Assembly: GCA_030601755.1 (NCBI GenBank)
Contig: JAUWBF010000020.1
Coordinates: 1 to 48,195 of the forward strand
Length of the DNA: 48,195 bases
Source of the DNA: Verrucomicrobiota bacterium
GTDB lineage: Bacteria; Verrucomicrobiota; Verrucomicrobiia; Opitutales; Opitutaceae
Direction of reading: 5' to 3'
Every line of letters starts with the position of its first letter. Position 1 is the first letter of the stretch. Shown in pieces: positions 1-48,195 of the stretch. A program made the translations under genes and the position numbers. Below the pieces are notes generated by a model. It was given only the letters and a program-made list of their open reading frames with translations. It did not search any database and was not told where the DNA came from.

Positions 1-828
1 GCCGTTGATCGCCTGCATCGTGTCGCGGGCGGGGATGCGGTGAATCGAGACCTGTCGCACCGAGCGCGCCTGTTCGATCAGCTTTGCGTCGGGCTCGGCG
101 ATGTCGCGCATGCTCGAGCCGAAGGTGTTGGGCATGTCGGCTTGCCGCGGAACTCCGTAGGTGCGCAGGGCGGTGACGACCTCGGCAAGCGAGAAACCGG
201 CGTCCTGCGCAGGCTCGGCGTCTTCGCCGGCGGTGTTTGCCGCGGCGGTCGACGGGCGGGTCTGGCCGAGCACCTTGCGGGTGGCCCAGATCAGGTATTC
301 CTCGGAAAACTTCTCGGGCTGGCCGATGAGCGCGGCGTTTTGAAACTCGAGCGCGCTGACCACGGCGAATACCGAGCAACTGGGGCGGCGGCCCTGGTCC
401 TTTGGGTAAAGGCCGTAGTCGAAGAAGCGTTGGCGCAGGTCGACTTCCTTGCGCAGCACGGCGGGTTCGCCGAGCGAGAGCAGCAGATCCTCGAGCGGAG
501 TGGTGGCCTGACGCCCGGGCGTCACCGGGCCGGTGGCGGGCGGCGGCTCGACGGGGCGGGACTTGGTGGACTCGATGGCGGCCTCGGCGGCGGCGGGATC
601 GTAGTCGAAGCGGCGTTTCCACTCGGGCGGCAGGTCGGCGAGCGGCACGGAGGCAAGCCCGCCGGAGTGGGTGATGACGACGGTGGCGGCGTTGACCGAG
701 CGCACGGTGACGTCGGTGTAGGTGCGTTTGCCCGCGGGCAGCGTGTCGATGTGCGTGCCCTTGGGCACGGCGGCGGTGAGAGGAAGGGCGAGGGCCAGCA
801 GGCAGGGGAGGATGCGAAGGCGCGGCAT
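1..828 (-). CDS. Secreted papain-like cysteine peptidase (3' end outside window)
   Basis: 276 residues are visible and the C-terminus lies beyond the left edge. Residues 1-20 form a signal peptide (MPRLRILPCLLALALPLTAA), so the product is exported. Residues 22-80 look like a small SH3-like or beta domain. The peptidase domain begins near residue 135, where DQGRRPSCSVFAV matches the oxyanion-Gln / catalytic-Cys block of papain family C1 (usual form QGxxGSCWAFA), giving Cys151 as the likely nucleophile. The catalytic His and Asn must lie in the missing part. I chose the ATG at 828 because the signal peptide starts there; no clear Shine-Dalgarno is seen. C1 assignment is from the motif only. The substrate is unknown, and cell-wall or exported protein turnover is a guess. 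Confidence 0.7.
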   Translation of the reverse strand, partial: MPRLRILPCLLALALPLTAAVPKGTHIDTLPAGKRTYTDVTVRSVNAATVVITHSGGLASVPLADLPPEWKRRFDYDPAAAEAAIESTKSRPVEPPPATGPVTPGRQATTPLEDLLLSLGEPAVLRKEVDLRQRFFDYGLYPKDQGRRPSCSVFAVVSALEFQNAALIGQPEKFSEEYLIWATRKVLGQTRPSTAAANTAGEDAEPAQDAGFSLAEVVTALRTYGVPRQADMPNTFGSSMRDIAEPDAKLIEQARSVRQVSIHRIPARDTMQAING

Positions 829-882
829 CGGCGTGCACAGGCAAGCGCAGTCGCGTGGCCGCGCCAAGCCGAGAGTGCCGGA

Positions 883-971
883 ATAGGGGCCGAGCTTGCT
901 CGGTCCGTTTTCCCCAAGGGCACGGTGGACGTGGATTCGCGCCTGGCGGGCCGAGCAAGCTCGGCCCCTAC
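883..971. repeat. Paired REP-like hairpins (family B), left half degenerate
   Basis: Two GC-rich hairpins in inverted orientation: GGGGCCGAGCTTGCTCGG at the left and CCGAGCAAGCTCGGCCCC at the right, ending in CTAC. The left boundary reads AATAGG rather than GTAGG. Same family as 6872-6969 and 40985-41080. Confidence 0.75.
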
Positions 972-984
972 GGGAGGGCAGGCC

Positions 985-1020
985 CAATAAAAAACGCGCT
1001 CCGGTGAGGGAGCGCGTTTC
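985..1020 (-). terminator. Rho-independent terminator of the aldolase gene
   Basis: Read on the minus strand, an 11-bp stem AACGCGCTCC / GGAGCGCGTT with a 6-base loop is followed by a run of six T and ATT. It lies 40 bases past the aldolase stop codon. Confidence 0.85.
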
Positions 1021-1060
1021 GCAAAGTGTGGAGGCGTCCGGGAGGGACGTCGCCGGAGGC

Positions 1061-2011
1061 TTACTTGCCGAGGCTGGCGCGCAGGTCCTCGAGCTGGCCG
1101 GCGGAGCCGAGGAGCTCGTTGCGGCTGGCGATGAACTTGGCGTATTCGGCGATGAAGATCTTGCCCGGGGGACGGAAGTCGAACTCGGAGGGCTTGTCGC
1201 GGAAGAACTCGCGGTGAACGCGGGTCCAGACGAGGCGGCCGTCGGTGTCGATGTTGATCTTGGTGACGCCGAGCTTGGCGGCGGGCAGATACTCGTTCAC
1301 GTCGACGCCCATGGAGTCCTTGATGGTGCCGCCGGCGGCGTTGATGCGGGCGACTTCGTCCTGGGGAACCGAGGAGGAGCCGTGCATGACGAGCGGGAAG
1401 CCGGGGACGAGGGCCTTGATCTTCTCGAGCACGTCGAAGTGCAGGGACTGCTTGCCCTTGAACTTGAAGGCGCCGTGCGAGGTGCCGATGGCGCAGGCGA
1501 GGGAGTCGCAGCCGGTGAGCTTGATGAACTCCTCGGCCTCCTTCGGGTTGGTGAGGGTGGCGTGGCCGTCCTCGACGACGACGTCTTCCTCGACGCCGCC
1601 GAGCATGCCGAGCTCGGCCTCGACGGAGATGCCCTTGGCGTGGGCGCGCTCGACGACGCGCTTGGTGATGGCGACGTTCTCCTCGAAGGGATCGTGGGAG
1701 GCGTCGATCATGACGGAGCTGAAGAAGCCGGAATCGATGCAGTCGTAGCAGGTCTGCTCGTCACCGTGGTCGAGGTGCACCGCGAAGATGGCCTCGGGGA
1801 AGATCTCGTCGGCGGCGCGGATGATGGCCTCGAGCATGCGCTTGTCGGTGTAGTTGCGCGCGCCCTTGGAGATCTGGATGATGAAGGGAGCCTTGGAGTC
1901 CATGGCGCCCTTGAAGAGGCCCATGGCCTGCTCGGCGTTGTTGATGTTGTAGGCGCCGACGGCGTATTTGCCATAGGCGTGTTTGAAGAGCTGAGCGGTA
2001 GTGACGATCAT
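1061..2011 (-). CDS. fba: Class II fructose-bisphosphate aldolase
   Basis: 316 residues. Reversible cleavage of fructose-1,6-bisphosphate to dihydroxyacetone phosphate and glyceraldehyde-3-phosphate, in the cytoplasm (glycolysis and gluconeogenesis), zinc dependent. Family signatures are clear: the N-terminal YAVGAYNINNAEQ, the metal-binding HLDHGDEQTCYDCID with SSVMIDASH after it, the GISVEAELG segment, the glycine-rich LVMHGSSSVP loop and NIDTDGR near the C-terminus. The frame stays open upstream of 2011, but the homologous start is the ATG giving MIVTTAQLFKHAYGKYAVGAYN; the extra upstream residues are low-complexity and not family-like. It is a single gene with its own terminator at 985-1020. 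Tagatose-bisphosphate aldolases share the fold, so the exact sugar is assigned by similarity, but a housekeeping role is very likely. Confidence 0.95.
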   Translation of the reverse strand: MIVTTAQLFKHAYGKYAVGAYNINNAEQAMGLFKGAMDSKAPFIIQISKGARNYTDKRMLEAIIRAADEIFPEAIFAVHLDHGDEQTCYDCIDSGFFSSVMIDASHDPFEENVAITKRVVERAHAKGISVEAELGMLGGVEEDVVVEDGHATLTNPKEAEEFIKLTGCDSLACAIGTSHGAFKFKGKQSLHFDVLEKIKALVPGFPLVMHGSSSVPQDEVARINAAGGTIKDSMGVDVNEYLPAAKLGVTKINIDTDGRLVWTRVHREFFRDKPSEFDFRPPGKIFIAEYAKFIASRNELLGSAGQLEDLRASLGK

Positions 2012-2254
2012 GAGTGCGTTTAGGTGATTGAAACGGAGGCCAAAGTTACCGGCGGCCCATTCTGCCGGGCAAGGGTATTCTCCGCCCGAAAACGGTGATT
2101 GAGCGCGCAGATTTTGGCTTTGGCGTGGCTCGGGCGAGGCTGCCTGCCGGGGCGGATGTCGCCACGGCAGGCAGCAGCCGTGTGGAGGACTTCGCGGACG
2201 AACCGGCATTGATCGCCCCCTGAGGACCGGGGCGGCTACATCTTGGGGCGGTGC

Positions 2255-3610
2255 TTAAGCCAGCTTGAGCCGGCCGGTGCTGTCGCCCACGCGGTCGGCG
2301 GACACGCCGTGCAGGTCGAGCATCGAGAGGTAGAGATTGGTCATGGGCTGGCCCGAGCCGAGCTTGCGGTAGAGGCCGGTCGACGACGCCCCGCCGGCGC
2401 GACCGGCGAGGATGACCGGCAGGTCGACGTGATCGTGGCGGTCGCCGTCGCGGATGCCGGAGCCATAGAGCAGCAGCGAGTGGTCCAGCAGGGTGCCGTC
2501 GCCCTCGGGCACGGACTTCATGCGGTCGACGAGGTAGGCGAACTGGCGGATGTAGAACTCGTCGATGCGGCGGATTTGTTCGAGCTTGTCGGCGCGGCGC
2601 TCGTGGTGCGACAGGCTGTGGTGACCCTCGGTGATGCCGAGTCCGGGGAAGGTGCGGCCGCTGGACTCCGAGGCGAACATGAGCGTGGCGACGGGCGTGC
2701 TGCGAGTCTGGAACGAGAGCACCATCAGGTCGCACATCAGGCGCATGTGCTCCTCGTAGTCCTTGGGCACGCCGGCGGGGAGGGGGGCGTCGGGGCGTTC
2801 GCCGAACGCGGCGAAGGACTCCACGCGCTTCTCGATCTCGCGCACGGAGGTGAGGTAGCCGTCGAGCTTGCCGCGGTCGTCGCGGCCAAGGTCGCGTTGC
2901 AGGCGGCTGGCGTCGTCCATGACGAAGTCGAGGATGCTGCGGCGCTGGCGCGTGCGGATGGCGCGGCTCTCGGCGGTGTCGCGCAACGTGCCGCCGCCAA
3001 ACATGCGTTCGAAGACGAGGCGCGGGTTGCGCTCGGCGGGCAGGGGCTGGTTCTCGGAGCGCCAGGAGAGGTTAAACTGGTAGGCGCAGCTGTAGCCGGA
3101 GTCGCAGTTGCCGCTTTGGCGGGGCGGGTCGCAGCTGAGCTCGAGCGAGGGCAACCGGTAGCCCGCGCCGACGCCCGCGGCGATCATCTGGTCGATGGAG
3201 CGGCCGACGCGGATGTCGCTGCCGGCGGTCTTGCGGGCCTGCGCGCCGGTGAGAAAGGTGGCGCTGGCGCGCGCGTGGTCGCCGGGACCGTCGCCGTTGC
3301 CGTTGGCCTTTTCGTGGCCGAGCCCGGAGATGATCTGCAGGTCGCGTTTGTGCGGCTCGAGCGCGGCGAGCGAGGAGGCCAGTTGAAACGACGAACCGGA
3401 ACCGGTGGGCCACCAGTGGGCGTTGTTGACGCCGTTGGGCACGTAGATGAACGCGGTGCGCAGCGGCGGCGCGAGCGGATCGGCGATGCCGCCGAGCGCG
3501 GCCGCGCGCAGGCCGGAGGTGGGCAGCAGGCTTTCGAAAACGGGCAGCGAAACGAGCGCGCCGAGACCGGTGAGAAATTGACGCCGGTTGAGCTGGGGAG
3601 AGCGGGGCAT
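2255..3610 (-). CDS. DUF1552 family exported protein
   Basis: 451 residues. The N-terminus LNRRQFLTGLGALVSLPVF carries a twin-arginine (Tat) type signal, so the protein is probably exported folded. The rest matches the DUF1552 family, which nearly always sits beside a DUF1592-type protein in Verrucomicrobiota, Planctomycetota and myxobacteria. Recognisable stretches are RTAFIYVPNGVNNAHWWP, ISGLGHEKANGNGDGPGDHARASA, and the C-terminal LYGSGIRDGDRHDHVDLPVILAGRAGG, which resembles DUF1501 and alkaline-phosphatase-like folds. The function is unknown; a role with the cytochrome partner in polymer or sulfated-sugar breakdown is often suggested but unproven. The ATG at 3610 lies 2 bases past the stop codon of the upstream gene (TTG at 3616 is an alternative), so the two are translationally linked. 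Confidence 0.88.
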   Translation of the reverse strand: MPRSPQLNRRQFLTGLGALVSLPVFESLLPTSGLRAAALGGIADPLAPPLRTAFIYVPNGVNNAHWWPTGSGSSFQLASSLAALEPHKRDLQIISGLGHEKANGNGDGPGDHARASATFLTGAQARKTAGSDIRVGRSIDQMIAAGVGAGYRLPSLELSCDPPRQSGNCDSGYSCAYQFNLSWRSENQPLPAERNPRLVFERMFGGGTLRDTAESRAIRTRQRRSILDFVMDDASRLQRDLGRDDRGKLDGYLTSVREIEKRVESFAAFGERPDAPLPAGVPKDYEEHMRLMCDLMVLSFQTRSTPVATLMFASESSGRTFPGLGITEGHHSLSHHERRADKLEQIRRIDEFYIRQFAYLVDRMKSVPEGDGTLLDHSLLLYGSGIRDGDRHDHVDLPVILAGRAGGASSTGLYRKLGSGQPMTNLYLSMLDLHGVSADRVGDSTGRLKLA

Positions 3611-3612
3611 GG

Positions 3613-6009
3613 TCAACGTGGGCTGAGGTTGGCGGCGGCGAGACGGTCGGCGCGGGCGGCGGGAGGGGCGGGAGGGGCGGGAGCGTCCGCAGGTTCGACG
3701 CGTTGCTGCCGGAAGGCAACGCTGGCGATCACCGCGTCGATGTAGGCGGGCAGGGTGTGGCCGCGTTTTTCGGCGGCGGCGACGATGCCCTCGACCGTGG
3801 GACGGTCGTAGTAGTCCAGCCCGCGACCGAGCGCGTAGGTGAGCAACGTGCGGGCGAAATTGCGGTGAAACTCGTCGCGCCGTGAAGTCGCGATCAACGC
3901 GCCGAGTTCGACCGGCGAGCGCACGATTTCGCCCGTGGCCATGCGGCCGGTGGAGTCGACGGGATGACCGTCCTCGGTTTCGCGGCGACGGCCGAGCGCG
4001 TCGTAGTTTTCCAACGCGAAGCCGATGGGATCGATGAGCGCGTGGCAGGCGGTGCAGCTCGGCGAGGCGCGGTGTTGCTCAAGGCGTTCGCGCAGGGTTT
4101 GCGGGGCGCCGTCGGGGCCGTGTTCGGCGAGCGAGGGGATGTTGGGCGGCGGCGGGGGCGGCGGCGTGCCGAGGATTTTTTCGAGGACGAACTTGCCGCG
4201 GAGCACGGGCGAGGTGCGGTTGGGATACGAGGTGACGGTAAGCACGCCGGCCTGGCCGAGCAGCCCGGCGCGGCGGTCGGCGGGCAGTTGCACGCGTTGG
4301 AAGCCGTCGCCGGTCGGCGCGGGTAAGCCATAGTAGGCCGCGAGGCGGGCGTTGACGAAGCTGTGGTCGGCGGTGAGCAGCTCGGTGACGGGACGGCCGT
4401 TGGTCAAAAAATCGGCGAAGAACCGCAGCGTCTCCTCCTGCATGGACGCGGCGAGCGCGGACGACCACCCGGGGTGCAGGCCCGGGTCGGGTTGGCGCAG
4501 CGGCAGGTTGCGAACCTCAAGCCATTGGCCGGCGAAGCTGCGCACAAAACGCGCCGCGCGCGGGTCGGCGAGCAGGCGGGTCGTCTCGGCGGGCAACTCG
4601 CGGGAGAGGCGCTTTGTTTCGGCGAGCGCGAGCAGGCGTTCGTCGGGCGGACCGTTCCAGAGAAAATAAGCAAGGCGCGCGGCGAGCACGGGCTCGGGCA
4701 ACGGCGCGACGCGGCGGTCGGCGTCGTTCGGGGGCGGAGTGGCGTCGAGGTCGCCGACAAACAGGAAGCGCGGCGAGATGAGCATTGCCTGCACCGCGAC
4801 CTGCAGCGCGGCGACCATCGAGTCGCCGTCGGCGTGGGAGCGTTGCGCGAGATCGGCGAGGCGGTCGACCTCGGCGGGCGAAACCGGACCGCGGTAGGCG
4901 CGGCGCATCAACGGCGCGAGCACGCGGACAAACCACGCGCGGCTCGATTCGCCGTCCATCGCGGGCGGCGCCCAGTCGGGCAGGTCGGGCGCGGGCGGCG
5001 GTTGGCCGGGGATCGGGTAGGGGCCGGCGAGGCTGGCGTCGCGCAGATAAAAATTGCGGTCGGCGGCCTTGGCCGTGTCGGTGGCGGGGCGGTAGAAATC
5101 GTTGAGAAACGAAATGTGCAACCGGTTAAGGCCTGCGGGCAGGCTGAATTCGATGGAGTATTTGCTCGGCCATCGCCGCGAGCCGTTGGCCGGATACTCG
5201 CCGATGGTGCGGTCGTCGACACGCAGGGCGAATCTGGCCGGTTCGTTGCCGGCGGCGTCCTGGGCGACCTCGAGGTCCAGCCGGTAGCGTCCGGCGGCGG
5301 GCACGTCGGCGCGCCAAGTGAGCGTCTGGTTGGAGGCGAGCAAGCCGTCACCGTTGCCGCCTTCCCAGTCGGCCGGCGGGGCGACCAGCAGGCGCGGCGG
5401 CGGCATGGGATCGGGCAACACGGCCGCGGCGACCTGCTCGGCGGCGGCGAGGTAGCGCTCGACTAGCAACGGAGAGACGTTGAGCACGCTGCCGATGTGG
5501 TCGAAGCCGTAGCCGCTGTCGTCGTCGGGAAAATCGGCGGCGGGGTTGAAGTCGACTCCGAAGAGGTCGCGGACGGTGTTCTTGTATTGCTCGCGGTTGA
5601 GGCGGCGGATGACCACGCGGCCGGGGTCGGGGTTGCGCGGATCGACCGGGTGCAGCAGGCGGTCGAGCCAGGCGACGAAGTCGGCGCGTTGCTCCGGCGC
5701 GGGCTGCGGTGCGTCGACCGGCGGCATGATGCCTTGGGTGACGTGGGTGAGCACGCGTTCCCACTTTTCGCGGGTCTCGCCGTGCGGATCGGGCCGGGGC
5801 AGGTGTTCCAGCGCGAAGCCGCCCTTGGCCGTCGCGGTGTCATGGCAATCGAGGCAACTGTTCTGGATGAACGGCTGCAGCCGTCGCGCGAACACGACCT
5901 CGGGCGCGGGTTCGCGGAGGTGCCACCACCAGTCCGGCCAGCTCTGGTTCACGGCCGCGCCCAGCACCGCCAGAAAGGCGAGGATCAGGCTGACGGCGAA
6001 GAGGCGCAT
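3613..6009 (-). CDS. DUF1592/DUF1588-family cytochrome-like protein
   Basis: 798 residues, starting with a hydrophobic signal or anchor (MRLFAVSLILAFLAVLGAAV). Order of parts: a c-type haem motif CLDCH (Cys52, Cys55, His56) in a Planctomycete-type cytochrome domain; DUF1587 at about 132-195 (RVVIRRLNREQYKNTVRDLF); a beta-sandwich, carbohydrate-binding-like region at about 205-320; DUF1595 at about 355-415; DUF1592 at about 430-560; DUF1588 at about 575-675, with CTACHALIDPIGFALENYDA; and DUF1585 at the C-terminus (RTLLTYALGRGLDYYDRP). A second CxxCH lies within DUF1588. The protein probably acts outside the cytoplasmic membrane. It is co-transcribed with the DUF1552 gene and divergent from the cytochrome gene at 6065. 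The frame is open for about 700 bases upstream of 6009 on the minus strand, but that is the antisense of the neighbour. Biochemical role unknown. Confidence 0.9.
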   Translation of the reverse strand: MRLFAVSLILAFLAVLGAAVNQSWPDWWWHLREPAPEVVFARRLQPFIQNSCLDCHDTATAKGGFALEHLPRPDPHGETREKWERVLTHVTQGIMPPVDAPQPAPEQRADFVAWLDRLLHPVDPRNPDPGRVVIRRLNREQYKNTVRDLFGVDFNPAADFPDDDSGYGFDHIGSVLNVSPLLVERYLAAAEQVAAAVLPDPMPPPRLLVAPPADWEGGNGDGLLASNQTLTWRADVPAAGRYRLDLEVAQDAAGNEPARFALRVDDRTIGEYPANGSRRWPSKYSIEFSLPAGLNRLHISFLNDFYRPATDTAKAADRNFYLRDASLAGPYPIPGQPPPAPDLPDWAPPAMDGESSRAWFVRVLAPLMRRAYRGPVSPAEVDRLADLAQRSHADGDSMVAALQVAVQAMLISPRFLFVGDLDATPPPNDADRRVAPLPEPVLAARLAYFLWNGPPDERLLALAETKRLSRELPAETTRLLADPRAARFVRSFAGQWLEVRNLPLRQPDPGLHPGWSSALAASMQEETLRFFADFLTNGRPVTELLTADHSFVNARLAAYYGLPAPTGDGFQRVQLPADRRAGLLGQAGVLTVTSYPNRTSPVLRGKFVLEKILGTPPPPPPPNIPSLAEHGPDGAPQTLRERLEQHRASPSCTACHALIDPIGFALENYDALGRRRETEDGHPVDSTGRMATGEIVRSPVELGALIATSRRDEFHRNFARTLLTYALGRGLDYYDRPTVEGIVAAAEKRGHTLPAYIDAVIASVAFRQQRVEPADAPAPPAPPAARADRLAAANLSPR

Positions 6010-6064
6010 GGGGAGGATTCCGGCTTTCCGCCGGGCGGGAAAACGATTCGATGGGGTGGAAAAC

Positions 6065-6868
6065 ATGGACGCTACGTGGACCGAACGGCTGGGCAATCTG
6101 CATCTGGCGATCCTGCATCTGCCGATCGGCTTCGTCTTCGCCGCGGCGCTGCTGGAGCTGTGGCTGTGGCGACGCCCCTCGGCGGAAGGGCGCTGGCTGG
6201 CGGGCCGGCTGCTCGGGGCGACGGCGGTCGCGACCTTGCTGGCCGCGGCCACGGGACTTGTGTTGGCCGGCAACGCGGCCGGACACGACGCCGACACGCT
6301 GTCACTGCACCGATGGCTGGGCGTCGGCTGCGCGGCGCTGGCGATCACGGCTTGGTGGGCCCGGATGCGCGGCGCCGATGGATGGGCGAGGGGAATGCTG
6401 GCCGCGCTGGCGGTGGCGGTGACCGCCGCCGGCCACGCCGGGGCGACGCTGACCCACGGGCCGGCGGTGACCGCGTGGTGGCGCGGCGGCGACCAGCGCT
6501 TGGAGGACATCGCGGCGCCGGCCGCGCCGACGCCAACCGCGCAGACGCCGGCGGCGTCGGTCGCCGGCGATGTATTCGTGAAGGAAATACAGCCGTTGCT
6601 CGTTGCGAGTTGCGTGGATTGCCACGGCCCGAAGCGCGCGCGGGGCGGTCTGCGGCTGGACAGCCGTGATGCGGCGGTGGCCGGCGGCAAGAGCGGGCAA
6701 CCCGCCATCGTGCCGGGCGCGCCGGAGCGCAGCGAGTTGTTGCGACGCGTGAAGTTGCCGGCCGGTCATGACGACGTGATGCCCGCCGGCAAGGACGCCC
6801 GCCTGCTCACGGTCGCGGAGATCGCCGCGCTGGAGCAGTGGATCGCGGACGGCGCGGTGTGGCGTTGA
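6065..6868 (+). CDS. DUF2231-like membrane protein with C-terminal cytochrome c domain
   Basis: 267 residues. Four predicted membrane helices (about residues 13-33, 46-70, 83-99, 108-126), with His residues near the helix ends as in DUF2231 membrane proteins (LHLPIGF at the start). After a Pro/Ala linker (about 148-165) comes a Planctomycete-type cytochrome domain with CVDCHG (Cys183, Cys186, His187) and the typical ARGGLRLDSRDAAVAGGKSG, VPGAPERSELLRRVKLPAGHDDVMP and LTVAEIAALEQWIADGA. This suggests a membrane-anchored electron carrier facing the periplasm. The start at 6065 puts the first conserved residues at position 6. The 55-bp gap to the divergent DUF1592 gene probably holds promoters for both, so the three genes form one functional group. 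The electron donor and acceptor are unknown. Confidence 0.85.
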   Translation: MDATWTERLGNLHLAILHLPIGFVFAAALLELWLWRRPSAEGRWLAGRLLGATAVATLLAAATGLVLAGNAAGHDADTLSLHRWLGVGCAALAITAWWARMRGADGWARGMLAALAVAVTAAGHAGATLTHGPAVTAWWRGGDQRLEDIAAPAAPTPTAQTPAASVAGDVFVKEIQPLLVASCVDCHGPKRARGGLRLDSRDAAVAGGKSGQPAIVPGAPERSELLRRVKLPAGHDDVMPAGKDARLLTVAEIAALEQWIADGAVWR

Positions 6869-6871
6869 AAC

Positions 6872-6969
6872 GTAGGGGCCGCGCTGGCGCGGCCCGTTGG
6901 TCGTCACTGAGGTAATCGACGTCGTCGGCGAGGGGGGCGCTCAACGGGCCTCGCTCGCGAGGCCCCTAC
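6872..6969. repeat. REPIN-like pair of GTAG hairpins (family B)
   Basis: Starts GTAGGGGCCGCGCTGGCGCG and ends GCGAGGCCCCTAC. Each end is a GC hairpin and the two are inverted around a spacer of about 50 bases. It lies between two convergent genes. Confidence 0.85.
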
Positions 6970-7002
6970 AACTCGGCAACGACTCCCTGGGAAATCTCAC
7001 CA

Positions 7003-7887
7003 TCAGCGACCGCCGCCGCCGCGCATCTTTTCGCGAACGACCGCATTGGCGGATTGCTCGGCGTAGATTTGCTCGAGGGCGGCGACTTGGTCGGCGGTGA
7101 GGAGGCCGCGCGAGAGGTTGATGGTCTGCTGGTTGAGCTGGCCGCCGTTGGTCGCGATGATGTTGACCAGTTGCTGCGACTGGGCCTCGCCGAGCTGGGT
7201 GCCGCTGTAGCTGAGCTTGCGGTTGAGCTGGTTGACCACGCCGCGCTGGGACTGGGTGGAGTCGTATTGCTGGTAGGCGTCGTAAACGGAGTCGCCGAGC
7301 TCGGACTTGATGTTGGAGTCGACCTCGGCCTGGAGTTGGTTGGCCATCTCGCGGAGCTGGTCGCGGTTCTCGCGGGGATCGAGGCCGGACTCGCGGGCGC
7401 TGATCATGACGTCGCGCCAGACGTTTTGGCGTTCCGTGAGCAGGTCCTGCAGGCGGGCGAGCTGGGCGGGGGGAAGGTTGAGTTTCTTGAAGAGGTCGGC
7501 GTAGCGGCCGTCGAGGCGGGCGCGCTGCTGGATCTGCCACGCGGCGACAAAGTCGGGGTCCTGCATGAGTTCGTTCATGCGGGCGGTCCAGTTGTTGCGG
7601 TCGCCGCCGCGGGAGCCGCGGCCCTCGCCCTCGGCTCCGGGCTCTTCGTCGCCGGGCAGCGCGGGCGCCGCGAACTCGGCGGGGGCGGCGGCGGCGGGGC
7701 GGGTGTCGGCCGAGAGGTAGGCCTTGGGCGCGGCGGTTGTCTGGGCGCCGTTGATCACGGTGACCTGGCTGCTGCGCTCAAGCTCGGCGATCTGCCGGTG
7801 CTGATGAATGGCCAGTCCGGCGCCGGCGGCGGTGGTCACGGCGAGGAAGGCGATGGCTTGGTTTTTCCAGCGGGGGGAGGTGCTCAT
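7003..7887 (-). CDS. Membrane-anchored helical protein, conserved hypothetical
   Basis: 294 residues of unknown function. One hydrophobic segment at residues 10-25 (NQAIAFLAVTTAAGAGLAIH) is an uncleaved anchor or signal. A low-complexity Ala/Pro/Gly/Glu linker follows at about 50-98, ending in an RGSRGGDRNN stretch. Residues 100-285 are almost entirely helical and rich in Gln, Asn, Leu and Arg, with a spacing reminiscent of the Spy/CpxP periplasmic chaperone fold (RYADLFKKLNLPPAQLARLQDLL), but no diagnostic LTxxQ motif pair is certain. The last residues are MRGGGGR. It stands alone, convergent with the cytochrome gene across a REPIN. The Spy-like reading is a guess from helical character only. 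Confidence 0.75.
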   Translation of the reverse strand: MSTSPRWKNQAIAFLAVTTAAGAGLAIHQHRQIAELERSSQVTVINGAQTTAAPKAYLSADTRPAAAAPAEFAAPALPGDEEPGAEGEGRGSRGGDRNNWTARMNELMQDPDFVAAWQIQQRARLDGRYADLFKKLNLPPAQLARLQDLLTERQNVWRDVMISARESGLDPRENRDQLREMANQLQAEVDSNIKSELGDSVYDAYQQYDSTQSQRGVVNQLNRKLSYSGTQLGEAQSQQLVNIIATNGGQLNQQTINLSRGLLTADQVAALEQIYAEQSANAVVREKMRGGGGR

Positions 7888-7986
7888 TGGGGGAAGGGCG
7901 TTGGGCTGGTGACGACGGTGGCGGGGGGAGGGTTACAACGGTTTTGCGCGCAACGGAGCGGCGCGCAAGCACGTGGAGAGGATGAG

Positions 7987-8064
7987 GTAGGCCGCCTGCT
8001 TGCAGGCGCACGGGACGTTCCCTCACGGAGAACGTTGTTCGCGCCTGCAAGCAGGCGGCCCTAC
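7987..8064. repeat. REPIN-like pair of GTAG hairpins (family B, GTAGGCCGCC type)
   Basis: GTAGGCCGCCTGCTTGCAGG at the left is mirrored by CCTGCAAGCAGGCGGCCCTAC at the right around a 30-base spacer that itself contains an AACGTT-centred dyad. A solo relative is at 23892. Confidence 0.85.
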
Positions 8065-8070
8065 AAAGGG

Positions 8071-8106
8071 GCTCGCCATGTTCGGTCCTCACCGAGGTCC
8101 AAATTG
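8071..8106. repeat. Hairpin repeat, copy 1 (second copy overlaps the topB stop)
   Basis: 36 bases beginning GCTCGCCATG and containing the dyad GTCCTCACCGAGGTCC. The same arrangement recurs at 8165-8200 with about six differences. Confidence 0.65.
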
Positions 8107-8164
8107 TCGTTTGCGCCGCCCAAAGGGCCCCCGGCTTAAACGATCCCTGCGGGACTCGCCTGCG

Positions 8165-8200
8165 GCTCGCCATGTTTGGGCCTCACCGAGGCCCAAACTC
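8165..8200. repeat. Hairpin repeat, copy 2, containing the topB stop codon
   Basis: Perfect dyad GGGCCTC-ACC-GAGGCCC. The TGA of the topoisomerase gene (8183-8185 on the minus strand) falls in and beside the loop, so the last codons of topB are repeat-derived. It may act as a transcript-end hairpin, though no T-run follows. Confidence 0.6.
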
Positions 8201-10984
8201 AAAGTCGGCCTTTTTCTTGTCCTTGGAGAGGACCAGGTAGGCTTTGAAGGTGGTGCCGCGCTTGGAAAGAAAATCCTCGATGAGGCCGGACTTGCCGGTC
8301 TCGAGCAGGCGCTCGATCTCCTCGGCGGGCAGGTCCCGGCCGCAGAGCTGGCGCTTGACCTCGAAGACGATGCGCGGGGTGCCGTCGGCGTTTTCCTTGG
8401 CGACGACAAAGCTGTCCTTCGTCTGATAAAGGGTGCCGTCGGGGTGCGACTTGCTGGGGCCCATCTTGACGGCCTGGGTGAGGTCGGGCGGGGCCTTGGT
8501 CTTGCGGGCGACGGGCTTGCCGTCCTTGCCGACCTTGGGCTCGCGGGGCGGGAACTCCCAGCCGATGCGGGCCTTGTTGCGCACGAGGGTGGCGTCGAAG
8601 GGACGGCCTTTTTTCGAGATGAATCCCTTGATGAGCTCGGTCTTGCCTTCGCTGACGAGCTGGATGGCGTGCTCGCGGGTGATCTCCTTCTGGCACATGA
8701 GGCGGCCGACGGAGAAGGCCTGCTTCCACTCGTCGCCGTCCTTCTCGCGGAGGATGTAGTTGGTGGGGCCTTCGCAGAGCTCGGCGCCGGTCTTGGGGTC
8801 GGTCCAGAAGGGCTCCAGCTCGGAGACCTCGACCTTGTTGCCGAAGTCGAGCTCGGCCTTTTTGTGGCCGGGGTTCTTGGGGTCGTCGACGAGCTTGATC
8901 TTGGACGAGAAACGGTTGCCGGTGCGGGCGGAGACGAAGCCGTCGAGCGGGCCGATCTCGCCGGCGGCGACGAGTTCGCGGATCTCGGTTTCCTCGAGCT
9001 TGCGGCCGCTCATGACCTTGTAGATGGCGAGGGCGCCGTCGCGGGACTTGTAGGCGCGCAGGGTCTCGAGCATGGGCTCTCCGTCGGTGGGCGAGACGAT
9101 GTCGGTGACGCGGGAGTTTTCCTCGGTCTCCTCGAAGTTCTTGGTCTTGGCGACGATGTCCTCGGTGACCGCGACGATCTCCTTCATGAACTGTTCGCGG
9201 GAGTATTTGCTCTGCTCCATCTGGCGGAGCTTTTGCTCCCAGGAGCCGGTCATGTCGGGCTTGGTGAGGTCGTCGGCGCCGATGGCGTGCAGGAACTCGA
9301 GGAGCTGCTCGGCCTTGGTGGTGGGGGCGAGCTCGCGCTGGTTGCGCTCGAGATACTTCTGGTTGATGAGGCCCTCGATGGTGTCGGCGCGGGTGGCGGG
9401 GGTGCCGAGGCCGCGTTCCTTCATGGCGTCGGCCATGGCCTCGTCGTCGACGAGCTTGCCGGCGCCTTCCATGGCGGAGAGGAGGGTGGCTTCCGTGTAG
9501 CGGGGCGGCGGCTTGGTGGCCTCGGCGTGGAGATCGGCCTTGGCGGTGACGGCCTTGGCGTTGTCCGCGGCGGAGAGGGCGGGCAGGGCCTTGGAGTCGG
9601 GCTTGTCGTCGTCGACGGCGGTCTTGCCGTAGACGGCGAGCCAGCCGGGCGAGGTGAGAACCTTGCCCTCGGTCTTGAAGTCGTGGCCGGGGGCGACGGT
9701 GGAGATGCGGGTGGTGACGTCGAACTCGGCGGCGGGGAAGAAGGTCGCGACGAAGCGGCGGGCGATCATGTCGTAAACCTTGGACTCCATCTCATCGAGC
9801 TTGGTCGGGATGGTGGTCGTGGGGATGATCGCGAAGTGGTCCGAGATCTGGGCGTTGTTGAAGATGCGTTTGTTGGGACGCAGCCAGCCCTGCTCCAGGA
9901 TGGTCGCGGCGTGGCCGGCGAGGTCGCCGCCGAGGGCGTTGAAGGTCTCGCGGCAGGTGGGGATGTAGTCCTCCGGAAGGGCGCGGGAGTCGGTGCGGGG
10001 GTAGGTGATGACCTTGTGGCGTTCGTAGAGGGCCTGGGCGATCTGGAGCGTGCGGCGGGCGGGCAGGCCGTAGCGGCCGTTGGCCTCGCGCTGGAGGGTG
10101 GTGAGGTCGTAGAGGCGGGGGCTGCCCTGGGTGGAGGCCTTCTTTTCCTCGGTGACGGCGGCGGGGGGGCGGCCGGCGCAGGCGGCGAGCACGGCCTCGG
10201 CGAGGGCCTTTTCCCAGACGCGGTCGGCGCGGTCGTGGTCGTTGGCGGGGTCTTTCTTGTAGTTGGCGCGTTGATACACGCCTTCGTAGGCGCCGGCGGC
10301 GACCTCGAAGGTGGCGGTGACGCGCCAGTAGTCGCGGGGCGTGAAGTTGCGGATCTCGAGCTCGCGGTTGAAGACGATGGCGAGGGTGGGGGTCTGCACG
10401 CGGCCGACGGAGGCGACGTTGCCGGCGCGGGAGCCGAACATGCGCTTGGTGAGGGCGCGGGTGCCGTTGATGCCGACGAGCCAGTCGCTCTCGGAGCGGC
10501 ATCGGGCGGCGTCCTCAAGGCCGGCCATTTTCTCGCCGTCGCGGAGATTGTCGAAGGCGGCGCGGATGCCCTCGGCGGTCATGGTCTGCATCCAGGCGCG
10601 CTTCACGGGCAGCTTGCACTTCGCGAGCTGGTAGAGGTAGGCGAAGATGAGTTCGCCCTCGCGGCCGGCGTCGCAGGCGTTGATGACCTGGTCGATGTCT
10701 TTTCGGGCGAGTTGCTTTTTAAGAAGGGAGAAGCGGTCCTTGGAATCGGCGATGGGCTTGAGGCCGAATTTCTCCGGGATGATGGGGAGGGTCTCGAGGC
10801 GCCAGAAACCGTATTTCTTCTTGTCGATGTCCTCGGGCATCTCGAGCTCGACGATGTGGCCGACGGCCGAGGTGATCACGTAGTCGTCGTTTTCGTAGAC
10901 ATCGCCTTTCTTGGGCACTTTCCCCAGCGCGCGGGCAAGGTCGGTGGCTACGCTGGGTTTTTCGGCGATGACGAGGGACTTCAT
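8183..10984 (-). CDS. topB: DNA topoisomerase III (type IA)
   Basis: 933 residues. Relaxes or decatenates DNA by single-strand passage through a 5'-phosphotyrosine link. An N-terminal TOPRIM domain has the catalytic Glu in VIAEKPSVA (Glu8) and the metal site DAGREGEL (Asp105, Glu109). The active-site Tyr is Tyr328 in VITYPRTDSR. GRVQTPTLAIV near 195 is the usual type IA motif. After about residue 600 the protein carries several C-terminal repeats of the topoisomerase C-terminal type without zinc cysteines (GPLDGFVSARTGNRF, ELIKGFISKKGRPF, GLIEDFLSKRGTTF), making it longer than E. coli TopB (653). The start MKSLVIAEKP is the family start. The gene stands alone, and its stop codon lies inside a hairpin repeat. 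A topA-like role cannot be fully excluded, but the C-terminal repeat type favours topoisomerase III. Confidence 0.93.
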   Translation of the reverse strand: MKSLVIAEKPSVATDLARALGKVPKKGDVYENDDYVITSAVGHIVELEMPEDIDKKKYGFWRLETLPIIPEKFGLKPIADSKDRFSLLKKQLARKDIDQVINACDAGREGELIFAYLYQLAKCKLPVKRAWMQTMTAEGIRAAFDNLRDGEKMAGLEDAARCRSESDWLVGINGTRALTKRMFGSRAGNVASVGRVQTPTLAIVFNRELEIRNFTPRDYWRVTATFEVAAGAYEGVYQRANYKKDPANDHDRADRVWEKALAEAVLAACAGRPPAAVTEEKKASTQGSPRLYDLTTLQREANGRYGLPARRTLQIAQALYERHKVITYPRTDSRALPEDYIPTCRETFNALGGDLAGHAATILEQGWLRPNKRIFNNAQISDHFAIIPTTTIPTKLDEMESKVYDMIARRFVATFFPAAEFDVTTRISTVAPGHDFKTEGKVLTSPGWLAVYGKTAVDDDKPDSKALPALSAADNAKAVTAKADLHAEATKPPPRYTEATLLSAMEGAGKLVDDEAMADAMKERGLGTPATRADTIEGLINQKYLERNQRELAPTTKAEQLLEFLHAIGADDLTKPDMTGSWEQKLRQMEQSKYSREQFMKEIVAVTEDIVAKTKNFEETEENSRVTDIVSPTDGEPMLETLRAYKSRDGALAIYKVMSGRKLEETEIRELVAAGEIGPLDGFVSARTGNRFSSKIKLVDDPKNPGHKKAELDFGNKVEVSELEPFWTDPKTGAELCEGPTNYILREKDGDEWKQAFSVGRLMCQKEITREHAIQLVSEGKTELIKGFISKKGRPFDATLVRNKARIGWEFPPREPKVGKDGKPVARKTKAPPDLTQAVKMGPSKSHPDGTLYQTKDSFVVAKENADGTPRIVFEVKRQLCGRDLPAEEIERLLETGKSGLIEDFLSKRGTTFKAYLVLSKDKKKADFEFGPR

Positions 10985-11108
10985 GGGAGGTGCGAGCGGT
11001 TAGGGGGCGGGAGGGGGGATTTCAAGGATTAGTTTCCGCAGGCGGCGGGTCCCCGTAGGGGACTTTTGTCGGAGAGGCCGTGACGGAAGCGGAACGGGAG
11101 CCAAAAGC

Positions 11109-11142
11109 AAAAACCCCGGCGTCGCGTGACGACCGGGGTTTT
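11109..11142 (-). terminator. Rho-independent terminator after tRNA-Ser
   Basis: On the minus strand, the stem AAAACCCCGG / CCGGGGTTTT with a 13-base loop ends in TTTTTGC. It begins 7 bases past the tRNA 3' end. Confidence 0.85.
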
Positions 11143-11148
11143 CGAAAG

Positions 11149-11240
11149 TGGCGGAGAGAGGGGGATTCGAACCCCCGGTAGGCTGTTACACCTACAACGC
11201 TTTAGCAAAGCGCCGCTTTCGACCACTCAGCCATCTCTCC
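11149..11240 (-). tRNA. tRNA-Ser (anticodon GCT)
   Basis: 92 nucleotides including an encoded CCA end. The acceptor stem GGAGAGA pairs with TCTCTCC and the discriminator is G. The anticodon loop TTGCTAA gives anticodon GCT, which reads AGC and AGU. The long variable arm expected of a class II tRNA is present (GTAGGTGTAACAGCCTAC), followed by the T-arm CGGGGGTTCGAATCCCCC. No intron is seen. It is transcribed alone, with its own terminator at 11109-11142. Confidence 0.97.
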
Positions 11241-11331
11241 GTTGGTGAAGTGCGAGAGGCAAAGGCTGCCTGCACAAAGTGCAAGGCCAATTCTCACACA
11301 GAAGACGTTAACTCACGTCCACGCCGTGAAC

Positions 11332-12018
11332 TCAGTCCTCGTCCTCGTCGTCCAGCGGCAGCTCGAGTTCCTCGCGGCACTCGTTCATGACGCGCAGCCA
11401 GATCTCGCGCAGGTCGAAGAGGCGGGCGATGGCCTCGCCGCGGTAGGCGGCGACGGCGCGGTGCTTGTCGGCCGCGTCCGAGGAGAGTCGGGACATGGAG
11501 CCGTTGAGCTCCTGCAGGGCGCGCTTGAGCAGGCTGATGGCCATGGCGTAGTCGCCGAAGTCGAGGGCCTGGATCGCGAGGATGGCCTGGGTCTCGCCGC
11601 GGTTGAGGCTGGCGAGGTAGCCGAGCGCGAAGTCCACGGGAATGCCGGGCGTGGTGCCGGCGAGGTGTTCCCAGGTGCGGTTGAGGCTCAGGTAAAGGGA
11701 GCGAGTGGCGACGAAGACGGGATTTTTGTAGAGCGTGTAGGGCTCGGACTCGTCGCTGCCGTCGAGCACCGACATGTCGGCGTCGGTGAGTTCGTCGGAC
11801 TCGGAGGGGTTCCAGTCCTCGTTGCTCCAGCCCATCTGCCTGGCGGCCTCGTCGAGGCGCTCGGGACCGGTGGGGAGTTTGTCGTAGTGGGCGAGGTAGC
11901 GCAGGATGGCTTCGTCCTGATCACGCAGGTAGCGTTCCCAATCAAATTCGTTCCAGACGAGCTCTCCGCGATCTTCCCAGTCGTTGTCCGAGTTGCCGTC
12001 AGAATTGTAGTTGCTCAT
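11332..12018 (-). CDS. Acidic conserved hypothetical protein
   Basis: 228 residues of unknown function with no signal peptide or membrane segment, so presumably cytoplasmic. The N-terminus is rich in Asn, Asp, Trp and Glu (DWEDRGELVWNEFDWERYLRDQ). The middle and end are helical: a block around TRSLYLSLNRTWEHL, a region with alternating Ala/Leu at about 140-190 (AILAIQALDFGDYAMAISLLKRALQEL) that could be a TPR-like helical pair, and an acidic tail LDDEDED. The start at 12018 is the only ATG before the conserved-looking region. It lies downstream of a 206-bp gap divergent from the acylphosphatase gene. Its convincing composition and length argue that it is real. Confidence 0.8.
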   Translation of the reverse strand: MSNYNSDGNSDNDWEDRGELVWNEFDWERYLRDQDEAILRYLAHYDKLPTGPERLDEAARQMGWSNEDWNPSESDELTDADMSVLDGSDESEPYTLYKNPVFVATRSLYLSLNRTWEHLAGTTPGIPVDFALGYLASLNRGETQAILAIQALDFGDYAMAISLLKRALQELNGSMSRLSSDAADKHRAVAAYRGEAIARLFDLREIWLRVMNECREELELPLDDEDED

Positions 12019-12224
12019 TCGTAGGTGAGGGCCGGTTCCGACCCTGCCGGCACAGTGTTCCGGACAGGGGGAAAAGCAACGAAAAAGACCGTTTTGGCGC
12101 CGGCCGCGCCGAGGGGCGGAGCGGGCAGGGGATGGTCCGGCGACGAGGTGGTGATAACCGGGGGTTTTCTAGGTTGAATCGCCGCAACGAGATCGCCTAG
12201 GTAGAGCCTCCTTACTCCCCATCC

Positions 12225-12503
12225 ATGCAGGACGTGCACTTCGAGACAGTGTGGTTTTCCGGCCGTGTGCAGGGCGTCGGTTTCCGCTACTCCACCGTGC
12301 AGGTGGCCAAGGAATTCGACGTCTGCGGCACCGTGCGCAACCTGGCCGACGGTCGCGTCGAGCTGCAGGTCGAGGGCGCGCCGGCGGAAGTGCGCGCGAT
12401 GGTTGCGGCCGTGGAGGAGCGCATGCATGGCTATATCCGCAAGGTCGAGCGCTCGACGCCGGTGCGGCGGGCCGCGCAGTTCCAAGGCTTTGTGATTCGC
12501 TGA
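12225..12503 (+). CDS. acyP: Acylphosphatase
   Basis: 92 residues, the normal family size. Hydrolyses carboxyl-phosphate bonds such as acetyl phosphate or 1,3-bisphosphoglycerate in the cytoplasm. Both signatures are complete: GRVQGVGFR, with the phosphate-binding Arg21, and GTVRNLADGRVE, with the catalytic Asn39. The ABC ATPase gene starts 37 bases downstream, so the two may share a transcript, though no functional link is obvious. Confidence 0.95.
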   Translation: MQDVHFETVWFSGRVQGVGFRYSTVQVAKEFDVCGTVRNLADGRVELQVEGAPAEVRAMVAAVEERMHGYIRKVERSTPVRRAAQFQGFVIR

Positions 12504-12540
12504 AACTTTTTATTCCCAACCCACCATCGTTACATCCCGC

Positions 12541-13446
12541 ATGAGTTTGCCCCCCGACCCCAGCCCGACCGCGTCCGCCGCGGCGGCCATCGAGATCCGC
12601 GGCCTGACCAAGGACTTCCCCGTCAACCTGCGCGGCATCAAGCTGCGCGCGGTCGACAACCTCAACCTCACCGTGCCGGCCGGCCAGGTGTTTGGCCTGC
12701 TGGGGCCGAACGGCTCGGGCAAGAGCACGACGATCAAGGTGATCCTCGGCCTGCTCGAGGCGACGGTGGGTGAGTGCCGGGTGTTCGGCGTGCCTAGCGG
12801 CAAGGTCGAGTCACGCCGCAACGTGGGCTACCTGCCGGAGGCGCCGTATTTTTACCGCTACCTGAGCGGGTTCGAGCTGGTGAGTTTTTATGGCCGGGTC
12901 TGCGGCGTGCCAAAGGCGCGGTTGTGCGACCGGGTGCGTGAGGTGATCGACTGGGTCGGTCTTTCCGGCGCGGCCGATCGTCGCGTGGGCACGTATTCGA
13001 AGGGCATGTTGCAACGCGTCGGCCTGGCGCAGGCGCTGGTGCATGATCCGCGGCTGGTGGTGCTCGACGAGCCGACCGCGGGCGTCGACCCGGTGGGCTC
13101 GGCCGAGATGTGCGAGCTGATCGTGAAGCTGAAGGAGCAGGGCAAGACCGTGCTGATCACCTCGCACTTGCTGGCGCAGATCGAGGACGTGTGCGACCGC
13201 GTGGCGATCCTGGACCGCGGCAAGCTGATCCTTGAGGGCGAGGTGGGCGAGTTGATCGGTCAGCGCGAGCGTCAGGCGTTGATCGTCGATCCGTTGCCCG
13301 AGGCCGACCTGGCGGCGCTGAAGGTCTGGCTGGCGGAGCGCGGCCACGCGCTGGCGGCGGTCGAACAACCGCGGGCGCGGCTGGACCAGTTGTTTCTCAG
13401 CAAGGTGGCCCGTCCGGGCAAAACCGAGGAAAGGCATCAATCATGA
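12541..13446 (+). CDS. ABC transporter ATP-binding protein (ABC-2 / CcmA-like)
   Basis: 301 residues. Walker A is GPNGSGKST (about 60-68), the signature is YSKGMLQRVGLAQAL (about 155), Walker B is LVVLDEPTAGVDP, and the switch His is in LITSHLL. An unusual insert FPVNLRGIKLRAVDN precedes strand 2. The C-terminal extension (about 235-301) is the accessory domain common in ABC-2 drug or polysaccharide exporters. The stop codon overlaps the ATG of the permease gene (ATGA), so the two form one transporter, with the TPR-like protein as a probable third partner. The substrate cannot be read from the sequence. Confidence 0.92.
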   Translation: MSLPPDPSPTASAAAAIEIRGLTKDFPVNLRGIKLRAVDNLNLTVPAGQVFGLLGPNGSGKSTTIKVILGLLEATVGECRVFGVPSGKVESRRNVGYLPEAPYFYRYLSGFELVSFYGRVCGVPKARLCDRVREVIDWVGLSGAADRRVGTYSKGMLQRVGLAQALVHDPRLVVLDEPTAGVDPVGSAEMCELIVKLKEQGKTVLITSHLLAQIEDVCDRVAILDRGKLILEGEVGELIGQRERQALIVDPLPEADLAALKVWLAERGHALAAVEQPRARLDQLFLSKVARPGKTEERHQS

Positions 13447-14339
13447 GTTCGGGAACATCCTCTTCATCTTCGCGCGTCGGTCATACCGCGGGCGCCGCCG
13501 AGTCGGGCCGCGTTCCGTTTTCCTTCGCGCGCCTGCGGCTGATCGCGGGCAACACCTTCCTCGAGGCCGTGCGGCAGAAGCTGTTCAATTTCCTGCTGCT
13601 GCTGGCGGTGGCGCTGGTGGCGAGCGCGCAGTTTTTCCGCGAGTTCAACTTCGGCTCGTCGGAGTTGAAGTTCATCGCGGACTTCGGGTTTGGCGCTCTG
13701 GTGTTCTTCGGCTCGACGCTGACCATCGCGACGACCGCGCAGTTGTTTTTCAGCGAGATCGAGAACCGCACCGCGCTGACGTTGCTGGCCAAGCCGATCT
13801 GGCGCTCCGAGTTCATCTTCGGCAAGTGGCTGGGCGTGTTCGCGGTGGTCGGCGTGTTTTGCGCGGTGACCATCGGGCTGCTGCTCGGGCTGCTGTTTTA
13901 CCGCGAGAACGCGCTTATGAACCTGCACCCCGAGGCGTTCGAGGCGGGCCGCATCGTCAACTACGCCGACATCCTGCTGGTGGGAGTGCTCCAGTGGCTG
14001 AAGTTCGGCGTGCTCACCGCCATCGTGCTGCTGATCGCCAGCTTCTCGAACACCAACCTCTACACCGTCGTCACGGGTTTCTTCGTGCTGGTCATCTGCC
14101 ACCTGCAATACCTCGCGCGCGACGCCTACGGCAACATCGACAACCTGCTCGTGCGCCTGCCGGTGATGCTCATCAGCTACGTGTTCCCCAACTTCCAGTT
14201 GTTTAACCTCGCCGACCACGCCGCGCAGGGCGCGGGCGTCGAATACGACGTCGCCGCGCGGGTCGGGCTCTACGGCCTGGCCTACATCGCGGTGATGGGC
14301 GGCCTGGCGGTCTACAGCTTCCGCAACCGTGAAATTTGA
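13443..14339 (+). CDS. ABC-2 type transporter permease
   Basis: 298 residues with about six membrane helices: around 43-60 (FNFLLLLAVALVASAQF), 78-98, 125-150 (FAVVGVFCAVTIGLLLGLLFY), 180-205, 208-225 and 275-292. The N-terminal 30 residues are polar and Ser-rich. The arrangement and motifs (LRLIAGNTFLEAVRQKLF, SEIENRTALTLLAKPIWR) are those of ABC-2 permeases that pair with CcmA-like ATPases. The ATG overlaps the ATPase stop, and the following gene overlaps its last 11 bases. Confidence 0.9.
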   Translation: MSSGTSSSSSRVGHTAGAAESGRVPFSFARLRLIAGNTFLEAVRQKLFNFLLLLAVALVASAQFFREFNFGSSELKFIADFGFGALVFFGSTLTIATTAQLFFSEIENRTALTLLAKPIWRSEFIFGKWLGVFAVVGVFCAVTIGLLLGLLFYRENALMNLHPEAFEAGRIVNYADILLVGVLQWLKFGVLTAIVLLIASFSNTNLYTVVTGFFVLVICHLQYLARDAYGNIDNLLVRLPVMLISYVFPNFQLFNLADHAAQGAGVEYDVAARVGLYGLAYIAVMGGLAVYSFRNREI

Positions 14340-15129
14340 CCTCGCAGCCTTCCGTCCGTTGCGCACCGGACTCGTGGTGGTGGCGGCGTTGACCGTGGCC
14401 GGCCTCGCGCTGCGCCCCGTCGAGTCACCCGCTTGGGAATCGCTCCGTGCCGACCAGCCCGCGCTCAAGCTCGACTCGATCCAAGGCGCGCTCGGGCAGG
14501 GCGTCACCGTCGGTCTGCTCGGCGGATTCCGCGCTATCGTCGCCGACTTCTTCTGGCTCAAGACCAACTCCGTCTGGGGCGACAACGACCTGCCCGCCAC
14601 CCAGACCTACGTGCACCTTGTCACCGCCATCGATCCGCGCCCGCTCTACTTCTGGCTCAACGGCAGTCGCATGATCGCCTACGACATGCCCAACTGGCGC
14701 ATCCAGGCCGCCGGCGGCTACGACGCCGTGCCCCAGAGCGTGCAGCGCAAGTTCGACGAGGAGCAGTCCGCCGTCGCCGTCGATTACCTCAAGTCCGGCC
14801 TCGGCTACCACCCCGACGAACCGCTGCTCTACATCGAGATCGCCAACGTCTACCTCAACCGCCTCAAGGACAACGCCACCGCCGCCGAGTATTACCTCAA
14901 GGCCGCCCAACAACCCGACGCCCCGCACTACGCCGCCCGCATCTACGCCGAGCTCTTGCGCCGTCTGGGACGCAACCGCGAGGCTTACGATTGGCTGAAA
15001 AAGACATACGCGGAACTGCCCAAGGGGGGCGACGCGTCCTTTACAGCTCTGCCCGACGTCGTGTTGGAGCGCATTCGCGAACTCGAACAGGAGCTCGGCA
15101 TCCCCGAGTCCGAGGCTTACCAGCCCTGA
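14329..15129 (+). CDS. Membrane-anchored TPR-like protein of the ABC operon
   Basis: 266 residues. I place the start at GTG 14329, inside the end of the permease gene, because the next in-frame ATG is past the first conserved block. A single membrane helix at about 12-30 (TGLVVVAALTVAGLALRPV) is followed by a periplasmic part. Residues about 145-250 look like tetratricopeptide helices (LLYIEIANVYLNRLKDNATAAEYYLKAA and AARIYAELLRRLGRNREAYDWLKK). Bacterial proteins with the YFWLNGSRMIAYDMPNWR block often accompany ABC-2 permease genes in Verrucomicrobiota, in my recollection. Probable role: a substrate or partner docking subunit of the exporter. Function not proven. Confidence 0.82.
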   Translation: MKFDLAAFRPLRTGLVVVAALTVAGLALRPVESPAWESLRADQPALKLDSIQGALGQGVTVGLLGGFRAIVADFFWLKTNSVWGDNDLPATQTYVHLVTAIDPRPLYFWLNGSRMIAYDMPNWRIQAAGGYDAVPQSVQRKFDEEQSAVAVDYLKSGLGYHPDEPLLYIEIANVYLNRLKDNATAAEYYLKAAQQPDAPHYAARIYAELLRRLGRNREAYDWLKKTYAELPKGGDASFTALPDVVLERIRELEQELGIPESEAYQP

Positions 15130-15205
15130 AAACCCTCCCGTCGGCGGGAATTAAGACTTGCTCGGAGGCCTTAACTTCTAAATGTTGATAAATTCACTCA
15201 ACTAA

Positions 15206-15826
15206 ATGACCGCCGACGCCAATCTCTACCCGGTATTCGACCGCGTGCTGCCCCGCTCCGACAAGGAGGCGAAGCTCCGTCAGCGCGGCCGCGTCATCTG
15301 GCTCTACGGCCTGTCCGGCTCCGGCAAGAGCACCCTCGCCATCGCCCTGGAGCGTCGCCTGCACGCCGCCGGTTTCACCACCCAGCTGCTCGACGGCGAC
15401 AACGTCCGCACCGGCCTCAACCGTGGTCTCGGTTTCAGCGACGCCGACCGCGCCGAGAACCTCCGCCGCGTCGCCGAGGTCGCCAAGCTCTTCGCTCACG
15501 CCGGCATCGTCACCCTCTGCTCCTTCATCACGCCGCTGCGTGCCAACCGCGCCGCCGCCCGCGAGATCATCGGCGCCGACGACCTGCTCTCCGTCTACGT
15601 GAAGGCGTCCTTCGAGACCTGCGCCAAGCGCGACCCCAAGGGCCTCTACGCCAAGGCCGCCGCCGGCGGGGTGGGGGCCTTCACCGGAAAAGATTCCTCC
15701 TTCGAGCCGCCCGCGCCCGACCTCGGCGACACCGACTACATCCTCGACACCGAGGCCGCCGACCAAAACGCCTGCCTCGACCAACTGCACGCCACCGTGC
15801 TCCCCTTGATCCGCTTTTCGAAATGA
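15206..15826 (+). CDS. cysC: Adenylyl-sulfate kinase
   Basis: 206 residues. Phosphorylates adenosine 5'-phosphosulfate to PAPS in the cytoplasm, the second step of sulfate activation. The P-loop is GLSGSGKST (Lys41), followed by LLDGDNVRTGLNRGLGFSDADRAENLRRVAEVAKLF, an unmistakable APS kinase block, and the substrate lid SFITPLRANRAAARE. LYAKAAAGGVGAFTGKDSSFEPP matches the family C-terminus. The kinase is a separate gene rather than fused to CysN. An A+T-rich leader precedes the ATG, a plausible promoter or leader region. The stop overlaps the cysD ATG (ATGA). Confidence 0.96.
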   Translation: MTADANLYPVFDRVLPRSDKEAKLRQRGRVIWLYGLSGSGKSTLAIALERRLHAAGFTTQLLDGDNVRTGLNRGLGFSDADRAENLRRVAEVAKLFAHAGIVTLCSFITPLRANRAAAREIIGADDLLSVYVKASFETCAKRDPKGLYAKAAAGGVGAFTGKDSSFEPPAPDLGDTDYILDTEAADQNACLDQLHATVLPLIRFSK

Positions 15827-16728
15827 GTTCCTACAACCTGACCCACCTCTCCCAACTGGAGCACGAGGCCATCTTCGTCATTCGCGAAGTCGCCGCGCAA
15901 TTTGAGCGCCCCGCGCTGCTGTTCTCCGGCGGCAAGGACTCCATCGTCATGGCGCGCCTCGCCCAAAAGGCCTTCGCGCCCGCCAAGATCCCGTTCCCGC
16001 TCGTCCACGTCGACACCGGCCACAACTTCGACGAGGCCATCGAATACCGCGACTGGTTCGTGAAGGAGATCGGCGCCCGTCTCGTCGTTCGCTACGTCGC
16101 CGACTCCATCAAGGCCGGCCGCTGCCAGGAAGAGAAGGGCCCGAACCCCTCCCGCAACGGCCTCCAGACCGTCACCCTGCTCGACACCATCGAGGAGTTC
16201 CAGTTCGACGCCTGCCTCGGCGGCGCCCGCCGCGACGAGGAAAAGGCCCGCGCCAAGGAGCGCTTCTTCTCCCACCGCGACGAGTTCGGCCAATGGGACC
16301 CGAAGAACCAGCGCCCCGAGCTCTGGAACCTCTTCAACGGCCGCAAGCAGGTCGGCGAACACTTCCGCGTCTTCCCGCTCTCCAACTGGACCGAGATGGA
16401 CGTCTGGCAATACATCGCCCGCGAAAACCTCCGCATCCCGTCCATCTACTTCAGCCACACCCGCAAGGTCGTGAACCGCGGCGGCGTGCTCCTCGCCGAG
16501 TCGCCCTTCATCACCCTGCTCGAGGGCGAACAGTATGAGGAGCGCGTCGTGCGCTTCCGCACCGTCGGCGACGCCACCTGCACCGGAGCCGTCCTGTCGA
16601 CCGCCTCCAACATGGCCGACATCATTCAGGAAGTCGCCTCCGCCCGCGTCACCGAGCGCGGCGCCCGCGCCGACGACAAGCGCTCCGAGTCCGCCATGGA
16701 GGACCGCAAGAAGGCGGGTTATTTCTAA
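15823..16728 (+). CDS. cysD: Sulfate adenylyltransferase subunit 2
   Basis: 301 residues, the typical length. The small subunit of ATP sulfurylase, which forms APS from sulfate and ATP. The PP-loop is FSGGKDSIVMARLA, and the family blocks HVDTGHNFDEAIEYRDWF, GGARRDEEKARAKER, PLSNWTEMDVWQYI and RTVGDATCTGAV are intact. The C-terminus KRSESAMEDRKKAGYF is the canonical end. It is translationally coupled to cysC. Its partner cysN begins 697 bases downstream, separated by a GxxExxY cassette and an empty copy of the same repeat. Confidence 0.97.
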   Translation: MSSYNLTHLSQLEHEAIFVIREVAAQFERPALLFSGGKDSIVMARLAQKAFAPAKIPFPLVHVDTGHNFDEAIEYRDWFVKEIGARLVVRYVADSIKAGRCQEEKGPNPSRNGLQTVTLLDTIEEFQFDACLGGARRDEEKARAKERFFSHRDEFGQWDPKNQRPELWNLFNGRKQVGEHFRVFPLSNWTEMDVWQYIARENLRIPSIYFSHTRKVVNRGGVLLAESPFITLLEGEQYEERVVRFRTVGDATCTGAVLSTASNMADIIQEVASARVTERGARADDKRSESAMEDRKKAGYF

Positions 16729-16756
16729 TCCGCTTTTGCCAGACGCAGCCGGAGTT

Positions 16757-17246
16757 TTAACGCAAAGACGCCAAGTCGCAAAGGTCGCAAGGATGTCTCA
16801 TCTGGACGAAAACGCCCTCAGCAAAATCATCGTCGAGGCCGCCATCGAAGTTCATCGTGAACTCGGCGGCCCCGGTTTGCTGGAGAGTGTTTACGAGGAA
16901 TCCCTCGTCGAGGAACTGACGCTGCGTGGCTTGACAGTTGAGCGTCAGCAACAGGTTCCTCTCGTTTACAAAGGCAAGACCCTCGCCACGCCGCTGCGTC
17001 TTGATCTCCGCGTCAACGGCCTCGTTATCGTCGATCCGAAGGCAGTCATCGAATACAACCCGATCTTCGATGCACAGATGCTCACCTATCTCCGCCTCAC
17101 CGGCCTCAAGCTCGGCCTCGTTATCAACTTCGGCGAACGCCTCGTCAAAAACGGCATCCACCGCGTCGCCAACAACCTCTGACCACATCTTCACCAGCGA
17201 CGCTTTGCGACCTCCGCGTCTTTGCGCCTTTGCGTTAAAACTCCGA
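16757..17246 (+). mobile_element. GxxExxY cassette bounded by inverted repeats (family A, gene-carrying copy)
   Basis: The left arm (16757-16792, TTAACGCAAAGACGCCAAG...) and right arm (17201-17246, ...TTTGCGCCTTTGCGTTAAAA then CTCCGAA) are imperfect inverted repeats enclosing one gene. The start codon is directly at the inner edge of the left arm. Smaller copies with the same arms but no gene are spread through the window. Calling it mobile is inference, as no transposase is present. Confidence 0.65.
16793..17182 (+). CDS. GxxExxY protein (PD-(D/E)XK nuclease-like, family 3)
   Basis: 129 residues of unknown biological role. The naming motif is exact: GLLESVY (Gly28, Glu31, Tyr34). The family belongs to the PD-(D/E)XK nuclease-like fold. 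The expected catalytic Asp is Asp71 in LRLDLRVNG, and the second site, normally ELKA, reads DPKA here (Asp81, Lys83), so one acid is changed to Asp and a Pro inserted; activity may be altered. The conserved tail LGLVINFGERLVKNGIHRV is intact. The ATG lies immediately inside a family A repeat arm. The gene separates cysD from cysN but has no link to sulfur metabolism. These proteins are commonly found inside such repeats in Verrucomicrobiota and Planctomycetota, as far as I recall. Confidence 0.88.
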   Translation: MSHLDENALSKIIVEAAIEVHRELGGPGLLESVYEESLVEELTLRGLTVERQQQVPLVYKGKTLATPLRLDLRVNGLVIVDPKAVIEYNPIFDAQMLTYLRLTGLKLGLVINFGERLVKNGIHRVANNL

Positions 17247-17273
17247 ATTCCTAACTTCCAATCCCCCAATCCA

Positions 17274-17377
17274 TTAACGCAAAGACGCCAAGGCGCAAAG
17301 TTCGCCAAGCCGATCCTGGTCAAGAGCCGACTCTTAGCGACCTTAGCGTCCTCGCGCCTTTGCGTTAAAACTCCGAA
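17274..17377. repeat. Family A element, empty copy
   Basis: 104 bases: left arm TTAACGCAAAGACGCCAAGG..., a 26-base interior, and right arm ...GCGCCTTTGCGTTAAAA then CTCCGAA. It begins 27 bases after the gene-carrying copy and ends 48 bases before the cysN start. Confidence 0.85.
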
Positions 17378-17425
17378 AAATTCTCCTCCTCCGCGCCTCC
17401 GCGATAATTCCGTATCCATTTTCAA

Positions 17426-18778
17426 ATGACTACCAGCACCGCTCCCGTCCAGCACTCCGACGAACATTACCTTTCCATGGACCTCCTGCGTTTCACCACC
17501 GCGGGCTCCGTGGACGACGGCAAGTCGACCCTCATCGGTCGCCTCCTCTACGACTCCAAGGCCATCTTTGACGACGCCCTCGAAAACCTCGAGCGCGTCA
17601 CCCAGCAGCGCGGCGAGGAACATCTCAACCTCTCGCTCCTCACCGACGGCCTCCGCGCCGAACGCGAGCAGGGCATCACCATCGACGTGGCCTACCGCTA
17701 CTTCGCCACGCCCAAGCGCAAGTTCATCATCGCCGACACGCCCGGCCACATCCAATACACGCGCAACATGGTGACCGGCGCCTCCACCGCCAACCTCGCC
17801 ATCATCCTCATCGACGCGCGCAAGGGCGTCATCGAGCAGACCTGCCGCCACTCCTTCATCGCGTCCCTCCTGCGCATCCCGCACGTCGTCGTCGCCGTCA
17901 ACAAGATGGACCTCGTCGACTTCTCGGAGCAGCGCTTCAACGAGATCGTCGCCCAATACTCCGAGTTCGCCTCCCGCCTCGACATCCCGGACATCAAGTT
18001 CATCCCGATCTCCGCGCTGCACGGCGACAACGTTGTCGATAAGTCGGCCAAGATGCCCTGGTATCAGGGCGGTTCGCTGCTCTACACCCTCGAGACCGTC
18101 TACATCGGCAGCGACCTCAACCACGTCGACCCGCGCTTCCCGATCCAGACCGTCATCCGCCCGCACTCCGACGAGCACCACGACTTCCGCGGCTTCGCCG
18201 GTCGCGTCGCCGGCGGCGTCTTCAAGCCCGGCGACGAAATCGTCTCCCTGCCGTCCGGTTTTCCCGCCAAGATCAAATCCATCCACGGACCCGACGGCGA
18301 GCTGGCCGAAGCCTTCGCGCCCATGTCCGTCGCCATCACCCTCGACCGCGAGATCGACTCCTCGCGCGGCGACTGCTTCGGCAAACCCAACAACCACCCG
18401 ATCGCCACCAAGGACATCGAGGCCATGGTCTGCTGGTTCTCCGAAAAGCCCCTTCAGCCGAACGGCAAATACATCATCCGCCACACCACCCGTGAGGCGA
18501 AGTGCATGGTCAAAGCCGTCCGCTACAAGGTGAACATCAACACCCTTCACAAGCTCGAGGACGACCTCACCATCAACATGAACGATATCGGCCGCATCCA
18601 GGTGCGCGTCGCCGTTCCGCTGATGGTTGATCCCTACAAGCGCAACCGCACCACCGGCAGCTTCATCCTCGTCGACGAGTTCACCAACGCCACCGTCGGC
18701 GCCGGCATGATCCTCTGGCCCGACGGCAGCGAGTCCGCCGCCACCGTCGACTCCTACGTCGAAATGGGCGGCCTGTAA
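17426..18778 (+). CDS. cysN: Sulfate adenylyltransferase subunit 1 (GTPase)
   Basis: 450 residues. The regulatory GTPase subunit that couples GTP hydrolysis to APS synthesis by CysD. G1 is GSVDDGKST (about residues 30-38), the effector region is EREQGITIDVAYRYF, G3 is DTPGHIQYTRNM and G4 is NKMDLVDF. EF-Tu-like domains II and III follow (RVAGGVFKPGDEI, GRIQVRVAVPLMVDPYKRNRTTGSFILVDEFTNATVGAGMI). It ends without an APS kinase extension, consistent with the separate cysC gene. A terminator follows directly. In most genomes cysD and cysN abut; here two repeat elements intervene, so co-transcription through them is presumed. Confidence 0.96.
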   Translation: MTTSTAPVQHSDEHYLSMDLLRFTTAGSVDDGKSTLIGRLLYDSKAIFDDALENLERVTQQRGEEHLNLSLLTDGLRAEREQGITIDVAYRYFATPKRKFIIADTPGHIQYTRNMVTGASTANLAIILIDARKGVIEQTCRHSFIASLLRIPHVVVAVNKMDLVDFSEQRFNEIVAQYSEFASRLDIPDIKFIPISALHGDNVVDKSAKMPWYQGGSLLYTLETVYIGSDLNHVDPRFPIQTVIRPHSDEHHDFRGFAGRVAGGVFKPGDEIVSLPSGFPAKIKSIHGPDGELAEAFAPMSVAITLDREIDSSRGDCFGKPNNHPIATKDIEAMVCWFSEKPLQPNGKYIIRHTTREAKCMVKAVRYKVNINTLHKLEDDLTINMNDIGRIQVRVAVPLMVDPYKRNRTTGSFILVDEFTNATVGAGMILWPDGSESAATVDSYVEMGGL

Positions 18779-18784
18779 GCCAAG

Positions 18785-18814
18785 GAGGGCGGACATTCCT
18801 GTCCGCCCTTTTTT
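18785..18814 (+). terminator. Rho-independent terminator of the cys operon
   Basis: Stem GGGCGGAC / GTCCGCCC with a 6-base loop, then six T. It starts 7 bases after the cysN stop codon. Confidence 0.85.
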
Positions 18815-18974
18815 CAACGCAAAGACGCAAAGACGCGGAGACGCAAAGATCGCAAAGGGTCGATTTGAACAAGTAGCGCAGGCTTCCAGCCTGCCATCGT
18901 GAACAGAATGCAGGCTGGAAGCCTGCGCTACTATCTCTCTCCGCGCCTTTGCGTCCTTGCGTTAAAATTCCGAA
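18814..18974. repeat. Family A element interrupted by a REPIN
   Basis: The left arm (TCAACGCAAAGACGC...) and right arm (...CGCCTTTGCGTCCTTGCGTT then AAAATTCCGAA) flank a family B REPIN at 18873-18931. The right end lies 14 bases before the menA start. Confidence 0.8.
18873..18931. repeat. REPIN (GTAGCGCAGGC type) nested in family A
   Basis: 59 bases: GTAGCGCAGGCTTCCAGCCT mirrored by AGGCTGGAAGCCTGCGCTAC around a 15-base spacer. Near-identical to 19919-19977 and related to 23745-23804. Confidence 0.88.
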
Positions 18975-18988
18975 ATAACCCTCCGCCC

Positions 18989-19873
18989 ATGAGCACCGCC
19001 CGCATTTGGTTCGAGGCCACCCGTCCGCGCACGCTGCCCGCCGCCGTCGCGCCCGTGCTCGTCGGCACCGCGCTCGCCTGGCGCGCCGACGGCTTTGTGT
19101 GGCCCGCCGCGCTGGCCTGCCTTGGCTTCGCGCTGCTCATCCAGATCGGCACCAACTTCGCCAACGACTACTACGACTTCGTGAAGGGCGCCGACACCGC
19201 CGAGCGCGTCGGCCCGCGCCGCGCCGTCGCCTCCGGTCTCGTCCAGCCCGGCACCATGAAGGTCGTCACCGCGCTGACCTTCGCCGCCGCGTTCCTCGTC
19301 GGCCTCAGCCTGCTGCCCTACGGCGGCTGGCCGCTGCTCGCCATCGGCATCGCCAGCGTCGTCTGCGGCTACGCCTACACCGGCGGACCGTATCCGCTCG
19401 GCTACAACGGACTCGGCGACCTCTTTGTATTCATTTTCTTCGGACTGATCGCCGTCGGCGCCACCGCCTACGTGCAGACCGGGGCGCTCACCGCCGACCT
19501 CTGGATCGCCGGAGCCGGGGTGGGGGGACTCGCCGCGAATATTCTCGTCGTGAACAATTATCGCGACGTCGAGACCGACCAAAAGGCCGGCAAGCGCACC
19601 CTCGTCGTGCGCCTCGGCCGTCCCGCCGCGCGCAAACAGTTTGTCGCCGCCCACGCGCTCGCCGCGCTCACGCCACTGCTGCTCGTCGGCGTGCTCGGCA
19701 CAGACCTCATCCTCGCGCTCATCCTGGCCGCGATGGTCCTGGTCGAAGGCTGGCGCCAGACCGCCGAACTCGCCGCTGCCGACACCCCTCTCAAGTGCAT
19801 CCAGCTCCTCGGCAAGACCGGCCGCTGGCTCGCCATCTACGCCGTGCTCCTGAGTGTAGCGGTGTTGGTCTGA
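18989..19873 (+). CDS. menA: 1,4-dihydroxy-2-naphthoate polyprenyltransferase
   Basis: 294 residues, an integral membrane enzyme of the UbiA superfamily. Attaches the polyprenyl tail to 1,4-dihydroxy-2-naphthoate in menaquinone synthesis. It begins with the family start [24 protein letters not shown]. The first Asp-rich motif is [14 protein letters not shown] and the second is [17 protein letters not shown], both MenA-like rather than UbiA-like. Eight or nine membrane helices are visible. An in-frame upstream ATG (18899) would add a stretch encoded by repeat DNA, so I chose 18989. No other men genes are adjacent. Confidence 0.93.
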
Positions 19874-19886
19874 TCGAATGCAAAGT

Positions 19887-20054
19887 TTTTAACGCAAAGG
19901 CGCAAAGGCGCAGGGAAAGTAGCGCAGGCTTCCAGCCTGCATTCGTTTTATGACGGCAGGCTGGAAGCCTGCGCTACCCATTCAAAGCCTGTGTAGTCAT
20001 CCTCAGGCTGACGGCCTTGCGATCTCTGCGCCTTGGCGTCTTTGCGTTAAAAAT
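19887..20054. repeat. Family A element interrupted by a REPIN (between convergent genes)
   Basis: Left arm TTTTAACGCAAAGGCGCAAA from 19887; right arm CTGCGCCTTGGCGTCTTTGC from about 20026, ending GTTAAAAATTC at the LysR stop codon. A REPIN at 19919-19977 lies inside. Confidence 0.78.
19919..19977. repeat. REPIN (GTAGCGCAGGC type) nested in family A
   Basis: 59 bases, same stem as 18873-18931 with a different spacer. Confidence 0.88.
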
Positions 20055-20969
20055 TCAGTTCTCCGCCTTGCTGCCGACCGCGACATCCAAAAACGACCGC
20101 AGCGCCGGGTCTTCTTTCCCGCCCGCCCGCCAGCCGACCACCAACCGGCTCTCCGGCGCGGGGCCATCCAGCGGCACGAAGCGCACCTCGGGCGGCAGCT
20201 GACGCGCCTCCGACGGGCACATAAATGTCGCGCCCAGACCCGCGCGCACCAGACCGATGGCATTGGCGCGCGGCCACACCTCCTCGGCGATGCGCGGCGT
20301 CGTGCCGGTCTTGGTGAACGCCGCCAGGATCCGGTCATAAAACCCCGGGTTGTGCGACCGCGGGAACAGCACGAACGGCGTGCCCGCCAGCTCCTTCAGC
20401 CGCACCGCCGCCTGCTTCGCCAGCGCATGGTCCGCCGGCAGCAGCACGCCGTTGCGCTCGCGCAGCAGCTCCCGCGTGTGCATGCCCGGCACGATCGCGT
20501 CGGGATGAAAAAAACCGCACTGCACCTCGCCCGCCTGCAACGCCGCCAGCTGACTCGACGTCGGCGACTCGTTCAGCTCCACGCGAATCCGCGGAAACCG
20601 CCGGTGAAACTCCCGCAAAATCTCCGGCAACACCGTCGCCATCGCCAGACCGGTGAAACCCACCCGCACATGCCCCGTCTCGCCCTCGGTCAGCGCCGAC
20701 AGCTCCGCCGGGATCGCCGCCAGATTGCGCAGCAGCGGCTCGATGCGCTCCGCCAAGGCCCGTCCCGCCGCCGTCAGCTCCACCTTGCGCCGCGACCGCA
20801 CAAACAACTCCGCCCCCAGCGCCGCCTCCAACTGCGCGATCTGCCGGCTCAGCGCCGGTTGCGCGATGGCCAGCGCTTCGGCCGCCTTGCGAAAATGCAG
20901 CGCCCGCGCCACCTCGCGAAAGTAGATCAGGTGACGCAACTCAAACGGAAACTGATACTCCCTAGGCAT
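20055..20969 (-). CDS. LysR-type transcriptional regulator
   Basis: 304 residues, normal for the family. The N-terminal winged helix-turn-helix is clear (ELRHLIYFREVARALHFRKAAEALAIAQPALSRQIAQLEAAL), followed by LFVRSRRKVELTAAG and a periplasmic-binding-like effector domain from about residue 95 (GHVRVGFTGLAMATVLPEIL). A longer open frame exists upstream, but MPREYQFPFELRHL from 20969 is the family-like start. It is divergent from leuC across 438 bases. LysR regulators commonly control the divergent neighbour, so leuCD is the first candidate target, although two repeat elements occupy most of the gap. The ligand is unknown. The stop codon abuts a family A repeat arm. Confidence 0.92.
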   Translation of the reverse strand: MPREYQFPFELRHLIYFREVARALHFRKAAEALAIAQPALSRQIAQLEAALGAELFVRSRRKVELTAAGRALAERIEPLLRNLAAIPAELSALTEGETGHVRVGFTGLAMATVLPEILREFHRRFPRIRVELNESPTSSQLAALQAGEVQCGFFHPDAIVPGMHTRELLRERNGVLLPADHALAKQAAVRLKELAGTPFVLFPRSHNPGFYDRILAAFTKTGTTPRIAEEVWPRANAIGLVRAGLGATFMCPSEARQLPPEVRFVPLDGPAPESRLVVGWRAGGKEDPALRSFLDVAVGSKAEN

Positions 20970-21098
20970 CACAGGCAGCGAAACAAGTATTTCCAGGCAA
21001 TGCAAGAATCTGCTAAAGTCTGCACTTTCCCAGACCGGAAACGGCCTCGGAGTTCTTTTCAACGCAGAGCCACAAGGGCCGATCAATTTTTCAGAATC

Positions 21099-21206
21099 TT
21101 AACGCAAAGACGCCAAGGCGCTAAGTTCGCAAAGAAATCCCACTCACGGGACCAGCTCTTTGCGACCTCCGCGCCTTGGCGCCTTAGCGTTAAAACTCCG
21201 AATTCT
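21099..21206. repeat. Family A element, tandem copy 1
   Basis: Complete inverted-repeat element preceded by TTTCAGAATC, a prefix shared with the next copy. The interior CCACTCACGGGACCAGCTC differs by few bases from copy 2. Confidence 0.85.
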
Positions 21207-21263
21207 CTGTTACCCAGCCTCTGCCTAGACCTGACCTGTTCCTTCAATCACTCTTTCAGAATC

Positions 21264-21368
21264 TTAACGCAAAGACGCCAAGGCGCTAAGTTCGCAAAGA
21301 AATCCTGCTCACGGGACCACCTCCTTGCGACCTTCGCGACTTAGCGCCTTAGCGCTAAAACTCCGAAT
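21264..21368. repeat. Family A element, tandem copy 2
   Basis: Same prefix, arms and interior (CTGCTCACGGGACCACCTC) as copy 1. It ends 39 bases before the leuC start. Confidence 0.85.
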
Positions 21369-21407
21369 CCCAAACCCGACCCGACCGACCTCAACCCGAC
21401 CACGACC

Positions 21408-22835
21408 ATGGCAAAATCTCTCTTCCAGAAAGTCTGGGACGCGCACACCGTCCGCAAACTGGCCAACGGCCAGACCCAGCTCCTCATCGGCACGCACCTC
21501 ATCCACGAGGTCACCTCGCCCCAGGCCTTCGGCATGCTGCGCGACCTCGGCCTCAAGGTCGCCTATCCGCACCGCACCTTCGCGACCGTCGACCACATCA
21601 TCCCGACCAACGAGCTCGTCGAGCCCTACGCCGACCCGCTCGCCCAGGCCATGATGGATGAGATCCGCAAAAACTGCGCCGAGTTCGGCATCACCTTCTT
21701 CGACCGCGCCTCCGGCAAGCAGGGCGTCGTGCACATCGTCGGTCCCGAGCAGGGCATCACCCAGCCCGGCACCACCATCGCCTGCGGCGACTCGCACACC
21801 TCCACCCACGGCGCGTTCGGCGCGATCGCCTTCGGCATCGGCACCTCGCAGGTCCGCGACGTGCTCGCCACCCAGACCATGGCCCTCGGCGCCCTCAAGG
21901 TCCGCCGCATCGAAGTCAACGGCAAGCTGCGCCCCGGCGTCTACGCCAAGGACGTCATCCTCCACATCATCCGCCTCACCGGCGTGAACGGCGGCACCGG
22001 CTACGCCTACGAGTATGCCGGCACCACCTTCGAGAACTTCACGATGGAAGAGCGCATGACCGTGTGCAACATGTCCATCGAGGGCGGCGCCCGCGTCGGC
22101 TACGTCAACCCCGACGAGACCACCTTCGCCTACCTCAAGGGCCGTCCCTACTCGCCCAAGGGCGCGGAGTGGGACGCCGCCGTCGAGCGTTGGAAGTCCT
22201 TCGCCTCCGACGAGGGTGCCACCTACGACGACGTCATGATCATCGACGCCGCCGACATCGCCCCCACCGTCACCTGGGGCATCAATCCCGGCCAGGGCAT
22301 CTCCATCGTCGAGAACATCCCCAGCCCGGAGACCGCCAAGACCGACGACGAGAAGGCCGGCATCATCGAGGCGCTCGAATACATGAAGCTCCCCGCCGGC
22401 GCCCCGATCAAGGGCACCAAGATCAACGTCGCCTTCCTCGGTTCCTGCACCAACGGCCGCCTCTCCGACTTCCGCGAGGTCGCCAAATACGTCAAGGGCC
22501 GCAAGGTCGCCCCCGGCGTCAAGGCCATCGCCGTCCCCGGTTCCCAGATCGTCGCCCTCCAGTGCGAGAAGGAAGGCATCGACAAGGTCCTCGCCGAGGC
22601 CGGCTTCGAGTGGCGCGCCGCCGGCTGCTCCATGTGCCTGGCGATGAACCCCGACAAGCTCGTCGGCGACCAGCTCTGCGCCTCGTCCTCCAACCGCAAC
22701 TTCAAGGGCCGCCAGGGCTCCATCACCGGCCGCACCGTGTTGATGAGCCCCGTGATGGTCGCCGCCGCCGCCGTCACCGGCGAGGTGTCCGACGCCCGCG
22801 AAGTCTTCGAAGTCGGCGAACTCGTCGAAGCTTAA
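21408..22835 (+). CDS. leuC: 3-isopropylmalate dehydratase large subunit
   Basis: 475 residues. With LeuD it isomerises 2-isopropylmalate to 3-isopropylmalate in leucine synthesis, using a 4Fe-4S cluster. Cluster ligands are visible: Cys347 in GSCTNGR, and Cys407 and Cys410 in [12 protein letters not shown]. Other family blocks are [66 protein letters not shown] and the substrate loop [12 protein letters not shown]. It starts at the family ATG ([13 protein letters not shown]). It is followed by leuD after 203 bases that hold two different repeats, so the usually tight leuCD spacing is stretched. Possibly under control of the divergent LysR. Confidence 0.97.
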
Positions 22836-22841
22836 ACATTA

Positions 22842-22917
22842 TTCACCACGGAGGACACGGAGAGCACTGAGGTTCAAACCTCCAACTCCGTGCCCTCCGT
22901 GAACTCCGTGGTTCAAA
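22842..22917. repeat. CCACGGAGGACACGGAG-type inverted repeat
   Basis: TTCACCACGGAGGACACGGAG is mirrored by CTCCGTGCCCTCCGTGAACT then CCGTGGTTC. Different word set from families A and B. Begins 7 bases after the leuC stop. Confidence 0.75.
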
Positions 22918-22937
22918 ACTCTTAAACTTAAAATCCA

Positions 22938-23027
22938 TTAACGCTAAGCCGCTGAGTAAGGACACGCATTCACTGCTGAATCTTTGCGACCTCTGCGCCT
23001 TCGCGTCTTTGCGTTAAAACTCCGAAA
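22938..23027. repeat. Family A element, diverged left arm
   Basis: Left arm TTAACGCTAAGCCGCTGAG is degraded; right arm TTCGCGTCTTTGCGTTAAAA then CTCCGAA is intact and ends 12 bases before the leuD start. Confidence 0.8.
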
Positions 23028-23038
23028 ATCTTAATACA

Positions 23039-23641
23039 ATGGCTCTCGAAAAAATCACCTCCGTCACCGGCCGCGCGGTCAACGTCCCCGGCAACGACAT
23101 CGACACCGACCGCATCATCCCGGCGCGCTTCATGAAGTGCGTCACCTTCGACGGACTCGGCGAGTTCGTCTTCTTCGACGTCCGCCACGACCCGCAGGGC
23201 AACAAGATCGACCACCCGATCGACCGTCCCGAGCACAAGGGCGCGACCATCCTTCTCTCCGGAGCCAACTTCGGCTGCGGTTCCTCCCGCGAGCACGCCC
23301 CGCAGGCCATCTCCAAGGCCGGCTTCAAGGCGATCATCGCCGAGAACTTCGCCGAGATCTTCTTTGGCAACAGCACCACGCTCGGCATGCCCTGCGTGAC
23401 TGCCGCCCGCGAAGACATCGCCAAGATCGCCGCGTTCGTCGCCGCCAACCCCGACAAGGACATCACCATCGACCTCGAAAAACTCGAAGTCCGCTTTGGT
23501 GACGCCTCCGTCAAGATCGCCCAGCGCGACACCGCCCGCGACGCGTTGATCAACGGCCGCTGGGACGCCATCGGCGAGCTCATCGACGGCCTGCCCGCCG
23601 TGAAGGAGACCGCCGCCAAGCTGCCCTACATGGCCGCCTAA
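23039..23641 (+). CDS. leuD: 3-isopropylmalate dehydratase small subunit
   Basis: 200 residues, typical length. Forms the LeuCD isomerase. It has NVPGNDIDTDRIIPARFMK near the N-terminus and the swivel-domain signature GANFGCGSSREHAPQAI, then FFGNSTTLGMPCV. The ATG lies just after the right arm of a family A element, so translation initiation is beside a potential hairpin. The operon ends at a strong terminator (23685-23725). Confidence 0.96.
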   Translation: MALEKITSVTGRAVNVPGNDIDTDRIIPARFMKCVTFDGLGEFVFFDVRHDPQGNKIDHPIDRPEHKGATILLSGANFGCGSSREHAPQAISKAGFKAIIAENFAEIFFGNSTTLGMPCVTAAREDIAKIAAFVAANPDKDITIDLEKLEVRFGDASVKIAQRDTARDALINGRWDAIGELIDGLPAVKETAAKLPYMAA

Positions 23642-23684
23642 AGGTGGAGCGCATTGTCCCCAATGCGCTTTCCGAGAACTTCCC

Positions 23685-23725
23685 AAGCCCCGCACGCTAC
23701 GAGCGTCGCGGGGCTTTTTTATTTT
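23685..23725 (+). terminator. Rho-independent terminator of leuCD
   Basis: Stem AAGCCCCGC / GCGGGGCTT, loop of 14 bases, then TTTTTATTTT. A smaller dyad GCGCATTG / CAATGCGC lies upstream at 23649-23668. Confidence 0.88.
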
Positions 23726-23744
23726 AACGCCAGACTCATCCAAA

Positions 23745-23804
23745 GTAGCGCAGGCATCCTGCCTGCCGTCGTCTGTTAAAATGCAGGCAGGATGCCTGCG
23801 CTAC
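23745..23804. repeat. REPIN (GTAGCGCAGGC type)
   Basis: GTAGCGCAGGCATCCTGCCT mirrored by AGGCAGGATGCCTGCGCTAC around a 20-base spacer. Confidence 0.87.
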
Positions 23805-23808
23805 TCTC

Positions 23809-23916
23809 GTAGCGGCCGCGCTCGCGCGGCCCGAGGTGGGAAGTTTTAACGCTAGGACGCAAAGACGCGAAGAGACGCAAAAAGGGGGGCAGTAGGCCGC
23901 CTGCTCGCAGGCGCAC
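23809..23916. repeat. Two solo REP hairpins and a family A half-element
   Basis: A single hairpin GTAGCGGCCGCGCTCGCGCG at 23809-23832, a left-arm-only family A remnant at 23844-23888 (TTTTAACGCTAGGACGCAAA), and a single hairpin GTAGGCCGCCTGCTCGCAGG from 23892. None has its mirror partner, so these look like decayed copies. Confidence 0.7.
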
Positions 23917-23932
23917 CTTCTCGCCCGGAACC

Positions 23933-24223
23933 TCAGGCGCGATCCGCTCCGGTATCGGGATGGCGGGCGCCATGCAGGATGCTCAGAAATTGGATGGCAT
24001 CGGCGGTGATGCGATACCGAATCAAAAACGGAAACCGGTCGAGTTGCAGACGACGAACGCCGCCACTGCGTTCCGGCCAACGTTGCGGGGCGGCCATGAT
24101 GATTTCGACGGCGGCCTCGGCATTCGCTATAAAATCGCGGCCTAGGCCGACACTTTGCTGCTCATAGTAGCGAGCGGCTGAAATCAGGTCGGTCTCGAAT
24201 TCCGGATGATACCAACGGTTCAT
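23933..24223 (-). CDS. ParE/RelE-family toxin
   Basis: 96 residues. Fold signatures of the RelE/ParE superfamily: HPEFETDLISAARYYEQQSVGLGRDF at the N-terminus, then APQRWPERSGGVRRLQLDRFPFLIRYRITADAIQFLSILHGARHPD. In RelE relatives the toxin cuts ribosome-bound mRNA and in ParE it poisons gyrase; the sequence does not decide which. The ATG overlaps the antitoxin stop (ATGA), the usual toxin-antitoxin layout with the antitoxin first. The pair sits in a repeat-rich gap. Confidence 0.9.
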   Translation of the reverse strand: MNRWYHPEFETDLISAARYYEQQSVGLGRDFIANAEAAVEIIMAAPQRWPERSGGVRRLQLDRFPFLIRYRITADAIQFLSILHGARHPDTGADRA

Positions 24224-24438
24224 CCAAGCGAACGTCGGGCGTTGTCGAAGACCTCGGCGTGCGACTTGGGCTGGACCTGACCGGACTCGAGTTCGTGGGC
24301 TCGGGAAAGCGCCTGAATATCGGCCAGTGCCTCGTCATTGCCACCGAGGCTTTTCCAGAGAGCTGCCGTCACCCCCAGACGCTCGCGCTCGGAGAGATGG
24401 AGCGCGGCCTCGGTGATTTGCTGGAGGGAAAGGACCAT
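24220..24438 (-). CDS. Addiction module antitoxin component (PF09720-like)
   Basis: 72 residues. Matches the small 'putative addiction module component' antitoxins, which carry the N-terminal helix pair ITEAALHLSERERLGVTAALWKSL and the C-terminal part PKSHAEVFDNARRSLG that binds the toxin. The open frame extends to 24540, but the added residues are repeat-like, and MVLSLQQITEAAL is the family start. It overlaps the toxin gene by 4 bases. Antitoxins of this type usually repress their own promoter, presumably just upstream of 24438; no operator was identified. Confidence 0.88.
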   Translation of the reverse strand: MVLSLQQITEAALHLSERERLGVTAALWKSLGGNDEALADIQALSRAHELESGQVQPKSHAEVFDNARRSLG

Positions 24439-24760
24439 GGGTGCAAGTTGGCTGGAGACGGCGAAAGGGTCAATCAGTCGCTCTCTAGAGGTTTGTTTTA
24501 ACGCAAGGGCCAAAGGGCCTCCCAAACGTAGCGGAAGCACGGAGTGCTTTCGTGTTCTGAGTTAGACCGCGGATGACACAGATGACCACTGATACACCGG
24601 TCAATCCGTGCCCATCCGTGTAATCCGTGGTTGAAATCTGAATATTCGGCCGACCGGGCTAACGTCTTGCTCTCATTGAAAACGAACGCACGGTTTCAAA
24701 TATGAGTTTTGGGCTGAATTTCCGCCCGTCCCGCCAGCCGCCAAGAAAGGAAACTCTACC
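24439..24760. repeat. Repeat-filled gap between toxin-antitoxin pair and orphan antitoxin-like gene
   Basis: 322 bases with no gene. From left: about 55 bases that probably hold the antitoxin promoter, a left-arm-only family A remnant (24495-24520), a solo GTAG hairpin (24528-24551, GTAGCGGAAGCACGGAGTGC), a CCGCGGATGACACAG / CCGTGTAATCCGTGG inverted repeat (24566-24637), then about 120 bases with no recognisable structure. Confidence 0.65.
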
Positions 24761-25123
24761 ATGCCCACGATTAAAACCACTCTCGCCGAGACCAAGGCCC
24801 GCAAGCTCACCGCCGCCGACAAAGCCCGTCTGGCCAAGCTCGCCGCCAAGCCCGACGCCGAGATCGATTTCTCCGACCAGCCCGAGATCATCCTTCGACA
24901 TGGCTCAGGACAGGCCGACGCAGCCATTGCCGACGGCGCGCTCCGCGTGGTCGGCCGCGGTGGAAAACGAGCTGGCGCGGGCCGCCGCGCGCTCGGCAAA
25001 ACCCGCAAGACAGTGAAACTCTCGCCCGCCGCGGTGCGCCGCCTGGAAGCCTACGCCCGCCGCCACAAGCTCCCGCATTTCTCCGCCGCCATCGAAGCCG
25101 CGAGCGAACTGCTGGTGAAGTGA
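24761..25123 (+). CDS. Antitoxin-like orphan protein (BrnA-type N-terminus, ribbon-helix-helix-like C-terminus)
   Basis: 120 residues. Residues 13-43 (LTAADKARLAKLAAKPDAEIDFSDQPEI) closely resemble the N-terminus of BrnA-type antitoxins. Residues 82-120 (RKTVKLSPAAVRRLEAYARRHKLPHFSAAIEAASELL) fit a ribbon-helix-helix DNA-binding unit. Between them, DNA 24891-24915 is an interspersed-repeat word (CCTTCGACATGGCTCAGGAC then AGGC) translated in frame, and the next part GRGGKRAGAGR is basic. No toxin gene lies beside it. It may therefore be a stray antitoxin or a regulator built from an insertion. Codon use and the ATG context look genuine; function uncertain. Confidence 0.65.
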   Translation: MPTIKTTLAETKARKLTAADKARLAKLAAKPDAEIDFSDQPEIILRHGSGQADAAIADGALRVVGRGGKRAGAGRRALGKTRKTVKLSPAAVRRLEAYARRHKLPHFSAAIEAASELLVK

Positions 25124-25273
25124 TCGAAGTGTTGGGAGGAAACTGCCGGTTGTGATTTCTGAAAAATCAACAATTAGCGGCCTTGTATCTTGAGGAGCGA
25201 AGGCTGGGTTGCGGCTTCCGAGAATGGGTCTGCGGCGAGCTGGACAGGGGAGGGACAGACAAAGCTACGAGTC

Positions 25274-25894
25274 TTACTCGTCGGCGTTTTTGAACCTTCG
25301 CACCTCGGTTCGTTCGAATCGCTGAACCCGCTCTACATCCTCGGGCTTTTTCAGGAACGCGATGGTCGCCTTCACCTCATAGGGGTCGCCCTCACGATAG
25401 TAGTAATAGAGGATATACTCTTTGTTCAGGACCGGGTAGCGAGCCACGCCGGGTCGATACTCGCCTAGTTGGCCGGCGTCCTTTTGCCCTACCCATGGTT
25501 TTTGAGAAAACTTGCGGGGAAACCAAATCAGTCTGGTGCCGTTCGTCTCCCGACAATTCGAAAGCTTGATGCGCATGGTGTAGTCGTTTTGGCGATCAGG
25601 ACTCTGCTCTTCGCCAATCCGCCACGGGCCGACCATAAAATATAATTCGATGATGGATTCGGCGCTGTCCGATATAAACGTCTGGGTTTCGGTTTCCTTA
25701 CCGTCGGGAAACTTGGAGACCGTGCAATCGATTCGCGCATAGGCCGGCTCCTCGAAGTGAAACACCCAGTTGCCTCCATTGATTCGCAGCTCGCGCATGA
25801 GCTGTTCCATGGTGATCGGCGACTGCGTGGCGACGTTGTCGGCGCGAGCCAGACAGGCCAGCAAGAGCAGGGCGGAGATAATGAGTTTCTTCAT
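25274..25894 (-). CDS. Secreted hypothetical protein
   Basis: 206 residues, not recognised. The N-terminus MKKLIISALLLLACLARADN is a clear signal peptide; the open frame extends a further 12 codons upstream, but that start would bury the signal. The mature part is rich in aromatic residues and charges (GNWVFHFEEPAYARIDCTVSKFPDG, IIELYFMVGPWRIGEE, YILYYYYREGDPYEV) and looks beta-rich with two Cys. It is less GC-rich than its neighbours, which may indicate recent acquisition. No neighbour suggests a role. Confidence 0.72.
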   Translation of the reverse strand: MKKLIISALLLLACLARADNVATQSPITMEQLMRELRINGGNWVFHFEEPAYARIDCTVSKFPDGKETETQTFISDSAESIIELYFMVGPWRIGEEQSPDRQNDYTMRIKLSNCRETNGTRLIWFPRKFSQKPWVGQKDAGQLGEYRPGVARYPVLNKEYILYYYYREGDPYEVKATIAFLKKPEDVERVQRFERTEVRRFKNADE

Positions 25895-26176
25895 GGGGTT
25901 TACAGGAGTGACTGAGAAAAGACTGCTCACACTGCGGGGGGGGCGGATTGAAAAACCTTAATATTGAAAGGTTAAGCTTGGATTTCGTGCAATCCGTGGC
26001 CGAAGCGGTCACCGCATGGAGTGGGGGCGGCCAAGGGGTTAACCCGAATGCCACGACGGTTCGTTGTTCACAGGCGGTTGCTCTGTGAAACCGCCGTAGC
26101 GTCGCGTCTATCGTGGCTCTTCTCGAATTGAACAAACCATGAGCACGAACGTGCTCGGCTGGTGATGGTCCGCCGC
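25895..26176. other. Gap with no supported gene
   Basis: 282 bases, with a G-run (25935-25941) and a low-GC patch. A possible short relic of the ATCCGTGG-type repeat (25992-26000, CAATCCGTGG) and the dyad GAGCACGAACGTGCTC (26140-26155) are all I see. Confidence 0.4.
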
Positions 26177-26842
26177 TCAAAGCCGCTTCTTGGCCACGGC
26201 CATGTAGGTGCGCAGGGAGTGCAGGATGAAGTAGCGGCGGGCCTCGCTGAGGTTGCTGCCAAAGCGCAGGGTGCTCTTGCCGTTGAGCTCGATCACCCCG
26301 CCGTTGTGGTCGCGGCCGGGATAGCGGGTGCTGCTCATCGACTCCACGACGGCGTCGACGTCGGCAAAGTCGAAGCGGCGTTTCCAACCGATCGAGCCGA
26401 TGCCGACAAACACCTCGCCGCGCTGGCCGCGCAGGCGCACCTCGGACTTGCCGCAGATCGCCATGAGCGTGATCGACCAAAACAGGACGCTGCCGGCCAC
26501 AAACGGCAGGCCAAAGAGCGACATCAGGAGGCTGAACTCACCCTTGGCGATCTGCGTGCCGTAGATGCCGCCCAGCGAAAAGCCCGACCACACGCACATG
26601 AAGGGCACCATGAAAAAGGCGATCGGGCTGCGCGTCGTCGCGCCGACCACCGTCTCGTGGATGCCCTCGCGATACCAGGCCCCGGGCGGCGGCGCGGTGA
26701 TGACCTCGGGCTTGGTGTCCTGCGACAGCAACTGCGACGGGTGGGTGAAGTTGTTGCACTGCGGGCAATGCGCGACGTCGGTCTGCACGTTGATGCTTTC
26801 CGGAGGGTAGGGGGCGCTGCAGGTCGGGCAGATCAATTGCAT
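26177..26842 (-). CDS. Zinc-ribbon membrane protein, hypothetical
   Basis: 221 residues. It starts with a zinc-ribbon MQLICPTCSAPY ... HCPQCNNF (Cys5, Cys8 and the CPQC pair), then a linker and two membrane helices at about 75-95 (IAFFMVPFMCVWSGFSLGGIY) and 108-130 (LLMSLFGLPFVAGSVLFWSITLMAI). A C-terminal soluble domain of about 85 residues (SEVRLRGQRGEVFVGIGSIGWKRRFDFADVDAV) looks like a PH-like or DUF fold that senses a surface. The ATG at 26842 is the first before the zinc ribbon; longer upstream frames are not conserved-looking. Function unknown. Confidence 0.78.
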   Translation of the reverse strand: MQLICPTCSAPYPPESINVQTDVAHCPQCNNFTHPSQLLSQDTKPEVITAPPPGAWYREGIHETVVGATTRSPIAFFMVPFMCVWSGFSLGGIYGTQIAKGEFSLLMSLFGLPFVAGSVLFWSITLMAICGKSEVRLRGQRGEVFVGIGSIGWKRRFDFADVDAVVESMSSTRYPGRDHNGGVIELNGKSTLRFGSNLSEARRYFILHSLRTYMAVAKKRL

Positions 26843-26976
26843 GGCGGTCGGTATGGCGAAGAGGCTTATGACGGGAGGACCACGGGCCTGTCGATGACGC
26901 AGGCGCGCAATCATGAACCGTGGTGGTAACGTATGTCGTTGGCAGATGTCTTGTGCGGGGTAGGCTGAGCCTTGTC

Positions 26977-27603
26977 ATGAAACCCCATTGGCGACTTTCC
27001 CCCATCGCTGCGTCCGTCGCGCTGATGTTGTCCGCGACGACGGCCGTGGCCCGTATTGAAACCGGTATGACGCGCGAGGCGTTGGTGGCCGAACTCGGCC
27101 GGCCGGAGGGACGCCTGATTATGGGCGACCGGGCGATCTATCGCTGGCCGACGGTGACGGTGCATCTGCGCGCGGACCGGGTGACGCTGGTGGACTGGCG
27201 CGATCTGGCGGCGGAGGAAGCCTCCGAAAAGCGCCGCGCCAATCAGGCGGCCGAGCAGCAGGCGTTGCTCGATGCGGAGGAAGCGCAACGTCGGGAGGCC
27301 GCGGCCGAGGCGGCCCGGGAGGCCGAGCGCCTGCGTCCGGAGCGTGAGCGGGAAGAGCTGCGCCGGCGGGTCGAAGAGCTGGAGCAGGGCGAGCGAGCCG
27401 CCCGTGAGCGCGAGGCGGAGCTGCAGGCGCAGGCGTCGAGGGAGCGCGCGGCGCGGCTGGCCTTGTTGCGTCGCGAGTATTGGCAGGCGCTGGAAGCCCT
27501 GCGCAAAGCCAACGCCGAGGGCGACGAGGCGCAGGCCAAGATCTGGCGCCGCATCTGGCGCAGCAAGGAAGCCGAGCTCCAGTCCCTCGGCGGCAAACCG
27601 TGA
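26977..27603 (+). CDS. Exported coiled-coil protein with SmpA-like N-terminus
   Basis: 208 residues. Signal peptide at 1-25 (ending ATTAVA), then a short domain IETGMTREALVAELGRPEGRLIMGDRAIYRWPTVTVHLRADRV that resembles the SmpA/OmlA fold (GMTxxxVxxxLGxP ... Y). Residues 75-175 are a continuous charged coiled coil, rich in Glu, Arg and Ala (RPEREREELRRRVEELEQ), followed by a helical tail. It probably sits in the periplasm. The small SmpA-like domain is usually a BamE-type partner, but membership in the Bam complex is not claimed. It is transcribed away from the zinc-ribbon gene. Confidence 0.8.
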   Translation: MKPHWRLSPIAASVALMLSATTAVARIETGMTREALVAELGRPEGRLIMGDRAIYRWPTVTVHLRADRVTLVDWRDLAAEEASEKRRANQAAEQQALLDAEEAQRREAAAEAAREAERLRPEREREELRRRVEELEQGERAAREREAELQAQASRERAARLALLRREYWQALEALRKANAEGDEAQAKIWRRIWRSKEAELQSLGGKP

Positions 27604-27972
27604 GGGTCGGCCTCATAGGCAAGGGAACAAGGCATACGGCTGGGGACGCCGTGGCTACATGGTTATTCGCGTAATGTTCCTTCCGCTGCCCGGAGGGCAC
27701 CCGCGTCAGTCACCCCTGCGGGGCCAATCGTTCCGATTGACCATCTCCGCCTCGCGGCTTCGTCCGTGGTGAAAAAACTCCGGGAAGTTCGAATCTTTGC
27801 GGCTCTTAGCGGCTTTGCATCTTTGCGTTAAAATTCCGACTCCTCCGCGTTTCCGCCCTTCTACGATGAAACTCCGCGTCCCGATGGGATTTGACCCCGC
27901 GGGGGAAAGCGCGCTGCGTCTGTCGTTGGTTCAGATCGAACCTTCTGCGCGCATACGCGTCTCTTACTTTCT
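27604..27972. other. Gene-free gap upstream of the ExbB operon
   Basis: 369 bases. The left half has no clear structure beyond a short GCCCGGAGGGC dyad (27691-27701). 27794-27839 is a right-arm-only family A remnant (CTTTGCATCTTTGCGTTAAA then ATTCCGA). The 130 bases before the exbB start are unique sequence and probably hold its promoter. A small open frame from 27866 lacks family resemblance. Confidence 0.5.
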
Positions 27973-28551
27973 ATGTTCATCGCCGCCATCGACATCATCA
28001 AGGGAGCCGACCTGCTGGTCTATCCGCTCGCGCTGTGCTCCCTCGTGTTGGTTTTTGTCCTCTGCGAACGTTTCTACGCGCTGCGTCGCTCGGCCGTGCT
28101 GCCCGACGATCTGGTCGAGGCCATCGTGGCGGGCGAGGTGGTCTCCGGCGGCGAAGACTCGGTGCTGGCCCGCATCGTCGGCTACGTGCGGCGACATCCG
28201 GGTGACTCCGAGGGAGCCAAGGCCTTTGCCCGGCTTGAGGTGTCGCGCATGGAGCGCGGTCTGCCGTTTCTCGATCTCATCTACGCCGGCGCGCCGCTGA
28301 TCGGCCTGACCGGCACGGTGTGGTCGCTGATCCGCGTGTTTTCCAGCATCACCGGCGAGACAGGGCTGCCCGATCCGGTGCAATTCACCAGCGGCGTGTC
28401 GCTGGCGCTTTCGGCCACGGTGCTCGGCCTGCTGATCGCGGTGCCGGCGCTCTTCGGCGGCGGCTACCTGCAGCGCCGCGTCGAGACCTACGCCGCCCAA
28501 CTCGACGTGCTGCTCGAGCGGATACTGGCTCGCGATGAAGCCGCCAAGTAA
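27973..28551 (+). CDS. MotA/TolQ/ExbB proton channel family protein
   Basis: 192 residues, three membrane helices. Forms the proton-conducting part of an ExbB-ExbD motor in the inner membrane, which powers outer membrane uptake or other envelope processes. The family core is present: a first helix at about 15-34 (LVYPLALCSLVLVFVLCERF), then AGAPLIGLTGTVWSLIRVFSS with the channel-lining residues, and the third helix SGVSLALSATVLGLLIAVPALF. It is shorter than E. coli ExbB (244). The next gene begins inside its last 17 bases, so translation is coupled. Confidence 0.92.
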   Translation: MFIAAIDIIKGADLLVYPLALCSLVLVFVLCERFYALRRSAVLPDDLVEAIVAGEVVSGGEDSVLARIVGYVRRHPGDSEGAKAFARLEVSRMERGLPFLDLIYAGAPLIGLTGTVWSLIRVFSSITGETGLPDPVQFTSGVSLALSATVLGLLIAVPALFGGGYLQRRVETYAAQLDVLLERILARDEAAK

Positions 28552-29761
28552 TCCGCGACGCCGTCTGCGCGGCGGCATCGGCGGGATCGTGCTGGTATGG
28601 TTGTTCTCGCTGCCGTTTGCGGCGGTGGGGGTGTTCATGACGTATTCGCTGTGGCATGACTTTCTGCTCAGCCGGCATGTCGTCGCGACGTGGCAAGTGG
28701 TGCCGGCGCGTATCGAGTCGGTCGAGCTTGCCCGGCATCGCGGGAGCAAGGGCGGCACGACCTACGAGGCCAGGGCGACCTACCGCTACGTTTTCGCGAA
28801 TGTCCCGCATACGGGCGACCGGGTCGGCCTGTCATCCGGCGCGGACAACATCGGCGATTTTCAGGAGCGCACGCACCGCGCCTTGAGCGAGGCGCGGCGT
28901 CTCGGGCGGGCGGTGGATTGTTATGTGAATCCGGATGATCCGGCCGATGCCGTTCTGTATCCGCAATGGCGTCCGGAAATGACGCTGTTCAAGACGATCT
29001 TCGGTCTCGCGTTCGGCATGGTGGGACTGGGCATGTTGTCGGCCTGCCTCTACGGCTTTGTCTGGGAAACCAGATCGGCGCGGCTCAAGCGGAGGCATCC
29101 TGACGAACCTTGGCTATGGAAGCCCGAGTGGCACATGCCGGTGCTGCGCTCGAGTCTGGGCATGTTCGCGGTGGTTGCGGGCACGATTCTCGGGTGGATC
29201 AATCTGGTGACGCTGCCGTTGTGGCCGGCACTTGGGCCGGCATGGCAGGCGGACGGCGTCTTCAAATGGATTCTTACCGCCATGCTGCTGGCGGTGGTCG
29301 TGGCGTCGGGATATTGCCTGCGGACGTTGCTGCGCGCCCGCAAGTTCGGCCGCTCGCGCCTGGAGTTGGACAAGCTGCCCCTGGTGCCCGGCGAATCGGT
29401 CGTGACACGACTGTATATCCCGAGGGCGCTGCCCATGTCGGCGGAGTTGAAAATCAAGCTGGCTTGCAGTCGCAAGGTCACCACGGGCAGCGGCAAGCAG
29501 CGGCGGACCGACACCACGGTCGTCTGGAATCGGGAAATCGTCCTGCGAGGTCCGTTTGCCCCTTACGAGCCGGTGGCGACCAAGTGGACCCTGCCGGCGG
29601 ATGCCGCGCAGACGGAACTCGGTGATCCCGACAACGGCCACACGTGGGAACTGACGGCCGAGGCCGACATCCCGGGCGTGGATTTGAAACTCGAGTTTGA
29701 GTTGCCGGTCTTCGGCACCTCGCGGAATGTCACCGCAACGCCAGAACCCGCCCACGCATGA
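28535..29761 (+). CDS. DUF3592 membrane protein between ExbB and ExbD genes
   Basis: 408 residues. Membrane helices at about 15-38 (IGGIVLVWLFSLPFAAVGVFM), 150-173, 205-225 and 240-262. Between the first two lies a DUF3592 domain: ATWQVVPARIESVELARH, the Tyr-rich YEARATYRYVF and AVDCYVNPDDPADAVLY. The C-terminal part (about 275-408) is a beta-rich soluble domain (RLYIPRALPMSAELKIKLACSRKV) that seems unrelated. It overlaps exbB by 17 bases and its stop overlaps the exbD ATG, so it is firmly embedded in this motor operon. Such insertion of a DUF3592 gene between exbB and exbD is unusual. Role unknown; perhaps an accessory envelope subunit. Confidence 0.85.
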   Translation: MKPPSNPRRRLRGGIGGIVLVWLFSLPFAAVGVFMTYSLWHDFLLSRHVVATWQVVPARIESVELARHRGSKGGTTYEARATYRYVFANVPHTGDRVGLSSGADNIGDFQERTHRALSEARRLGRAVDCYVNPDDPADAVLYPQWRPEMTLFKTIFGLAFGMVGLGMLSACLYGFVWETRSARLKRRHPDEPWLWKPEWHMPVLRSSLGMFAVVAGTILGWINLVTLPLWPALGPAWQADGVFKWILTAMLLAVVVASGYCLRTLLRARKFGRSRLELDKLPLVPGESVVTRLYIPRALPMSAELKIKLACSRKVTTGSGKQRRTDTTVVWNREIVLRGPFAPYEPVATKWTLPADAAQTELGDPDNGHTWELTAEADIPGVDLKLEFELPVFGTSRNVTATPEPAHA

Positions 29762-30156
29762 GCGCCCTTTACCGACGTCGCCGCAAACGGCCCGAGATGA
29801 ACCTCGTGCCGCTCATCGACGTGCTCGTGATGCTCGTGTTTTTTTCTTTCGTCACGATGCAGTTTCGCTCGGCGGCGGCGCTCAATATCACGCTGCCCAA
29901 GGTCGAGACGGCCGGCAAAAACGCCTTCGAGGGCAGCGTCATTCTGGAGATCACGCCCGACGGCGTGTTCAGCTTCAACGGCAAGGTCGCCACCGGCGCG
30001 CAGATCGAGACGTTGCTCGAGCAGGTGCGTCAGGCCGACCGCAACACGCCCGTGCTCATCCGCGCCGACGAGAACACGCCGCTCAAGAGCGTGACTTTCG
30101 TGATGGATGCGTGCCGCAAGGCGGGCCTGAACAAGTTCAGCCTGCAGAGCCGCTGA
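29758..30156 (+). CDS. ExbD/TolR-family biopolymer transport protein
   Basis: 132 residues. One N-terminal membrane helix with the family's buried Asp (MNLVPLIDVLVMLVFFSFVTMQF), followed by a periplasmic domain (ALNITLPKVETAG ... GQIETLLEQV ... PVLIRADENTPLKSVTFVMDACRKAGLNKFSL). Partners ExbB in the rotor/stator complex. ATG overlaps the stop of the DUF3592 gene. Confidence 0.93.
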   Translation: MSALYRRRRKRPEMNLVPLIDVLVMLVFFSFVTMQFRSAAALNITLPKVETAGKNAFEGSVILEITPDGVFSFNGKVATGAQIETLLEQVRQADRNTPVLIRADENTPLKSVTFVMDACRKAGLNKFSLQSR

Positions 30157-30178
30157 GGTTGCGGGGAGTATTTCGGAG

Positions 30179-30306
30179 TTTTAGCCACGGAGCCAAGCCG
30201 GAGCTTGGACACAGAGGGCGCGGAGCCAGCAACAAGTTTGTCGAAACACAGCGGATTGAACTCTGTGTTCTCTGTGTCGGAGTTCTGTGCCCTCTGTGGC
30301 CAAAAA
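30179..30306. repeat. Loose inverted repeat (CCACGGAG / CTCTGTGG words)
   Basis: Left part TTAGCCACGGAGCCAAGCCG then ...ACACAGAGGGC is echoed in reverse by CTCTGTGTTCTCTGTGTCGG ... GCCCTCTGTGGCC. Related in style to 22842-22917 and 24566-24637. Lies between exbD and the dehydrogenase gene. Confidence 0.65.
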
Positions 30307-30347
30307 ATGAATCGTGAATGCGTGCCGTGGGCGTTCTGCTTGGGCGC

Positions 30348-31031
30348 ATGGCCAAACGCATTGTCGTCACCGGAGCGACCCGTGGACTGGGGCGCGCGCT
30401 CACCGAGGAATTCATTCGCATGGGGCACACGGTCCATGGCTGCGGACGGTCGGCCGAGGACATCTTTGACCTGCGGCTCGCGCATCCCGCGCCGCACAGT
30501 TTCGAGGTGGTCGACGTGGCCAACACGACCAAGGTCGAGATCTGGGCCGCCAAGGTGCTCGCGCCCGGCGAGGCGCCCGACCTGCTGATCAACAACGCGG
30601 CGGTCATGAACACGCCCGCTCCGCTGTGGGAGGTGCCGGCCGAGGACTTCGCCCGCATGATGAACGTCAACCTGACCGGCATGCATCATGTCATCCGCGA
30701 GTTTGTGCCGGCGATGGTCGCGGCGAAGAAAGGCGTGATCGTCAACCTGAGCTCGGGCTGGGGTCGCAGCGTCTCGCCGGAGGTCGCCCCGTATTGCGCG
30801 ACCAAGTGGGGCGTCGAGGGTCTGACCAAGGCGCTCGCCGAGGAGTTGCCCACGGGCATGGCGGCGGTCCCGCTCAACCCGGGTATCATCGACACCGACA
30901 TGTTGCGCCAGTGCTGGGCGGAGGGCGCGTCGGCCTACGCCAAGGCCGCCGAGTGGGCGAAGACCGCCGCGCCGTTCATCCTCGCGCTCGGCGCGAAGGA
31001 CAACGGCCGCAGCCTGAGCGTGTCGGATTGA
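30348..31031 (+). CDS. Short-chain dehydrogenase/reductase
   Basis: 227 residues, classical SDR fold. Cofactor motif TGATRGLGRA at the N-terminus, the NNAA motif (LLINNAAVMN) and the catalytic Ser in NLSSGWG with the active pair YCATK (Tyr, Lys). The FAD/NAD preference is not decidable; the first Arg after the glycine motif suggests NADP. The start is ATG 30348 (MAKRIVVTGATRG); an in-frame ATG at 30318 adds ten residues without homology. The substrate is unknown. It is convergent with the receiver-kinase gene. Confidence 0.9.
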   Translation: MAKRIVVTGATRGLGRALTEEFIRMGHTVHGCGRSAEDIFDLRLAHPAPHSFEVVDVANTTKVEIWAAKVLAPGEAPDLLINNAAVMNTPAPLWEVPAEDFARMMNVNLTGMHHVIREFVPAMVAAKKGVIVNLSSGWGRSVSPEVAPYCATKWGVEGLTKALAEELPTGMAAVPLNPGIIDTDMLRQCWAEGASAYAKAAEWAKTAAPFILALGAKDNGRSLSVSD

Positions 31032-31173
31032 GGGGCGGCGCTGCGCGCCGCAGGGAAAGGCATAAGTGAAAGGGACGTAGGGGAGGGCGCGCCGGATCGT
31101 CGTCCGCGCCGTGCCCTCGGCGGCAACGCCGCCGGCCCTTTCCCTGCCGGCAACGCCGACTCCCTCCTCTCTT
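31032..31173. terminator. Palindromic gap between convergent genes, possible two-way terminator
   Basis: Hairpins GCGGCGCTGCGCGCCGC (31035-31051) and paired words GCAGGGAAAGG / CCTTTCCCTGC and AGTGAAAG / CTTTCACT point at each other from both sides. No strong T-run, so termination is only suggested. Confidence 0.4.
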
Positions 31174-32445
31174 TCACTCTTTCCGCGGCAGGTAGATGGT
31201 GACGGTGGTGCCGTTGCCGGGGCGGGTGATGAGGTGGATGCCGCCGCGGTGGGTTTGCACGAGGCGGCTGACGATCGCCAGGCCGAGGCCGGTGCCGTCC
31301 TGGCCCTTGGTGGTGTAGTAGGGCTCGAAGATGTGCGGGAGCACGTCGGGCGCGATGCCGCGGCCCTGGTCGCGCACGCTGATGGCGACGAGCGGGGGCA
31401 GGGGCTGGTCGGTGGGCGGCTCGAGGCGCCACTCGCGTCCGGCGGCCGCGGGGTCGGGCTGAGGGAAGTCCTCGGCGGGCGTGGCGGAGACGGTGACGGT
31501 CTGCGGGCTGGCGGAGCTTTGCAGCGCGTTGATGACAAGATTGATCAACACCTGCAGCAGGTCGCTGGCGTCGGCGGTGGTCTCGAGGTCGGCCTCGCAG
31601 GGCGCGGCCTCGAGGGTGTGGGGACGCATCGCGGGGTGGGTGCGCAGCAGGGTGCGCAGGTCGCTGAAGATCTGCGCGAGGGGCAGGGTCTTGTCGGCGG
31701 CGGTGTGGCGCTGGTGCGCGAAGCGGAGGTAACGCGCAGCGATGGCGTGGCAGATGGCGACCTGCTTGGAGATGGTGGCGATGTCGGTGCGCACCTCGTC
31801 GAGGTCGCGGCCGTGGAGCACGTGCAGGCGCTTGAGCTTGGCGGTGAGGAGCTCGACATGGCCGCTGATGACGGTGAGCGGGTTGTTGATGTCGTGCATC
31901 ACGCTCGCGTAGATCTCGGTCGTGGTGCGGGCCATCTCGGCGCGCACGGAGACGCCGCCGAGGCGGTCGTCGAGTTCGCGCAGCCGGTCGGAGGCGGAGA
32001 CGAGGCTCTGCGAGATGTTGTGCAGCTGGAGCGCGCGGGCCGCGGCGGCGCGGATGGTGGCGAGGTCGAAGGGCTTGCTCAGGTAGTCGCAGGCGCCGAG
32101 CCGGAGCGCCTGGCGGGCGGTCTCGAGGGTCTCGTAGGCCGTGAGCATGATGACCTCGGTGGTGGGGTTGATCTCCTTGAGGGAGTGGAGGGCGTCGAGG
32201 CCGGAGCCGCCGGACATCCGGATGTCGAGGATGGCGACGTTGACGGGGCGGGTGCGGGCGAAGGCGGCGGCCTTCTCGGCGGACTCCACGGTGTGCACGT
32301 CGAAGTCCTGGCGGAAGACCATGCGCAGCGAGTGGCGCGGACCCTCCTCGTCGTCGACGACGAGCAGCACGGGCTTGGCGTTGGGGCCGGCGGTGACGCC
32401 GGCGGCGGGCTCAAAAGCGGTAGTCGAGGGAGGCGGCAATGGCAT
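31174..32445 (-). CDS. Receiver - histidine kinase protein (PhcR-like architecture)
   Basis: 423 residues. A complete N-terminal receiver: Asp31 and Asp32 (VVDDEE), phospho-acceptor Asp74 in AILDIRM, Thr102 and Lys124 (LSKPF). A histidine kinase core follows: His184 in SVMHDINNPLTVISGH, then ATP-binding boxes VLINLVINALQSS, VRDQGRGIAPDVLPHIFEPYYTTK and GTGLGLAIV. There is no membrane segment, so it is cytoplasmic. Receiver first, kinase second is unusual, and is the order found in PhcR of the Ralstonia Phc system. The ATG lies 35 bases inside the end of the preceding FadL frame, so the genes are translationally coupled. It is convergent with the dehydrogenase. The partner regulator may be the locus mate at 39554. 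Confidence 0.9.
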   Translation of the reverse strand: MPLPPPSTTAFEPAAGVTAGPNAKPVLLVVDDEEGPRHSLRMVFRQDFDVHTVESAEKAAAFARTRPVNVAILDIRMSGGSGLDALHSLKEINPTTEVIMLTAYETLETARQALRLGACDYLSKPFDLATIRAAAARALQLHNISQSLVSASDRLRELDDRLGGVSVRAEMARTTTEIYASVMHDINNPLTVISGHVELLTAKLKRLHVLHGRDLDEVRTDIATISKQVAICHAIAARYLRFAHQRHTAADKTLPLAQIFSDLRTLLRTHPAMRPHTLEAAPCEADLETTADASDLLQVLINLVINALQSSASPQTVTVSATPAEDFPQPDPAAAGREWRLEPPTDQPLPPLVAISVRDQGRGIAPDVLPHIFEPYYTTKGQDGTGLGLAIVSRLVQTHRGGIHLITRPGNGTTVTIYLPRKE

Positions 32446-33574
32446 GGAAACTGTTTTTGTAGGTTCCGTCGGTGAGGGGGCCGGCCGGGCTGCCGGTCAC
32501 GGTGCGGTCGGGCGAGTAGGCGTAGTGGTAGGCGAGATCGAGGCGGAGCGAGCCGGTGCGGTAGCCGCAGCCGAGGGCGAAGATGTGGCGGTCGGCGTCG
32601 GGGATGGCCGGGTTGTAGCTGTCGTCGGGAATGGAGTTTTCCGAGAAGGTGTAGCCGGCGCTGAGGCTGAAGCCGTTGTCGAACTCGCGGGTGACGCCGA
32701 AGTCGTAGAAGAAACCGGACTCCCAGTCGAGGGCGGAGGCGGCGCCGAGGGGCGGGGCGGAGTTGATGGCGAGGGTGTTGGTGCGGTCCCAGTTGGTCCA
32801 GTCGAGGTTGACCTCGAGGTTCCAGCCGGGCGCGGGGCGGAAGGAGTAGCCGAGGATGACGATCTCGGGGAAGGCGAGGTCGAGGGTGGCGCGCTGCGGG
32901 GGCACGGCGCCGGCGATGGAGGCGACGCCGGTGTGCTTGACGTCGTAGTGGTGCTGGTAGGACAGGCCGAAGGAGTGGCGCGCGGAGGGTTGCCAGAGCA
33001 CACCGGCGTTGAAGCCGAGCGACTCGCCGTCGCCGTGGAAGTCGTAAAGGCCGAAGCCGGTGTTGCGCCGCAGCGTGGCGGAGGACTCCTGGTAGGTGGG
33101 GCCGGCGGCGACGGAGAGGCCGGGCATGAGCTCGATGGCGCCGACGAGGGCGACGGAGAGGGTCTCGAGCTTGGAGTCGGTGGCGACGAGGTTGAAGGGG
33201 CCGGTGTCGGGCCAACTGCTGGCGAGGCCGAAGGGCGCGTAGGCGCCGAGGCCAAAGGAGTAGGGCTTCTCCTCGGGGGACCAGACGTAGTAGAGCTGCG
33301 GCACGACCTTGGGCGAGCGGTGCAGGGTGGCGTTGCCCGAGGCGCCGCTGAACTCGCCTTGCAACTGGATGGCGTAGGCGGTGCCGGAGACGGCCTGACC
33401 CTCGATCTGGGTGATGCCGGCGGGGTTGTAGTAGATGGCGGCAGGGGTGTCGGCGGTGGCGGCGAAGGCGTTGCCGCGCGCCATGGCGGCGGTGTCCTTG
33501 AAGCCGATGCGCGTGCCGGCCGCGAAGGCGGTGGCGGGGAGGAGGGCGATCAGCAGGGTTGGGGTGGTTCTCAT
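32411..33574 (-). CDS. FadL/OmpP1-family outer membrane transport protein (probable separate protein from internal start)
   Basis: 387 residues from the internal ATG at 33574. MRTTPTLLIALLPATAFAAG is a good signal peptide. The hatch domain carries GFKDTAAMARGNAFAATADTPAAIYYNPAGITQIEG, including the NPAG motif diagnostic of FadL/TodX channels. The barrel continues to the end residues YHYAYSPDRTVTGS and AIAASLDYRF, with a C-terminal Phe suited to outer membrane assembly. Channels of this family pass long-chain fatty acids and other hydrophobic compounds. Being upstream and coupled to the receiver-kinase and in the same frame as a kinase, it may supply the hydrophobic signal for this locus (inference). 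This span overlaps the larger entry above. Confidence 0.82.
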   Translation of the reverse strand: MRTTPTLLIALLPATAFAAGTRIGFKDTAAMARGNAFAATADTPAAIYYNPAGITQIEGQAVSGTAYAIQLQGEFSGASGNATLHRSPKVVPQLYYVWSPEEKPYSFGLGAYAPFGLASSWPDTGPFNLVATDSKLETLSVALVGAIELMPGLSVAAGPTYQESSATLRRNTGFGLYDFHGDGESLGFNAGVLWQPSARHSFGLSYQHHYDVKHTGVASIAGAVPPQRATLDLAFPEIVILGYSFRPAPGWNLEVNLDWTNWDRTNTLAINSAPPLGAASALDWESGFFYDFGVTREFDNGFSLSAGYTFSENSIPDDSYNPAIPDADRHIFALGCGYRTGSLRLDLAYHYAYSPDRTVTGSPAGPLTDGTYKNSFHAIAASLDYRF

Positions 33575-35587
33575 GGTGATCGGGGAGGCGGGCGGGGTTA
33601 GGCGAGCGGGGAGTTGCACGGAGAGGTGGTTGGCGCCGGGCTTGGTGTCGGGGTGGATCTCCAAAACGCCGGAGTGGTGGTCGACGATGCGGCGGGCGAC
33701 GGTGAGCCCGAGGCCGACGCCGGTGTTGCGCGTGGTGAAGAACGGCTCGGTGGCGCGCGCGGCGATGTCCTTGGTGAAGCCGGGGCCGGGATCGGAGAAG
33801 CCGACCAGCAGCCGGGGCGGCGCGCCCGACGGCGAGATGAGCCGGAGGTCGACGCGGATGGGCGCCTCGACGGTCGCGCCGACGGTGGCCTGCAGGGCGT
33901 TGCAGAGGATCTCCTCGAGGGCGTGGCTGAGGCTGGCGCGGTGGGCGCGCACGGAGAGTTCGCCGTCCTCGCCGGTGATGACGAACTCGGCGGAGAGTCC
34001 GATCGAGCGGCACGCGCGGTCGAAGGCGGCCTGCAGCAACGGGCGCACGGGCAGGATGCCGTCGGCGGGGTAGGGCGGCTGCGAGAGGAAGAGCATTTGC
34101 TCGGTGAAGCGCTGGATGCGCGCGGTCTCGCGGCCGAGGGAGGCCTTGAGCGAGTCGCGGAATTCGCCCGAGGCGTAGTCGCTGTCGAAGAGCTGGTGGT
34201 GGGTGGTCAGCGGCACGAGCGAGTTGCGGATCTCGTGGGCGAAGCGGCGGGCGATGAGCGCGAGCAGTTGGTGGTTGGACGCGGCGATCTCGGCGCGTTG
34301 GGCGGCCTGGATCTGGGTGAAGTCCTCGATGAGGGCCAGCACGGGCTGGGGCAGGGTCTGGTCGGGTCCGTGCAAGGGGATCAGGCTCGCGCGGTAGCTG
34401 CGGGCGGATGCGGCGGGCGAGTCCAGAAAGAACGGTTCGGCGGGCTGGCCCTTCTCCGCGAGGTCGTGGATGGCGCGGGCGAGCGGCGGGGGCAGCTCGG
34501 CGAAGTCGACCGGCGCGGGCGTCGCGTGCGACGTGCCGCGCAGGAACTGGGTGAAGGCGGGGTTGGCGTGCAGGATGCCAAGGTCGGCCGAGACGACGAG
34601 GCTGCCGCTGGTGAGCGCGCCGAGCACGTCGGAGAGGAGGTTGTGGCTGGCGGCGAGCTGGTGGTGCAGGCGGCTGTTCTTGAGCGCGACGGCGAGCTCC
34701 TCGAGGAGGTGGTAGACGAGTTGCAGCTCGGAGTCGGCGAAGGGCGTGCCGGTGACGCGGCCGCCGATGACGGCGACGCCGAGGGTGTGCTCGCGGTCGT
34801 TGACGGGCAGGGCGACTTGGCAGCCGAGCACGTCGAATTCGCGTTGCATCTTGGCCATGTCGGCCGAGGCGAAGCCGGGCAACGTCTCGAGGCGGAGGAT
34901 CTGGCCGCGCTTGATGACATGGTGGCCGAGGCCGCCGGTGCGCGAGAGCTCGATGCAGTCGAGCAGCTCGGTGGGAATGCCGGCCGAGGCCACGCAGGTG
35001 AGGCGGTGGCGGTGGCGCTCGGCGGTGGCGCCGGCGGGGCCGGGCGCGGGCTCAAGGAAGATCGCGATGCGCGTGATGCTGAGGATCTCGCGGAGCTTGA
35101 GCACGTAGTGCTGGGTGAAGAGCTTCGGGTCGAGCGAGTAGCCGAGGATCTTGGAGAAGTCGCGCAACACCTCCAGCGAGTTGACCGGCAGGCGCGCGGG
35201 GGCCTCGGGCTGGGGTTGCCGCACGGGTGAGTTGCTCGGCGCGGTCGCGACCAAATGGCGGCAGGCGCGGTGAAAGCCGCGGGATGAAAGCGGACCGCGC
35301 AGCACGAGGTCCGCGCCGCCGGCGTAGAGGCGTTGCTCGAGCTCGGCGCCGACGGAGCCGACGACCAGCACCAAGGGCGGATGCGAGGCGGGCAGGTCGG
35401 ACGGCTCGAAGAGGTCGCGCTCGTCGCGGACGGGGACGACGCACAGGTCGAAGATGCCGGCCTCGATGAGCGGGCGCGCGGCGTCGGCGTTGTCCTTGCG
35501 GACGACCTTGCAGTCGGGGTCGTTGAACAAATGCCCTGCCAACTCGTGGGCGGGGATTTCTTCGGCGATGATGAGAACGTGGATCAC
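32411..35587 (-). CDS. GAF/PAS sensor histidine kinase running in frame into a FadL-type outer membrane protein
   Basis: 1058 residues in one open frame, with two modules of conflicting location. Residues 1-671: a degenerate receiver (about 1-112; the acceptor position reads CVVPV with no Asp), GAF domain (about 140-305), PAS-like region (about 315-425), and histidine kinase with His451 in RRFAHEIRNSLVPL and ATP boxes ending GVGLGLTVARRI. Residues 672-1058: signal peptide and FadL barrel (separate entry). No stop lies between them: the kinase end VQLPARLTPPASPIT joins directly to MRTTPTLL. A TAA at 33598-33600 is present one base out of frame, so the kinase's own stop may have been lost by a one-base insertion. 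I start at GTG 35587 because MIHVLIIAEEIPAHEL is receiver-like; longer frames reach 35686. Either a true fusion or two genes. Confidence 0.75.
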   Translation of the reverse strand: MIHVLIIAEEIPAHELAGHLFNDPDCKVVRKDNADAARPLIEAGIFDLCVVPVRDERDLFEPSDLPASHPPLVLVVGSVGAELEQRLYAGGADLVLRGPLSSRGFHRACRHLVATAPSNSPVRQPQPEAPARLPVNSLEVLRDFSKILGYSLDPKLFTQHYVLKLREILSITRIAIFLEPAPGPAGATAERHRHRLTCVASAGIPTELLDCIELSRTGGLGHHVIKRGQILRLETLPGFASADMAKMQREFDVLGCQVALPVNDREHTLGVAVIGGRVTGTPFADSELQLVYHLLEELAVALKNSRLHHQLAASHNLLSDVLGALTSGSLVVSADLGILHANPAFTQFLRGTSHATPAPVDFAELPPPLARAIHDLAEKGQPAEPFFLDSPAASARSYRASLIPLHGPDQTLPQPVLALIEDFTQIQAAQRAEIAASNHQLLALIARRFAHEIRNSLVPLTTHHQLFDSDYASGEFRDSLKASLGRETARIQRFTEQMLFLSQPPYPADGILPVRPLLQAAFDRACRSIGLSAEFVITGEDGELSVRAHRASLSHALEEILCNALQATVGATVEAPIRVDLRLISPSGAPPRLLVGFSDPGPGFTKDIAARATEPFFTTRNTGVGLGLTVARRIVDHHSGVLEIHPDTKPGANHLSVQLPARLTPPASPITMRTTPTLLIALLPATAFAAGTRIGFKDTAAMARGNAFAATADTPAAIYYNPAGITQIEGQAVSGTAYAIQLQGEFSGASGNATLHRSPKVVPQLYYVWSPEEKPYSFGLGAYAPFGLASSWPDTGPFNLVATDSKLETLSVALVGAIELMPGLSVAAGPTYQESSATLRRNTGFGLYDFHGDGESLGFNAGVLWQPSARHSFGLSYQHHYDVKHTGVASIAGAVPPQRATLDLAFPEIVILGYSFRPAPGWNLEVNLDWTNWDRTNTLAINSAPPLGAASALDWESGFFYDFGVTREFDNGFSLSAGYTFSENSIPDDSYNPAIPDADRHIFALGCGYRTGSLRLDLAYHYAYSPDRTVTGSPAGPLTDGTYKNSFHAIAASLDYRF

Positions 35588-35757
35588 GGAGAAGGCTGAG
35601 CGGGGGACACTCGTTGCGGAAAAACCCGGTGGCGTTTTGAACATCTTTCGAGGCCATTGCTTAGCAACAGCAAAGTGGTCGCGCACTCGTCATAAAAGGC
35701 CGTTGCGTTGATGTGTTGAATGCAAAGTCTGCGTGACAGCGTGAACGTCCGTATCCC
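35588..35757. promoter_or_regulatory. Divergent promoter region of the signalling locus
   Basis: 170 bases between the kinase GTG (35587) and the LuxD-methyltransferase ATG (35758). It probably holds promoters for both operons. TTGCT at 35657-35661 with AGCAA at 35663-35667 and 35669-35673 forms a small dyad that could be an operator. The longest minus-strand frame reaches 35686, so part could instead be coding. No consensus -35/-10 pair is convincing. Confidence 0.35.
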
Positions 35758-37449
35758 ATGAGCAATCAACCCACCGTCACCTACGTCCCGGACATCCGCA
35801 GCGAACTCGTCTCCTATCCGGCCAGGTCCGGGCTGAGGATCGCCGCCTACCTCGACCACCCGCCCGAATCGATCGCGCTCAACCGGGTCGTGGTGCTTTC
35901 GCCGAAGTATGGCGAGAGCAAGAAGAACAACCTGCAGCTTGGTTACTATCTGGCGGCCAACGGCTTTACCGTGCTGCGTTTCGACTTCACCTGCCACTTT
36001 GGCGAGAGCGAGGGCTCGATGCTCGACTTCACGCTGCCGGCCGCGGTCGACGACACGCTGGCCTCGCTGGACTATCTCGAACGCGAACACGGTGTATCCG
36101 AAGTAACACTACTGGCGAGCAGCCTGTCCGCGGTGACGGCGTTTCGCGCGGCCTCGCTCGACGTTAGGGTGAAGCACCTAATGACCATCGTGGGCGTGGT
36201 CGATCTGACCTTCACGTTGAAGCGCGTTTATCAGGAGGACCTCATCGGCGGCTACATCGAGGGACGGCGCTACGGCGTGCTCGATATCCTCGGGCACGAG
36301 GTGAACATGGACCACTTCTTCGACGTCACCATCAAGGAGCAGATGCACACCCTTGAGGGCACGCGCGCGGCGATGGAGAAGCTGCGCTGTCCGGTGAGCT
36401 TCTTCCCCGCGGCGAACGACGCTTGGGTGCGTATCGAGGATGTGGAGACGGTGGCCGCCGCGGCCGCGCGGGCCGAGATCCATCCCATCGAGGGCGCCAT
36501 GCACGAGGTGCAGGAGAACCCGCAGGCCGCCGAGCTGACGTTGCGCAAGGTCGTCGAGGTTTGCCGTCGCCACGCGCGGCCCGACTCGCCCGACCTCGAC
36601 CAGCTCCGCGTGCCGGAGCGCAAGGCGATGTTTCGCCAGAACAAGATCGAGCGCGACCGCCTGCGCGAGGCCCGCCCGCTCGACGCCGAGGAGGACGAGT
36701 TCTGGGGCAAATACCTGGAGAAATACCGGGTCATGGAGAAGATGGGCGACTACCAGGAATACGTGCAGCTCCTCGGCGGCCTGCTCGGCAAGTTCCGCGA
36801 CGGCGAGATCCTCCTGGACGCCGGCTGCGGCAACGGCCTGTTCGGCGTGTGGGTGATGCGCGACCTGCTGGCCCGCCAGAAGGACAGCCTCGCGGTGCCC
36901 CCGATGTATTTCGGCATGGACCTGACCGACTCCGGCCTGAGCGACGCGGCGGGCAAACACACCGGCGTGCAGTCCCTCTTCCCCGACGCCGATCCGGTGG
37001 GGCTCATGTATACGCGCGTCGACCTCGATCTGTTCGGCTCGGACCAGGTGCCGCCGGCCGAGATCGTGCAAATTGCAGACGGCACCTTCGACAAGATCGC
37101 CTGCAGTCTACTGCTTTCCTATCTGAAGTCGCCGATCAACCTGCTCGTGCAGATGCACCGCGTGCTGCGGCCCGGCGGGCGCATCGTGATCTCGAGCATG
37201 AAGCCCTTCTGCGATCTGTCGTCGATCTACCGCGACTTCGTCGAGGAGAAGGCGGATCGCACCGACGTCGAGTCCGCCCGCGACCTGCTGCGCGCGGCCG
37301 GCGCGATCAAGACCAAGCAGGAGCAGGGCTACTACGTGTTCTTCAGTGCGGAGGAGCTCACCGACCTGCTGACCGAGGCGGGCTTTCGCTCGCCCCAGGC
37401 GTTCAATTCGCTGGGCAACCAGGCCCACGTCGTGACGGCGACCAAGTGA
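35758..37449 (+). CDS. LuxD-like acyl thioesterase fused to SAM-dependent methyltransferase
   Basis: 563 residues. Residues 1-285 match the LuxD (myristoyl-ACP thioesterase / acyltransferase) fold: the sequence LLASSLSAVTAFR corresponds to LuxD's nucleophile region, giving Ser122; Asp221 in NDAWV and His249 in AMHEVQEN complete the triad. The FRFDFTCHFGESEGS and IVGVVDLTFTL blocks also align. Residues 340-555 are a class I methyltransferase: motif I LLDAGCGNGLFG (352-363), FDKIACSLLLSYL, and the RVLRPGGRIVIS post-motif. A charged linker at about 285-335 joins them. A plausible reaction: release of a fatty acyl chain from ACP or CoA and methylation to a methyl ester (inference). The next gene starts with GTG overlapping its stop by 4 bases, so it is the first gene of a coupled set. 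Confidence 0.9.
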   Translation: MSNQPTVTYVPDIRSELVSYPARSGLRIAAYLDHPPESIALNRVVVLSPKYGESKKNNLQLGYYLAANGFTVLRFDFTCHFGESEGSMLDFTLPAAVDDTLASLDYLEREHGVSEVTLLASSLSAVTAFRAASLDVRVKHLMTIVGVVDLTFTLKRVYQEDLIGGYIEGRRYGVLDILGHEVNMDHFFDVTIKEQMHTLEGTRAAMEKLRCPVSFFPAANDAWVRIEDVETVAAAAARAEIHPIEGAMHEVQENPQAAELTLRKVVEVCRRHARPDSPDLDQLRVPERKAMFRQNKIERDRLREARPLDAEEDEFWGKYLEKYRVMEKMGDYQEYVQLLGGLLGKFRDGEILLDAGCGNGLFGVWVMRDLLARQKDSLAVPPMYFGMDLTDSGLSDAAGKHTGVQSLFPDADPVGLMYTRVDLDLFGSDQVPPAEIVQIADGTFDKIACSLLLSYLKSPINLLVQMHRVLRPGGRIVISSMKPFCDLSSIYRDFVEEKADRTDVESARDLLRAAGAIKTKQEQGYYVFFSAEELTDLLTEAGFRSPQAFNSLGNQAHVVTATK

Positions 37450-39557
37450 TCACCTACTGCATCATCACGGCCTTCATCAACGCCCTCGCCGGCGTCGTCC
37501 TCGGGCTGTCGGTTTTGTTCAAGGGCCCGCGCAACCGGCGCAACCACGTCTTCGCGTGGTTCACGGCGAGCTTCGTCGTATGGTCGTGGTTTTACCTGCG
37601 CTGGCAACTCGCGGGCTCCGACGAGGAGGCGCTGCGGCTGGCGCGCGTGCTGACCGGCGCGTCGATCTTCATTCCGATAACCTACTTCCACTTCGTCATC
37701 CGGCTGGTGGAGAAAAACCGCCCGGCGGAGATCGCCGTCGGCTACCTGCTCGCGCTGGGCGTGAGCGCATTCACCTTCACGCCTTGGCTGGTGGAGTCGG
37801 TCGAGCCGCGGATGATGTTTCCCCACTGGCCGCAAAAGGGGCCGCTCTTCTACCCCTACATCCTGATCTTCGGCTACTACACGGTCCGCGCGTGGATCCT
37901 GTCGTTCCAAGGCTACCGCGCGGCCACGCACTGGCGGCGCAAGCAGCTCGGCTACGTCTGCCTGAGCACGATGATCGGCTGGATCGGCGGACTGACCAAT
38001 TTTCTGCTCTGGTTCGAGATCCCCGTGCCGCCGGTGGGCAACGGCATGGCGCTGATCTACATCGGCGGCGTCAGCTACGCGATGATGCGCTTCCGCCTCG
38101 TGGACGTGGACGAGTTCATCATCAAGGGCATCGTCTACCTGCTCGCCGTCTCGGGCCTGTCGTTGTTCTACTTTCTGCTCGTCGAGGGCCTGCCGCAGTT
38201 CGTGCCGACGGGCTTCCCCCAGTTGGAAAACTCGGCCGGCTACCTCGCAGCCTTCCTCGTGACGCTGCTGTTCTTCCTGCTGGTGCCGCAACTGCGGCGC
38301 GCGCTGGACGCCTTCCTCGAACTGCGCGTGCTCAGCGCCCGCAGCCAGTCGCGCGAACGCCTGCGGGAATTCACCGGCCGCATCGCCGCGATCAACGACC
38401 TGCGCACGCTCTTCGCCGAGGCGGTCGTGGCCATCTCGCGCGCGCTGGACGCCGACTCCGTGGCGCTCTACGCGCGGGCCGAGTTCTCCAGCGATCTGCA
38501 CCTCGAAAGCGCGGTCGGTCCGGGTCCCGCCGGCGGACGCCGGCCCGCGCTTACACCCGAGGCCGGCTGGCTGGGCGGACTGCCCGTCGCGGACCGCGCG
38601 CTCGTGCTCTATGAACTCGAGGAAGGCGCCGCCGCGGACGAACGCGCCAAGCTCGACGAACTCCGCCGCGCCCACCAGGTCGAGCTGATCCTGCCGATCA
38701 GCGAGGCGGGCAATCTCCACGGCGTCATCCTCATCGGCCGTTGCCGCGACCACCGCCTCTTCGGCGACGTGGACATCGCGCTGCTCGAATCGCTCGCCCT
38801 GCGCATCGCGCTCACCATCCGCGCGCGCCAGCTCGAGCGCCAGGCCAACCACGCCGAGAAACTCATCTCGCTCGGCACGCTGGCCGCCGGCGTGGCCCAC
38901 GAGCTGCGCAACCCGCTGGTCTCGATCCGCACCTTCAGCGCGCTCATCGAGGAGCAGGGCGCGGACCCGGAGTTTCGCCGCGAGTTTCGCGGCGTGGTCG
39001 CGCGCGACGTGGAGCGCATCGCCAGCATCGTGGACAACGTCTCGGCGTTCGCCGACAACGCGCCGGTCAAGTTCACCCCCGTGCGACCCTCGGAGGTGCT
39101 GCGCGGCGTGCGCGACATCTCCGCGCCCGACTTCCGCGCGGCCGGCGTGCAGCTCGTCCTGCCGGAGACGCCCTCGTGCGAGGTCGCGGGCAACTACAGC
39201 CAGTTGCTGCAGGTCTTCATCAACCTCTTTCAAAACGCCCTGCACGCCCTCGAGGGCCGGCCCGCGCCGTGCATCCGCGTCGCCTATCGCCGCGGCCCCG
39301 AGACCGCCTCCGGCCCGACCATGATCATCGACGTGGCCGACAACGGCGCGGGCATCGACGAGGCGGTGAGCCGCCGCATTTTCGAGCCGTTCGTGACGAC
39401 CAAGTCCACCGGCGACGAGACCGCCAAGCGCGGCATGGGCCTGGGCCTGGCCATCGTGAAGCGCATCGTCGAGGCGCACGGCGGCGTCATCACCGTCGCC
39501 AGCCAGACCGGCGTCGGCACCACCTTTTCCGTGCAACTTCCCTGTTTGAAAAAATGA
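37446..39557 (+). CDS. Multi-pass membrane histidine kinase with GAF domain
   Basis: 703 residues, starting at GTG 37446, which overlaps the TGA of the preceding gene. Eight or nine membrane helices in the first 283 residues (for instance 4-23, 35-52, 70-86, 97-113, 135-152, 170-190, 228-246, 264-282), then a GAF domain at about 305-460 and a kinase core: His485 in LAAGVAHELRNPLVSIR, with ATP boxes at VFINLFQNALHALE, VADNGAGIDEAVSRRIFEPFVTTK and MGLGLAIVKRI. The large membrane part suggests sensing of a hydrophobic ligand in the bilayer, as proposed for PhcS or the nine-helix LuxN. It is preceded by a candidate signal synthase, and its stop overlaps the next ATG (ATGA). Ligand unproven. Confidence 0.92.
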   Translation: MITYCIITAFINALAGVVLGLSVLFKGPRNRRNHVFAWFTASFVVWSWFYLRWQLAGSDEEALRLARVLTGASIFIPITYFHFVIRLVEKNRPAEIAVGYLLALGVSAFTFTPWLVESVEPRMMFPHWPQKGPLFYPYILIFGYYTVRAWILSFQGYRAATHWRRKQLGYVCLSTMIGWIGGLTNFLLWFEIPVPPVGNGMALIYIGGVSYAMMRFRLVDVDEFIIKGIVYLLAVSGLSLFYFLLVEGLPQFVPTGFPQLENSAGYLAAFLVTLLFFLLVPQLRRALDAFLELRVLSARSQSRERLREFTGRIAAINDLRTLFAEAVVAISRALDADSVALYARAEFSSDLHLESAVGPGPAGGRRPALTPEAGWLGGLPVADRALVLYELEEGAAADERAKLDELRRAHQVELILPISEAGNLHGVILIGRCRDHRLFGDVDIALLESLALRIALTIRARQLERQANHAEKLISLGTLAAGVAHELRNPLVSIRTFSALIEEQGADPEFRREFRGVVARDVERIASIVDNVSAFADNAPVKFTPVRPSEVLRGVRDISAPDFRAAGVQLVLPETPSCEVAGNYSQLLQVFINLFQNALHALEGRPAPCIRVAYRRGPETASGPTMIIDVADNGAGIDEAVSRRIFEPFVTTKSTGDETAKRGMGLGLAIVKRIVEAHGGVITVASQTGVGTTFSVQLPCLKK

Positions 39558-40936
39558 ACCCGCCCACCAACGCCACTCCCGCGCCGGTCACGCTGGCCGG
39601 CCCGGCCGCATTGCGCGAACTCGCCCGGGCCTTCACCCATATCACCGATTTTCGCCGCTTCGTGGAGATGCTCGAGGCCGTGCTCGGCAAGGCCGCCTTC
39701 TTCGCCGAGGCGCGCGTGCAGCTGCTGCCCGACGGCCCCGAGCCCGCGGTCTTCACGCCGGGCAAGATCACCGTGCCGCTCAACGTCGGCGAGCGCTTCC
39801 AGGGCGTGCTCAGGCTGGCCGGCGCGCCCGATCATCCGTTCGGTCCCGGCGACCTACACCTCATGTCCGCGCTCGCCTCGGTGTTGGCCGCGGCCATGGA
39901 CCACGCGCGCCGCCACGGCGAGCTGATGCGCAACCTCGAGGTGCTCGAGCTGCTGCTCAACCTCGCGCCCGTCGGCCTTCTGCTGGCCGACGCCGACGGC
40001 CGTCCGCAACTGGCCAACGACACCGCGCGCCGCTGGCTCGGCGTGGCCGACGCGCGCGCGGCCGGCGAGGCCTTCACCGCCGCCGCCCCCGAGGGCGGCT
40101 GGTTGCGCGCGGGACGCTTTCACCTGCGCGCGGGCGGCCGCCTGCTCTACGCCGAGGTGGCCAGCTTCCGGCCCGCGGAGGGTGGCGGGGCCTTCGCGGT
40201 CGTCTTGACTGATCTCAGCCCGGAACAAGGGCGACTGATCGACGGCCTGCAGCGCGAGCTCTACCGCTGCCGTTGGAAGGGCACGCCGCTGGCCTTCGTG
40301 TTGCTGGAGTCGTCGCAGCCGGGCGCGCTGTGTCCGCAGCTGCCCGCGCTCCGCGGCGAGTATCGCACCGGCGAGTTCGACGGTCCCTACGACGCGCATC
40401 GCGTCGCGGTGGTGCTGCCCGAGGTCCCGCTCGGCGAGGCGCGCGACCGCCTGCGCGGCTGGGCGCGGCACTTCGCCGCCCTCGACCTGCGCGCCGCGGT
40501 GGTGGCGCCCGACACCGACCGCGCCGAGGAGGTGTTGTCGGAGGCGCTCGACGACCTGCGTCCCGTCGAGAGCGTGCTGCGCCGCTCGCTGCTGCTCTAC
40601 GACGATTATCCGGCGGTCAACGACATGCTCGCGATGGTGCTGCGCCGTCACTTCGACGTGGTGAAGAGCTCCAACATCGAGGAGGCCAAGGCGCTGCTGC
40701 GCGAACGCCGCTTCGACGGCCTCGTCACCGAGGTCGAACTGCGCGCCGGCGGCAGCGGACTGGACCTGGCGCGCATGGCGCGTGAGCTGCAACCGGGCAT
40801 CCGGCCGTTCTTCACGACGGTCACGCACGAGCAGGAGAGCCTCACCGACGACCCGCTGCTGGCCGATCACCGCGTGATCGCCAAACCCTTCGACGTGCGC
40901 CGGCTCGAGGCCATCATGCGCGAGGCGCTGCCGTGA
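39554..40936 (+). CDS. GAF-PAS protein with C-terminal pseudo-receiver
   Basis: 460 residues, overlapping the kinase stop by 4 bases. A GAF-like domain (about 20-115), a PAS domain (about 130-215), a degenerate GGDEF-like segment at about 238-335 (GGDEF motif absent; RVAVVLPEVPLGEARDRLRGW is the recognisable part), and a receiver at about 342-458. The receiver has Asp350 and Asp351 (LYDDYP) and Lys444 (IAKPF), but the phospho-acceptor position is Glu393 (LVTEVEL), so it may mimic the phosphorylated state or not be phosphorylated at all. No output DNA-binding domain is present. Cytoplasmic, last gene of the set. It could act as an adaptor between the kinases. Function inferred from architecture only. 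Confidence 0.85.
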   Translation: MNPPTNATPAPVTLAGPAALRELARAFTHITDFRRFVEMLEAVLGKAAFFAEARVQLLPDGPEPAVFTPGKITVPLNVGERFQGVLRLAGAPDHPFGPGDLHLMSALASVLAAAMDHARRHGELMRNLEVLELLLNLAPVGLLLADADGRPQLANDTARRWLGVADARAAGEAFTAAAPEGGWLRAGRFHLRAGGRLLYAEVASFRPAEGGGAFAVVLTDLSPEQGRLIDGLQRELYRCRWKGTPLAFVLLESSQPGALCPQLPALRGEYRTGEFDGPYDAHRVAVVLPEVPLGEARDRLRGWARHFAALDLRAAVVAPDTDRAEEVLSEALDDLRPVESVLRRSLLLYDDYPAVNDMLAMVLRRHFDVVKSSNIEEAKALLRERRFDGLVTEVELRAGGSGLDLARMARELQPGIRPFFTTVTHEQESLTDDPLLADHRVIAKPFDVRRLEAIMREALP

Positions 40937-41259
40937 GCGGGCGGGGCGCGTGGATCGCCAAGGAGCGCCGCTTTTTAAGCGGCGTGTAGGGGCCTCGCTC
41001 GCGAGGCCCGTTTGTCGTGGTGAGAAGATAGTCCTTGTCGTGGATTTGCGCGCAACGGGCCTTGCGAGCAAGGCCCCTACAAAGGTCGCAAGGGGGGCAG
41101 GGCGGGATCGTCTTTGCGTCTCTCCGCGTCCTGGCGTCTTTGCGTTTAAATTCAGTCGCCCGAGCCGTCGGGTGGGTGGACCAGGTGGCAGGAGCGTCCA
41201 AGGCGTGACGCGTTGCACGTCGCCGCTTGAAAAGCGGCGCTCCTTGGGCGCGCCGGCGC
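40937..41259. repeat. Nested repeats between convergent genes
   Basis: 323 bases with no gene. Outer arms at 40958-40984 and 41221-41246 are inverted copies (AAGGAGCGCCGCTTTTTAAG / CTTGAAAAGCGGCGCTCCTT), each also a hairpin by itself. Directly inside the left arm is a complete family B REPIN (40985-41080), then a right-arm family A half-element (41081-41155). About 65 bases before the right arm are unique. See findings. Confidence 0.8.
40985..41080. repeat. REPIN-like pair of GTAG hairpins (family B)
   Basis: GTAGGGGCCTCGCTCGCGAG... and ...CTTGCGAGCAAGGCCCCTAC. Same family as 6872-6969; spacer of about 48 bases. Confidence 0.87.
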
Positions 41260-42237
41260 TCAGTGCGTGTTGAACAGCTCGGTGATGATGTCCTCGAGCG
41301 GAACGTCCTCGATGCTGATGTCGGCGACCTCGCCGGCGGTGAGGATCTCCTGCGAGACGGCGGAGATTTTTTCGACGGGCACGCGCAGGGTGAACTTGCC
41401 GTCCTCGGGGTTGCGCGTGGTGGCACCGTGGGTCGATTGCCAGTCCTCGGCGAAGGCGCCGGCGGCGGGCAGGAAGGTCACGATCTTGGCGCGGCTGCCC
41501 GACGAACCCTCGAGGCGATCAAGGCTGCCGTCGTAGATTTTCGAGCCCTTGTGGATCACGATCACGCGGTCGCACAGCTCTTTGATGTCGGCCATGTAGT
41601 GGCTGGTGAGCAGAATGGTCGTGCGGTGACGGCGGTTGTAGTCGCGGAGAAATTGGCGCACCGACTTCTGCGAGATGACGTCGAGGCCGATGGTGGGCTC
41701 GTCGAGGAAGAGCACGCGGGGCCGGTGGAGCAGGGCGGCGATGAGCTCCATCTTCATGCGCTCGCCGAGGGAGAGTTCGCGCACCATGACGTTGAGCTTT
41801 TCGCGCACGCCGAGCAGGTCGACGAGTTCGTCGAGGGTTTCCTGATACGCCTGGCCGTCGAGGCCGTAGATGTGGCGGATGAGCGCGAAGGACTCGCTGG
41901 CGGGCAGGTCCCACCAGAGCTGGTTTTTCTGGCCGAGCACGAGGGCGAAGATGCGGCGGTAGGCGTTTTCGCGGCGGGTGGGGTCGAAGCCGGCCACGCG
42001 CGCGGTGCCGCTGGTCGGGTAGATCAGGCCCGAGAGCATCTTGAGCGTGGTGGTCTTGCCAGCGCCGTTGGGGCCGAGGAAGCCGACGAACTCGCCCTCG
42101 CCGATGTCGAAGCTGATGTCCTTGGCGGCGGCGGTCTCCTCGAACTCACGGTGAAAGAGGCCCTTCACGCCGCCCCAGAATCCGGGCTGCTTCTTGTAGG
42201 TGCGAAAGACGCGGGTGAGGTTGCGGACTTCGATCAT
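41260..42237 (-). CDS. ABC transporter ATP-binding protein (ABC-2 exporter type)
   Basis: 325 residues. Walker A GPNGAGKTT, signature LSLGERMKMELIAALLHRPRVLFLDEPTIGLD with Walker B, and the switch His in LLTSHYM. An FHREFEETAAAKD insert near residue 30 and the VIVIHKGSKIYDGS segment place it with ATPases of ABC-2 exporters that carry two permeases. The C-terminal 80 residues are the accessory domain. It starts at ATG 42237 (MIEVRNLTRVFRTYKK). No permease gene lies beside it in this window; the upstream neighbour is a uracil-DNA glycosylase, so its partners must be elsewhere or lost. Substrate unknown. Confidence 0.9.
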   Translation of the reverse strand: MIEVRNLTRVFRTYKKQPGFWGGVKGLFHREFEETAAAKDISFDIGEGEFVGFLGPNGAGKTTTLKMLSGLIYPTSGTARVAGFDPTRRENAYRRIFALVLGQKNQLWWDLPASESFALIRHIYGLDGQAYQETLDELVDLLGVREKLNVMVRELSLGERMKMELIAALLHRPRVLFLDEPTIGLDVISQKSVRQFLRDYNRRHRTTILLTSHYMADIKELCDRVIVIHKGSKIYDGSLDRLEGSSGSRAKIVTFLPAAGAFAEDWQSTHGATTRNPEDGKFTLRVPVEKISAVSQEILTAGEVADISIEDVPLEDIITELFNTH

Positions 42238-42318
42238 GGAAAGTGTGAGCGTTGCGCGAAACGGCGCGGAGGCAAGCAACGGGAACGGGGGGAGGCAGGC
42301 GATGGCACGGGCTGCCGC

Positions 42319-43044
42319 TCACTCCGGCCAGATGCCGTTTTTGACGAGGGTCTTGGTGGCGGCCTCGGCCCAGCCGCGGTTGGCGGCGGGGCTGGCGGGA
42401 CTCGGGTGCAGCACGGTCGAGACGGTCCACGGGTCGCCGGCTTGGGTGACGCTGGCGAGTTGTTTTTCGGCGAAGCCGCCGACGCCGACCGCGTGGGTGG
42501 GGCGCAGGTGTTCGAGCACGGCGCGCAGGTGTTCGCGGCAGGGCGCGTCGACGGCCTCGCGCTCGGCGGCGGTGAGCTTGTCGGGCGTGAGGTTGGCGCC
42601 GGTGGCGGACATCCAGACGAGCGGGCAGTAGTTGAGCACGAAGTGGTCGCGGAAGAAGTTCTCCGCGGCGCCGAATTTTTCAGCGAAGAGTCCCCACAGA
42701 CGACGCCCGCTGACCTCGGAGCGCGTGCAGGCGAAGCCGGTGATCGGGCGCTTGGGGTGCTCGGGAAAGGGAATGTCGACCGGCTCGTTGATGCCCATCC
42801 AGTCGCGCACGGCGGCGACCTCGCCGAAGGGCACGCCGACCTGCGCCATGCCGAAGGGGCCGGGGTTCATGCCGAGGAAGACGACGCGCTTGGGGGCCGC
42901 GCCGAAGCGGTTGAGGTAGGCGCGGTGCGGAGCCCAGGCGTAGGCAAGGGGATTGTAGGTGCAGTCGACGGGCGGGCCGAACGTGAGGCCGTCGACGGCG
43001 TCGCGCAGCCGGGAGGCGAGGGGGACGAGCGGGGAATCGGGCAT
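42319..43044 (-). CDS. SMUG1-type uracil-DNA glycosylase
   Basis: 241 residues. Removes uracil and related oxidised pyrimidines from DNA, in base excision repair. The active-site block FLGMNPGPFGMAQVGVPFGEV is characteristic of SMUG1, with the catalytic Asn in GMNPG. Later blocks VGVGGFAEKQ and LHPSPASPAANRGW (catalytic His in HPSP) are also present. FRDHFVLNYCPLVWMS matches the core. The start at 43044 gives a normal-length protein; upstream extension is not family-like. SurE lies upstream on the same strand with a 29-base gap, so the two may be co-transcribed. Confidence 0.92.
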   Translation of the reverse strand: MPDSPLVPLASRLRDAVDGLTFGPPVDCTYNPLAYAWAPHRAYLNRFGAAPKRVVFLGMNPGPFGMAQVGVPFGEVAAVRDWMGINEPVDIPFPEHPKRPITGFACTRSEVSGRRLWGLFAEKFGAAENFFRDHFVLNYCPLVWMSATGANLTPDKLTAAEREAVDAPCREHLRAVLEHLRPTHAVGVGGFAEKQLASVTQAGDPWTVSTVLHPSPASPAANRGWAEAATKTLVKNGIWPE

Positions 43045-43073
43045 GGAAAACGGGGAGGGGGAGAGAGGCGCTC

Positions 43074-43865
43074 TCAGGCGCCGAGCGCGGTGTAGTCGAG
43101 AATGGTGTGGCTGATGCAGCCGGCGGCGACGGCGGACTTGTCGGTCACGAGGTCGTCGGGCGACAGGTCCTCGACGTCGGAAAAGACGAAGCGGTGCGTG
43201 CCGTCGTCGGCCGCCGGACTGAAGAGCCGCGGCACGCGCACGCGGGCGGGCACGGTTTGCACGAGGCGGCTGTCGGGCGTGCACGGGGTGGGGAAGTTGA
43301 GGTTGTGCACGATGAAGCTCGCCTGCGGGGTGCGGGGCAGGAGTTCGCCGGCCAGCGCGGCGGCGTGCGCCGCCGAGGTGGCGAGGGTCTCGCTGAGCGC
43401 GGGCGTGAGCACGCCGTCCTCTTTGATTTGTTGAAACGTCACCTCGTCGAGATCCTGCGAGCAGGCCATGGCGGGCAGGCCGTGCAACGCGCCTTCCCAG
43501 GCGGCCGACACGGTGCCGCTGGCGAGGATGAAGCCGAGGGTGGTGTTGAGCCCGAGGTTGATGCCGCTGACCACGCCCTCGATGTCGGCGACGTCGGTGC
43601 CCAGGCGGCGGGGGAGCAGGTAGGCGAGGCCGATGTTGACGCAGTCGCTGGGCGTGCCGTCGACCGTCCAGGTCGGGCAGCCGAGCCCGTGGTCGCCCTC
43701 GGCGGAGGCCACGGGGCGATGGCGGGACTTGGCGGCACCGGTCCAGCTTTGCTCGTGCAGCGGAGCCACGACCAGCGTTTCATGCCCGGCGGCCTGCAGG
43801 GCGCGCACGAGCGCGTGAAGAAACGGGCTGTCGATGCCGTCGTCGTTGGTGACCAAAAGACGCAT
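43074..43865 (-). CDS. surE: 5'-nucleotidase SurE
   Basis: 263 residues. Dephosphorylates nucleoside monophosphates in a metal-dependent way, a survival-protein family member. N-terminal VTNDDGIDSPFLHALVRAL holds the metal ligands (Asp8, Asp9), EQSWTGAAKS the conserved Ser, and SGINLGLNTTLGFILASGTVSAAWEGALHGLPAMACS is the family core. The length is normal. The ATG is at 43865; the stop is 29 bases before the SMUG1 start. Confidence 0.94.
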   Translation of the reverse strand: MRLLVTNDDGIDSPFLHALVRALQAAGHETLVVAPLHEQSWTGAAKSRHRPVASAEGDHGLGCPTWTVDGTPSDCVNIGLAYLLPRRLGTDVADIEGVVSGINLGLNTTLGFILASGTVSAAWEGALHGLPAMACSQDLDEVTFQQIKEDGVLTPALSETLATSAAHAAALAGELLPRTPQASFIVHNLNFPTPCTPDSRLVQTVPARVRVPRLFSPAADDGTHRFVFSDVEDLSPDDLVTDKSAVAAGCISHTILDYTALGA

Positions 43866-43966
43866 GGCCCCATGCCGCCCGCTCGACGCGGGATCGGCAA
43901 AGCAAAACGTGCCGAAAAAACGCCGCGCCTGCGCGCCGGGGATGTCGCCTGTTCGCGGGTGTCCGT

Positions 43967-44374
43967 TCAGCGCTGTGGCCGCACGCGCACCGCGGTGCCG
44001 ACCTTGGCGGCGACCGACTCGGCGGCGTTGACGCCGTTGCGGGCGATCCAGATCAGGTCGCCGTCCTTGGCCACCGCGACCCAGCCGCCGGCGGGCACGT
44101 CCTCGTAGCGTTGGCCATAGAGCACGTCGTGGTCTTTTTCGCCGATTCGCAGCGTGAAGATCTGCCCGACCTCGATGCCCAGCGCCGCCAGGTCCGACGC
44201 GCGCAGCGTGGTGATGAGGTTGCCGTGGTTGGCGGTGATCTTGCGCACCGTGCCGGTGTCGGTCGTGGCGGCGGCTTCTTGGTTGGAGGGAACGGCGGGC
44301 GTGGGAGCCGGCTGCGGTTCGGCTGAAAGCGTTGCCATCAAACCCAGTAGGAGCAGGCAGCCGGTGGATTTCAT
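43967..44374 (-). CDS. Secreted protein resembling the C-terminal domain of SAM hydrolase
   Basis: 135 residues. MKSTGCLLLLGLMATLSAEP is a signal peptide, possibly a lipoprotein-like one without a clear Cys+1 after cleavage. The remainder resembles the C-terminal beta-barrel domain of the SAM hydroxide adenosyltransferase (DUF62) family: GTVRKITANHGNLITTLRAS, then LYGQRYEDVPAGGWVAVAKDGDLIWIARNGVNAAESV and GTAVRVRP. The N-terminal catalytic domain is absent, so SAM hydrolysis cannot be assumed. It stands alone beside surE and is divergent from the exporter operon. Exported barrel-like proteins of this type have no assigned role. Similarity judged by eye. Confidence 0.72.
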   Translation of the reverse strand: MKSTGCLLLLGLMATLSAEPQPAPTPAVPSNQEAAATTDTGTVRKITANHGNLITTLRASDLAALGIEVGQIFTLRIGEKDHDVLYGQRYEDVPAGGWVAVAKDGDLIWIARNGVNAAESVAAKVGTAVRVRPQR

Positions 44375-44550
44375 AACGCGCAGCACAACAACGACGCCGC
44401 CCGCGCGCAAGACCGCCCGATGCGTTTTGCCATGAAACCTCCGCATGCCCGCCGCCGTCTGACTCCACATCCGCCGCGTCGTCCTCCGGAACGGTTTGCC
44501 ACGCGCGATTCCCTCGATCCTCATTTTTTCGCTCAGCCCATTCCCCTTTT

Positions 44551-45918
44551 ATGGCCAAAAAATCCGGGCGCCTCGTGCCCGTCATCCTCGTGACCCTCGC
44601 CCTCGGCGGCGGCGCCTATTTTTTCTTCCGTGGCCGCGCCGAGGCCCCGCCCCAGGTCCAGACCGCCGTGCTCACCCGCGGCACACTCACCCAGACCGTC
44701 ACCGCCACCGGCGACCTCCAGCCGGTCGAGCAGGTCGAGGTCAGCTCCCAGATATCCGGGCTCATCCAGGAGGTGCTCGTCGACTACAACTCCAAGGTGA
44801 AGGCCGGCGACGTGCTCGCGCGCATCGACCCCGCCACCTACACCTCACGCCTCAATCAGGCCAAGGCCGAGCTCGCCAACGTCCGTGCCAACCACGACCT
44901 CGTGAAACTCAACACCGAGCGCGTCCAGTCCCTGCGTGAGCGCAACCTCGTCTCGCAACAGGAGCTCGACCAGGCCCTCGCCCAACTCGCCCAGGCGCAG
45001 GCCCAGCTCCAGATCCGCGCCGCCGCCGTCGAGAACGCCGAGGTCGACCTCGCCCGCTGCACCATCCTCGCCCCCATCGACGGCATCGTGCTTGATCGTC
45101 AGGCCACCGTCGGCAAGACCGTCGCCGCCAGCCTCAACGCCCCCGTCCTCTTCATCCTCGTCAACGACCTCAGCCGCCTCCAGATCGAGGCCGCCGTCTC
45201 CGAGGCCGACATCGGCTCCGTCGCCCTCGACCAAGCCGTCAACTTCACCGTCGACGCCTTCCCCGGCCGCAACTTTCGCGGCACCGTGCGCCAGATCCGC
45301 AACTCGCCCATCATCGAGCAAAGCGTCGTCACCTACAGCACCATCATCGACGTCGCCAACGACGCCCTCCAGCTCAAGCCCGGCATGACCGCCAACGTCG
45401 CCATCGTCGTCAACGAGCGCGAGGACGTCCTCCTCATCCCCAACTCTGCCCTCCGCGCGCGCATCCCCGATCAGCTCCTGCTGCCGCCCCTCGCCGCTGC
45501 GCCCGGACCGGACGGCGCGCCCGCTCCCGCCACCCCCGAGGACAACCTCAAAATCCTGCTCGCCGAGCTCGGCCACACCGACGGCCGTCCCACCCGCGAG
45601 ATCATGCAACGCGTCCGCGAACTCGCCGCCGAGCGCGGCCTCGCGCTCCCCGAACGCGGCTCCCGCCGCAACGGCAACAACAGCGCCGCCGCCGTCACCA
45701 CCCGCACCGTCTTCCTGCCCGCCGGCACGCCGCAGAAACCCATGATCCAACCCGTCACCGCCCGCTTCGGCATCACCGACGGCACCAAGACCGAGGTCGT
45801 CTCCGGCCTCGACGCCGGCGCCACCGTCGTCACCGGCGTCACGCTCTCTGGCGACGCCGGCGCCACCACCACCGGCGGCTCATCCAACCCCTTCGGCGGC
45901 GGCTTCCGCCGCTTCTGA
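44551..45918 (+). CDS. Periplasmic adaptor subunit of MacA type
   Basis: 455 residues. N-terminal membrane anchor at about 8-27 (VPVILVTLALGGGAYFFF). A lipoyl half-motif (VTATGDLQPVEQVEVSSQISGLIQEVLVDYNSKVKAGDVLARID), a helical hairpin at about 100-165 with Gln/Ala-rich coiled coil (QQELDQALAQLAQAQAQLQI), then the other lipoyl half (ILAPIDGIVLDRQATVGKTV) and a beta-barrel region. An extended loop at about 305-370 (Pro/Ala/Asp-rich) and a Gly-rich tail (GGSSNPFGGGFRRF) are peculiar to this copy. Works with the ABC ATPase and permease that follow to bridge to an outer membrane channel. Divergent from the SAM-hydrolase-like gene. Confidence 0.9.
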   Translation: MAKKSGRLVPVILVTLALGGGAYFFFRGRAEAPPQVQTAVLTRGTLTQTVTATGDLQPVEQVEVSSQISGLIQEVLVDYNSKVKAGDVLARIDPATYTSRLNQAKAELANVRANHDLVKLNTERVQSLRERNLVSQQELDQALAQLAQAQAQLQIRAAAVENAEVDLARCTILAPIDGIVLDRQATVGKTVAASLNAPVLFILVNDLSRLQIEAAVSEADIGSVALDQAVNFTVDAFPGRNFRGTVRQIRNSPIIEQSVVTYSTIIDVANDALQLKPGMTANVAIVVNEREDVLLIPNSALRARIPDQLLLPPLAAAPGPDGAPAPATPEDNLKILLAELGHTDGRPTREIMQRVRELAAERGLALPERGSRRNGNNSAAAVTTRTVFLPAGTPQKPMIQPVTARFGITDGTKTEVVSGLDAGATVVTGVTLSGDAGATTTGGSSNPFGGGFRRF

Positions 45919-45952
45919 TCGCGGTCGTTGTTTCGGAACCTATCCAACGAAT

Positions 45953-46050
45953 CTCAACGCGAAGACGCCAAAGCGCCAAGGCCGCAAAATTTCGTATGCC
46001 ACCGTATTCTTTGCGTCTCCCCGCGCCCTTGCGCCTTTGCGTTAAAATCC
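45953..46050. repeat. Family A element between adaptor and ATPase genes
   Basis: Left arm TCAACGCGAAGACGCCAAAG..., right arm ...GCGCCTTTGCGTTAAAATCC. Tail differs from the usual CTCCGAA. A pyrimidine-rich stretch follows to the ATPase start. Confidence 0.82.
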
Positions 46051-46188
46051 AACTCCAACGAGGCGCGGACAGGAACTCCAAAAAGTAGCGATTCGTGAGT
46101 GACGCAGAAGCCGAGCAAGCACACCTCCGCCCTTCGTTCCCTTTCACTTTCCCCCTTTCCCTCCACCTTCCGCCCCTCCTCCCTCCTC

Positions 46189-46962
46189 ATGCCTCCCGTC
46201 GTCCAGCTCCGCGACATCCGCAAGACCTACCGCAACGGCGATCTTGAGGTGCACGCCGTGCGCGGCGTCGACCTCGACATCCACCCCGGCGAGTTCGTCG
46301 CCGTCATGGGCGCGTCCGGTTCCGGCAAGTCCACCCTCATGAACACCCTCGGCTGCCTCGACCAGCCGACCTCCGGCACCTACCACCTCGACGGCGTCGA
46401 TGTCTCCGGACTCGATCGCGCCGAGCGCGCCGACCTGCGCAACCAGAAACTCGGCTTCGTCTTCCAAGGCTTCAACCTCCTCGCCCGCACCACCGCCCTC
46501 GAGAACGTCGAGCTGCCCATGCTCTACGCCCCCCGCCGCATCCCCGCCGACGAGATGCGCGAGCGCGCCCTCCGCGCCCTCGACATCGTCGGCCTCGCCG
46601 CCCGCGCCGACCACCTGCCCAGCCAGCTCTCCGGCGGACAACAGCAACGCGTCGCCATCGCCCGCGCCCTCGTCAACCAGCCCCGCGTGCTCCTCGCCGA
46701 CGAGCCCACCGGCAACCTCGACTCGCGCACCTCCATCGAGGTCATGGGCGTCTTCCAGCGCCTCAACGACGAGGGCATCACCATCGTCATGGTCACGCAC
46801 GAGCTCGACATCGCCCAATACTGCAAACGCAACCTCATCGTGCGCGACGGCCGCATCGTGCGCGACGACCCCGTCGTCAACCGGCTCCACGCCGCCACCG
46901 AACTCGCCCGCCTCGACCAGGCCGAGACGCACGCCGCCATCGCCGGACAACCTCGGCCATGA
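46189..46962 (+). CDS. MacB-like ABC transporter ATP-binding protein
   Basis: 257 residues. Walker A GASGSGKST, the MacB/LolD-type LRNQKLGFVFQGFNLLAR, signature LSGGQQQRVAIARALVNQPRVLLADEPTGNLDSRT and the switch His in MVTHELD. The downstream gene holds the transmembrane part, so MacB is split in two here (in E. coli it is one polypeptide). The start is ATG 46189; an upstream frame adds only low-complexity residues. Preceded and followed by family A elements. Confidence 0.94.
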   Translation: MPPVVQLRDIRKTYRNGDLEVHAVRGVDLDIHPGEFVAVMGASGSGKSTLMNTLGCLDQPTSGTYHLDGVDVSGLDRAERADLRNQKLGFVFQGFNLLARTTALENVELPMLYAPRRIPADEMRERALRALDIVGLAARADHLPSQLSGGQQQRVAIARALVNQPRVLLADEPTGNLDSRTSIEVMGVFQRLNDEGITIVMVTHELDIAQYCKRNLIVRDGRIVRDDPVVNRLHAATELARLDQAETHAAIAGQPRP

Positions 46963-46976
46963 ACGACACGCTTTTT

Positions 46977-47106
46977 TTTAACGCAAAGACGCAAAGTCGC
47001 CAAGGCCGGCTGCACTCGAACGGGCCTTCAGACGTTCGATCCGCCCGCGGATTTGGTTCCGTCGCCCTCGGCTTCGCGCCTTTGCGTCTTTGCGTTTAAC
47101 CTCCGC
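46977..47106. repeat. Family A element between ATPase and permease genes
   Basis: Left arm TTTTAACGCAAAGACGCAAA from 46977, right arm CGCGCCTTTGCGTCTTTGCG then TTTAACCTCCG. The permease ATG (47111) lies 4 bases after the repeat end. Confidence 0.82.
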
Positions 47107-47110
47107 CCCC

Positions 47111-48195
<1,085 letters not shown>

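Follow-up and report, generated by a model that had tools for sequence, protein, structure and literature searches.

Several described systems share parts with the locus analysed here. In Ralstonia phcBSRQ (3-OH-PAME/3-OH-MAME quorum sensing), the 3-hydroxy fatty acid methyl ester that PhcB produces is sensed by PhcS, and PhcR (receiver and kinase) and PhcQ (receiver) both have no DNA-binding domain, according to excerpts of PMC8578825. The same excerpts describe PhcB and PhcS sequences as clustering by signal type, and the trees of PhcR and PhcQ as following phylotype. PhcQ works by binding the transcription factor PhcA (excerpts of PMC13320629), and rhizobial FadL takes up long-chain acyl-homoserine lactone (AHL) signals (excerpts of PMC9938287). 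In the open-licence PMC literature we found no LuxD-methyltransferase/thioesterase fusion occurring with a histidine kinase, no LuxD in Verrucomicrobia and, among the matches listed, no quorum-sensing system for Opitutaceae; excerpts of 'Evolution of two-component quorum sensing systems' (PMC8895600) contain neither PhcS nor Verrucomicrob-.

The window, that is, the whole stretch of 48,195 nucleotides analysed here, encodes a fusion of a LuxD-type domain and a methyltransferase, and a conserved sensory module has this fusion as its first gene (Table 1). As in phcBSRQ, a methyltransferase, a sensor kinase, a receiver-kinase and a receiver free of DNA-binding domains are encoded together, and synthase and sensor group by type, apart from the remaining parts, as the excerpts describe for phc. 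Unlike phcBSRQ, the module has its methyltransferase fused to a LuxD-type thioesterase, is made of divergent genes instead of one operon, belongs to a different phylum, and includes one more kinase as well as, in the majority of scorable loci, a FadL; moreover, its kinase has a GAF domain and its receiver carries Glu in place of Asp. By its list of parts, rather than by sequence homology to Phc proteins, the module probably works like phcBSRQ, and we do not file it as a member of that system. A FadL-type porin beside a proposed lipophilic signal is likewise reminiscent of rhizobial FadL, although the signal taken up there is an acyl-homoserine lactone (excerpts of PMC9938287), different from the one proposed here.

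Table 1. Positions of the fusion gene, its domains and the neighbouring genes in the window
Feature	Position	Strand	Remarks
RECHK, receiver-histidine kinase hybrid, 423 aa	31174..32445	-	without recognised DNA-binding domain
FadL/TodX outer-membrane transporter	32411..33574	-	own signal-peptide-like start
HKc, GAF histidine kinase without 7TM match	33575..35587	-	start approximate; one open frame with FadL
Divergent intergenic stretch HKc/fusion	35588..35757	.	lower bound approximate, HKc start uncertain
LuxD-methyltransferase fusion, proposed acyl-signal synthase	35758..37449	+	563 aa, open ORF
LuxD-type alpha/beta-hydrolase domain	35758..36582	+	about residues 1-275
Triad codons of the fusion: Ser122, Asp221, His249	36121-36123, 36418-36420, 36502-36504	+	
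Linker and class I SAM-dependent methyltransferase domain	36583..37446	+	about residues 276-563
HK7TM, 7TM-GAF-HisKA-HATPase histidine kinase, 703 aa	37446..39557	+	GTG start overlaps fusion TGA
GAFREC, GAF/PAS-receiver protein, 460 aa	39554..40936	+	without recognised DNA-binding domain; ATG overlaps HK7TM stop
ABC-transporter ATPase (PF00005)	41260-42279	-	convergent with GAFREC

Sequence comparison and predicted fold confirm the assignment of the N-terminal half of the fusion as a LuxD-type thioesterase domain and of the C-terminal half as a class I methyltransferase. PF02273 (LuxD family) matches residues 59-254 (E 1.1e-25, 91 bits against a Pfam cut-off of 20.3), and Methyltransf_23 matches residues 338-544 (E 6.8e-12). 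The top PDB sequence match is LuxD itself (1tht, E 2.8e-20; next hydrolase 4e-6), and in this alignment S122, D221 and H249 lie opposite LuxD residues 114, 211 and 241, which we take to be the LuxD catalytic triad. Over 35 aligned loci, S122 is conserved in 34 of 34 (one further locus is truncated at the site) and D221 and H249 in all 35, and most aligned copies share with LuxD the Ala-X-Ser-X-Ser nucleophile elbow. In the methyltransferase half, D354, G356, G358 and G360 of the SAM motif LDAGCGNG (residues 353-360) are invariant (35/35), and the acidic residue past strand 2 is Asp in 31 loci and Glu in 4. The original prediction, made from the sequence by itself, had named this triad and a class I methyltransferase core in the C-terminal half, and both are borne out by the alignments. 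The structural overlay proposed with it agrees: in a model of modest confidence (mean pLDDT 63.6; confidence was modest for both structure models) the LuxD half is predicted to adopt the LuxD fold, with 1tht on top at Z 26.5 (278 residues superposed at an rmsd of 3.1 A; runner-up chain at Z 23.2), and Foldseek places the fusion model on 1tht with an E value of 6.9e-16. For the methyltransferase half, the fold search gave a clear class I fold with many small-molecule methyltransferases at Z 15.9-19.4, including entries whose titles name C-, N- and S-methyltransferases as well as one carboxylic-acid methyltransferase; the best rank of juvenile hormone acid methyltransferase was 42. Because this search is non-specific, carboxyl methylation has to be argued from context.

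Fold and triad positions are common to the fusion and LuxD, the myristoyl-ACP thioesterase of the lux fatty acid reductase. However, the fusion is about 20% identical to LuxD, carries a joined methyltransferase and is encoded in a genome with neither LuxC nor LuxE. Its score against the NCBIfam LuxD equivalog (NF052253) is 90.4 bits, far below the cut-off of 420 bits, and hence it is a distant LuxD homologue rather than LuxD itself. The lack of luxC and luxE, noted earlier for the neighbourhood, extends to the whole genome: neither family (PF05893, PF04443) has a match anywhere in this 3.55-Mb, 96%-complete assembly, and a role in luminescence or aldehyde synthesis is therefore rejected. The original prediction also held that the fatty acid, once released, undergoes methylation in place of reduction. 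This stands as the most economical chemistry and fits the neighbouring genes, with the carboxyl group as the presumed acceptor. What it described was a thioesterase and methyltransferase without LuxC and LuxE, which holds; the conserved sensory module, and the common history with the sensor of the kinase, which suggests a role in signalling, had been missed.

The fusion is not unique to this assembly, as the search of other genomes suggested with the original prediction made clear. Its profile matches 40 of 252 family genomes, in 16 of 49 genera; full-length copies are found in 36 of the 252 (one of them, G131, with an internal stop), and the copies in G035, G073, G072 and G001 are partial or broken. 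In a smaller set of 57 relatives (own genome counted), nine carry a near full-length fusion and a tenth, G035, is cut by a contig end; 22 genomes matched at E 0.001 in this search, of which 12 with short matches were excluded (11 to the methyltransferase or hydrolase fold of other proteins, and the G001 remnant). Fourteen aligned relatives are 41-71% identical to the fusion protein of the window. Among 387 genomes drawn evenly from the phylum, PF02273 occurs in six, each time in an ORF of fusion size (6/6, 560-622 aa). One of these genomes (G315) belongs to another family of the same order, and the alignment of its protein with that of the window spans residues 13-563 at 44%. A relative occurs in five named records, which are Opitutaceae, Opitutus or Verrucomicrobia MAGs.

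Spread of the fusion by plasmids is rejected, since tblastn against 72,556 plasmid records gave four partial matches, none with at least 80% query coverage. The sole feature annotated as an acyl transferase among them sits in an E. coli K-12 plasmid. In the Ensifer match, an ORF of 416 aa, the place of the methyltransferase is taken by a different second half, read as a candidate OsmC-like domain. The methyltransferase domain matched 47 plasmid records at E <=0.001, all at <60% identity and with no lead to a substrate.

Damaged copies of the fusion take several forms. It is frameshifted in G072 (L109, 7459-9121), its N-terminal part is replaced by unrelated sequence in G073 (L108, 2094-3290), and a single internal stop interrupts it in G131 (L085); an assembly error is possible in each. 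In G001 (L103, 6600-10487), HK7TM (47% identity) and GAFREC (53%) are retained with about 95 C-terminal residues of the fusion, and no HKc, FadL or RECHK match was found within the 19.9 kb examined. Loss of a synthase with retention of its receptor is familiar in quorum sensing. G001 could be such a receiver-only locus, or, being one genome, an assembly artefact.

The genes around the fusion are conserved with it. The HK7TM gene lies directly 3' of the fusion in 41 of 41 loci, and the overlap of fusion stop and HK7TM start was found in all 15 relatives checked (two of them the same contig). Over the same 41 loci, GAFREC is present in 32, lies beyond a contig edge in 8 and was not found in one (G013), where a diverged ORF of the same cluster occupies its place; HKc is present in 37 (edge 2, absent 2), RECHK in 31 (edge 7, absent 3, including L100, which has a hybrid on the other strand) and FadL in 27 (edge 6, absent 8). 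With 8 of 35 scorable loci lacking it, FadL is not essential. GAFREC matches 39 of the 252 family genomes, all within the 40 that have the fusion, and none of the other 212. Where the site is covered, the phosphoacceptor His is kept in HK7TM (32/32), HKc (32/32; L002 breaks off just before it and L003 is cut) and RECHK (30/30, the L100 hybrid counted), and the receiver Asp of RECHK is conserved in 30 of 30.

None of the four regulators of the window matched a DNA-binding family at E 0.001. The 7TM match of HK7TM (PF16927) is modest, at 32.7 bits against a cut-off of 28.6, and a crude hydropathy scan accepted only four segments of HK7TM; HKc and GAFREC gave a single marginal one apiece. By this N-terminal match and its GAF-kinase layout, HK7TM is like the XrtA/PEP-CTERM kinase PrsK and the 7TM histidine kinases. 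However, it scores 105.6 bits against the PrsK cut-off of 300, and the regulators of the module lack a DNA-binding family match; a PEP-CTERM system is rejected on this score. In GAFREC, the receiver, GAF and PAS matches fall just under the Pfam curated cut-offs (receiver 28.6 vs 30.2 bits). Its phosphoacceptor position is Glu (Glu393 in the window) in 28 of 30 loci and Asp in L098 and L100, which suggests that the receiver is locked in a phospho-like state in this family.

Gene arrangement also varies in detail. In the window, HKc and FadL lie in one uninterrupted 1091-aa frame (32411-35686, minus strand) with a signal-peptide-like start inside, and in L093 they are likewise joined in frame (1103 aa); the joint frame possibly reflects translational coupling with internal initiation. 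In L002, HKc (6459-7829) breaks off before the phosphoacceptor His, FadL is missing and the receiver-kinase gene follows directly, a gap due to deletion or misassembly. In L100, from the other family (G315), a receiver-kinase hybrid (14439-15500) is found downstream of GAFREC, with both genes on one strand, and its H-box differs. Its position and H-box suggest that this hybrid may have been recruited separately. Counting the window, 20 of the 30 loci that can be scored have the ABC ATPase next to GAFREC, and the other copies are 57-77% identical. DrrA, GldA and NodI types are among its top-scoring NCBIfam models, none of which reaches its cut-off, and we regard it either as a candidate component of an exporter or simply as a neighbour that is conserved.

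The module is a mosaic of two phylogenetic blocks. Trees and correlations were computed from 26 of the 35 aligned loci, those with <35% gaps in every part; the other 9 were left out for truncation or a missing part, and L104-L109 lie outside the alignment. Pairwise distances of the LuxD domain, the methyltransferase and the 7TM and GAF segments of HK7TM correlate with one another at 0.83-0.92. The kinase core of HK7TM, by contrast, correlates at 0.81-0.82 with GAFREC, HKc and RECHK, vs 0.60-0.66 with LuxD, methyltransferase and GAF and 0.55 with its own 7TM segment. In sliding windows of 60 residues, HK7TM tracks the synthase up to about residue 450 and HKc plus RECHK from about 480 to 600, so that the switch at residues 450-480 falls on the GAF/HisKA border. 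Windows of HK7TM from >570 correlate with both blocks at <=0.62, and residues 1-60 of the fusion are equivocal between the blocks.

Likelihood comparisons on FastTree topologies, with AU and SH tests, divide the module in the same way. Synthase data change by -98 log units on the sensor tree vs -1972 on the HKc plus RECHK tree, and sensor data by -43.5 on the synthase tree vs -1993 on the HKc plus RECHK tree. Kinase-core data, on the other hand, change by -22 log units on the HKc plus RECHK tree vs -395 on the synthase tree, and GAFREC data by -80 vs -1197. Exact identity of the synthase and sensor trees is rejected by the AU test (p 0.0001 and 0.009) and not by SH, and the same holds for core data on the HKc plus RECHK tree (AU p 0.006); hence, the blocks are not perfectly uniform within themselves. 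The synthase and the sensor half of HK7TM share a phylogeny, and the catalytic core of HK7TM follows the other genes of the module.

Exchange within genera is most directly seen in L082 and L094 of genus g17. Their DNA is 89-100% identical through RECHK, FadL and HKc (L082 3901-8700), drops to 46-78% over the intergenic stretch, the fusion and the 7TM segment, and returns to 89-97% from GAF (L082 11701) to the end of the kinase. This is a clean replacement of about 3 kb comprising the upstream region, the synthase and the 7TM sensor. A second dip, to 68-83%, lies outside this main cassette in the first part of GAFREC (L082 12901-13200). In genus g59, L089 and L092 are 74% identical in HKc, 74% in FadL, 91% in RECHK and 71% in the kinase core, against 47% in LuxD, 51% in the methyltransferase, 32% in 7TM and 26% in GAF. 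Within one type (L092 and L093), the 7TM segment is 68% and the core 73% identical, and thus the sensor is not simply fast-evolving. When discordance was defined as HKc identity >15 points above LuxD and >20 points above 7TM, a criterion chosen after such pairs had been seen, 21 of the 42 pairs within genera were discordant, spread over 4 of the 6 genera; these are pairs and not events, because many pairs have one exchange in common. One border of the exchanges lies upstream of the fusion or within its first 60 codons, and the other at the 7TM/GAF or the GAF/HisKA border. Synthase and sensor domain therefore vary in step and are swapped separately from the other parts, and such joint replacement at domain borders inside a conserved module marks a pair of signal and receptor that comes in several signal types.

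We consider it probable that the fusion is the synthase of a cell-to-cell fatty-acyl signal, likely a methyl ester, and that HK7TM is its receptor. The nature of the product, and thereby of the ligand, is what we infer from the Phc and rhizobial FadL parallels, which make a methyl ester the most likely form. With its triad intact, the LuxD-type domain would accept, on Ser122, the acyl group of an acyl-ACP or acyl-CoA and free the fatty acid. The fused methyltransferase would then move a methyl group from SAM to the freed fatty acid, most simply to its carboxyl group, presumably to yield a methyl ester of the fatty acid or something closely related. This lipophilic product may leave the cell and re-enter through FadL where the gene is present. 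Binding to the 7TM domain of HK7TM, for which co-inheritance supports the pairing, would change kinase activity. Phosphate would pass through the receiver-kinase hybrid and the second kinase, and GAFREC, perhaps held near 'on' by Glu in place of Asp, would convey the state onward to a transcription factor presumably encoded elsewhere, by analogy with PhcQ and the LysR regulator PhcA.

Other readings of these data have to be weighed. A signal with the same synthase-receptor logic might be something other than a methyl ester, if the methyl group goes to a hydroxyl or to a carbon within the acyl chain, or if the LuxD domain acts as an acyltransferase instead of a hydrolase and acylates another acceptor. 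Co-inheritance of synthase and sensor is silent on chemistry, and the fold matches span C-, N-, S- and carboxylic-acid methyltransferases. However, for a thioesterase that yields a free carboxylate and is fused to a methyltransferase the ester is the shortest route, and phc uses a fatty acid methyl ester with a similar set of regulators (excerpts of PMC8578825), so that we think such a signal unlikely. Distinctly unlikely, in our estimate, is cell-autonomous lipid homeostasis, in which the enzyme trims or modifies acyl chains, the kinases read the membrane or fatty-acid state, and nothing is secreted as a signal. The adjoining FadL suits fatty-acid uptake equally well, and with no dedicated exporter established the ABC ATPase (20/30 scorable loci) is a candidate at most. 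Lipid homeostasis nevertheless accounts poorly for an enzyme and a membrane sensor that are swapped jointly between near-identical modules whose kinase core and remaining parts are left in place, and the restriction of the fusion to 16 of 49 genera argues against housekeeping.

The mosaic might also have another cause. Since the exchanged segment is contiguous, linkage is unavoidable and may be part of the reason why synthase and sensor have a tree in common; if only the outer borders were under selection, linkage alone would give both the same tree. The mosaic could then reflect neutral linkage, or selection by phages or predators on the membrane kinase, with the fusion hitch-hiking and making an ordinary metabolite. 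We hold this to be highly improbable: the borders frame the synthase and the sensor, the same split recurs in four genera, and under hitch-hiking the far border would have no need to take in a whole unrelated enzyme every time. The broken or partial copies in G072, G073, G001 and G131 would suit an isolated domain fusion, or an assembly error, without functional meaning. Yet this reading has a negligible chance and is refuted by the distribution, given full-length copies in 36 of 252 family genomes, 14 relatives at 41-71% identity, a triad intact in all scorable copies among the 35 loci and a copy in the genome of another family.

We see about an even chance that the module represents a previously undescribed quorum-sensing family of Verrucomicrobiota, in which one polypeptide frees and methylates a fatty acid, a 7TM kinase is the receptor, and exchangeable synthase-receptor cassettes make up signal types within genera. 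If so, a relative of LuxD would have moved from bioluminescence to signalling, and a logic of the phc type would have been built from a different synthase. Near-identical modules with swapped alleles of synthase and sensor would then constitute a natural experiment, in which the specificity of the signal is directly testable, and these bacteria would have a chemically definable language.
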